Made by a program: the position numbers and the translations under genes. DNA of 34,108 bases from an uncultured Sulfolobales archaeon (GTDB lineage Archaea > Thermoproteota > Thermoprotei_A > Sulfolobales > NBVN01), in assembly GCA_938083005.1 (NCBI GenBank), contig CALKCU010000027.1, forward strand, positions 1 to 34,108. Reading direction: 5' to 3'. Positions 1-34,108 of this stretch are shown one piece after another. How positions within the stretch are numbered: position 1 is the first letter of the stretch; each line of letters begins with the position of its first letter. The notes under the pieces were generated by a model. The model saw nothing but the letters and a program-made list of their open reading frames with translations, was not told the origin of the DNA and searched no databases.

Positions 1-282
1 CACGTCCTTGTAGTAGGTCACCCAGTACGTCGGGTGCACCGTTAAGGAGAGGCTCGCGGAGTTGGGGCCCAGGGACACCTCTATCTTGTTGCCGGGGCCC
101 AGGTCGGGCTCGTTGGCGTTGGACCCGAGTTCGAAGTACACGGGCGGCGGCACAGGCGCCACCCTCAGCTCGATCGGCATGTAGTTGAAGACGCTGGCGA
201 GGGCGACCGACGCTGCCAGAGCCAGGACCACCGACGCGGCCGCTAGCAGGGCGCTCCTCCTTTCTCTTCGCAAGGCGTTCAT
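1..282 (-). CDS. Secreted or membrane-anchored protein, C-terminus cut by window edge
   Basis: The reading frame begins at an ATG at 282 and stays open to the left edge, giving 94 codons. The N-terminus is basic (Arg-rich, residues 4-9) and is followed by a hydrophobic Ala/Leu/Val segment at about residues 12-33, like a signal peptide or membrane anchor. The rest is rich in Pro, Asn and beta-formers, as in archaeal surface or pilin-associated proteins. A TATA box on this strand at about 299-310 lies some 23 bp upstream of the ATG, so the mRNA should be leaderless. Codon use (AGG, GC-rich third positions) matches neighbouring genes. The family is not recognised, and function cannot be assigned from this fragment. 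Confidence 0.7.
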   Translation of the reverse strand, partial: MNALRRERRSALLAAASVVLALAASVALASVFNYMPIELRVAPVPPPVYFELGSNANEPDLGPGNKIEVSLGPNSASLSLTVHPTYWVTYYKDV

Positions 283-298
283 TACCTCTCTCTTGACC

Positions 299-310
299 CG
301 GTATATAAGC
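299..310 (-). promoter_or_regulatory. TATA box for the truncated secreted-protein gene
   Basis: On the minus strand this reads AGCTTATATACC. It lies about 23 bp before the ATG at 282, the spacing expected for a leaderless archaeal transcript. Confidence 0.6.
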
Positions 311-336
311 TTTGCGAGAGCTCCCGGGATCCGGCC

Positions 337-582
337 TCACCAGCGTGCGGACAGGGCACTGCGGAACCCGAAAAGCGCCCTTCTGTCTCCGCAGCCCGAG
401 ACCCCCACCCTCCTGGTCTCGTTCTCCCCGGGCTCCTCGTACCCCACTAGCTCGGCCTCGTAGCCGAGCTGCCTGAGCACGTAGGCCAGGTCCTCGACCC
501 AGTCGAGGACACCGCACCACATGCAGAAGGTCCCCGAGAACTCCACCTCGACTAGCCCCCTCTCCTCGTCGACCCTCAGCAC
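337..582 (-). CDS. Small conserved-looking CxxC protein, 81 aa
   Basis: A GTG-initiated 81-residue frame. An in-frame stop lies only 15 codons upstream and there is no ATG alternative; a GGTAGGAG purine tract sits about 14 bases before the GTG. The codons are strongly typical of this genome (AGG arginine, GAG, CTG/CTC, TAC), which argues for a real gene rather than a shadow. The visible motif is CMWC at about residues 20-23, after a predicted beta strand and just before an amphipathic helix (WVEDLAYVL). A redox or metal-binding dithiol at a helix start would fit, as in thioredoxin-like folds, but the protein is too short for a full thioredoxin domain and I do not recognise the family. A further Cys is near residue 64. 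It ends about 27 bp before the TATA box of the next minus-strand gene. Confidence 0.7.
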   Translation of the reverse strand: MLRVDEERGLVEVEFSGTFCMWCGVLDWVEDLAYVLRQLGYEAELVGYEEPGENETRRVGVSGCGDRRALFGFRSALSARW

Positions 583-700
583 CCTGGCTACCCGTTCTCC
601 TACCGGAGTGGAGAGGTTTCCGCCTCATGCTCTGCTCTCGGTGCGACTTCCATCGCCGCCGCGCGGGTGGGCTACTGCGGGGAGCGCGCGGGGCCGCTCC

Positions 701-712
701 CGCCTTTAAGCC
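701..712 (+). promoter_or_regulatory. TATA box for the GT39-like gene
   Basis: GCCTTTAAGCC at about 702-712 sits roughly 25 bp before TTG 732. This argues that the upstream ATG at 627 is not the start of the following gene. Confidence 0.5.
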
Positions 713-731
713 TCTTCTCCGAAGACTTAGC

Positions 732-2330
732 TTGCGGGAGTGGCGCGCGGTGTTCCCCGAGTCTAGGCTCTCCGCACTGGAGGCCCTCGTGGTGATAGCC
801 GTAGTGCTCGCCTACGGGTACGTCCAGCTGAGCTACGCTCTCTCCATCGAGGACTACGTGTCGGACGAGATCTGGTACGTCAGCTCCTCCAGGAACTACC
901 TGAACAAGGTCTTCGGAGTGCGCCCGCGCGCCGCGGACGCGGGATACAGGATGACCCTCGAACTGGCGGCCACCGGCCGGAGCGACTACGTGGAGAAGGC
1001 CGCTAGGCTGAGCGCCGAGGTCGAGAGGCTCGGCGGCAGGGTCGTCAAGTCCTCGGAGTACTACGGGAGCGGCACCAACCCCCTCTACGCAATCTGCGCG
1101 GACGTCCCCGAGGAGGCCGTCGAGGCCCTGACCTCCCACCCCTACGTCAGGAGCTTCGGCTTCGGGTACTGTTACCCGAACGCGGGCAACATACTCAATT
1201 ACATGAACCTGGAGCACCCGCCCCTGGGCAAGTACCTCATAGCCCTCTCGATGGTAGTCTGCGGCGATAGGCCCGTCTGCTGGAGGCTGCCCTCCATAGC
1301 CTCCGGGGCAGCGATCCTGGTGCTCCAGTACGCGCTCCTCAGGAGCGTCCTGGGGGGCCCCTGGGGAGGCATCGTAGCAGTCCTGGTGCCCCTCGTGACT
1401 CTCTTCGATAGGACATTCAGGTCCATGACTCTAGTGGCTATGCTCGACGCACCCCTGGCTCTCCTCACTTACGCGGCCTGCCTCCTCGCGCTCCGCGGGA
1501 GGATCCCGAAGTCCGCGGCCTTCCTCTCCCTCGCCTTCTCCACGAAGTTCAGCGGAGCCTTCCTCGTTCCGGCCCTCTACCCGGACTACTCCAGGAGGAG
1601 GCCGCCGGCCTACGCTATGCTGCTGCTCGCCTACGCTCCCCTGGCCGTCTTCCTGGCCCTCTCCGTTCCCCTCATGATCTTCAGGGGAGGCTTCCTCCAG
1701 TGGTGGTCCGAGGGCGTGGAGGGGGCCGTCAGGTGGCACCTCTCGACCAAGGTGGAACCCGGCAGGGGGCCCCCCTCCGCCTCCCCGTGGGACTGGCTCG
1801 CGGGCGCGAACTCCTTCGTGCTGCGCTACAGGTGCGAGGAGGGGGTTGGGTGCGTGGCGGACCTCGTGGCCTCCGGGAACCCCGTGCTCTACGTAGCCAC
1901 GACGCTTCTGAGCGTCTACGCGATCCCGCGCCTGAGGAGGCTCCCGGACGGGGGCAGAACCTGGACATATACCTGGGCCACCTGGCTCATGTACGTGCTC
2001 CTCTGGTTCGCCGGGAACAGGAGCCAGTACAGCTTCTACATGGTCCAGCTGACCCCGCTCCTCTACACCACCCTCGGGGTCCTCGTCTACCACCTCTCCG
2101 ACCTGGACAACCTAAGGGAGCTCTCGAGGGCCTGGCTGGAGATACTGAAAAGCCTCCTCAGGTACCTGCTGGGCGAGGTCTCTCTGAGGATCAGGGTGGA
2201 GGTGGAGACCGGGAGCGGGAGCACCGTTCGCGAGGGGGCGGGCGGGTCCGCGGTTCAGAGGAGTCCGGCACATCACGGATCAGCTAGGATACCTCTCAAC
2301 ACCGCGGTGCGCTCTCGCACACCCACCTAG
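732..2330 (+). CDS. GT39/PMT-like membrane glycosyltransferase
   Basis: An integral-membrane protein of about 532 aa resembling dolichyl-phosphate-mannose-dependent mannosyltransferases (GT39/PMT, GT-C fold). These enzymes move a sugar from a polyprenyl-phosphate donor to acceptors on the outer face of the membrane. The first membrane segment (about residues 14-33) is followed by a DE pair near 45-46 in the first external loop, the position of the catalytic acidic residue. EHPPLGK at about 161-167 is a hallmark of the family. Many hydrophobic segments follow, including one with AMLD. A soluble tail of about 60 residues, rich in Gly/Ser/Arg, ends the protein. An insertion of roughly 75 residues (about 945-1166) between the DE pair and EHPPLGK looks like a separate folded domain (see findings). 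The frame is open from an ATG at 627, but the TATA box favours TTG 732 or GTG 750. Confidence 0.75.
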   Translation: MREWRAVFPESRLSALEALVVIAVVLAYGYVQLSYALSIEDYVSDEIWYVSSSRNYLNKVFGVRPRAADAGYRMTLELAATGRSDYVEKAARLSAEVERLGGRVVKSSEYYGSGTNPLYAICADVPEEAVEALTSHPYVRSFGFGYCYPNAGNILNYMNLEHPPLGKYLIALSMVVCGDRPVCWRLPSIASGAAILVLQYALLRSVLGGPWGGIVAVLVPLVTLFDRTFRSMTLVAMLDAPLALLTYAACLLALRGRIPKSAAFLSLAFSTKFSGAFLVPALYPDYSRRRPPAYAMLLLAYAPLAVFLALSVPLMIFRGGFLQWWSEGVEGAVRWHLSTKVEPGRGPPSASPWDWLAGANSFVLRYRCEEGVGCVADLVASGNPVLYVATTLLSVYAIPRLRRLPDGGRTWTYTWATWLMYVLLWFAGNRSQYSFYMVQLTPLLYTTLGVLVYHLSDLDNLRELSRAWLEILKSLLRYLLGEVSLRIRVEVETGSGSTVREGAGGSAVQRSPAHHGSARIPLNTAVRSRTPT

Positions 2331-2343
2331 CCGTTTCTCACCG

Positions 2344-2352
2344 GCTTAAAGC
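2344..2352 (+). promoter_or_regulatory. TATA box for the Sua5 gene
   Basis: GCTTAAAGC centred about 20-29 bp before the two possible starts, GTG 2368 and ATG 2377. Confidence 0.5.
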
Positions 2353-2367
2353 ACTCCTACGCGATAC

Positions 2368-3456
2368 GTGCAGGGTATGCCGAGAGCCAGAGTCTTGAGA
2401 GTCGACCCCCTTAGGCCCAGCGGGGAGGCGATAGAGGAGGCAGCCGAGGTTCTCCGCGGAGGCGGCCTCGTCGCGTTCCCGACGGAGACCGTGTACGGTC
2501 TGGGGGCCGACGCCTTCAACCCCGAGGCGGTCTACAGAGTCTACAGGGCCAAGAGGAGACCTCTAGACAACCCGCTGATAGTCCACGTCAGCTCCCCGGA
2601 GATGCTCCACCGGGTCGCCGCCGACGTCCCGGACTGGGTCGCCTCCGCCCTCTCGGTAGCCTGGCCGGGACCCCTGACCGTAGTGCTCAGGCGGAACCCG
2701 TCTCTGCCGGCAGCTGTCAGCGGGGGTCTCGAGACAGTGGCCGTGAGGTGTCCGGCCCACCCGGTGGCCCTGAAGCTGATCGAGGCCCTGGGAGGGCCCG
2801 TGGCGGCCCCCTCAGCCAACATAGCCGGGAGACCGTCCCCGACTCGCGCCGAGCACGTCCTCGAGGACTTGGGAGACGAGGTCGACGTGGTCGTGGACGC
2901 CGGGGAGACGTTCTTCGGAATAGAGTCCACCGTCGTCGACGTACTCTCCCCGAGACCGCGGATACTCAGGCCGGGACCCGTGGGTCCCGAGGAGCTCGAG
3001 AAGGTCTTCGGGACCAAGATCGACGTGCCCCCCTTCGCCAGGGGGGTGGAGGTCTTCGGCGAGAGGCCCCCGTCCCCGGGGCTGAAGTACAGGCACTACG
3101 CTCCGAGCAAGAGGCTCGTGTTGGTCGAGAGGGGCTCGTGCGACGACTCCTCGTACCTCGAGTTCCTCACGAGGATGCTCGAGTCCCATTCCCCGGAGCC
3201 CCCGGCCCTCCTGGCCTCCAACGAGACGTCCGACGCCGTTAGGGAGAGGCTCGGGGACTCCGTCGCGTACATCAGGTTGGGCTCGCGCGGAAACCTCTTC
3301 GAGATAGCCAAGAACCTGTTCAGCAGCCTCAGGAGCCTGGATAGGCACGAGGGGGTCTCGGTAGCCTTCTCCGAAGCCGTCGAGGAGAGGGGGGTGGGAC
3401 TGGCCATCATGAACAGACTGAGGAAGGCCTCGTCGGAGAGGATCATCTGCGCCTAG
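2368..3456 (+). CDS. sua5: Sua5-type threonylcarbamoyl-AMP synthase
   Basis: This enzyme makes L-threonylcarbamoyladenylate from Thr, bicarbonate and ATP. It is the first step of the universal t6A37 modification of ANN-decoding tRNAs; KEOPS (Kae1) then transfers the group. The N-terminal YrdC/TsaC domain (about residues 12-215) shows PTETVYGLG at 38-46, the ATP/phosphate-binding KRRPLDNPL at 62-70, and a later APSAN motif. SPGLKYRHYAP at about 236-246 is the linker characteristic of the long Sua5 form. It is followed by the Rossmann-like C-terminal Sua5 domain to residue 362. The length fits full Sua5, not the short TsaC. The start is GTG 2368 or ATG 2377; the TATA box at 2344-2352 suits a leaderless or near-leaderless start at either. 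Confidence 0.92.
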   Translation: MQGMPRARVLRVDPLRPSGEAIEEAAEVLRGGGLVAFPTETVYGLGADAFNPEAVYRVYRAKRRPLDNPLIVHVSSPEMLHRVAADVPDWVASALSVAWPGPLTVVLRRNPSLPAAVSGGLETVAVRCPAHPVALKLIEALGGPVAAPSANIAGRPSPTRAEHVLEDLGDEVDVVVDAGETFFGIESTVVDVLSPRPRILRPGPVGPEELEKVFGTKIDVPPFARGVEVFGERPPSPGLKYRHYAPSKRLVLVERGSCDDSSYLEFLTRMLESHSPEPPALLASNETSDAVRERLGDSVAYIRLGSRGNLFEIAKNLFSSLRSLDRHEGVSVAFSEAVEERGVGLAIMNRLRKASSERIICA

Positions 3457-3564
3457 CGAGTTCGAGGGGGCACTCCGATCCGGTGACCGCAGCGAGCTTG
3501 CCGGGGCGGGAGCTCCGGTTCGCGCGGGTCTTCTCCCGAGGGAGCGAGCGCGATGTCCTCGACC

Positions 3565-3575
3565 CAATATATATG
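3565..3575 (+). promoter_or_regulatory. TATA box for the amidohydrolase gene
   Basis: CAATATATATG lies about 36 bp before TTG 3606. The remaining 3457-3560 spacer holds only GC-rich imperfect inverted repeats. Confidence 0.5.
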
Positions 3576-3605
3576 AGCAGTGGAGCACGCTAGTGCGGGC
3601 TCGGC

Positions 3606-4841
3606 TTGGCTCACCGCGAGAGGTACGTCCTCCTGCCCGATAGGCTGTTCGACGGCAGGGGGAACTTCCTGGAGAAGCCGGCGGTGGTCGTGGAGGGGAA
3701 GCGCGTAGTCGACGTGACCACCCGGGGTTCCGTTGAGCTGGGAGAGAGGTCTACAGTCGTCGAGCTGAGAGGGGTCACTCTCCTGCCCGGGCTAGTGGAC
3801 GCGCACGTACACCTCAGTGGGCTCAGGACGTACAGCCCGGCGGAGGCTGTGGTAGTCCCCCTAGAGCTTAGGGTGCTGAGGGCAGCCCAGGACGCCCAGA
3901 GGGCCCTGCTATCGGGCTTCACCACTCTGCGGGACTGCGGTGGAACGATAGCCCTGGCCTTGAGGAGGGCCGTTGCGGAGGGGACTGTCCAGGGTCCGCG
4001 GATCCTGGCCGCCGGGAGACCCATCTGCCAGACCGGGGGCCACTGCGACGCGCACTACCTCCCGCTCGAGGACGTGGTCAGGAGGGGCCAGGTGCTCTTG
4101 TGCGACGAACCGTGGGAGTGCAGAAAGGCAGCGAGGATAGCGCTGAGAGAGGGGGCTGACTTCATCAAGGTCATGACGTCCGGGGGCGTCGGCTCCGAAA
4201 AGGACGACCCGAGACATCCCCAGATGAGCGTGGAGGAGGTGAGGTCCGTCGCCGAGGAGGCTCACAGAGTGGGCAAGAAGGTCGCGTCGCACGCTCAGGG
4301 AGCCGAGGGCGTCAAGATTGCCGTTCTGGGCGGGGTAGACTCCATAGAGCACGGCTACTTCCTAGACGAGGAGTCCATAGGTCTGATGCTCGAGAGAGGG
4401 GTCTTCTACGTCCCGACCTTGTGCCTGGTAGAGGTCTACAAGAAGACCCTGGAGAACCCTCCCCCCGGGATCCCCGAGTGGAGACTGAGGAAGCAGGAGG
4501 AGTGCGTGGACTACATGCCTCAGAGCTTCAGGGCCGCGTACAGGGCCGGCGTGAAGATAGCTACCGGTACGGACTACTACGGACCCCCACTGAGGGCCTT
4601 CGGGAACCACGCTGACGAGCCGATAACCATGGTGAGGTACGGCATGAACCCCATCGACGCGCTCGTAGCGTCTACGAAGAACGCTGCTGAGTGCCTGGGG
4701 CTGAGCGACGTCGGAACTGTGGAGAGAGGCAAGGCAGCCGACCTGGTCGGAGTGCTCGGCGACCCGCTGAGCGACATAGAGAGCCTGAGGAACGTCGTGT
4801 TCGTAATGAAGGATGGAGCCGTGGTCCTCAGGAGAAGCTGA
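3606..4841 (+). CDS. Metal-dependent amidohydrolase, prolidase/imidazolonepropionase-like
   Basis: A complete 411-residue amidohydrolase-superfamily enzyme (beta/alpha barrel, binuclear metal site). The ligands are visible in order: DAHVH with H67 and H69, the bridging carbamylated lysine K188 in FIKVMTSGGV, H229 in SHAQG, H249 in IEHG, and catalytic D323 in GTD. The small beta-sandwich is made of the first 60 and last 60 residues (AADLVGVLGDPL). The closest remembered relatives are Xaa-Pro dipeptidase-type and imidazolonepropionase-related amidohydrolases, which hydrolyse peptide-like or cyclic amide bonds. The actual substrate cannot be read from the sequence. The only in-frame start is TTG 3606, about 36 bp downstream of a TATA box. 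The next gene starts 6 bp after the stop and is probably co-transcribed. Confidence 0.88.
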   Translation: MAHRERYVLLPDRLFDGRGNFLEKPAVVVEGKRVVDVTTRGSVELGERSTVVELRGVTLLPGLVDAHVHLSGLRTYSPAEAVVVPLELRVLRAAQDAQRALLSGFTTLRDCGGTIALALRRAVAEGTVQGPRILAAGRPICQTGGHCDAHYLPLEDVVRRGQVLLCDEPWECRKAARIALREGADFIKVMTSGGVGSEKDDPRHPQMSVEEVRSVAEEAHRVGKKVASHAQGAEGVKIAVLGGVDSIEHGYFLDEESIGLMLERGVFYVPTLCLVEVYKKTLENPPPGIPEWRLRKQEECVDYMPQSFRAAYRAGVKIATGTDYYGPPLRAFGNHADEPITMVRYGMNPIDALVASTKNAAECLGLSDVGTVERGKAADLVGVLGDPLSDIESLRNVVFVMKDGAVVLRRS

Positions 4842-4846
4842 TCTAC

Positions 4847-5209
4847 ATGGACAGGAGGAGGGTCAAGGCATCGCGCGTAGCCGTGGAGAGCGGCGACCTG
4901 GTCCTAGCCGGGGCTAGAGGTTCCGGAGAGGAGAGGATCCCCTCCTCGTCCATACGCAGAGTCGGGCTCGAGAAGAGGTACAGTAGAGCTCTCGTTGTGC
5001 TCGTCATAGCTATGGCGCTGCTATCCCTCTACACCCAAGAGCTTTTCCACACGATGCTCGTGCTGCTGATGCTGGGCGTGACCCTGGCCACTAGAGAGGA
5101 GGTGCTCGTCGTAGAGATGTACGACGGAAGGGTTCTGGAGATCGCTGCTAGAGACAGGGGGTCCGTTAGGAGAACTGCCAAAGAGTTGAGCGAGCTACTC
5201 ACTCGCTGA
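4847..5209 (+). CDS. Small two-helix membrane protein, possible PH-like domain
   Basis: A 120-aa protein starting at ATG 4847, just after the amidohydrolase stop. An N-terminal beta-rich, charged part (about residues 1-42) precedes two adjacent hydrophobic segments at about 46-62 and 66-82. A soluble C-terminal part then has a strand-turn-strand pattern (EVLVVEMYDGRVLEIAA) and a final helix (RRTAKELSELL). A split beta domain around a membrane hairpin, ending in a helix, resembles bacterial PH-like membrane proteins, but that is only a fold-level guess. It probably shares the amidohydrolase transcript. Its last 11 bp overlap the end of the convergent gene at 5199. Confidence 0.65.
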   Translation: MDRRRVKASRVAVESGDLVLAGARGSGEERIPSSSIRRVGLEKRYSRALVVLVIAMALLSLYTQELFHTMLVLLMLGVTLATREEVLVVEMYDGRVLEIAARDRGSVRRTAKELSELLTR

Positions 5210-6332
5210 TTATCTCGACGTCGGCCCTCGGGATGACCACTACCCTCCCGTCCTGGAGGCGTACCTTGACGACCCTCACGGGAGACTCCGTCTCTATCTC
5301 GTGAAGCTCTACCGGCAGCTCGACGACGGTGCCGATCTCGCCGAAGTACGGAAACCTAATGATCCTGACGACGCTCCCCGCCCTCATCCTTCCCTCACCT
5401 AGGGGCTCCGGCACTTCCCCCGAGACCTCCTCCTCTCTGGGGATTATCACTTCGGGCCTCAGGACGCCCGCCCTGACCTGCGTGGCCCCGTTGATGGCGG
5501 CCTCCCTTCCCTCGTTTTCTCTGAATATATCGAAGGCTCTCTTAGACATCGGCAGCCTCCCGAAGCCCTCTGTCAGGACGAGTGTGAACCCTATGTTCTC
5601 CCTCCCGGTAATGGCTACCCCTATCCTGTAGCCCAGGATCTTCTCCACGTCGGTTATCCTAGCACCTCCGACTACGACGCCGGCCACGCCCACCTTCCTG
5701 GCCTTCTCGAGGGCCTCGTATGTTATGAGAGACCCTCCTACGACGATCTTGCCCGCGTGGTGCTCACCTATCTGGTCGGGGGTCACCACGTCGTGGTTTC
5801 TCGAGGAGACCACCTCTATCGCGCCGTGCCTCTCCCCGCCGAACCCTATGATCCCCTGCACGAACGCCGCCGGTGTCCCTATGGTGACGGACTCCCCAGG
5901 GACTACCTTCAGGACGGAGCCCCGGATGTACGCTCTCAGCTCTATCGTACGCGGCGGGCTCCTTATCGTGAGGTGCCCCGTGAGCTCGTTGAAGCTCTCG
6001 ACGACGCCCTCGACCGGAGACTCGACGACCCTCTTTATGAGTCCTAGGAGGGCCGTGTAGCCGGCTAGTACCGCGCCCCTTCCGACGGCGTCCCCTACCC
6101 CGACCTTGAGGTACCTAGGCACCTCCTCCGGCTCGACTCCCAAGAGCTCTGCTACCTTGACTATGTAGGGTGGACCCTCGAGGAAGCACTTTCCGACTAT
6201 CGTGTCGAAGTCCACCCTCTGCCCCGGGCTTGCGAGAGTCTCCCCCTTGACGGGCAGGGCTCTCTCCCTGACTATGTAGGTGAGGGATGTGGTAGCAAGC
6301 CCGGGCGTATAGGCGAAGCTCTCCTCGCTCAC
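5199..6332 (-). CDS. Barrel-domain partner of the MutL-like ATPase, unknown function
   Basis: A soluble protein of 377 residues with no signal peptide or membrane segment. It begins with GTG 10 bp after the stop of the MutL-like gene and so is almost certainly in the same operon. Residues about 75-165 hold Gly/Val-rich repeats (KVGVGDAVGRGAVLA, SPVEGVVE, TPAAFVQGIIGFGGERHG) that look like a lipoyl/biotinyl-type barrel-sandwich hybrid fold, without the modifiable MKM/DKA lysine motif. The middle part (about 195-260) is alpha/beta, with GKIVVGG and VAGVVVGGARI. The C-terminal 60 residues (RFPYFGEIGTVVELPVEL, VRLQDGRVVVIPRADVEII) resemble a KOW/SH3-like barrel. From memory, such a protein accompanies the MutL-like gene in Chloroflexota and some other genomes. 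Function unknown. Its 3' end overlaps the convergent 4847 gene by 11 bp. Confidence 0.75.
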   Translation of the reverse strand: MSEESFAYTPGLATTSLTYIVRERALPVKGETLASPGQRVDFDTIVGKCFLEGPPYIVKVAELLGVEPEEVPRYLKVGVGDAVGRGAVLAGYTALLGLIKRVVESPVEGVVESFNELTGHLTIRSPPRTIELRAYIRGSVLKVVPGESVTIGTPAAFVQGIIGFGGERHGAIEVVSSRNHDVVTPDQIGEHHAGKIVVGGSLITYEALEKARKVGVAGVVVGGARITDVEKILGYRIGVAITGRENIGFTLVLTEGFGRLPMSKRAFDIFRENEGREAAINGATQVRAGVLRPEVIIPREEEVSGEVPEPLGEGRMRAGSVVRIIRFPYFGEIGTVVELPVELHEIETESPVRVVKVRLQDGRVVVIPRADVEIISE

Positions 6333-6342
6333 GAAGCCCCAC

Positions 6343-8211
6343 CTATCCCAGCTTTTCGAGGAAGTCCTTCGGATACGCTTCGATGGACTTGAACCAGGAG
6401 ACCAGCAGCTTCATCCTCTCGCGCTCATCCTGAGGTAGGTGCAGCGGTCTACCCCTCGCGTCGATCACTATGCCCACGACTCCTCCCCGCACTCTCCTCC
6501 TAACCCTCTTGCCGAAGCCCAGTCCGAAGTCGAACTTCCTGGTGGGCTCGACCGTCACCGTCACCTCCTTGTGCTGGGAGACCGGGAGCTTCACGAGGCT
6601 CCCGAAAGCCACCTCCACGTTGTCTCTCTCGCTTTCCGAGTACTCCACCGTCACGTCCGCCACCTTCTCTCCCGGAGTCCCGATGCCCGCTGCCGCGATC
6701 AGAGTGCCGAGGGGCACTAGGCACTCCTTCTCGAATATCTCGAGGGCCACGTCTCTGTATATCTTCGAGAGCACTCCGAGGTGGGGTATCATGAACACGC
6801 TGTCCTGCATTATGTACGTGAGGCCTATTGGCTGAAACGCGTCCGCCAGTATGATCATGGACTGGGCCCTCCTGGGAGCCCTGGAGAGGAGGCCTCCGGT
6901 CCCCACTATGTAGTCCACCCTCCTCATGTCTATGTACGTCTCCTCGGCCTTCACCTCCTCGAATATGTCCGATATCGTCCTCTCCTTCTTCACACCCTTG
7001 AGCTCCCTGGCCAGGTACTTGTGGTGGTTGAAGGCCATCCTTATGCTCTCCCGGGCTACCGCGTGCTCTACCACGAGGTCTTTCAGGGTCATCGGTATCG
7101 TCGTGGGCCTTATCATCTTGTTGTATATGATGCCCATGAGCTCGTCGTCGGTGATCTCGAACGGTATCCACCTCTTGACGTTCTCCGTCCCGGCCTCCTT
7201 CAGCACGTTGCCTATGCTGTAGCTCATCCCGAGGTTCGCGCTCACCGTCCTCAGGAACCTCCCGTCGAACACGGAGTAAACGTTCGTCGTAGCACCCCCC
7301 ATGCCTACCCCGATGACGTTGACCCCCCTCATCTCAGCGAACGTCCTCACCATGAGCCCCTCGGCGGCCGGCGTCGGCATTATGTCCGTGGAGGTGAGCT
7401 TCATCAGCTTCTCGTAGCCGGGCGCGTGGGCCATCACGTGCTCCATGAAGAGCTCGAGGATGGCGTTCCTCGCGGGCTCGACCCTCTCGACCTCTATCTG
7501 AGGCCTTATGTTGTCGACCACCCTGATATCGAAGAAGTCCCCGGGCAGTATCCTCTTCACGTCCTCTCTCGCGTCCCTGTTCCCGGCATAGACTACGGGC
7601 AACCTGAAGGAGATCCCGAACCTAGGCCTGGGCTTCGCGACGGCTATGACCTCGGCCATCTCGAGGACGTGGGTCTTGTCTCCCCCGTCCGTCCCCCCGG
7701 CCAGCAGGACCATGTCGGGCCTCAGGAACCTCAGCGTGTTCACCTTCTCGTGAACCTCCCTGCCGTCGTCCACGGAGAGGACGTCCATGACTACGGCCCC
7801 GGCACCCAGGGCGGCTCTCTGCGCGCTCTCGGCGGTGATGCTCTTGACGACCCCGGCTACGAGCATCTGGAGGCCTCCACCCGCACTGCTGGTGGACACG
7901 TAGACGTCTATCCCTGTCTTGCCACCGAGGTAGGGCATGATGAACCCCAGCTCCTCCGATGAGTCGTCGATTATCTTGTGTCCGGTCAGCTCCTCCACCT
8001 CCCTTACGGCGTTCCTGACCCCCTTGGTGACGTCCTCCACTGGCTTCTCGACGGTCGTGGGCGCCTCGCCGCTCGCTAGGAACTTCCACTCGTCGCCCAC
8101 CTTGCCGAAGAACCTCGCCTTGGTCGTGGTGCTCCCCACGTCGGTCGCGAGTATGAACCTGGGCTCCCTGGCGACCATCCCCATGCCTTGCGCCGACCGT
8201 ATCCTACTCAT
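6343..8211 (-). CDS. MutL/GlmL-like ASKHA ATPase, no mutase nearby
   Basis: This 622-aa frame belongs to the MutL/GlmL family, named after an accessory protein of B12-dependent glutamate mutase and built on the ASKHA (actin/Hsp70) ATPase fold. The phosphate-1 loop DVGSTTTK is at residues 24-31. EAPTTVEKPVEDVTKGVRNA and the STSSAGGG motif follow, then GVGMGGATTNVYSV as the second phosphate-binding loop, and a late VGTGGLLS segment. No glutamate mutase subunit (GlmS/GlmE) or other B12 enzyme is in the window, so a role as mutase activase is doubtful here. The neighbours are the barrel protein downstream and the membrane-protein operon upstream. Start choice: ATG 8211 opens the frame, but a TATA-like GGTTTATTTTTC at about 8214-8227 lies very close to it, so ATG 8184 or 8178 may be the true start. 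The spacer upstream carries a guide RNA gene. Confidence 0.85.
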   Translation of the reverse strand: MSRIRSAQGMGMVAREPRFILATDVGSTTTKARFFGKVGDEWKFLASGEAPTTVEKPVEDVTKGVRNAVREVEELTGHKIIDDSSEELGFIMPYLGGKTGIDVYVSTSSAGGGLQMLVAGVVKSITAESAQRAALGAGAVVMDVLSVDDGREVHEKVNTLRFLRPDMVLLAGGTDGGDKTHVLEMAEVIAVAKPRPRFGISFRLPVVYAGNRDAREDVKRILPGDFFDIRVVDNIRPQIEVERVEPARNAILELFMEHVMAHAPGYEKLMKLTSTDIMPTPAAEGLMVRTFAEMRGVNVIGVGMGGATTNVYSVFDGRFLRTVSANLGMSYSIGNVLKEAGTENVKRWIPFEITDDELMGIIYNKMIRPTTIPMTLKDLVVEHAVARESIRMAFNHHKYLARELKGVKKERTISDIFEEVKAEETYIDMRRVDYIVGTGGLLSRAPRRAQSMIILADAFQPIGLTYIMQDSVFMIPHLGVLSKIYRDVALEIFEKECLVPLGTLIAAAGIGTPGEKVADVTVEYSESERDNVEVAFGSLVKLPVSQHKEVTVTVEPTRKFDFGLGFGKRVRRRVRGGVVGIVIDARGRPLHLPQDERERMKLLVSWFKSIEAYPKDFLEKLG

Positions 8212-8304
8212 GCTGAAAAATAAACCTACCAGGTCACCTATGGCCCCAGGCTCCTCGGGTCGAACCGAGCGGTAGCCCGCCGGGCGCTGAGAAGTCGAGC
8301 GAAG

Positions 8305-8364
8305 AAGGGATCAGTGCTACAGTGGTTCATCAACATCAGGCCGCCCGTCGTTCGCATCATCCGA
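8305..8364 (-). ncRNA. C/D-box guide sRNA, predicted 16S rRNA 2'-O-methylation guide
   Basis: The minus strand shows the full box set of an archaeal C/D sRNA: C box ATGATGC (8354-8360, one mismatch to RTGATGA), D' box CTGA (8336-8339), C' box TTGATGA (8327-8333) and D box CTGA (8311-8314). The C-to-D' guide (8340-8353) is complementary over at least 10 contiguous bases to the near-universal 16S segment CCGCCCGTCG. Counting five bases upstream of D', it would direct methylation to the C equivalent to E. coli C1402 in the decoding site. The second guide (8315-8326) is complementary to the 16S GCTACA region near position 1235, with one mismatch to the usual sequence. A TATA box at 8383-8393 lies about 25 bp upstream of the predicted 5' end. 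The ends are approximate. L7Ae, Nop5 and fibrillarin would be the expected partners. Confidence 0.85.
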
Positions 8365-8382
8365 GAAGTAGGAGCGCGAGAG

Positions 8383-8393
8383 CTAATATATCG
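8383..8393 (-). promoter_or_regulatory. TATA box of the C/D sRNA gene
   Basis: CGATATATTAG on the minus strand, centred about 25-28 bp upstream of the C box. This suggests the RNA is made from its own promoter rather than by read-through from the membrane-protein operon. The rest of the 8212-8539 spacer shows no coding region; it is GC-rich and holds only weak inverted repeats. Confidence 0.65.
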
Positions 8394-8539
8394 TCGCAAC
8401 ACCGCCCGCGCGGCAACTCTGTTCTCACCCGCGTGACTCATCGCACTGGAGAGCGAGAGCCCCCAGAGCCTCGCAGCTCACTCCGAGAGAAGTTCCGCGA
8501 TGCGGGAAGCCCGGTGAAAGCGCGCTCTGCGGGGAGGCT

Positions 8540-8794
8540 TCACTCGCTCAGCTTCTCGATCTTGCTTACGAGCTTCTCCACCTTTTCCGGGTCCTGGAGG
8601 ACGGAGAGGAAGAACTCCCCGTACTCCCCGAGCAGGATCAGGAGGGGTTGCAGGTAAATCCTAGCGAGCTGAGTCCACACCCGCCCCATGGGGCTGAACG
8701 AGCTGAGGAAAAAGGTGGCTATGGTGTCCAGCTTCAGCTCGACTATCTTTCTCGCCAACCTCTCCAGCAGCTCCTCCTCGCTCAGCGACTGCAT
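8540..8794 (-). CDS. Small protein ending the membrane-protein operon, 84 aa
   Basis: An 84-residue, mostly helical protein that starts at an ATG directly after the stop of the preceding membrane-protein gene (1 bp spacing), so it is translationally coupled. The N-terminus is an acidic/basic amphipathic helix (SEEELLERLARKIVELKLD). A moderately hydrophobic centre (IATFFLSSF, YLQPLLILLGEYGEFFL) could lie on or in the membrane, and the tail is charged and helical (DPEKVEKLVSKIEKL). No family is recognised. Position and codon use support a real gene. A role as a small subunit or adaptor of the membrane complex is inferred from context only. Confidence 0.7.
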   Translation of the reverse strand: MQSLSEEELLERLARKIVELKLDTIATFFLSSFSPMGRVWTQLARIYLQPLLILLGEYGEFFLSVLQDPEKVEKLVSKIEKLSE

Positions 8795-9523
8795 CTACCT
8801 CTTCCTTAGGATCCCCAGGATTATGGCTACGGCTGCCAGGACGGCTGCTACGATCGAGGCCCAGGCCTCCGGCTGGATGTAGATCAGGTAGATCGATATC
8901 AGGAAGCCCACCCTGGTCATTATGGTGTTGGCGAACAGGGCCCCGAACCCGACCATCATGCCGTATATGCCTATGTAGTAGAGGGACCTGTACACCCAGT
9001 ATGCAGGCGAAGGTCTGGCCCCCTCCACCCTCCTCGGGAATATCGTGAAGAGGAAGTACGTCAGGCCGCCCAGCGTTACCAGGACCAGGATCCAGTTGTT
9101 GAGAACCTTGACCGGGTCGGAACCCCACAGGGGGAGTATCGTGGCGGTGACTTGCCTAACGATGTTCGCTATGGGGGCCGTCCTCAGAGCCAGTCCGGAG
9201 CCCACGGCTATGTTGACCGCGACAGCGTACCTGGCTAGCCAGTAGTACTTCCTGGAGTACTTGGCGAACATGAGCACGCCGAGCACTACCGGGATGACGT
9301 AGTGCCACGAGGCCGCCCAGAACGTCTCTGGGCTTCTAACAGCCGGGGCTACGACCACCCTGTTCAGGCTGTCAAGCGCCAGCGCTATCGAGTAGCCGGC
9401 CGCCGTCCCGACGAACATGTGCTCGGCCAGCTTGTAGAGCGCGTTGTCCCGGTAGGCGAAGCTGTATATCCAGACGACCATGGCGGCGGAAAGCCAGGCC
9501 CCGAAGACTTCCCAGGTGATCAC
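8795..9523 (-). CDS. Polytopic membrane protein of the MutL-associated cluster
   Basis: About 242 residues with seven or eight hydrophobic segments (for example GAWLSAAMVVWIYSF, VIPVVLGVLMF, ILVLVTLGGLTYFLF, SIVAAVLAAVAIILG). I start it at GTG 9523, whose GTGA overlaps the TGA stop of the preceding gene, a classic coupled junction; a GGGGTGG purine tract lies just upstream. The frame is open much further (to 9796), but that part is out of frame inside the previous gene. After the first helix, YRDNALYKLAEHMFVGTAAGY resembles a motif I recall from the matching membrane protein in bacterial MutL-associated clusters. There are no recognisable transporter or enzyme motifs. The last residues (ILRKR) form a basic tail on the presumed cytoplasmic side. 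Confidence 0.8.
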   Translation of the reverse strand: MITWEVFGAWLSAAMVVWIYSFAYRDNALYKLAEHMFVGTAAGYSIALALDSLNRVVVAPAVRSPETFWAASWHYVIPVVLGVLMFAKYSRKYYWLARYAVAVNIAVGSGLALRTAPIANIVRQVTATILPLWGSDPVKVLNNWILVLVTLGGLTYFLFTIFPRRVEGARPSPAYWVYRSLYYIGIYGMMVGFGALFANTIMTRVGFLISIYLIYIQPEAWASIVAAVLAAVAIILGILRKR

Positions 9524-10380
9524 TTCGACCCACCCCTTTGGGACGAAACCCTCTTGCTCCAGTAGATGGCGTTCCCTATCGCTATGAAGGCCACTATCAG
9601 CATGTGGGACGTGCTCTGAGCGTCCATCGAGGCTATGCCTAGCCCCAGTCTCCCCACCAGTACCTCGTACTCGGCTGCGCTCCTCTGACCCACTAGCATT
9701 CCGATGGCCTGTCCCGCTCCCACGAACGGCTCGATGGAGGGGCCTATGACGCTCAGGGCCGCGAAGAGGAGGGGAACGCCGTAGGGAGTGTGCCACTGCC
9801 TCACGTAGTAGGCGAACACGTCCGTACCGGACGAGACTATGATGACTAGGTCGAAGTCCGTCGCCTTGTCTACCTCCCTCATCAGCGGGAGGTCTTCGAG
9901 CCTGTTGCCGTAGTTATCCACGCTTATCGTTCCCCTAATGCTCCTGGCTAGGGAGGCCGTCGCCGCTTCGCTTCCCGCTATGTACCCTAGGTACACGTAG
10001 TCCCTCCCGTACACCTTGTCCTCGAACAGGTCTGCCGCCATCGTCTTGAACAGGGAGAAGGCGACTACACCGAAGGCCGACAGGGATCCGTAGACTATCT
10101 TGCAGCCCTTGTCGAAGAGGTGCTTCGTTAGGGCTATGAGGTTTGGTTCGAGCTCACCCCTGGCAGCGACCTCGTAGTAGACCTCGATGTAGACGTGACA
10201 GCCCGGAGGCAGCTTCTTATCGACGTACTCGTAGACATCAAGAGTCCTCTTGGATATCTCGACGGGGATCCCGAGGGGGTGCAGTATCGGCAGAATGACC
10301 GAGAGCAGCAGCAGCGTGTAGAGCAGCTCCTTGGAGCCCAGGACTTTCTCCAGGGACCGGAGAGCGCTCATCTCACTCAC
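9520..10380 (-). CDS. DUF6754-like membrane protein with alpha/beta domain
   Basis: A 286-residue protein with a hydrophobic segment near the N-terminus (about 19-37) and another at the C-terminus (about 255-272). Between them is a soluble-looking alpha/beta region with strands such as CHVYIEVYYEV, CKIVYGSLSAFGVVAF and DLVIIVSSGTDVFAYYV. The arrangement resembles the first gene of the operon, so the two may be distant paralogues or partners. The segments SVIGPSIEPFVGAGQAIGMLVG and GSEAATASLARSIRG are Gly/Ala-rich and may pack in the membrane. I associate this family with DUF6754 proteins next to MutL-like genes, from memory. The start is GTG 10380 or ATG 10371, overlapping the previous gene by 8 bp (GTG) or lying just after it. 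Function unknown. Confidence 0.78.
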   Translation of the reverse strand: MSEMSALRSLEKVLGSKELLYTLLLLSVILPILHPLGIPVEISKRTLDVYEYVDKKLPPGCHVYIEVYYEVAARGELEPNLIALTKHLFDKGCKIVYGSLSAFGVVAFSLFKTMAADLFEDKVYGRDYVYLGYIAGSEAATASLARSIRGTISVDNYGNRLEDLPLMREVDKATDFDLVIIVSSGTDVFAYYVRQWHTPYGVPLLFAALSVIGPSIEPFVGAGQAIGMLVGQRSAAEYEVLVGRLGLGIASMDAQSTSHMLIVAFIAIGNAIYWSKRVSSQRGGSK

Positions 10381-11062
10381 GCCTCCCCATCCAGCTTACC
10401 TCCCTCCACGTTAGCAGCCTAAGCCCCAGTATTATGATCCCTAGGCCAGCGCCTATCGTGATCGGTCTGAAGGCGGCAGTATTCGGCACCGTCATTACCC
10501 AGTCCCTCAGTGACAGGAAGCCGGGCCATAGGAGTCCGCCTACTGTGGTGTTCCCGAAGATCACGATCAGCGCGACGACGAGGAGGAGCAGGGCCATCGG
10601 GTTCCTGACTCTGAAGGCCCTGTACGACGCCGAAGCCATGTAGAACACCAGGATGGAGTACACCGCGGCGTCTGCCGGGGCGTAGACGTTGAGATACAGC
10701 CACCTAAACTGGGGCTGGGTGGTTATGGCGATGCCGGCCGCGGGATCCGCGTAGCTGAGGTACCAGCCGTGCAGAGCGAACAGGACCATCAGAACCAGCA
10801 GCGATATCGTGACCGCGCTGAAGGGGGCCTGTCTCAGCCCCTCTTTCCTCATCCTCACCAGGTGGAACCTCAGTATGTCTATGCCACCGACGATGAGAGC
10901 GAAGCTCGTAATCACCACCACCCAGTCGCTCAAGGCTTTATCAGCCCTGCTGAAGGCTTCCGAGGTCTCCGGGTTAACGTAGAAGTAGAAGAACATCACG
11001 GTGAGCAGTATTATTATCGTGACGATCGCTTGGGGGGCGTACCTCCTCACGACGAGGCTCAT
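10373..11062 (-). CDS. Six-helix membrane protein of the MutL-associated cluster
   Basis: A 229-residue integral-membrane protein with six clear hydrophobic segments: about 12-30, 46-64, 82-100, 133-149, 157-172 and 199-215. A conserved-looking charged loop after the second helix (GGIDILRFHLVRMRKEG) probably faces the cytoplasm, and the protein ends in a short basic tail. It starts 4 bp after the stop of the DUF6754-like gene and overlaps the next gene by 8 bp, so it is translated as part of one operon. There are no catalytic motifs. The loop between helices three and four holds WYLSYADPAAG, likely external. Function unknown beyond membership of this cluster. Confidence 0.8.
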   Translation of the reverse strand: MSLVVRRYAPQAIVTIIILLTVMFFYFYVNPETSEAFSRADKALSDWVVVITSFALIVGGIDILRFHLVRMRKEGLRQAPFSAVTISLLVLMVLFALHGWYLSYADPAAGIAITTQPQFRWLYLNVYAPADAAVYSILVFYMASASYRAFRVRNPMALLLLVVALIVIFGNTTVGGLLWPGFLSLRDWVMTVPNTAAFRPITIGAGLGIIILGLRLLTWREVSWMGRRE

Positions 11063-11066
11063 CCTC

Positions 11067-11951
11067 TCACCCTACCTTCCACGCCCAGTTCAGGGCGTCG
11101 ACCATCTTAGTCCCGGCGAGGAGCATCAGTATCCCCAGGATCACTAGCACTATCGACAGGAGCTTCCCCACGTCCTGGCCCCTTATCGAGGCCAGAGTCT
11201 CCTTGTCTCCCGAAGCCAAGGCCCCGGCCGCGAATACCTCCTCGCCGATGAACGAGTAGTCCGCTGTCAGGACGAAGAACGGGATCTGGGTCTCCCTGGC
11301 CGTCCCAGCTATCTGGAACGCGTTCACCATGTTGCCCGCCTCCATGAATATGAGGGACTCCGCGTAGAACGGGCCCACGACTATGTTGGCTCCGACGTTC
11401 TCTCTGATTAGCGTCGCCTGAACGGCCGACGCGTACGCGAACTGCTGGTCAGTCAGGTACCTCACGTTGTAGGTTGGGTCGTAGAGCTCCGGTCTGCCGG
11501 CCGAGTAGTAGCCCTCCCTGACTACCTCCTCAGTCGTGGCGATGGCCTCGGGAACGCCCAGGGTAGCTATGAGCTTGGCCCCGTATTTGCCGCAGAGCCT
11601 CGCTGCGTGCGATAGCACGCCGAGGCCGGCTACGTATTGAGGTGCGTGGGCCGACGAGATAGTCCCGAAGCCGAAGGTTACGTGCACAGGCCTCCCCATC
11701 TCGACGGACCTGGCCACGGCCTCCTCTATAGCGTCAAACGCGGGTATCCTCCTGACCGGGATCTCCTTGCCCGATTTGGTCTCATGCATGAAGAGGTAGC
11801 CCGCTGACAGTAGCCCCACTAGGATTAGGAAGGCCGAGAAGGGGGCTCTCGGTGAGTAGAGCTGTATGCGCAGAGCCCAGGCCACGCCTGATACGAGAGC
11901 TGTTAGCGCTAGGACAACTATCGGGATCAGCAAACCTCGAGATACCTTCAT
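11067..11951 (-). CDS. DUF6754-like membrane protein, first gene of the operon
   Basis: About 294 residues. Two N-terminal hydrophobic segments (about 5-27 and 35-52) are followed by a soluble alpha/beta domain (about 65-245) and a C-terminal membrane segment (LLSIVLVILGILMLLAG). The domain carries recognisable DUF6754-like stretches: RPVHVTFGFGTISS, FAYASAVQATLIREN, GANIVVGPFYAESLIF and EEVFAAGA. These suggest a Rossmann-like fold with a conserved Gly/Ala-rich loop, but no known enzyme motif. ATG 11951 is preceded by a GAGGGTG Shine-Dalgarno-like tract; an in-frame GTG at 11960 is an alternative. The TATA box at 11985-11997 drives the operon. Its conserved position beside a MutL-like ATPase in distant phyla (memory) suggests a shared, still unknown membrane function. 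Confidence 0.8.
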   Translation of the reverse strand: MKVSRGLLIPIVVLALTALVSGVAWALRIQLYSPRAPFSAFLILVGLLSAGYLFMHETKSGKEIPVRRIPAFDAIEEAVARSVEMGRPVHVTFGFGTISSAHAPQYVAGLGVLSHAARLCGKYGAKLIATLGVPEAIATTEEVVREGYYSAGRPELYDPTYNVRYLTDQQFAYASAVQATLIRENVGANIVVGPFYAESLIFMEAGNMVNAFQIAGTARETQIPFFVLTADYSFIGEEVFAAGALASGDKETLASIRGQDVGKLLSIVLVILGILMLLAGTKMVDALNWAWKVG

Positions 11952-11984
11952 GCGCTTCACCCTCGGGCAATGCTAGGAAACTGG

Positions 11985-11997
11985 GAATTTAAATTTT
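11985..11997 (-). promoter_or_regulatory. TATA box of the five-gene membrane operon
   Basis: AAAATTTAAATTC on the minus strand, an AT-rich island in GC-rich DNA, 34-40 bp before the first start codon. Confidence 0.6.
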
Positions 11998-12169
11998 GAG
12001 CATTTGAAGCACGCTGTCTACTCTCGCTGCGCGTTGTAGCTGAAGACGCGAGCTACCGCGCTCCCCCCGCTTAGGGAGGACCCAGCGCTGTCAACAGTCT
12101 CGCACGGTCTCTCGCCAGTTTCACGAGAGTACGTATTAAGTAGCCGGACGAAAAAGCATTGGAGAAAAC

Positions 12170-12655
12170 ATGGACAGGAGATCCGCCGCAGTCCTGGCTG
12201 CCGGGCTAGTCCTGGCGGCTGTGCTAGCCACGGGCCCCATCCTAGCGTACGCCAAGAACGTCTGGGCCGAGGAGACGCCGCTCCAGATCTCCGCGCCCGG
12301 CTGTGCGTGGACGCAGCCGAGATCCGGCGGGCTCGGGCGGCGCCTAGCGCAGCTGAAGGCCGGGTGGGCCCTCGGCCCGCGGCTGGTGGTGAGTGAGGAG
12401 TACAGGGAGAGAGTAGTCGAGATAGCTATGGAGGATCCTGACGTCTCCAAGCTGGTGGAGGAGGGCTTCAACGTGACGAACGTGAGACCCATCGTTAGAG
12501 CGTACGTAGGGGCCGACGGCTCGGTGAGCCTGAGGGCCGACGAGGCCCTGGTAGTGCTGCGCAAGGACGGGAGCGTCGCCGTGGTCCTGGTGAGCCTGAG
12601 CGAGGAGAGAGTGATCAAGGTAGTGGTCCGCACCGTAACCGTGGTAGAGAAGTAG
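12170..12655 (+). CDS. Exported protein of unknown function, 161 aa
   Basis: The N-terminus (MDRRSAAVLAAGLVLAAVLATG) is a basic residue cluster plus hydrophobic core, a signal peptide or anchor with possible cleavage after AYA at about 25-27. The mature part is about 135 residues. An internal region (SEEYRERVVEIAMEDPDVSKLVEEGFNVTNVRPIVRAYV) and a final pair of beta strands (ALVVLRKDGSVAVVLVSL, VIKVVVRTVTVV) give an alpha-then-beta layout like PepSY-type or small extracellular domains, but I cannot name a family. Two Cys are absent except one near residue 44. It has its own TATA-like CGTATTAAG at about 12131-12139, some 35 bp before the ATG, and a GGAG just upstream of it. Confidence 0.75.
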   Translation: MDRRSAAVLAAGLVLAAVLATGPILAYAKNVWAEETPLQISAPGCAWTQPRSGGLGRRLAQLKAGWALGPRLVVSEEYRERVVEIAMEDPDVSKLVEEGFNVTNVRPIVRAYVGADGSVSLRADEALVVLRKDGSVAVVLVSLSEERVIKVVVRTVTVVEK

Positions 12656-12731
12656 GAACGACAAGCCTATACCCTTTTCGCCTGAGCGAGCCTCGAGGTT
12701 ATTAACTCTTTCACCGCAGCGTACCTACGGC

Positions 12732-13628
12732 ATGTACCTGGTCAGACCTTTCGACCCCTGGAGGTCGCCCCTCTGCACCTGCCCCGCCAAGTACGTGCTA
12801 CACCCCTACACAGGGTGCGGACACGGATGCCTTTACTGCTACGCGAGCAGCTACGTGCGCGACTTCTTCAACCCGAGGCCGAAGGAGGGGTTCGTGAGGA
12901 AGCTCCTCAGAGACCTCGAGCGCCTGCCGATCGGCAGCCTGGTCGAGCTGTCCACGAGCAGCGACCCCTACACGCCGCCCGAGGAGAGGCTCTCGGTGAC
13001 CAGGTGGGCTCTCTCGGAGCTCCTGGAGAGGGGCTTCAGGGTACTCGTAACGACGAAGAGCGCTCTGGTCCTCAGGGACATAGACGTCCTGCTGAGGTAT
13101 AGAGACAGGGTGGCGGTGGCGATCACGATCACGACCCTGGACGCCGGGACGGCGGCGGTCCTGGAGCCCGGCGCTCCAACGCCGGCCGAGAGGCTCAAGG
13201 CTGTCAGGAAGCTCAGCAGCTCCGGGGTGCCGACCCTGGTCAGGGTAGACCCCATAGTGCCCTACGTCAACGACGATCCCTCAGCCGTAGAGGAGCTCGT
13301 GGAGCAGGTCTCTAGAGCCGGCGCCGTCCAGGTCACCAGCTCGACCTACAAGGCGAGGCCTGATAGCCTCTCGAGGCTCCTCAAAGCTCTCCCAGAGGTC
13401 GCTCCGAAGATCGTCGAGGCCTACAGGTCCGGGGAGAGGGTGGGCGGGTACACGTACCTGGACAGGAGGACGCGGTACGAGTACATGAGGACCGTGCGGG
13501 GAGCGGCGATCAGGGCCGGTCTGGCCTTCCATACGTGCAGGGAGGGGTTCCCGGAGCTAGCCACCAGGGGCTTTAGCTGCGACGGATCCTCCCTCGTCGG
13601 TCGCGGCGGGTCCGTCGCCAAGGTCTAG
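12732..13628 (+). CDS. Radical SAM protein, SPL (spore photoproduct lyase-like) type
   Basis: A complete 298-residue radical SAM enzyme. The [4Fe-4S] motif is C29-x3-C33-x2-C36 within TGCGHGCLYCYASS. STSSDPYTPPE at about 76-86 and LVTTKS at about 105-110 are further signatures of the SPL/Rv2578c-like radical SAM branch. PTLVRVDPIVPYVND corresponds to a later barrel strand. Members are widespread in archaea and bacteria; apart from true spore photoproduct lyase their substrates are mostly unknown, so DNA repair should not be assumed. TATA-like GTTATTAAC at about 12697-12705 lies about 30 bp before the ATG. The 3' end overlaps the convergent 13557 gene by 72 bp. Confidence 0.85.
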   Translation: MYLVRPFDPWRSPLCTCPAKYVLHPYTGCGHGCLYCYASSYVRDFFNPRPKEGFVRKLLRDLERLPIGSLVELSTSSDPYTPPEERLSVTRWALSELLERGFRVLVTTKSALVLRDIDVLLRYRDRVAVAITITTLDAGTAAVLEPGAPTPAERLKAVRKLSSSGVPTLVRVDPIVPYVNDDPSAVEELVEQVSRAGAVQVTSSTYKARPDSLSRLLKALPEVAPKIVEAYRSGERVGGYTYLDRRTRYEYMRTVRGAAIRAGLAFHTCREGFPELATRGFSCDGSSLVGRGGSVAKV

Positions 13629-14105
13629 CGCCGCTCTGTACTCCTTGCTCAGCTCCTCCAGCTTCTTGAGGACCTCCTGGTTCTTCTCTAGCATCTCGTT
13701 GACCAAGCTGAGGTACCTCGCGACCCTTACAGCGTTCGGGGATATCCTCACCAGCTCCCTGCCGTTCACCGCGACGAAGTGCTCCTTGTTCAGCTTCTCG
13801 CCCAGTATGTACTCAGCCTCGTTGGCGCTCGCGTGCAGCGTGTAGCAGTGGGGGCTGCCGTCTATCGTCACCACGGTTATCCTCCTGGGTCTGGAGGACC
13901 TGACCATGCTGGCTATCTTGCCGTAGTGGGTCGGGCTCTCGCGCTCCGGGCACGCGAAGAGGACGGTTTTGCCCTCGGCCAGCCTCCTGAAGAGCTCCGG
14001 GTTCACGAAGGGGAGGCACGCGGAGGCTATGAGTAGGTCGCTACCCCTCAGTATCGGCGCCTTAACCCACGTGCTCCACAACCACGGGCAGGCGCCGCAC
14101 TCCAC
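13557..14105 (-). CDS. Cys-containing protein of unknown function downstream of thiC
   Basis: 182 residues, starting with GTG 1 bp after the thiC stop, so co-transcribed with it. The N-terminus has CGAC (Cys 3 and 6), with further Cys near 30 (SACLPF) and 51 (LFACPERES). Four Cys in the first 51 residues could bind an Fe-S cluster or zinc. A central alpha/beta region (KTVLFACPE, RRITVVTIDGSPHCYTLH) resembles the small Fe-S adaptor fold of hydrogenase D-type subunits, but this is only an impression. The C-terminal half is helical and coiled-coil-like (LVNEMLEKNQEVLKKLEELSKEY). The last 24 codons overlap the radical SAM gene on the other strand; that low-complexity Gly/Ala tail may be non-essential. 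Not recognised as part of known thiamine pathways. Confidence 0.7.
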   Translation of the reverse strand: MECGACPWLWSTWVKAPILRGSDLLIASACLPFVNPELFRRLAEGKTVLFACPERESPTHYGKIASMVRSSRPRRITVVTIDGSPHCYTLHASANEAEYILGEKLNKEHFVAVNGRELVRISPNAVRVARYLSLVNEMLEKNQEVLKKLEELSKEYRAALDLGDGPAATDEGGSVAAKAPGG

Positions 14106-14106
14106 A

Positions 14107-15447
14107 CTACCACACCAGGAGGCTCCCTCCTCCGTACTTCTCCAGGAGCTCTTCCCTCTCCAGCCTCCTCTCGCTCAGGTACTTCGGCAGTAGGAGGAAG
14201 ACGCAGTACTGGCCGCACATTGTGCACGAGCTCAGGTCGTGCTGGAACTGGGTCTTCAATCTCATAGACCTCTCGGGGTCGAGAGACCTCGATATCTGGT
14301 AGTTCCAGTCCAGGAGGGCCCTCCTGATGCTCATCTCGACGTCCTCGTGAGCGGCCCTCCTCCCGAGCTTCACGAGGTCGCCGGCGTGCGCGGCTATCCT
14401 AGCCGCTATCAGCCCCTCCTTGACCTCCTCGACCCCGGGTAGGCCCAGGTGCTCCGACGGAGTGAGGTAGCAGATGAGGTCCGCGCCGGCTGCGGCAGCC
14501 ACGGCGGCTCCTATAGCCGAGGCTATGTGGTCGTAGCCGACGGCCACGTCCGTCACGAGGGGACCGAGCACGTAGTACGGCAGACCACCGCTGAGGGACT
14601 TCATCAGCCTGACGTCGGCGACTACCTTGTCGAGGGTCATGTGTCCGGGCCCCTCTATCATCACCTGTACCCCCCGGCTCACTGCGTCCCTGGCTAGCCT
14701 GGAGTTGCTCAGGAGCTCCCCTATCTGGAGCTCGTCGTGAGCGTCCGCCGTCGCTCCCGGCCTTAGCGCGTCGCCGAGGCTTATCACAGAGTCGTGCTCT
14801 TTGAAGAGCTCAAGGAGGTAGTCCCAGTGCTTCAGGTAGGGGTTCTCCTCGCGGTTCTCCAGCATCCAGATGGCCAGCATCGTCCCGCCCCTGCTGACCA
14901 GGGGAGCGATCCTGCGGCTCCTCACGGCTTTCTCGGCCAGCTCCCTGGTGATCCCGGCGTGTATGGTCATGAAGTCCACTCCGTCCTTCAGGTGCTTCTC
15001 CACTACGGCTAGGAACCAGTCCGAGGGCATGTTGGCGCTCCCGTACTTCCTGACGCCGTCGATCCAGGCCTGGTACGTCGGCACGGTGCCGAAGGGTACC
15101 GCTCCGGCCGCCTCCATCAGCCTCCTCCTGACCTCGTCTAGGTCTCCCCCGGTGCTCAAGTCCATCAGCGTGTCCGTCCCGAACTTCACCGCAGTCCGGA
15201 CCTTCTCGACCTCCAGGTCGACGTTCACCACAGTGCCGCTAGTCCCGACGTTCACGTTCACCTTGGTCCTCAGCCCCTCTCCGACGGCCACCGGCCTCAC
15301 TCCGGCCCTCCTGACGTTCCTGACAACGATAACTCTGCCGAGGCCCACTCTCCTCCTCAGGGCCTCGTAGTCCACGCCCTCGGACTTCGCTACGTAGGCG
15401 AGCTCGTCTACGTAGCTACTGTTCCTGGCCTCCGGCATTATACCCAC
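14107..15447 (-). CDS. thiC: Phosphomethylpyrimidine synthase ThiC
   Basis: ThiC is a radical SAM enzyme that rearranges aminoimidazole ribotide into HMP phosphate, the pyrimidine half of thiamine. The 446-aa length is near that of archaeal and bacterial short ThiC. The C-terminal [4Fe-4S] motif C408-x2-C411-x4-C415 (CTMCGQYC) is present. Other hallmarks are SGTV near the substrate site, MTIHAGI, SRGGTM, EGPGHMTLDKV and TDVAVGYDHI. GTG 15447 opens the frame, with ATG 15438 as an in-frame alternative; AATAAAAGC about 30-40 bp upstream is a likely TATA box. No TPP riboswitch (THI-box) motif is visible in the 5' region. The next gene (14105) is probably in the same operon. Confidence 0.95.
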   Translation of the reverse strand: MGIMPEARNSSYVDELAYVAKSEGVDYEALRRRVGLGRVIVVRNVRRAGVRPVAVGEGLRTKVNVNVGTSGTVVNVDLEVEKVRTAVKFGTDTLMDLSTGGDLDEVRRRLMEAAGAVPFGTVPTYQAWIDGVRKYGSANMPSDWFLAVVEKHLKDGVDFMTIHAGITRELAEKAVRSRRIAPLVSRGGTMLAIWMLENREENPYLKHWDYLLELFKEHDSVISLGDALRPGATADAHDELQIGELLSNSRLARDAVSRGVQVMIEGPGHMTLDKVVADVRLMKSLSGGLPYYVLGPLVTDVAVGYDHIASAIGAAVAAAAGADLICYLTPSEHLGLPGVEEVKEGLIAARIAAHAGDLVKLGRRAAHEDVEMSIRRALLDWNYQISRSLDPERSMRLKTQFQHDLSSCTMCGQYCVFLLLPKYLSERRLEREELLEKYGGGSLLVW

Positions 15448-15616
15448 GGACCCTCAGCCACGTTATGCTTCTGAGGCATGCTTTTATTCTACTCCTCCAC
15501 ACACCGCCCCTCTATTGCGGTTCAAACGCGCTTTGAAACTTTAATCTCGGGACGGATCGCCCTCCGCGGTCCCCGCGCGGGCTTCCCGCCTTCAACCGCT
15601 TTTAAGCTTATTTAGC

Positions 15617-16573
15617 GTGGCTAACATAGCCCCAGGTGTCCAGTTGTTACCCGGCCTCGAAAACTACCTAAGCGATGACCGCACCGGCTACGCGGTACTG
15701 ACCGTAGGTCCCCTAAACCCGCACGCCTGTGCCTCGTTCGAGCGCCCAGCGAGATACACAGTCTCGGTAGGGGGCAACCCCGAGAAGTCGCTCCTGCTAG
15801 TCGTACTGAGGGGGAGGGAGAGGGAGGAGGACATCAGCTGGAGGGTTTACGTCAACGAGGTGAAAGTGTCGAGAGCTTTCAAGCCGCAGCACACTCTCGC
15901 CGCGCAGGACGGCCTGTACTACGCTTACGTCGCCGACGTCTCGCCGGTCGTCAGGAGCTCCGGGACCGTGGAGCTCACGATTAGGTGCCACGCCAGGGAC
16001 ACGTTCGTCGAGGCGGTAGGCCTCGCGACCCTCCTCCCGAGCGCGGTCCCGGGCAGAGCGACGGTCTACGCTGGGGTGTCCAAGGTCGAGGGGGAGCACA
16101 GCCTTAGGGTAGCCGAGAGCGGGTTCTCGCTGCTCAGCATGGTCGGCCGCGGAGAGGGGGGAGAAGTCTCCGTCTGCGGTACGCCCAAGAGGGTCAGCGG
16201 CACGTTCGAGCTCTCGGAGATGCTCGCGGACAATCTGGTGAGCCTGAGGGGGCCGCTCAAAGTATACGCTGCGGTCGTCAACGTGTTCGCCGGCAGACCA
16301 CCGGAGCTCTCGGCATCCGTGGTCTCCGTGGAGCCGGAGAGGGTCAGGCTCCTACTGGCGAACTCGGGCGATTACCCGGTCGAGAACGTCGACCTGAGGC
16401 TGCTGAGGGGCGCGCAAGCGGTGGGCAGGCTCTTCCTTGGGCGGGTTAAGCCGCGTGAGACCGCCGACGTGGTCCTAGACGGGCCTACGCCAGGAGCCAC
16501 GGCGCTCAAGATCTCCTACGAGTTCTCCGGGCACTCCTTCATGAGGACGCTGCGGCTGAACCCTTCACCCTAG
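15617..16573 (+). CDS. All-beta protein of unknown function, 318 aa
   Basis: No signal peptide or membrane helix is visible. The sequence is a long run of predicted beta strands (TGYAVLTVGPLN, KSLLLVVLRGR, GTVELTIRCH, RATVYAGVS). It ends in what looks like an Ig-like/CARDB-type beta-sandwich (SVVSVEPERVRLLLANSGDYPVENVDLRLL ... VGRLFLGRVKPRETADVVLDG). That last unit has the typical 'NSGDYPVENV' turn of such domains and may bind another protein or a surface. The function is unknown. The start is GTG 15617. A TATA-like CTTTTAAGC at about 15599-15607 is closer than usual; a second AT-rich element lies at about 15537-15546. It stands alone and is convergent with tRNA-Ala. Confidence 0.7.
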   Translation: MANIAPGVQLLPGLENYLSDDRTGYAVLTVGPLNPHACASFERPARYTVSVGGNPEKSLLLVVLRGREREEDISWRVYVNEVKVSRAFKPQHTLAAQDGLYYAYVADVSPVVRSSGTVELTIRCHARDTFVEAVGLATLLPSAVPGRATVYAGVSKVEGEHSLRVAESGFSLLSMVGRGEGGEVSVCGTPKRVSGTFELSEMLADNLVSLRGPLKVYAAVVNVFAGRPPELSASVVSVEPERVRLLLANSGDYPVENVDLRLLRGAQAVGRLFLGRVKPRETADVVLDGPTPGATALKISYEFSGHSFMRTLRLNPSP

Positions 16574-16597
16574 GCTCGGCGGTTCGAGAATAGCGTA

Positions 16598-16674
<77 letters not shown>

Positions 16675-16696
16675 CGGTTATGCTTAATACTCTCGG

Positions 16697-16708
16697 TTTT
16701 AAGCTTTA
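16697..16708. promoter_or_regulatory. Shared palindromic TATA element between tRNA-Ala and PUA gene
   Basis: TTTTAAGCTTTA reads as a TATA box on both strands. It lies about 27 bp upstream of tRNA-Ala on the minus strand and about 50 bp upstream of ATG 16752 on the plus strand. Confidence 0.5.
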
Positions 16709-16751
16709 GGTACCGGAGGTCGGCATCCCTACGAGGACGGTTTACACGGCG

Positions 16752-17249
16752 ATGAGGAAAAAGGAGTCCAGGCAGCTAATAGAGTCCTTCTGCTCCTCCT
16801 ACCCCGGGGTCTGCGCGAGCCTAAGGCTCGAGCCTACGCTCGCGGTTTACGAGGTGGTCTCCGAGAGCATAGTCGTCTACGCGGTGGACGGGATCCCGAT
16901 AGCCTTCGAGTATGAAGGGGCTCTGGTGCCGACCCTGGTCTCGGCTAGGATGTCCGGGCTCGGGACGCTCCACTATGCTCTAGTGGACGAGGGGGCCGTG
17001 AGGCCCATACTCAACGGTGCTGACGTCATGGCCCCGGGCATAGTGGACTCGAGCGACTTCGGCGTCGGCGATGTGGTAGTCGTCTGGTCCGCCGACGGGA
17101 GGACCCCCCTGGCCGTTTCTAGGGCCCTGATGAGCTCGACCGAGGTTAAGTCGAAGCGCAGGGGCAGGGCTCTAGAGAACCTGCACTACGCCGGCGATGC
17201 CGTGTGGAGAATCTCTCTTGAGGTGCTGAAGAAATTCGGGAGATTGTGA
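16752..17249 (+). CDS. PUA-domain RNA-binding protein, MCT-1/Tma20-like
   Basis: 165 residues with a short N-terminal domain (about 1-75, strands such as TLAVYEVVSES and GIPIAFEYEGALVPTL) and a C-terminal PUA domain (about 76-155). PUA hallmarks are VDEGAVRPILNGADVMAPGIV, where a helix and loop bind RNA, then GVGDVVVVW and PLAVSRALM. This layout matches the archaeal relatives of eukaryotic MCT-1/Tma20, which bind the ribosome near the tRNA 3' end and help late initiation or recycling. The archaeal role is inferred from that. It lies immediately upstream of LSm and L37e, a translation/RNA context. Confidence 0.85.
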   Translation: MRKKESRQLIESFCSSYPGVCASLRLEPTLAVYEVVSESIVVYAVDGIPIAFEYEGALVPTLVSARMSGLGTLHYALVDEGAVRPILNGADVMAPGIVDSSDFGVGDVVVVWSADGRTPLAVSRALMSSTEVKSKRRGRALENLHYAGDAVWRISLEVLKKFGRL

Positions 17250-17258
17250 TCTTCGGCC

Positions 17259-17272
17259 AAGCTTTTAAGCTT
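17259..17272 (+). promoter_or_regulatory. TATA box of the LSm-L37e operon
   Basis: AAGCTTTTAAGCTT, about 27-40 bp before the LSm ATG at 17299. Confidence 0.55.
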
Positions 17273-17298
17273 CCTGATAGGAGTCGAGAGGGTCCGCA

Positions 17299-17526
17299 AT
17301 GAGCGACGCCGCCCAGCGCCTCCTGGGCGAGAGCCTGGGGCAAGACGTGCTGGTCAAGCTTAGGTCGAACGAGACCGTCAGGGGGAGGCTGAGGAGCTTC
17401 GACCAGCACCTGAACGTCGTCCTGGAGGACGCTTACGAGATGGTGGGTGACGGGCAGAGGAGGCTGGGCACCGTGGTGATCAGGGGGGAGAACATAGTCA
17501 TGATATCGCCAGCCTCCAGGGGGTAA
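17299..17526 (+). CDS. Sm-like archaeal protein (LSm)
   Basis: 75 residues with the complete Sm fold. The Sm1 motif runs from GQDVLVKLRSNETVRGRLRSFDQHLNVVLEDA (about 14-45), with the RNA-contacting DxHLN at 35-39. The Sm2 motif is the IRGENIVMISP strand pair (about 62-72), with RG as the second uracil-binding pair. Archaeal LSm proteins form heptameric rings that bind U-rich RNA and tRNA precursors. Next to it, with a 3-bp gap, is ribosomal protein L37e; the lsm-rpl37e pair is conserved in many archaea. Confidence 0.95.
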   Translation: MSDAAQRLLGESLGQDVLVKLRSNETVRGRLRSFDQHLNVVLEDAYEMVGDGQRRLGTVVIRGENIVMISPASRG

Positions 17527-17529
17527 GCC

Positions 17530-17715
17530 GTGAAGGGAACGCCATCGATGGGTAAGAGGAGCAAGGGGAAGACCCACATCAGGTGCAGGAGGTGCGGAAG
17601 GCACTCGTTCAACGTGGCCAAGGGCTACTGCGCCGCCTGCGGCTTCGGGAGGAGCAGGAGAATGAGGAGGTACTCCTGGACCTCGAAGAAGGTGAACAGG
17701 GTTAGGGTGAAATAG
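17530..17715 (+). CDS. rpl37e: Ribosomal protein L37e
   Basis: 61 residues. Zinc ribbon CRRC (19-22) with CAAC (34-37), the typical basic core ([21 protein letters not shown]) and RRYSWTSKK near the end. It is part of the large subunit, placed near the peptide exit tunnel in known ribosomes. GTG 17530 opens the frame; ATG 17548 (MGKRSKGK) is the more usual N-terminus for this family and may be the true start. Confidence 0.95.
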
Positions 17716-17719
17716 GGGG

Positions 17720-17966
17720 GTGTCCCTCAAGAGGGTAGTTCTCGACGTGCTCAAGACCACAAGGGGCACGTCTCCGGTGGAGCTCGCTTAGATGATCGCC
17801 AGGCTCGACGGAGTCGAGGATATCGATCAGGGTAAGCGAGATCGACGTTGAGACCGTGACCCTCAACATCGCCATAGAGGGCGACAGGATAGACTTCTCC
17901 GAGGTGCGGGACGTCATAGAGAAGGCCTGGGGTGTCATACATAGCGCGCGACCGTCGTGCTGCTGA
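17720..17966 (+). pseudogene. Broken DUF211 gene (in-frame TAG plus frameshift)
   Basis: Translation from GTG 17720 gives a good DUF211 N-terminus (RVVLDVLKTTRGTSPVELA), then hits TAG at 17789-17791. The same frame continues with MIARLDGVED. Near 17816-17826 the homology moves by +1 into another frame, which reads IRVSEIDVETVTLNIAIEGD, DFSEVRDVIEKAWGVIHS and stops at 17966. DUF211 proteins are about 95 residues with a ferredoxin-like fold and are normally intact in archaea. The two lesions in one short gene point to decay or to sequencing error. It follows L37e by 4 bp, so it may once have belonged to that operon. Confidence 0.7.
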
Positions 17967-18190
17967 GGAGACTGGGCCTCGTGCGCTCCTTCAGCATGCG
18001 TGAAGTGGCCGCGTTGCTCACTGTCAGGGGATCTCCGGAGTCTCTGTTAGCCCTGGCGGCGCTAAGGCTTGGCTTGCTAGCAGCTGAAGAGTTCTCGGCG
18101 CTGGTCGTCGCCTCCCCCATGACCTATCCCGTCGCTACCGCGCTCCTAGCCCCCAGCAAGAGTTCGGGCCGACGAGAGGTCCCGCGGTGA
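17949..18190 (+). pseudogene. C-terminal fragment of a CPA2/Kef-type cation:proton antiporter
   Basis: The frame running into 17957-18190 reads LLRRLGLVRSFSMREVAALLTVRG, then a hydrophobic stretch ending in FSALVVASPMTYPVATALLAP. This matches the last two membrane helices of CPA2/Kef-type Na+(K+)/H+ antiporters, where an invariant RG (here TVRGSPE) precedes the penultimate helix and a hydrophobic helix with TTLLAP ends the domain. Only about 78 residues of a normally 380+ residue domain are present, and there is no good start. I interpret it as a 5'-truncated remnant fused behind the broken DUF211 gene. From sequence alone I cannot exclude a small expressed membrane peptide starting at ATG 17995. 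Confidence 0.5.
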
Positions 18191-18311
18191 CGGCTCGCGC
18201 CCGACCTCACGGGGAAGATCCCAGTCTTCCAGGGCGCCGGGGCGTCGAGCACAGAGCCGTCCGGTGCTGTAGTACATAAATACCCTGTTGCGAATCTACC
18301 ACGGTGTCGCC

Positions 18312-18746
18312 ATGTCCTCGCGCAGGGAGCTGATCTCCACGGAGATCAAGGAGTTTAAAAGCCTCGCAGAGTTCATCAAGGTCATCGACGACGACGTCGC
18401 CGAGCTCAGGAGGAGGATGGGGGAGCTCCTAAAGAGGCTCGAGGAACTTAGGATAAGGGCAGAGCAGGAGAGGAGAATCAAGGAGCTCCTGGCCAAACTG
18501 GGCATGAAGCCCGAGGTGGCAGCGGTTAACACGGTGACCTTGAGGGGTCTGACGATAATATTTAACCCCACGGCCGAGCAGGAGCAGACAGCTCTCGAGG
18601 TCGCTGTAGAGAACCTGAACAACAAGCTGACTTCTCTCCAGGCCTTGAGGAAAGAGCTCGAGGTCTTCGGGGGCGCCGAGCTCGTCGCTGAGGTACGAGC
18701 GGTGTACGTCGACGGTATACCAAGGGCCTTGATGCTTAAGTTCTAA
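18312..18746 (+). CDS. Coiled-coil protein, prefoldin-like layout, unknown
   Basis: 144 residues. Two long charged helices with heptad character (about 2-65, including DDVAELRRRMGELLKRLEELRIRAEQERRIKELL, and about 92-118, ALEVAVENLNNKLTSLQALRKEL) flank a short beta region (VNTVTLRGLTIIFNP). A further strand pair ends the protein (AEVRAVYVDGIPRALMLKF). Helix-beta-helix resembles prefoldin subunits, but the prefoldin sequence motifs are not clear, so I leave the family open. The frame opens at 18288, but TATA-like ACATAAATAC at about 18274-18283 points to ATG 18312. The 3' end overlaps the convergent Trm112-like gene by 4 bp. Confidence 0.7.
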   Translation: MSSRRELISTEIKEFKSLAEFIKVIDDDVAELRRRMGELLKRLEELRIRAEQERRIKELLAKLGMKPEVAAVNTVTLRGLTIIFNPTAEQEQTALEVAVENLNNKLTSLQALRKELEVFGGAELVAEVRAVYVDGIPRALMLKF

Positions 18747-19153
18747 GCCTTGCTGGACCTCGATATTTTCAGCGGGTCTTTTTCGACTATCTCGGGTGGT
18801 ATCTTATCAGCGTACTTAGCGATGAACTGCTCCTCCTTGCTCCTCACTCTGGGCTTCGTCCTCAAGTCGTCCGGATACATAAAGGGTATCCCCTCGATTA
18901 TCGGATACCACCTCCCGCAGTTGGGACAGTGGAGTACGCCCCACGTTATATCGCGCCTAACACACTCGGGGCAGTCGAGCTCCTCCGCTTTGAGGTTCTC
19001 CAGGTAAGAGCCCCTTAACCCGCAGTAGAGGTCGCAGAACGGAGTCTTGACGCTGAACCTCCTGTCTATCGCTTCCTCCTCGAACGCCACCAGTTTGAGG
19101 GGGAAGCCCTTGCACATGGGGCACGCGAGCAGGTTAAGCAGCACGTACCTCAC
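18743..19153 (-). CDS. Trm112-like zinc protein with extra Cys pairs
   Basis: 136 residues. The N-terminus (LLACPMC, C11/C14) and later HCPNCGRWYPIIEGIPFM (C76/C79) form the Trm112 zinc site and fold. Trm112 is a small partner that stabilises and activates several SAM methyltransferases for tRNA, rRNA and release factor. This version is longer than bacterial/eukaryotic Trm112 and carries two more Cys pairs (C40/C44 and C61/C64) in the insertion, perhaps a second zinc site, plus a charged C-terminal tail. Its start lies inside the end of the phosphohexomutase gene (20-bp overlap), so the two are co-expressed. A class I methyltransferase is encoded at 32.8 kb, but any link is speculative. Confidence 0.85.
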   Translation of the reverse strand: MRYVLLNLLACPMCKGFPLKLVAFEEEAIDRRFSVKTPFCDLYCGLRGSYLENLKAEELDCPECVRRDITWGVLHCPNCGRWYPIIEGIPFMYPDDLRTKPRVRSKEEQFIAKYADKIPPEIVEKDPLKISRSSKA

Positions 19154-20522
19154 TGCCGTACACCTCCGCGAAGATGTCGAGTATAGCCTTTAATACCTCG
19201 TCGGCCAGCTGCTCCGTCTCCGCCTCGACGAAGACCCTCACCAAGGGCTCGGTACCACTCGGCCTCACGAGGAACCAGTACCTCTCGGATATACCCTTGA
19301 GTCCGTCGATGTCGACGAACTCTATCCCGGAGAACCTGTCTCTCAACTTCTCGTAAACTCCCGGTAGAGACTCCTTGTCCACGTAGAGCCTCTTCTTCAC
19401 CGCGTACCTCCTCGGAAGCTCGTCGAGGAGGCTCGACAGAGGCGCGTCCTCGTAGCTGAGCAGCTCGAGCATCAACGCCAAGCTCATCGCTCCGTCGCGA
19501 ACGTACTGGTGCTTGGGGTACATGAAGCCACCGTTCTCTTCGAAGCCTGCTACGGCTCCGAGCCTCATCATCGTCCTCGATATGACTGCGCTCCCGACCC
19601 TAGTCCAGACGAGCTCGATACCGTACTTCGAGAGGACTTCGCCGACTAGCGTGGAGCTGGAGACAGCCGTTACCACTCTCGGAGGGGACCTCTCGCCCCG
19701 GTTCTCGACTATGTGTTTGCACAGTAGCACAGCCGAGACGTCGCCGGGCACGTAGCGACCGTCCCCGGTCACGAATACGGTCCTGTCCGCGTCGCCATCG
19801 TGCGCGGCACCGAGGTCCGCGCCGGCGGCTCTGACCGCCGCGATCAGGTCCCCCAAGTTCTCCGGCGTGGGCTCCGGACTCCTCGAGGGCACGTAGCTCA
19901 GGTCTCCGTTTATGGCGATGGTCTTTACCCCCAAGGACCTCAGCAGCCTAGGCGTAGAGAGAGCCCCGACGTTGTTCGCTGGGTCCGCGACCACCTTCAG
20001 GCCGCGCGAGCGTACTCTGTCCGCGTCGATGAGGGAGATCGCCCCGCTCAAGTAGTGGTCGATGACGTCGTAGACCCTGACGACACTCCCGGAGACCTCG
20101 CGCCACGACACTCTCCTGAACCTGCTCTCGTGGTATATCTCCTCTAGCTCCTCCTCGACCTCGCGGGGCGCCTCCACGCCGTCCGACATCACCACCTTTA
20201 TGCCGCCGTACTCCGGAGGGTTGTGCGAGGCTGTTATCATCACTCCACAGTCGAAGCCCCGCGACTTGACGTAGTACTGCAGAGCCGGGGTTGGTACCAG
20301 GCCGGCGTCGAAGACCTTCACTCCCGCGGACAGCAGTCCACCGATTACTATACTGGTCAGGAAGGCGCTGCCGGCCCTAACGTCGGAGCCCACCAGGATT
20401 CGGGACCCCGAGCCGAAGTACGTCCCGATGGCCAGAGCAAGCCTTAGAGCCACCTCGGGGGTCAGATCGGCGTTAACGACGCCCCTCACGCCGTCGGTTC
20501 CGAAAAGCCTTCTGTAGCTCAA
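19134..20522 (-). CDS. Phosphohexomutase (phosphoglucosamine/phosphomannomutase family)
   Basis: 462 residues of the alpha-D-phosphohexomutase family, which interconverts hexose 1- and 6-phosphates through a phosphoserine. The active serine S99 is in TASHNPPEYGG. The metal-binding loop is HDGDADR at about 240-246, the sugar-binding GFEENGG at about 320-326, and the phosphate-binding RPSGTEP at about 423-429. All four loops are intact. The archaeal homologues act on glucosamine, mannose or glucose phosphates; the substrate cannot be decided here. The start is TTG 20522, with an AT-rich GTTTTTAG about 30 bp upstream as a possible TATA box. Trm112-like follows in the same operon. Confidence 0.92.
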   Translation of the reverse strand: MSYRRLFGTDGVRGVVNADLTPEVALRLALAIGTYFGSGSRILVGSDVRAGSAFLTSIVIGGLLSAGVKVFDAGLVPTPALQYYVKSRGFDCGVMITASHNPPEYGGIKVVMSDGVEAPREVEEELEEIYHESRFRRVSWREVSGSVVRVYDVIDHYLSGAISLIDADRVRSRGLKVVADPANNVGALSTPRLLRSLGVKTIAINGDLSYVPSRSPEPTPENLGDLIAAVRAAGADLGAAHDGDADRTVFVTGDGRYVPGDVSAVLLCKHIVENRGERSPPRVVTAVSSSTLVGEVLSKYGIELVWTRVGSAVISRTMMRLGAVAGFEENGGFMYPKHQYVRDGAMSLALMLELLSYEDAPLSSLLDELPRRYAVKKRLYVDKESLPGVYEKLRDRFSGIEFVDIDGLKGISERYWFLVRPSGTEPLVRVFVEAETEQLADEVLKAILDIFAEVYGSEVRAA

Positions 20523-20677
20523 GAGAGCACCTACTACTGTGCACCCCCCCGCAACTAAAAACAGAGCGTCGGGAGCCCCGAGTACCGCCAGCGGGGGGGC
20601 CGGTGGAGGATCTCGGGGAGTGCTGCGTAGCCGGGCGTGGGGAGTCTGAAGAGCTCGAGCGGCAGCCTCGGGTGCGC

Positions 20678-20688
20678 GCTTAATAGCC
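20678..20688 (+). promoter_or_regulatory. TATA box of tRNA-Leu
   Basis: GCTTAATAGC, about 29 bp before the tRNA 5' end. The 20523-20677 stretch before it shows no gene. Confidence 0.5.
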
Positions 20689-20712
20689 CTACCCCAAACA
20701 CTACTGCTTGGC

Positions 20713-20815
20713 GCGGGGGTGCCCGAGCTAGGTCAAAGGGGTCGGGCTCAGGACCTCGGAGTGGGAGCCCCGATGGCGTAGGCCTGCGTGGGTTCGAATC
20801 CCACCCCCCGCACCA
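20713..20815 (+). tRNA. tRNA-Leu(CAG) with 15-nt intron, CCA encoded
   Basis: Acceptor GCGGGGG/CCCCCGC, long variable arm (GGCGTAGGCC region), T arm GTGGG-TTCGAAT-CCCAC, discriminator A (20812) and encoded CCA (20813-20815). The anticodon stem TCGGG (20742-20746) must pair with CCCGA (20769-20773). Between them lies CTCAGG plus 15 extra bases and one loop base, so a 15-nt intron (about 20753-20767, possibly shifted by one) interrupts the loop at the canonical 37/38 site. CTC/GAG pairing next to the stem is consistent with a bulge-helix-bulge for the archaeal splicing endonuclease. Confidence 0.93.
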
Positions 20816-20831
20816 CTAGCCTGCGCATCCC

Positions 20832-20857
20832 CGTGCGACTCGGGGTTCCGGCCGGAG
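20832..20857. terminator. Hairpins just after tRNA-Leu
   Basis: CCCCG with CGGGG around a short loop, followed by the palindrome TCCGGCCGGA. They may end the tRNA transcript, but no T-run follows. The rest of the spacer to 21046 (about 190 bp) has no convincing gene or RNA motif; it is GC-rich and holds only shadow frames. Confidence 0.3.
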
Positions 20858-21046
20858 ACAGCCTGACCCTCCGGGATGATTAAGTGTCGAGAGCGTCGCC
20901 GATCTCGAAGGCCAGCCTCCGGGGTAGCCAGCGAGTCGCAGAGGGGTAGAGTGCGCGAAGCCCGGATACGGTGACCCTCCGCTGCTCCCCCGCGGCAGAG
21001 GATAGCGTGGCGCCAGCTACCCAGCGGGGGTACGAGAGAGCTGGTT

Positions 21047-21394
21047 CTAGAGAAGCTTGAGCCCTCCCGTGATCTTGTCCACGAGCTGATCCGGCGCCGG
21101 TCCTATGCCCGCGGCGGTCAGGGTCCCGGGGGGTAGCTCGGTGAGGCCTGCGTCCTCTATCACGGCGACTGGTAGTCCGGCCCTCAGCGCCTCGTCGGCG
21201 TACCTCAGGAGCTCTTCCTTCGAAGAGACCCTCAGGACCACCTTTTTCTGACCCTCGCTGAGCCACTCCTCGAACCACTCCGGGTTTCTCCTCATGGCCT
21301 CCACCGCCGCACTCACCGCGGCGTGGGCCACCTGGACGGCGAGCTTGCCCTTGCTCATCTTCAGGTCGGTCCTCACGATAATTACCTGCTTCAT
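21047..21394 (-). CDS. pth2: Peptidyl-tRNA hydrolase, Pth2 type
   Basis: 115 residues, the usual length of archaeal Pth2. It cleaves peptidyl-tRNA released from stalled ribosomes. Signature: [17 protein letters not shown] at residues 9-25, with the catalytic-site Lys and His; [11 protein letters not shown]; and the C-terminal [17 protein letters not shown] and TAAGIGPAP, all conserved in the family. It is the last gene of a four-gene minus-strand operon (22372 to 21047), 4 bp after the twin-CX3C protein. Confidence 0.96.
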
Positions 21395-21398
21395 CCTC

Positions 21399-21716
21399 CT
21401 ACCCGCTCAGCGCCGCAATCAGCTTTTCGACGAGGCTTTTGCTGACGTCGGCCACGCACTTACCGTAGCAGTGGGAGTTCATCAGTCCGTCCCTGCTACA
21501 CCTCTCCCTGCAGGCCGCCTCGAACGCGTAGGCGTCGACCTCGAGGATGAGGTAGTTAGGATTCTGCGGAAGACTTCTGACCTTGACCAGGGACCTCGAG
21601 TCCCCGGCAGCCCTAAGCGCCTCGACAACGAGCTCCTGCTTGCTCCTGTCGAAGATGTAGAAGCCGTACCTCCTGAGGGCCTCGACGATCTCAGACCTCA
21701 CATCTCGAGAGGCCAT
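21399..21716 (-). CDS. Small protein with twin CX3C motif, unknown
   Basis: 105 residues. An N-terminal helix-strand region ([31 protein letters not shown]) resembles a small nucleic-acid-binding or protease-like alpha/beta fold. The most striking element is a twin CX3C arrangement, C69-x3-C73-x9-C83-x3-C87 (CRERC ... CYGKC), in a helical hairpin, which could bind a metal or form two disulfides. The function and family are not recognised. It starts inside the end of the upstream gene (26-bp overlap) and ends 4 bp before pth2. Confidence 0.7.
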
Positions 21717-22110
21717 ACCTCTTCACCGGCAGCTTGAGCAATTCCACCACGCACTTGACGATCGCATAGGCTAGAGCCCGATCCACGCGGCACTCGACCT
21801 GTCTTACCTTGAGCTTCCTGTACACGGTCCTGAAGAGGACCGCGCCGGTGTGATCGTAGACGCTGATATCCCCCCTGACCCTCCTCTTCGGGTTCCTCCT
21901 TACGTCCAAGGTCACGAGGAAGCTGTCCGGAGGTATCTCCACGAGCACCTCGTAAGCCTCGCCCTTAGCGTACGTGGGCTTCGCTGGGGTTTTCTCGAGG
22001 ATCCGCGGGGTCACTCTAGAGCAGTCCCTCGTGAGAACCAGGAACGTGGACAGCCTTACGTGTAGCCCGCTCCTGCTAACGGTCCTCTCGACCCTAACCC
22101 TAGTCCCCAA
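21691..22110 (-). CDS. Unknown beta-rich protein in the pth2 operon
   Basis: 139 residues, mainly beta strands (LHVRLSTFLVLTRD, YEVLVEIPPDSFLVTLDVRR, GDISVYDHTGAVLFRTVYRKL) and a C-terminal helix (RALAYAIVKCVVELL). The strand rich in Tyr/Val and 'VYDHTGAVL' turn resemble the pattern of the next upstream gene, so they may be two related small beta domains. No catalytic motif. It overlaps the upstream gene by 11 bp and the downstream gene by 26 bp, consistent with translational coupling. Start GTG/ATG 22110 is the only long option. Confidence 0.6.
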   Translation of the reverse strand: MGTRVRVERTVSRSGLHVRLSTFLVLTRDCSRVTPRILEKTPAKPTYAKGEAYEVLVEIPPDSFLVTLDVRRNPKRRVRGDISVYDHTGAVLFRTVYRKLKVRQVECRVDRALAYAIVKCVVELLKLPVKRYGLSRCEV

Positions 22111-22372
22111 CGCAGCGGACCCCGAGGACGTTGTTCCTCTGCTCGTAGACCACGCTACCGGACACCAGGACCACTATGGCCGCCTCGAACTCCGCGAAGG
22201 ATATATCGACCGAACACTTGCCGGCCTCCACCCTCACGTGCTTCACCGACTTCGCGGTACGCTCCCCCGTCAGCATGCCCTTCTCGTCGAAGAGCCGCAG
22301 GTTCGCGTCGCCGCTCCTACTCACGTAGAGCACCAGCGCGTCGCGACTCAAGACCGCAACCCGGAACAACAC
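22100..22372 (-). CDS. Unknown 90-aa beta-rich protein, first gene of the pth2 operon
   Basis: 90 residues, TTG-initiated and probably leaderless: the TATA element CCTTAAAG lies about 24 bp upstream on this strand. Predicted strands (VAVLSRDALVLYVSRSG, NLRLFDEKGMLTGER, KCSVDISFAEFEAAIVVLVSG) make a small beta-barrel or sandwich. Not recognised. It might be an RNA-associated factor because of its operon with Pth2, but this is inference from neighbours. Confidence 0.6.
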   Translation of the reverse strand: MLFRVAVLSRDALVLYVSRSGDANLRLFDEKGMLTGERTAKSVKHVRVEAGKCSVDISFAEFEAAIVVLVSGSVVYEQRNNVLGVRCVGD

Positions 22373-22383
22373 TCCCGAGCTCG

Positions 22384-22401
22384 AATAAAGCTTTAAGGGC
22401 T
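22384..22401. promoter_or_regulatory. Bidirectional TATA element (pth2 operon / DUF123 gene)
   Basis: AATAAAGCTTTAAGGGC contains the palindrome AAAGCTTT and reads as a TATA box in both directions. Starts lie about 22-28 bp away on either side. Confidence 0.5.
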
Positions 22402-22421
22402 CGATCCCCTACTAGGAAGGC

Positions 22422-22892
22422 CTGTTCGCATCGGGGGATGGCTGGCTGAAAGCGTCCTACCTGCTGGTCCTCGAGATCCGCGGCGAGCTGGAGCTGAGAG
22501 TGGCCGGCAGGAGACGGACCCTGGCGAGCGGGTACTACGCGTACGTGGGTTCGGCCAGCTTCGCGAGGCCCTACCTGAGGGTCCTCAGGCACTTCAACCC
22601 TGTCAAGAGGAGGCGCTGGCACGTAGATCACATCACGATGAGCCCCAGCGCTCGAACACTGGGGGGCGTAGTGCTCTACGGGGTCTCCGAGGACTCACTC
22701 TACGAGACCGCGCTCGAGAGCGAGGCCCTGGAGGTAGCGGTTCCCGGGTTCGGGTCTACGGACAGAAGGTCCCACGCTACGCATCTCTTCACGGTCAGGT
22801 CCTCCGACCCCCTCGACGTCTTCCGGAAGCTCCTAGAGCTAGCCCGGAGGGCTAGGCCGTCATCGATAGAGCTTTTGCTCGATATCCAATAG
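22422..22892 (+). CDS. DUF123 (GIY-YIG-like) protein, start codon unclear
   Basis: The product has the DUF123 signature: SYLLVLEIRG as first strand, then SGYYAYVGSA, then KRRRWHVDHI, all typical of this family related to GIY-YIG nucleases and often linked to endonuclease III in archaea. About 155 residues if read from 22422. The only canonical start in frame, GTG 22500, would remove the first strand. A CTG at 22422 lies about 28 bp after the TATA box, where transcription should begin, so a leaderless CTG start is possible. ATG 22438 is in another frame and stops after three codons, so a sequence error is another explanation. Nuclease function is inferred from the fold. Confidence 0.75.
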   Translation: MFASGDGWLKASYLLVLEIRGELELRVAGRRRTLASGYYAYVGSASFARPYLRVLRHFNPVKRRRWHVDHITMSPSARTLGGVVLYGVSEDSLYETALESEALEVAVPGFGSTDRRSHATHLFTVRSSDPLDVFRKLLELARRARPSSIELLLDIQ

Positions 22893-22943
22893 AGTTTCGC
22901 GCGGTCTCCGCGAGCGTTCCTTTAAGGGCCGCGGTTTCACATA

Positions 22944-22954
22944 AGCTTAAAAAC
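22944..22954 (+). promoter_or_regulatory. TATA box of the SSB-PqqD operon
   Basis: AGCTTAAAAAC, about 45-50 bp before ATG 22999. The leader is about 20-25 nt and holds a GGAG-type ribosome binding site. Confidence 0.5.
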
Positions 22955-22998
22955 TCAGCCGCGATCGCAATCCAACAAAGCAAGCGGAGCTGGAACGT

Positions 22999-23436
22999 AT
23001 GTCGAGAGGTAGGTCGAAAATAGCGGACCTAAAACCGGGAATGGAGAGGGTCTCCGTTCTCGTAAGGGTAATAGATCCCGGAGAGGTGAGGAGGATAACG
23101 ACGAGGTCGGGCGAGAGAACCATCAGAGAGGCGACGGTTGGCGACGAGACCGGTCGTGTAAAGCTGGTAATGTGGGGCAGGTCCATTAAGTCCTTGAGCA
23201 GGGGGAACGTGATCGAAGTCTCTGGGGCCTGGACCACGGTGTTCAGGGGCAAGGTCCAGCTGAACGTCGGTGGCCCTGAGAACGTCAGGGTGGTCGAAGA
23301 CTCCGGCGAGGTGCCTCCGGTCGAGAGTATACCGATGGAGGAGCCTAAAACCGAGGGCGCCGCCCCCAGGAGGCCCACCAGAGGCTTCCGCCCGAGGGCT
23401 AGGTTCGGCAGGAGCAGGGAAGAAGAGTTCGAGTGA
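22999..23436 (+). CDS. ssb: Crenarchaeal-type single-stranded DNA-binding protein (single OB fold)
   Basis: 145 residues. The OB fold (about 7-103) closely resembles Sulfolobus SSB: DLKPGMERVSV, TRSGERTIREATVGDETGRVKLVMWG, VIEVSGAWTTVFRGKVQLNVGG. W55 and W78 are aromatic positions used to stack on bases in that family. The tail (about 110-145) is disordered, basic then acidic (RRPTRGFRPRARFGRSREEEFE), as in the protein-interaction tail of crenarchaeal SSBs. It binds exposed single strands during replication and repair. The stop overlaps the region where the PqqD-like gene starts. Confidence 0.93.
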   Translation: MSRGRSKIADLKPGMERVSVLVRVIDPGEVRRITTRSGERTIREATVGDETGRVKLVMWGRSIKSLSRGNVIEVSGAWTTVFRGKVQLNVGGPENVRVVEDSGEVPPVESIPMEEPKTEGAAPRRPTRGFRPRARFGRSREEEFE

Positions 23437-23769
23437 GTGGAGATGGGTTCGGCAGAACCGGACTACGTATCGCTGTACAACGAGATGGCGGACAGGAAGC
23501 CCGTCAAGCAGGGCGTAGACATGGGGGCTAGTGGTGAGGAGTACATAGTGAGCCTGGGCGAGGACAGGGTCTTCGCGCTGGCGCCAGCAGCCTACTACAT
23601 ATGGAACCTCTGCGACGGTGTTAGGTCCGTCAAGGACATACTGGAGAAGGTCAGGTCGGACCTAAGGGAGAGCGGTGAGGAGGAGCTGGAGGAAGTGGAG
23701 CTGAAGCAGATACTAGCCATGATCCTCGCGGAGCTCGGTAACGTAGGCCTAATCGGTTGGACGGGGTAG
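23437..23769 (+). CDS. PqqD-like (RiPP recognition element fold) protein
   Basis: About 108-110 residues, starting at GTG 23437 or ATG 23443, immediately after the SSB stop. The sequence shows the PqqD pattern: a strand pair with EYIVSLGEDRVFALAPAAYYIWNLCDG, then VRSVKDILEKVRSDL, and a C-terminal helix with LAELGNVGLIG. In bacteria PqqD-type domains hold RiPP precursor peptides for radical SAM partners; stand-alone archaeal copies have no established role. No precursor peptide, radical SAM maturase or B12 enzyme lies next to it, so coupling with SSB is unexplained. Confidence 0.85.
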   Translation: MEMGSAEPDYVSLYNEMADRKPVKQGVDMGASGEEYIVSLGEDRVFALAPAAYYIWNLCDGVRSVKDILEKVRSDLRESGEEELEEVELKQILAMILAELGNVGLIGWTG

Positions 23770-23796
23770 GAGCGGAGAAGAGCTCGGGAGAGCCTC

Positions 23797-25329
23797 TCAT
23801 CCCCATACGCGTTTTTGCTCAAACTCCCTCGGCTTCACCATGGGGAACGGTATTACCTCCTTGATGGAGTCCGTCCCGGTGTATACCATCACGAGCCTGT
23901 CTATCCCTAGCCCCAGCCCACCGGTGGGAGGCATTCCGTGTTCCAGAGCCTCGACGAAGTCCCAGTCGAACGGGTGGGCCTCCAGGTCCCCGAGCCTCCT
24001 CCTCTCCTCCTCCTCCCTGAAGTACGAGGCCTGGAGCTCCGGGTCGTTTAGCTCCGTGTATGCGTTAGCCAGCTCCACGCCCCCTATGTATAGCTCAAAC
24101 CTCTCGGCGAGGTCGGGCCTGGACCTGTGGGGCTTAGCCAAGGGCGATGACGACTTGGGGAAGTCCGTGACGAACGTAGGCTGGATGAGGTACTCCCTCC
24201 CGACTATTCTGTCGAAGAGCTTTACCACGGCCCTCCCCCTCTCGTAGCCTCCGGGAAGCCTTATCGAGTACCTGGAGAGGTACTCCTTGATCTCGTCGTC
24301 GGGTAGGCTCTCGATGTCGACCCCGGCGAACTCCCTGAACGCGTCGTAGAGGGACACTCTCCTGTAGGGCGGTGAGAGGTTTATCTCGACCGGCTCTCCC
24401 TTGACCGGGTACTCGACCACATCGGTCCCCAGGACCCTCCTGGCCACGGTGCCCACGAGCTCCTCGGTCAGCCTCATGATATCGTTGTAGTCCGCGTAAG
24501 CCTCGTAGGACTCCATCATCGTGAACTCCGGGTTGTGCTCTACGTCGATGTCCTCGTTCCTGAAGTTCTTCCCGATCTCGAAGACTTTATTGAACCCCGC
24601 TATGATGAACCTCTTCAGGTAGAGCTCGAGGCTTATCCTGAGGTACCACTCCTCTTCGAGGGCCTCCACGTAGGTCTTGAAGGGCCTGGCCGCGGCGCCA
24701 CCGTATATAGGTTGGAGCACCGGGGTCTCGACCTCTACGTACCCCCTTTCCCACATGAACTTCCTTATCTCCTCTATGGTCCTGAAGCGGATCTCGAAGA
24801 TCCTCCTGATCTGCGGGGTCACCATGATGTCGAGGTACCTCTTCCTGTACCTGACTTCGGGATCGAGTATCCTGTGACCCCACTTGACCGGCGGGCTTCT
24901 CAAGGCCTTCGCCAGCAGCTGGAGGTCCGAGACGGCTACCGTCAGCTCCCCCCTCTTGGTGTAGTAGAGCCTGCCCGCGACGTAGACGAAGTCGCCCAGG
25001 TCCACGAACTCATCGAAGAAGTCGAAGAGCTCCCGGCTTACCTCCCCGCGAGATACGGAGCACTGTATCCTGCACCCGTCATCGACCAAGTCGAAGAAGA
25101 CTAGGCCGCCGTGACGCCTGATCCCGACGACCCTGCCAGCAACGCTCACGGTGCTGTCGGGGACGGGCGATCTCACCACCTCCCGAACTGGGACTACCCC
25201 ACCCTTTGGTGCGTGAGGGTAGGGGTTTATGCCCAGCTCGATCAGTCTCCTCCGCAAGCTCCTCCGCAGCTCAACCTCACCGCTCATCCCCACCACCTCT
25301 CCCAGCAATCTCTCGTGCCAGGGATCCAA
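23797..25329 (-). CDS. lysS: Lysyl-tRNA synthetase, class II
   Basis: 510 residues. An N-terminal OB-fold anticodon-binding domain (about 60-150, VSVAGRVVGIRRHGGLVFFDLVDDG) is followed by the class II catalytic core. Motif 2 region FRNEDIDVEHNPEFTMMESYEAYADYN is intact, and motif 3 GGLGLGIDRL is at about 470-479, with catalytic Arg 478. It charges tRNA-Lys with lysine. Many archaea use a class I enzyme instead, so class II is a useful taxonomic clue. The start is TTG 25329, about 30 bp after the TATA box; ATG 25287 is an internal alternative. Confidence 0.96.
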   Translation of the reverse strand: MDPWHERLLGEVVGMSGEVELRRSLRRRLIELGINPYPHAPKGGVVPVREVVRSPVPDSTVSVAGRVVGIRRHGGLVFFDLVDDGCRIQCSVSRGEVSRELFDFFDEFVDLGDFVYVAGRLYYTKRGELTVAVSDLQLLAKALRSPPVKWGHRILDPEVRYRKRYLDIMVTPQIRRIFEIRFRTIEEIRKFMWERGYVEVETPVLQPIYGGAAARPFKTYVEALEEEWYLRISLELYLKRFIIAGFNKVFEIGKNFRNEDIDVEHNPEFTMMESYEAYADYNDIMRLTEELVGTVARRVLGTDVVEYPVKGEPVEINLSPPYRRVSLYDAFREFAGVDIESLPDDEIKEYLSRYSIRLPGGYERGRAVVKLFDRIVGREYLIQPTFVTDFPKSSSPLAKPHRSRPDLAERFELYIGGVELANAYTELNDPELQASYFREEEERRRLGDLEAHPFDWDFVEALEHGMPPTGGLGLGIDRLVMVYTGTDSIKEVIPFPMVKPREFEQKRVWG

Positions 25330-25354
25330 CCACCTAGGGTAAAGGACTGTTGAG

Positions 25355-25366
25355 GATTATAAAAGG
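25355..25366 (-). promoter_or_regulatory. TATA box of lysS
   Basis: CCTTTTATAATC on the minus strand, centred about 30 bp before TTG 25329. Confidence 0.6.
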
Positions 25367-25564
25367 GCGGGCTCCGGGCTCGCCTGAGGACCCTTCGAGC
25401 ACCTCGGCTGCGGAGAGCCCTCCGGATACGAGCGCTCTCTTCGGACTGGCGATGCTTTTATTTGATAACATGATAGAGAGAGTGGTGAGACTACGAGCGA
25501 GCCCAGGAAGTACGAGTACAGACCCGAGAAATACCCGGAGAGGCCGGAGATCAAGGGCGTAGAC

Positions 25565-26026
25565 GTGGGCAAGCTCGTCGACATGCTCCTGGCGGCCTTC
25601 GCTGACGAGGTGCTAGCCTGGTATCAGTACTACCTAAGCGCCTACGCCGTCAGGGGGAACGTATCGGTCGAGCTTGAGGACGTGTTCAGGAGGATAGCCG
25701 AGGACGAGCTCGGCGACCACGCCAAGAAGCTAGCCGACAGGCTCCAGGACTTCGACGTAGATCCCCCTGACTTCAGGGACCTGTGGCAGCTGTCGAGATG
25801 TAGGCAGACGGAGCTGCCCAAGGATCCCCACGACGTCGACGGGTTCCTGGCGGCTAGCGTCAAGGCCGAGCGCTGCGCTCTAGAGCACTACAGGGAGATC
25901 TTCAGCTACGTGTTCGGGAAGGACCCGGTAACCGAGGAGATAATAGAGGATATAATCAGGGACGAGGCTGAGCACGAGACTACCTTCAGGAACCTGCTCT
26001 CGAAGGCCGGGTTGGAACGCGTCTAG
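25565..26026 (+). CDS. Ferritin-like diiron protein (Dps-like), start uncertain
   Basis: 153 residues from GTG 25565. A four-helix bundle with carboxylate-bridged diiron motifs: E15 in ADEVLAWYQYY, E46/E48 and H52 in AEDELGDHAKK, E102 in KAERCALEH, E134/E136 and H137 in DEAEHET. Two Cys (C79, C104) lie close to the ligand helices, as in archaeal Dps-like 'thioferritin' proteins that detoxify peroxide and store iron. Upstream, the same frame encodes a plausible N-terminal extension (SEPRKYEYRPEKYPERPEIKGVDV), but no canonical start precedes it; the ATG/GTG codons near 25470-25485 are in another frame. So either GTG 25565 is used or an indel or unusual start exists near 25487. Confidence 0.85.
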   Translation: MGKLVDMLLAAFADEVLAWYQYYLSAYAVRGNVSVELEDVFRRIAEDELGDHAKKLADRLQDFDVDPPDFRDLWQLSRCRQTELPKDPHDVDGFLAASVKAERCALEHYREIFSYVFGKDPVTEEIIEDIIRDEAEHETTFRNLLSKAGLERV

Positions 26027-26148
26027 CAGAGGCTCCAGCACTAGGACCGCGGACTCGGCAGGTAGAGCGAACCTCGTATTTTTCACGAATCGCCGGGACT
26101 CCTGAGACTATCTAAGCGTTCTTACGCGCGAGTTTATCGCTAACAGAG

Positions 26149-26223
26149 TGGGCCCGCGGGGATTCGAACCCCGGACCTCCGCCGCGTCAGGGCGGCGTCC
26201 TAGCCGGGCTAGACGACGGGCCC
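26149..26223 (-). tRNA. tRNA-Val(GAC)
   Basis: Minus-strand cloverleaf: acceptor GGGCCCG/CGGGCCC, D arm with GTCTAGCCCGGCTAGGAC, anticodon stem CCGCC/GGCGG with loop CTGACGC (anticodon GAC), T arm CGGGG-TTCGAAT-CCCCG, and discriminator A. No intron, and CCA is not encoded. A TATA-like ACTTATTAG sits about 26 bp upstream. Apart from this gene, the 26027-26371 interval shows no coding sequence. Confidence 0.97.
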
Positions 26224-26371
26224 CGTATAGGCTTATAGAGGGGTCTAATAAGTTTTATGAAAGCTCCGCAGCTCTTCGAGGACTCGGTCGGCTGGCTACA
26301 GGTTCAGAGCACTTATCAGTGGTCTAGCGACAAATCTCGGGCTGGTGAGGTGGTAGACTCTGAGCGTCTCG

Positions 26372-27340
26372 GTGGTGTTCCACGGGGACTGCGACGGCGT
26401 CATCGCTGCCTACCTCTATATAAAGAAGTATCTGCGGGACCTCTACCCGGACGGCCTGAGCCTCGCGGTCACGCATCCCTGGAGGGCTCACACCGACCTC
26501 GGAAGGGTCGCGACGGGCGGAGACGAGCTGGTAATCCTCGACATAGCCTTGAGCGATAGGCTCGCCGAGGTGCTCAACACCGTTAGCGGTAGGTACAAGA
26601 GGGTTGTGCTCCTGGACCACCACGTAACGTCCGAGGCCTTGATAGATAAGGTCAAGTCCAAGGTCAGAGTGATCCATTCGAGAGCGAGCTCCACCCCCAG
26701 ACTGATCGCTCAGCTCGTGGGGACCCCCCTGAATCCCTACGAGGACGCTCTCGTTGAGGCGGCGGATATCTGCGAGGGGAGGCCGCCTCATACCGGTGTC
26801 GACAGGTCCGTACTCGATCTGGTAGACTCGATCAGGATGTCGATAGCCCTGAACCCCGGGGACCTGAAGTTCATGAAGCACCTGATAGATCTGCTGATGA
26901 AGTCTAGGAACCCGTCCCAGGATCCCCAGGTCAGGACCAGGGCTAGGAGAGCGAAGTCCCTCCTCGAGAACCTGCTGAGGATCTTGTCGGAGGACTCTCT
27001 GGACCTCGGGAACTTCAAGATAGCCTTCCTCAGCTTGCCGCTCTCGAGGGCCTTCGCGGGACTTATAGGCGTCGCGGCCACGGAGCTCTCCAAGGCGTAC
27101 AGGAAGAGCGTCATACTGGTAAGGGAGGAGCGCGACAAGATGGTCGTAACCATAAGGTCCACGGAGAGGAGCGCTCTGACCCTCTCCCAAGCCATAGCCA
27201 GCTCCCTCAAGGGGGTGTATGGCGGTCACGCTGAGGCCTCGTCGATAACGATAAGCAAGGAGCCTCTAGGTAAGGTCATTAGCAGTATAGTCGACTGCGT
27301 GCTGGGCCCTGGCGCTAGGTCGACCTCCGCTAAGCCCTAG
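26372..27340 (+). CDS. DHH-family phosphoesterase
   Basis: 322 residues. HGDCDGVIAA at about 4-13 is the first motif; LDIALSD at about 51-57 the second; LLDHH at about 73-77 is the DHH triad; and YGGHAEASS near 285-292 is the DHHA1-domain GGH motif. The family includes RecJ-like exonucleases and oligoribonuclease/cyclic dinucleotide phosphodiesterases acting through two metal ions (usually Mn2+). This single-domain archaeal type could act on nano-RNA or single-stranded DNA; the substrate is undecided. The start is GTG 26372, the first canonical start after an in-frame stop a few codons upstream (tandem GTG-GTG). Confidence 0.88.
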   Translation: MVFHGDCDGVIAAYLYIKKYLRDLYPDGLSLAVTHPWRAHTDLGRVATGGDELVILDIALSDRLAEVLNTVSGRYKRVVLLDHHVTSEALIDKVKSKVRVIHSRASSTPRLIAQLVGTPLNPYEDALVEAADICEGRPPHTGVDRSVLDLVDSIRMSIALNPGDLKFMKHLIDLLMKSRNPSQDPQVRTRARRAKSLLENLLRILSEDSLDLGNFKIAFLSLPLSRAFAGLIGVAATELSKAYRKSVILVREERDKMVVTIRSTERSALTLSQAIASSLKGVYGGHAEASSITISKEPLGKVISSIVDCVLGPGARSTSAKP

Positions 27341-27379
27341 AGACCGTCGTCCCCCGGAGCTCGGCACGCGGCGGGGGGC

Positions 27380-28114
27380 TCACTCCTCTCGCTCCACGGG
27401 CTCTGTAGGAACCTTCTTGTGGAGGAGCTTGTACGTCGCTAGGGAGGCTTTCAGGAGCCTGTACAGGACTCGGCACTCAACCTTGGTTAGAAGAGCCTTG
27501 TTTAAGACGTGCTTGAGAGCCGCGATCTCGTACTCGCTGAGCCCGTAAGCGGACCCCAGACTCGCCAGGTACCTGGAGAGTAGCGCCATGTAGTCCCCCG
27601 GACACCTCTCCCCGACGACCACGTCCGCGAGGTCGCGCCCTAGCAGCTCATAGAGGTAGAGCGCTACCGCGTGGGAGAGGTTCAGCACGTTGTAGTCGGA
27701 TGGCGTTACCAGGGTCGAAACCAGGGAGCACGAGGCTAGCTCGGACCTCGTCAGCCCGACGCTCTCGCGCCCGAAGACTAGGGCCACCTTCGAGCCCCGG
27801 GGCAGCAGCAGGGGTATTGCTCGCGGTGCTACCGCCTGCCTCAGGGGGTCGTCGGGGGCTCCGGCTATGGACGTAGTGCAGACGGAGAAGTCCGCGCCCT
27901 CGAGGCACTCGACCAGGCTACCGACAACCCTGACCCTGTCGACCAGATCCGCACCACCGGCCGCGAACTCGAGCACCTCCGTGTCCCTCACGTCGAACTT
28001 CGGGTTGACCACGCAGATATCGTCTACGCCGAAGTTCCTGCTCAGCCTGAGGACCTGGCCGAAGTTTATCTTGCCCTCAGGCTCTACCAGGACGATCCTT
28101 ACCCTCAGGCTCAA
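27380..28114 (-). CDS. trmJ: TrmJ-like SPOUT tRNA methyltransferase
   Basis: 244 residues. A SPOUT-fold methyltransferase of the TrmH/SpoU class: VEPEGKINFGQVLRLSRNFGVDD (motif 1 N-terminal helix, about 10-32), ALVFGRESVGLTRSEL (motif 2) and NVLNLSHAVALYLYEL (motif 3, knotted SAM site). Archaeal TrmJ adds a 2'-O-methyl to C32 in the tRNA anticodon loop, which is the most likely role. A helical C-terminal extension (about 165-244) is normal for this type. It closes the L21e-Rpo4-DUF655 operon, starting 13 bp after the DUF655 stop; many archaea have KsgA (16S dimethyladenosine transferase) at this place. Confidence 0.88.
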   Translation of the reverse strand: MSLRVRIVLVEPEGKINFGQVLRLSRNFGVDDICVVNPKFDVRDTEVLEFAAGGADLVDRVRVVGSLVECLEGADFSVCTTSIAGAPDDPLRQAVAPRAIPLLLPRGSKVALVFGRESVGLTRSELASCSLVSTLVTPSDYNVLNLSHAVALYLYELLGRDLADVVVGERCPGDYMALLSRYLASLGSAYGLSEYEIAALKHVLNKALLTKVECRVLYRLLKASLATYKLLHKKVPTEPVEREE

Positions 28115-28127
28115 CCCGCGCCCCCGG

Positions 28128-28787
28128 CTACCTCATGCCGTAGAGCTTGCTCAGGTAGTCCAGGTAGACGGCCGCTGTGGCGCCCTTGGGGGGGTGGACG
28201 AAGAGGTAGTACCTCTCAGCGCCCCTGAGCTCGCTCAGGACCCTCTCCGTCAGAGCCTTCACCGGGTCAAACCCCTTGACCCTGTTCCTCATGTCGTTGT
28301 AGTCCTTGAACTCCCCGCGGGCTCTCTCCTCGAGCACGGTCCAGAGGGTCTTCTTGCCTATCCCCGGTATCAGCTCGAGAGTGTGGAACTTTATGGTCAG
28401 CGGTGGAGCGGTGTTGAAGAACCTCGTGAACACCGTCTCCAGCTCCACGACGAGCCTCTGGACCGCCGAGGGCAGGTTGGACTTAGCTATGGCGGTCAGG
28501 TCTTCGTAGCTCACCGGCTCCCCCCACACGAATGCCACTTTGTCTCTGAGCTCGCGCCTCGAGAACCCTATGTAGACCCTCTCGTCGATAGACAGGGAGA
28601 CTCCAGGCTTCGGGTGGAACTCCACCAGAGTGAAGTACGAGCAGCCCACTCCCTGGGCTATCGGGCGCTCCCTGTGGGACTGGTGGTGCGTATCGGCGGG
28701 ATTGCCCCTGGGCATGAAGTCGAGGACTATCGCGTATTCCTCTCTGCTGACGAGCCTGAGCCAGTAGTCTCTTTCCCGGAAGCCCAT
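28128..28787 (-). CDS. DUF655 protein (predicted RNA/DNA-binding)
   Basis: 219 residues of the archaeal DUF655 family. The N-terminal OB-like part (DFMPRGNPADTHHQSHRERPIAQGVG) is strongly conserved in memory of this family. A helix-hairpin-helix follows in the C-terminal half (LELIPGIGKKTLWTVLEERARG). The function is unknown, but its genomic place between Rpo4 and rRNA/tRNA methylation genes is conserved in archaea, suggesting RNA processing or ribosome assembly. The start is ATG 28787, 12 bp after the Rpo4 stop. Confidence 0.92.
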   Translation of the reverse strand: MGFRERDYWLRLVSREEYAIVLDFMPRGNPADTHHQSHRERPIAQGVGCSYFTLVEFHPKPGVSLSIDERVYIGFSRRELRDKVAFVWGEPVSYEDLTAIAKSNLPSAVQRLVVELETVFTRFFNTAPPLTIKFHTLELIPGIGKKTLWTVLEERARGEFKDYNDMRNRVKGFDPVKALTERVLSELRGAERYYLFVHPPKGATAAVYLDYLSKLYGMR

Positions 28788-28799
28788 GGTACCACTTGA

Positions 28800-29126
28800 C
28801 TACTCGTGACAGTAGGCTGTCACTAGGTCGACGACCTTAGAGACCAGTCCGTCATCTACTTCTCTAGGCTCGAAGGCCAGCAGCATCCTAACTTCGTCGC
28901 GGTTTCTCGGTGCTATATCCACTATCATTGATGCCGTCAGGTCGCTGAAGCCCAACTTTACGAGCTCCTCGTAGAGAGCCTCCGGGTCGTCGCACTTCCT
29001 GAGGATCCCTGCCAACTCCATGGTCCTCTTGGCCAGTCCCTTCACTACGAGCCCCTTCCTCTCGCACTCTACCAGCTTCTTGAGTACTAGAGCTAGGGGT
29101 ATGTTCTTAACCTCGAGAATTCTCAT
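28800..29126 (-). CDS. rpo4: RNA polymerase subunit Rpo4 (RpoF)
   Basis: 108 residues of the Rpb4-like subunit, which with Rpo7 forms the stalk of archaeal RNA polymerase and binds nascent RNA. Recognisable: the N-terminal tip EVKNIPLALVLKKL and the HRDC-like helical C-terminal domain (DPEALYEELVKLGFSDLTASMIVDIAPRN). L21e-Rpo4-DUF655 is a conserved archaeal gene order. It starts 11 bp after L21e. Confidence 0.92.
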   Translation of the reverse strand: MRILEVKNIPLALVLKKLVECERKGLVVKGLAKRTMELAGILRKCDDPEALYEELVKLGFSDLTASMIVDIAPRNRDEVRMLLAFEPREVDDGLVSKVVDLVTAYCHE

Positions 29127-29137
29127 AACCTCCTCCT

Positions 29138-29443
29138 CTAGCTACCTCCCTGAGCAGGCCTCAGATGCTCTGGAACCGTTATTAGTATCTTCCTCTTGTC
29201 CCCCACGAAGACCTCTATTAAATAAGCCCTGCCCCTCTTCCCCACTACTGTCCCGGTCTTACCCGCAAACCTCCTATGCGGGAGAGCCTCGTGAACTGCG
29301 GGATTCGGCACTATGTGGACCCTGTCTCCCACCTTGTACTCCCGCATAACCAGGCTCAGCCCGGGTACCGCGCCCCTCTCTCTAACGCTCTTCCTGAAGA
29401 GCCTCCGGGTCCTGTGCCTCAACCCCTGAGATGCCTTCACCAC
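29138..29443 (-). CDS. rpl21e: Ribosomal protein L21e
   Basis: 101 residues. The usual basic N-terminus (GLRHRTRRLFRKSVRERGAVP) and SH3-like barrel (YKVGDRVHIVPNPAVHEALPHRRFAGKTGTVVGKRGRAYLIEV) are intact. A large-subunit protein near 5S rRNA. First gene of the operon. TATA-like TATTTAAGC lies about 30-40 bp upstream of the start, on the minus strand. Confidence 0.95.
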   Translation of the reverse strand: MVKASQGLRHRTRRLFRKSVRERGAVPGLSLVMREYKVGDRVHIVPNPAVHEALPHRRFAGKTGTVVGKRGRAYLIEVFVGDKRKILITVPEHLRPAQGGS

Positions 29444-29499
29444 TCCGGCGCCACCTGGTCGAGCTCTACCGCAGTGAGCTTAAATACCCTTCATATCCT

Positions 29500-29982
29500 C
29501 TACCTGCGTCTGCGCCTCCTCTCTGCCGAGGAGACCATGCTGAGCAGACTCTCCTCGGAGAGCACTCTCTGCTTCACCTCCTCAACAGCCTTCGAGAGCT
29601 CCTCCAACCTCTCCCTCCACTCGGGGCCTAGCTTTTCGAGGACCTCCTTGCCCAGCGAGGTGAGCCGCAGCTTCCTACTCCCGGTGACCTCCAGGAGGCC
29701 TAGGTACAGGAGGATCCTCACGTCCTCTAGCAGCTCCCTGCTGTTCACCGCCCTGCCGACGACCTGGAACTGGTACCCCAGGTCCCTCCCCTTCTCCGTC
29801 TTCAGGATGTACAGGCAGTTTACGAGACCCCTTTCGCTGATCTCGTTCAGGCTGCTGATGACAGCCATGACGCCCATCTTCCTGCCGTCTCTCATAGCAG
29901 CGTCGATCGTAACGACGGGTCTAGTCACTATCTTCAGCTCCTTGGAAACGCTCTTCTCAGCCTTCTGGGACACGCCAAGCAC
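29500..29982 (-). CDS. Possible winged-helix protein, unknown function
   Basis: 160 residues. A first part (about 1-70) has ELKIVTRPVVTIDAAMRDGRKMGVMAVISSLNEISERGLVNCLYILKTEKG. The middle region contains SRELLEDVRILLYLGLLEVTGSRKLRLTSLGKEVLEKL, a helix-turn-helix plus wing pattern. The last 45 residues are a coiled-coil-like helix ending in a run of arginines. Transcription regulation is a guess. It is transcribed from a palindromic TATA element at 30003-30012; GTG 29982 lies about 25 bp downstream of it, so leaderless. Confidence 0.7.
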   Translation of the reverse strand: MLGVSQKAEKSVSKELKIVTRPVVTIDAAMRDGRKMGVMAVISSLNEISERGLVNCLYILKTEKGRDLGYQFQVVGRAVNSRELLEDVRILLYLGLLEVTGSRKLRLTSLGKEVLEKLGPEWRERLEELSKAVEEVKQRVLSEESLLSMVSSAERRRRRR

Positions 29983-30000
29983 CTACTCCGGTTTTCTCGA

Positions 30001-30012
30001 AAGCTTTTAAGC
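30001..30012. promoter_or_regulatory. Palindromic TATA element, possibly bidirectional
   Basis: AAGCTTTTAAGC, a TATA box on both strands. On the minus strand it serves GTG 29982. On the plus strand it would start a transcript near 30032, entering a hairpin-rich non-coding stretch. Confidence 0.45.
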
Positions 30013-30029
30013 AGCTCCCAGATCGGACC

Positions 30030-30215
30030 GGATCTCCGAGGTTCCTTAGCGATGGACTGAGGATCTCTGGTGTAGAGTGCTCGCGGGGGCGGCTAGGCGC
30101 GGGCTTCTCCCGCGCTTCGCAGTGAAGCAACGGCATCCGGGGGGCTTCCGGACTGCTCCTGTTCACCGGGGGGTAGAGGGCTTACCCCGCTCCGCGATCC
30201 GCGAGCGGGGCCCAG
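30030..30215 (+). other. Hairpin-rich non-coding stretch, candidate structured RNA
   Basis: No frame here looks coding. There are two perfect stem-loops: GCGCGGG-CTTCT-CCCGCGC at 30097-30115, and an 8-bp stem CCCCGCTC/GAGCGGGG with a 10-nt loop at 30185-30210. Between them is a long-range stem GTGAA...TTCAC (30123-30167) that brackets a CCGG/CCGG hairpin. The last hairpin lies just beyond the end of the Cas4-like gene and may also terminate that transcript. Confidence 0.35.
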
Positions 30216-30250
30216 CCATCTAGGCCTTCGCTACCGGGCTTCCGCGAAGT

Positions 30251-30889
30251 CTATAGCTGGCTCTCGACCTTGCTCGGGCACAGCACCGAGTACGCGCAGT
30301 AGGCGCACTCCCAGCTGTACCTCGGGGCCCTCCTGGAGGCTATCCTGCTGACCACCTCGGTCGCGTCCATCCTGTCCTCCACGTAGAACTGCGTGACCCT
30401 GCTCGGAGTTACGTAGAGCAGCAGAGTGCCGGCGGTGTCCGCCAGCCAGTTGTAGGCCCTGGCCTGGTCTAAGTGGTGCCTCTGGGGTATCCCCCTGTCG
30501 GACCGCGAGCTCTTGATCTCGACGGCTATCCTCTCGGGACCCCTGCTGAGGAGCACGTCGAGCCTGCCCCTGACCACGACTGTCGACCCGTCCTCGAGCA
30601 CAACGTCTTTGGACCACTCCGTCTCGACCTCGACTGAGAATTCCTGGACCACCTCCTTCAGAACCCTCTCGAGCCCGAGGTGAATCAGCGTCCCGACTAT
30701 CAGGCTGGGCTTGAACACCTCCCGGAGGGAGAGCTCCGGGTAGAGCTCTTCGTACAACCTCTTCAGGGGGCACCTGACGAGGTCCGTGACCCACACGACC
30801 CCCTTCTCCCTTCTATGCTTCTCCCTCTCGGCCTTGGTGTAGGAGTAGATCATGTTCACGACGTCTATCGGACCCTGAGTCGAAACCAT
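30251..30889 (-). CDS. Cas4-like Fe-S nuclease (PD-(D/E)XK), no CRISPR nearby
   Basis: 212 residues. The four cluster cysteines of Cas4/AddB-type [4Fe-4S] nucleases are visible: C40 in LVRCPLK and C195, C198, C204 in ECAYCAYSVLCP. Nuclease residues are H70 in GTLIHLGLE, D111 in RGRLDVLL, E124 and K126 in AVEIKSS, and Q142 in HLDQARAY, so it looks catalytically complete. In CRISPR systems Cas4 trims prespacers, but stand-alone homologues in archaea and viruses serve recombination or repair. No cas1/cas2 or repeat array is in the window. The start ATG 30889 follows the preceding gene by 7 bp with a GGTAGGAGAGG ribosome-binding site overlapping its stop, so the two are one operon. Confidence 0.88.
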   Translation of the reverse strand: MVSTQGPIDVVNMIYSYTKAEREKHRREKGVVWVTDLVRCPLKRLYEELYPELSLREVFKPSLIVGTLIHLGLERVLKEVVQEFSVEVETEWSKDVVLEDGSTVVVRGRLDVLLSRGPERIAVEIKSSRSDRGIPQRHHLDQARAYNWLADTAGTLLLYVTPSRVTQFYVEDRMDATEVVSRIASRRAPRYSWECAYCAYSVLCPSKVESQL

Positions 30890-30896
30890 GCCTCTC

Positions 30897-32045
30897 CTAC
30901 CCCGCTCCCGTGTAAACCACTAGGTTGAAAATAACGCTCGCCGCGTCCCTCCTCTCGACGCTTACGACCCTCCCCAGCCCGAGGACGAGGTAGGGGGTCA
31001 CGCCACTCACGAACGACCCGGCACCCATTCTCACCCTCCCGACCGTTACGTACCTGGCGGGCCTCTCAGTCTTGACCCTGAGCTCGACCAGCCTGAAGCC
31101 CCGGTGCCTATCGATCGCGCGCCCCTCGCTCAGCAGTGCTCTCGATACCGAGCTGAACTCCCTCTCGACGCCGAGCATCTCCGCCACCGGAGCAGCGGCG
31201 GGTAGAGCCTCCTCCAGGTACCTCTCCCTCTCGTCAGCGACCCTCAGCCTCCTCAAGCCGCCGCGCAGCGCGAGGTCGTGGAGCTTGTAGGCCGCGTCTA
31301 TCGATGACGAGACGACGTCCCCGGTCGACCCCGGGACGTGGGAGAGTATGGAGTACTCGGCGTCGGCGCAGGGGAGCAGCTCCTCGAGTACCACGTTGAG
31401 TCTCCCCGCCGCCTCAACGCAGCTCCTCCAAGCGAGCTTCTCGAGAGCAAACCTGGGTATCCCCCTGAGGGCCTGGATGAAGAAGGCGTGCGGGCTGTAG
31501 AGGGGCAGGATCCCGCGTAGAGACGCGTAGAGGCCCCTGATCATGCTGAGCACTCCGAGCGGGTTGCCGACCAGGGCCGAGTAGTCCCTCTCCGCGAGAT
31601 CCTCCAGGAACTCCTCGCTAGCCTCGAGCACGCCCGATCTCCCGAGGGACTCGCGAGTAAGCCTCTCGAGGAGCATAAGCTCGTCCAGCCACTCGGACCT
31701 CCCGAAGGACAGCCTCGCGGAGCCTATAGCTAGCTGGAGAGGCACTCCCCTGGACACCATCTTCACCACCTCGTCGCACCCCAAGCACTCCACGCCCAGG
31801 AGCTCCCTGAAGACCTCCCGGATCTCTCCGCTGTGGCCGACGGTATCCCTCCCGATGATCCCCGCGACCATCTTTACCGCTCCCGGAGATGCTGGGGAGC
31901 TCCTGAGCCTCTCTACGAGTTTCAGAATCCTGGAGGCCCTGCTCGTCACTTGAGCGACGTCTGATCTAAAGAACTTCCTCCACCCCTCGTAGCTGAGCCC
32001 CGCGGCGCTCCCCACGAGCCCTCTCCGCCTCTCCCGCTTACCCAC
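30897..32045 (-). CDS. Unknown protein coupled to the Cas4-like nuclease
   Basis: About 382 residues from GTG 32045. The frame is open to 32321, but that part runs through the tRNA-Phe gene and its promoter, so it is unlikely to be translated. Mostly helical for about 300 residues (LELMLLERLTRESLG, SYLEEALPAAAPVAEML and others), then a short beta-rich C-terminal domain (RLVELRVKTERPARYVTVGRVRMGAGSFVSG, YLVLGLGRVVSVERRDAASVIFNLVVYTG) that could bind nucleic acid. C179-type Cys occur (ECLGCDEV). No helicase, polymerase or known defence motif. Coupling to the nuclease suggests a joint role. Confidence 0.6.
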   Translation of the reverse strand: MGKRERRRGLVGSAAGLSYEGWRKFFRSDVAQVTSRASRILKLVERLRSSPASPGAVKMVAGIIGRDTVGHSGEIREVFRELLGVECLGCDEVVKMVSRGVPLQLAIGSARLSFGRSEWLDELMLLERLTRESLGRSGVLEASEEFLEDLAERDYSALVGNPLGVLSMIRGLYASLRGILPLYSPHAFFIQALRGIPRFALEKLAWRSCVEAAGRLNVVLEELLPCADAEYSILSHVPGSTGDVVSSSIDAAYKLHDLALRGGLRRLRVADERERYLEEALPAAAPVAEMLGVEREFSSVSRALLSEGRAIDRHRGFRLVELRVKTERPARYVTVGRVRMGAGSFVSGVTPYLVLGLGRVVSVERRDAASVIFNLVVYTGAG

Positions 32046-32214
32046 AGCGCGGCCCCGGGCTAGTCCTGCCTCTCCTAATACGTCTCTTACATCCTCCCGT
32101 GTCGCTCGCCCGCTTGACGCATAGAGGATACCCGGTAGGGGAGAGGAGGGGAATCCCCGCTCCTCGCGTCCCCCGAGCGCGCCGCCTTCGGTGCCGCGGA
32201 CCCCAAGGACGCGA

Positions 32215-32220
32215 TTTATA
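32215..32220 (+). promoter_or_regulatory. TATA box of tRNA-Phe
   Basis: TTTATA about 34 bp before the tRNA 5' end. Confidence 0.45.
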
Positions 32221-32251
32221 AGCCTCCCTGGTGAGTATAAAATGAACGCCC

Positions 32252-32336
32252 GCCGCCGTAGCTCAGCCCGGGAGAGCGCCCGGCTGAAGGCCCCCCGGAG
32301 ACCGGGGTGTCGGGGGTTCAAATCCCCCCGGCGGCA
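32252..32336 (+). tRNA. tRNA-Phe(GAA) with 11-nt intron
   Basis: Acceptor GCCGCCG/CGGCGGC, D arm GCTCAGCCCGGGAGAGC, anticodon stem CCCGG (32279-32283) pairing with CCGGG (32302-32306), T arm GGGGG-TTCAAAT-CCCCC, discriminator A (32336). The loop is CTGAAG plus 11 extra bases (32290-32300) and then A38, so an 11-nt intron sits at position 37/38. CCA is not encoded. The methyltransferase reading frame on the opposite strand runs across this gene. Confidence 0.95.
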
Positions 32337-32835
32337 CTCTCTTCCTGAGAACGCACAGCACCTCGAGCCTACCGACGTATCCGAGGTTCTCGAACCCCTC
32401 GGGACACCTCGCTCCCTCCCCCGCGCACATGACGGTGACCGCGGCCTCCTCCAGGACCTCCGTACCGATCCTCTCCAGGACTGGTCGGACGTCCCCGTAG
32501 TCGCAGGCGTAGAGAGTGAACGCGTAGAGGTGCGTGAACCCCGCTCCCTCCCTCAGGGGAGGGAGGTCTGCGTCGGCTGCCACCACCTCGACGATCCCGG
32601 AGGCTCTATGCTTGAGCCTCAGTACCCTCAGGGACTCGGAGCTTACGTCTAGCCCTACGTAGATCTCGGGCTCCGCTCCGAGGACCTCGCGGAGGTAGTC
32701 GTAGAGGAGGCCGACGCCGCAGCCTACGTCTAGGACCCTCCCGGGCTTGGTCCTCACGGCCGCCGCGTACTTGGCTCGCTGCTCGCCACCGTAGAGCTCC
32801 TCGTAGGACCCGACTATGGTGTCGTAGTACTCCAT
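32263..32835 (-). CDS. Class I SAM methyltransferase, 3' end antisense to tRNA-Phe
   Basis: About 190 residues from ATG 32835 (MEYYDTIVGSYEELYGGEQ); the frame opens at 32907 but the earlier part is low-quality. SAM motif I is VLDVGCGVG, motif II ends in VGLDVSSESL, motif III-IV covers AADADLPPL and THLYAFTLYAC. The substrate is unknown; small-molecule or tRNA/protein methylation is possible. The C-terminus (RKRVPPGGFEPPTPRSPGG) is encoded antisense to the tRNA-Phe gene, and the stop lies inside it. The core fold ends at about RLEVLCVLRK, so the last 25 residues are probably an appendage. Confidence 0.8.
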   Translation of the reverse strand: MEYYDTIVGSYEELYGGEQRAKYAAAVRTKPGRVLDVGCGVGLLYDYLREVLGAEPEIYVGLDVSSESLRVLRLKHRASGIVEVVAADADLPPLREGAGFTHLYAFTLYACDYGDVRPVLERIGTEVLEEAAVTVMCAGEGARCPEGFENLGYVGRLEVLCVLRKRVPPGGFEPPTPRSPGGLQPGALPG

Positions 32836-32940
32836 CGCGTCGTACTTCGGGGAGTCGGTGGCGCGGTCGGGTGCGGCTAGGACCGAGCGAGGGACCCCCT
32901 CCCGCACGATCAGCGCTACCTAGTCCCCGGGCGTCCGCTC

Positions 32941-33140
32941 CTCTTATGCTTTTCTCGCCTAAGCGAGCGCTAACCTCATTCCCCGCGGCGAAGCGGGTGC
33001 TCCGCCAGCTCGCCGGCGGGCATGCGTCCCCCCTCATGCTCGGCCTTCCGCCTCGCCCCCGAGCGATCCTTAGGCCAGAGAGCGCGGATTAGCTCTCCGG
33101 ACCGCTCGGAGAGCCGCCCGATCTCTGCTCTCGGTTGCCA
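32941..33140. other. Non-coding spacer with several hairpins
   Basis: No convincing gene between the methyltransferase and the DUF973 gene. A perfect 8-bp stem GCTCTCCG/CGGAGAGC with a 7-nt loop lies at 33092-33114. Shorter hairpins (CTCGC-CTAA-GCGAG near 32955-32969; CCCGC/GCGGG near 32982-32998) precede it. They may be terminators or part of a structured RNA; I could not match any known RNA. Confidence 0.3.
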
Positions 33141-33178
33141 CGGAACCTAGGCGAGGCATCGAAGAAAAGCGAAAAGGC

Positions 33179-33817
33179 TTATGCGGGCCGAACCCGGCTC
33201 GCCGGCAGCGCCCTCAGCCTCCTGACGGTGTCGCCCAGGGCTACGTAGAGGAGTATCCACGCGACGAAGCCCAGAATCGGGATGAATATGGAAACTATCA
33301 GCAGGACCCCGGCCGCCACGTAGAGGGAGTTCTTGTATGCGTTGTTCAGCTTGAAGCACATAACTACAGTCCCCGCGTATCCCAGCAGAAGCAGCACGGA
33401 CCCGACGATAATGAGGGGCAGTCCTATCACCAGCAGCTGCGTCAGCAACAGGGAGCCCAGCATCAGCAGGAAGCCCAGCAGGAGCGTGACCAGCCCGCCC
33501 AGGTGGCCCACCCTGATCAGCTTAGACGCCGTGCCGAACTCCGGTCTGGCCCGAGCTAGATTCCCCGCGCCCGGGACGAACTTAGCGTAGAAGCCTACCA
33601 GCGCTAGCAGTATACCGACTATCGAGAGAATGCCCATCAAAGCAAAAGCCGCCAGCCCGACGCCGGCAGAATCGAAGATATACCAGGCGGCGATGGCGAG
33701 GACAGCCGAGATGAGTCCGACGCTCAGGAGGATCCAGCCGGCGAACACGAGGCGCAGCCCCGACCTCATCCTCTCGAGAGCCAAGACGACCTCGGCTTCC
33801 GCACTAGAGAACGTCAA
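33179..33817 (-). CDS. DUF973 family membrane protein
   Basis: About 212 residues from TTG 33817. Five or so hydrophobic helices: about 22-42, 50-70, 76-96, 115-138, 142-165 and a final one near 185-205. The segment PEFGTASKLIRVGHLGGLV between helices is typical of the crenarchaeal DUF973 family. No function known. The frame is open to 33985, but TATA GTTTATTAG at about 33849-33857 lies 30-40 bp upstream of TTG 33817, with a GGTGA tract just before it. Confidence 0.82.
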   Translation of the reverse strand: MTFSSAEAEVVLALERMRSGLRLVFAGWILLSVGLISAVLAIAAWYIFDSAGVGLAAFALMGILSIVGILLALVGFYAKFVPGAGNLARARPEFGTASKLIRVGHLGGLVTLLLGFLLMLGSLLLTQLLVIGLPLIIVGSVLLLLGYAGTVVMCFKLNNAYKNSLYVAAGVLLIVSIFIPILGFVAWILLYVALGDTVRRLRALPASRVRPA

Positions 33818-33885
33818 CTCGTCACCCGACGGAGGTGTAGCTCTATGGCTAATAAACTTGCTCGCTCCAGGGACCAAGGGAGACT

Positions 33886-34108
33886 CTACGGCGCCTTGAG
33901 CGCTGCGTACATCAGGTTGAACGCTACTATCCAAGCTATGAACGTTGTGGCGAGGTAGAGGAAGACTCCCTCCCTGATGGCGCACCTCGTGCCCGCCATT
34001 CTGGAGGCCGGCAAGTGCGCGAAGAAGGGAGAGGAGAGGTAGACCGCGGCGGTGATGTAGTGGAGTAAGTCCGATGACTGGTGCGCGGCCACCAGGGAGA
34101 GAAGCCCC
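33886..34108 (-). CDS. C-terminal part of a membrane protein, cut by window edge
   Basis: The frame is open through the right edge. About 73 residues are visible: a hydrophobic N-terminal portion (LLSLVAAHQSSDLLHYITAAVYLSSPFFAHL), a polar turn (SRMAGTRCAIREG) and a C-terminal membrane helix (VFLYLATTFIAWIVAFNLMYAAL). No family recognised. It ends about 30 bp upstream of the TATA box of the DUF973 gene. Confidence 0.6.
   Translation of the reverse strand, partial: GLLSLVAAHQSSDLLHYITAAVYLSSPFFAHLPASRMAGTRCAIREGVFLYLATTFIAWIVAFNLMYAALKAP

Follow-up and report, generated by a model that had tools for sequence, protein, structure and literature searches.

A candidate double-guide C/D-box sRNA in Sulfolobales with predicted targets at the 16S C1402 equivalent and the wobble base of pre-tRNA-Cys

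A conserved C/D-box sRNA gene and its surroundings

Does the short minus-strand segment at 8305–8364 encode a C/D-box guide RNA and, if so, which nucleotides do its two guides address? The window, i.e. the whole stretch of 34,108 nucleotides analysed here, comprises positions 1–34108 of contig C27 of the host genome (G000), an archaeal assembly of 1.33 Mb in 70 contigs that is 83% complete. In an earlier note, made from the sequence alone, the segment was read as a C/D-box guide RNA whose D′ arm is aimed at the equivalent of E. coli 16S C1402 and whose second guide fits 16S rRNA near 1235. The minus-strand boxes C, D′, C′ and D are found in the order and spacing claimed there, exact to the base, and a TATA box is present at the proposed distance (Table 1). 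Furthermore, a TATTA-type element occurs at the equivalent upstream place of the sRNA locus in six congeners. Inverted flanks beside boxes C and D, which might form a terminal stem, are seen in several relatives, for example G199 (TGGCC/GGCCA) and G013 (GGGCT/AGCCC), and are weak in the host species.

Table 1. Features of the sRNA locus and of the proposed tRNA target
Feature	Position	Strand	Remarks
C/D-box sRNA gene	8307..8364	-	from sequence and homologues; estimated transcript ~55–58 nt, ends placed from the boxes
Candidate TATA box TATATTA	8384..8390	-	30 nt upstream of box C
Box C ATGATGC	8354..8360	-	6/7 to RUGAUGA
D′ guide GAACGACGGGCGGC, 14 nt	8340..8353	-	positions 2–11 = 8341–8350, opposite 16S CCGCCCGTCG
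D′-guide position 5	8344	-	opposite C1402 equivalent
Box D′ CTGA	8336..8339	-	from sequence
Box C′ TTGATGA	8327..8333	-	6/7 to RUGAUGA
D guide ACCACTGTAGCA, 12 nt	8315..8326	-	positions 2–11 = 8316–8325, opposite pre-tRNA-Cys GCTGCAG|TGG
D-guide position 5 (U)	8319	-	opposite wobble G34
Box D CTGA	8311..8314	-	from sequence
MutL/GlmL-family gene	6343..8211	-	PF13941, 400.5 bits; context, outside the sRNA
Target tRNA-Cys(GCA) gene	G000:C15:41496-41583 (L189 197-284)		outside the window, on contig C15

The genes for fibrillarin (337.6 bits) and Nop5 (252.1 bits) are adjacent on contig C15 of the host genome, and to our knowledge L7Ae is universal in archaea. The locus resembles known archaeal box C/D sRNAs in its four boxes, its two guides within the 10–14 nt range (14 nt for D′ and 12 nt for D), the +5 geometry and the accompanying fibrillarin and Nop5 genes (PMC4644070, PMC7994747).

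Homologues of the sRNA were found in 24 of the 31 family genomes, 20 by a DNA search with 108 bases and four by a pattern of box C plus the D′ guide. In these homologues the boxes and both guides are kept and the flanks have diverged; by eye, the alignment shows that the length of the D′–C′ spacer and both flanks vary. With flanks and spacer length this variable among relatives, a coding reading of the small same-strand ORF at 8238–8441 is unsupported. Across the order, the pattern of box C and D′ guide matched 25 of 214 genomes, compared with none for the reversed control, while the pattern of C′ and D guide gave 36 matches against one in the control. When 84,980 species were scanned, matches turned up in 63 records, of which 24 were archaeal, and the bacterial matches were taken as chance background. 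No sR family of Rfam was found above its gathering score, the best being sR3 with 21.6 bits versus 41 (E=0.0016), and assignment to a named Rfam family was rejected, the resemblance to sR being weak.

In principle, the D′ guide and the boxes might have come together by chance, with no RNA made, which would agree with scores under the Rfam gathering thresholds. However, 24 of the 31 family genomes and also a second family retain the sRNA, and the reversed-pattern controls are near zero, which makes such an accident extremely improbable. At the level of sequence, the C/D-box sRNA at 8305–8364 on the minus strand is regarded as confirmed.

Regarding its surroundings, the start of the same-strand PF13941 gene lies 100 nt downstream of box D, and this order is common to five species of the genus including the host. 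Elsewhere in the window, the tRNA at 32252–32337 (+), whose anticodon was left unnamed by a plain ARAGORN scan, is called tRNA-Ser(GGA) with an 11-nt intron once an intron is allowed.

The D′ guide and the equivalent of 16S C1402

As the host assembly is without a 16S gene, pairing of the D′ guide was scored on the 16S of congeners (L006, L010) and other family members, which reads CACACCGCCCGTCGCTCC. Positions 2–11 of the guide form ten of ten Watson–Crick pairs with the 16S stretch, which corresponds to 1399–1408 in E. coli, and position 1 is unpaired. Here, C1399, C1400, G1401 and C1402 face guide positions 2–5; the numbering was fixed by A1408 after GUC and by the P. abyssi table, while one 1541-base E. 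coli copy reads one off. The ten Watson–Crick pairs on the congeners' 16S, measured against a threshold of at least nine including +5, and the +5 rule bear out the D′ arm directed at the C1402 equivalent as originally proposed. In G035 the 16S reads CCGCCCATCG, and a matching T is present in the guide of its congener G148, the two genomes belonging to different species. The rRNA genes of several relatives (L010, L011, L012, L140 and L141) are much longer than normal in both 16S and 23S, with a 16S of up to ~2.4 kb, and most likely carry introns.

The C1402 equivalent is guided by U43 in human and by snR70 in yeast. Any likeness of the D′ guide to U43/snR70 follows necessarily from their common target and gives no evidence of common descent. 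In P. abyssi, the same base is Cm1376, which was observed by cryo-EM with support from LC-HRMS; the mark at the C1402 equivalent has been tabulated for archaea and eukaryotes (PMC7005279). The respective equivalents are yeast Cm1639, human Cm1703 and Arabidopsis Cm1645, of which Cm1645 is guided by the C/D snoRNA AtU43 (PMC11542601). The sRNA studied here shares with such C1402-guiding snoRNAs the rRNA base, the chemistry and the RNA guidance, while its second guide is different in kind (PMC11542601). Cm1376 of P. abyssi is likewise an archaeal 2′-O-methyl group at the same base, although in a different phylum, and the available part of that source does not name a guide RNA (PMC7005279). Because ribose methylation at the C1402 equivalent is already recorded in archaea and eukaryotes, the target of the D′ guide is an ordinary one. 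The earlier note had also seen a neat functional convergence with bacteria in this mark; the contrast between a protein-made mark in bacteria (RsmI/RsmH) and an RNA-guided mark elsewhere stands, but it is a known contrast and its novelty does not hold. Outside Thermoproteota, this C1402 guide was observed within a C/D-like arrangement in Candidatus Mnemosynella (Archaeoglobi; L073).

The target of the D guide: 16S rRNA or pre-tRNA-Cys

For the second guide, a fit to 16S near 1235 with one mismatch had been proposed. The single mismatch to 16S GCTACAATGG is as described, but it is a C·A pair at position 8 that recurs in nearly every homologue, C8 being invariant among the family homologues and standing opposite an A of GCTACAATGG. 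In addition, position 5 is C in six genomes (G001, G009, G012, G019, G184 and G199), mismatching the supposed target A; the intron-containing tRNA-Cys suits the guide in every one of these and is a better target than this segment. With the mismatch at position 8 kept and that at position 5 in six genomes, the 16S segment near 1236 was rejected as the target, and the 23S of five relatives contained no 10/10 target of the D guide.

The host pre-tRNA-Cys(GCA), whose 10-nt intron is inserted between nucleotides 37 and 38, has the sequence GCTGCAG|TGG at this junction and is the sole fit to the D guide among the 41 tRNA genes of the host genome, none of the others being a suitable target. All ten positions are paired, nine as Watson–Crick pairs and one as U5·G34. 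The guide spans tRNA-Cys nucleotides 31–37 and the first three intron bases, so that, in the manner of a pre-tRNA wobble guide, +5 falls on position 34 and the pairing runs into the intron. Over positions 2–11 in 22 genomes, tRNA-Cys gives 202 Watson–Crick pairs, 17 G·U pairs and one mismatch, compared with 185, 5 and 30, respectively, for 16S. When guides and targets were re-paired at random 20000 times, in shuffles that ignore relatedness, 202 Watson–Crick pairs were never reached.

To follow the intron, tRNA-Cys genes were gathered from 27 family genomes. The intron starts with TGG throughout, except in G009, G012 and G019, where it starts with TGA, and exactly these three genomes have T instead of C at guide position 11. 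Guide and intron thus co-vary as TGG/CCA and TGA/TCA, and as AGA/TCT in another family. For G199, a member of that other family with the guide TCTCTGCAGC, an AGA intron start was predicted before look-up, and its tRNA-Cys gene indeed reads the predicted GCTGCAGAGA, with ten of ten Watson–Crick pairs. This gene was named tRNA-Leu by ARAGORN, because the program allows one intron, while its body is that of tRNA-Cys. In G184, in contrast, the predicted TGT intron start was not found; since the intron starts with TGG, position 11 is unpaired and the pairing comprises positions 2–10. The independent co-variation events are few, perhaps three. In a folding analysis of the anticodon arm, addressing competition between the guide and the splicing motif, tRNA-Cys performed no better than shuffled sequence. 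At the locus L069 of G199, with features at 1302–1411 and at about 1508 on the reverse strand, the gene for the sRNA and the two-intron tRNA-Cys gene presumed to be its target are convergent and ~100 bp apart.

Taken together, the D guide most likely addresses the wobble base of the intron-containing tRNA-Cys, and not 16S near 1235, as judged from these complementarities. It is very improbable that the guide instead directs methylation of A1236 of 16S (E. coli number) and that its fit to tRNA-Cys is fortuitous. Nine of ten positions do pair with 16S, U5–A is a Watson–Crick pair in 16 of 22 genomes, and the D guide of G148, from another family, pairs with 16S at positions 3–11 with no mismatch. 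However, C8 is kept opposite A throughout the family, guides with C5 are unable to mark that A, and the variable positions of the guide track the intron of tRNA-Cys, the 16S segment being GCTACAATGG in all genomes in which it could be located. A bispecific guide, in which U5 and C8 represent a compromise that is imperfect with both 16S near 1236 and pre-tRNA-Cys, is also improbable: U5 suits 16S best and C8 suits tRNA-Cys best, and in most of the family the guide has a perfect match to neither, but the six C5 genomes, unable to mark 16S, have kept the sRNA nonetheless.

A single RNA carries both guides in the window's family and also, within a second family, in G034, G181, G184, G185, G187 and G199. 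In G051 (L233), the tRNA-Cys guide CCACTGCAGC is joined to a different D′ guide, AATGTAACCG, suggesting that guides are also exchanged between sRNAs. The D guide of G148 (L046), CCATTGTAGAG, is followed by CTAA, a degenerate D box, and fits 16S better than tRNA-Cys; this guide is possibly decaying or re-targeted.

In Haloferax, a pre-tRNA-Met guide provides C/D-guided Cm34 on an intron-containing precursor. Wobble-base methylation on an intron-containing precursor is likewise known for the C/D RNA within the pre-tRNA-Trp intron (Cm34, Um39; PMC11408192). Unlike these two guides, the candidate described here is a free-standing sRNA directed at G34 of tRNA-Cys, its pairing lies over the 5′ splice site, and it is joined to an rRNA guide. 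Nor does it reside inside the intron of its own target as in the tRNA-Trp type, the sRNA being on contig C27 and tRNA-Cys on C15. Human SNORD97/SCARNA97 on C34 of tRNA-Met(CAT) are wobble-base C/D guides too, with a different tRNA, base and domain (PMC6601510). Archaeal sRNAs that target tRNAs are described in reviews with one guide lacking a target (PMC7994747), whereas here one RNA combines guides for 16S and for a tRNA, and the combination is conserved. It has been reported that many sRNAs match tRNAs, although these matches were not compiled (PMC4644070), and that tRNA-Cys from Sulfolobales resisted isolation and was missed by mass spectrometry (PMC7668247). In the literature searched, whose scope excludes several older Sulfolobus sRNA lists and the Pyrobaculum survey, no report of Gm34 in archaeal tRNA-Cys was found.

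The U·G pair at +5 and the proposed role of the sRNA

G34 stands opposite U, as a wobble pair, in the host and 15 of the 21 other genomes, i.e. in 16 of 22. A Watson–Crick pair at +5 is regarded as necessary for methylation (PMC4644070). The main doubt about the predicted methylation of G34 therefore concerns these 16 genomes. Either U·G is tolerated at +5, or U5 guides may bind without methylating. In the latter case, the D guide of U5 species would bind pre-tRNA-Cys and delay or time its splicing, or act as a folding chaperone. The U·G pair at +5 in most of the family and the position of the pairing over the splice site speak for such a role, and the literature allows for unproductive guide–target pairs (PMC4644070); since C5 species have a canonical +5 pair, however, the form that is ancestral or sister appears to be productive, and we consider binding without methylation unlikely. 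Sister species with U·G and C–G at +5 offer a natural test of whether U·G is tolerated in methylation.

The boxes, both complementarities, the conservation, the co-variation of guide and intron, and the fibrillarin and Nop5 genes are seen directly in the sequence. They are best explained by a double-guide sRNA that probably directs Cm at the 16S C1402 equivalent through its D′ guide and Gm34 on pre-tRNA-Cys, before splicing, through its D guide. From these features we infer that the sRNA is expressed and assembled into an RNP, in which L7Ae, Nop5 and fibrillarin would bring methylation to two targets within the decoding machinery. As the 16S rRNA matures, the D′ arm would pair with its nucleotides 1399–1408 (E. 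coli numbers) and methylate the C1402 equivalent, which lies in the P site. Pre-tRNA-Cys(GCA), in turn, would be bound by the D arm prior to splicing and 2′-O-methylated at the wobble G34. Because this pairing crosses the 5′ splice site, the G34 step would have to precede splicing.

Combined, the target of one guide has been corrected, which leads to a definite prediction for tRNA-Cys, namely Gm34 set before splicing. In addition, a conserved RNA with one rRNA guide and one tRNA guide is described where reviews expect tRNA guides alone. We tentatively suggest, at somewhat less than even confidence, that this one conserved sRNA couples Cm1402 in the P site with Gm34 on the tRNA-Cys precursor, and that splicing may wait for methylation. 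If this is true, ribosome maturation and the maturation of one tRNA would share one guide.
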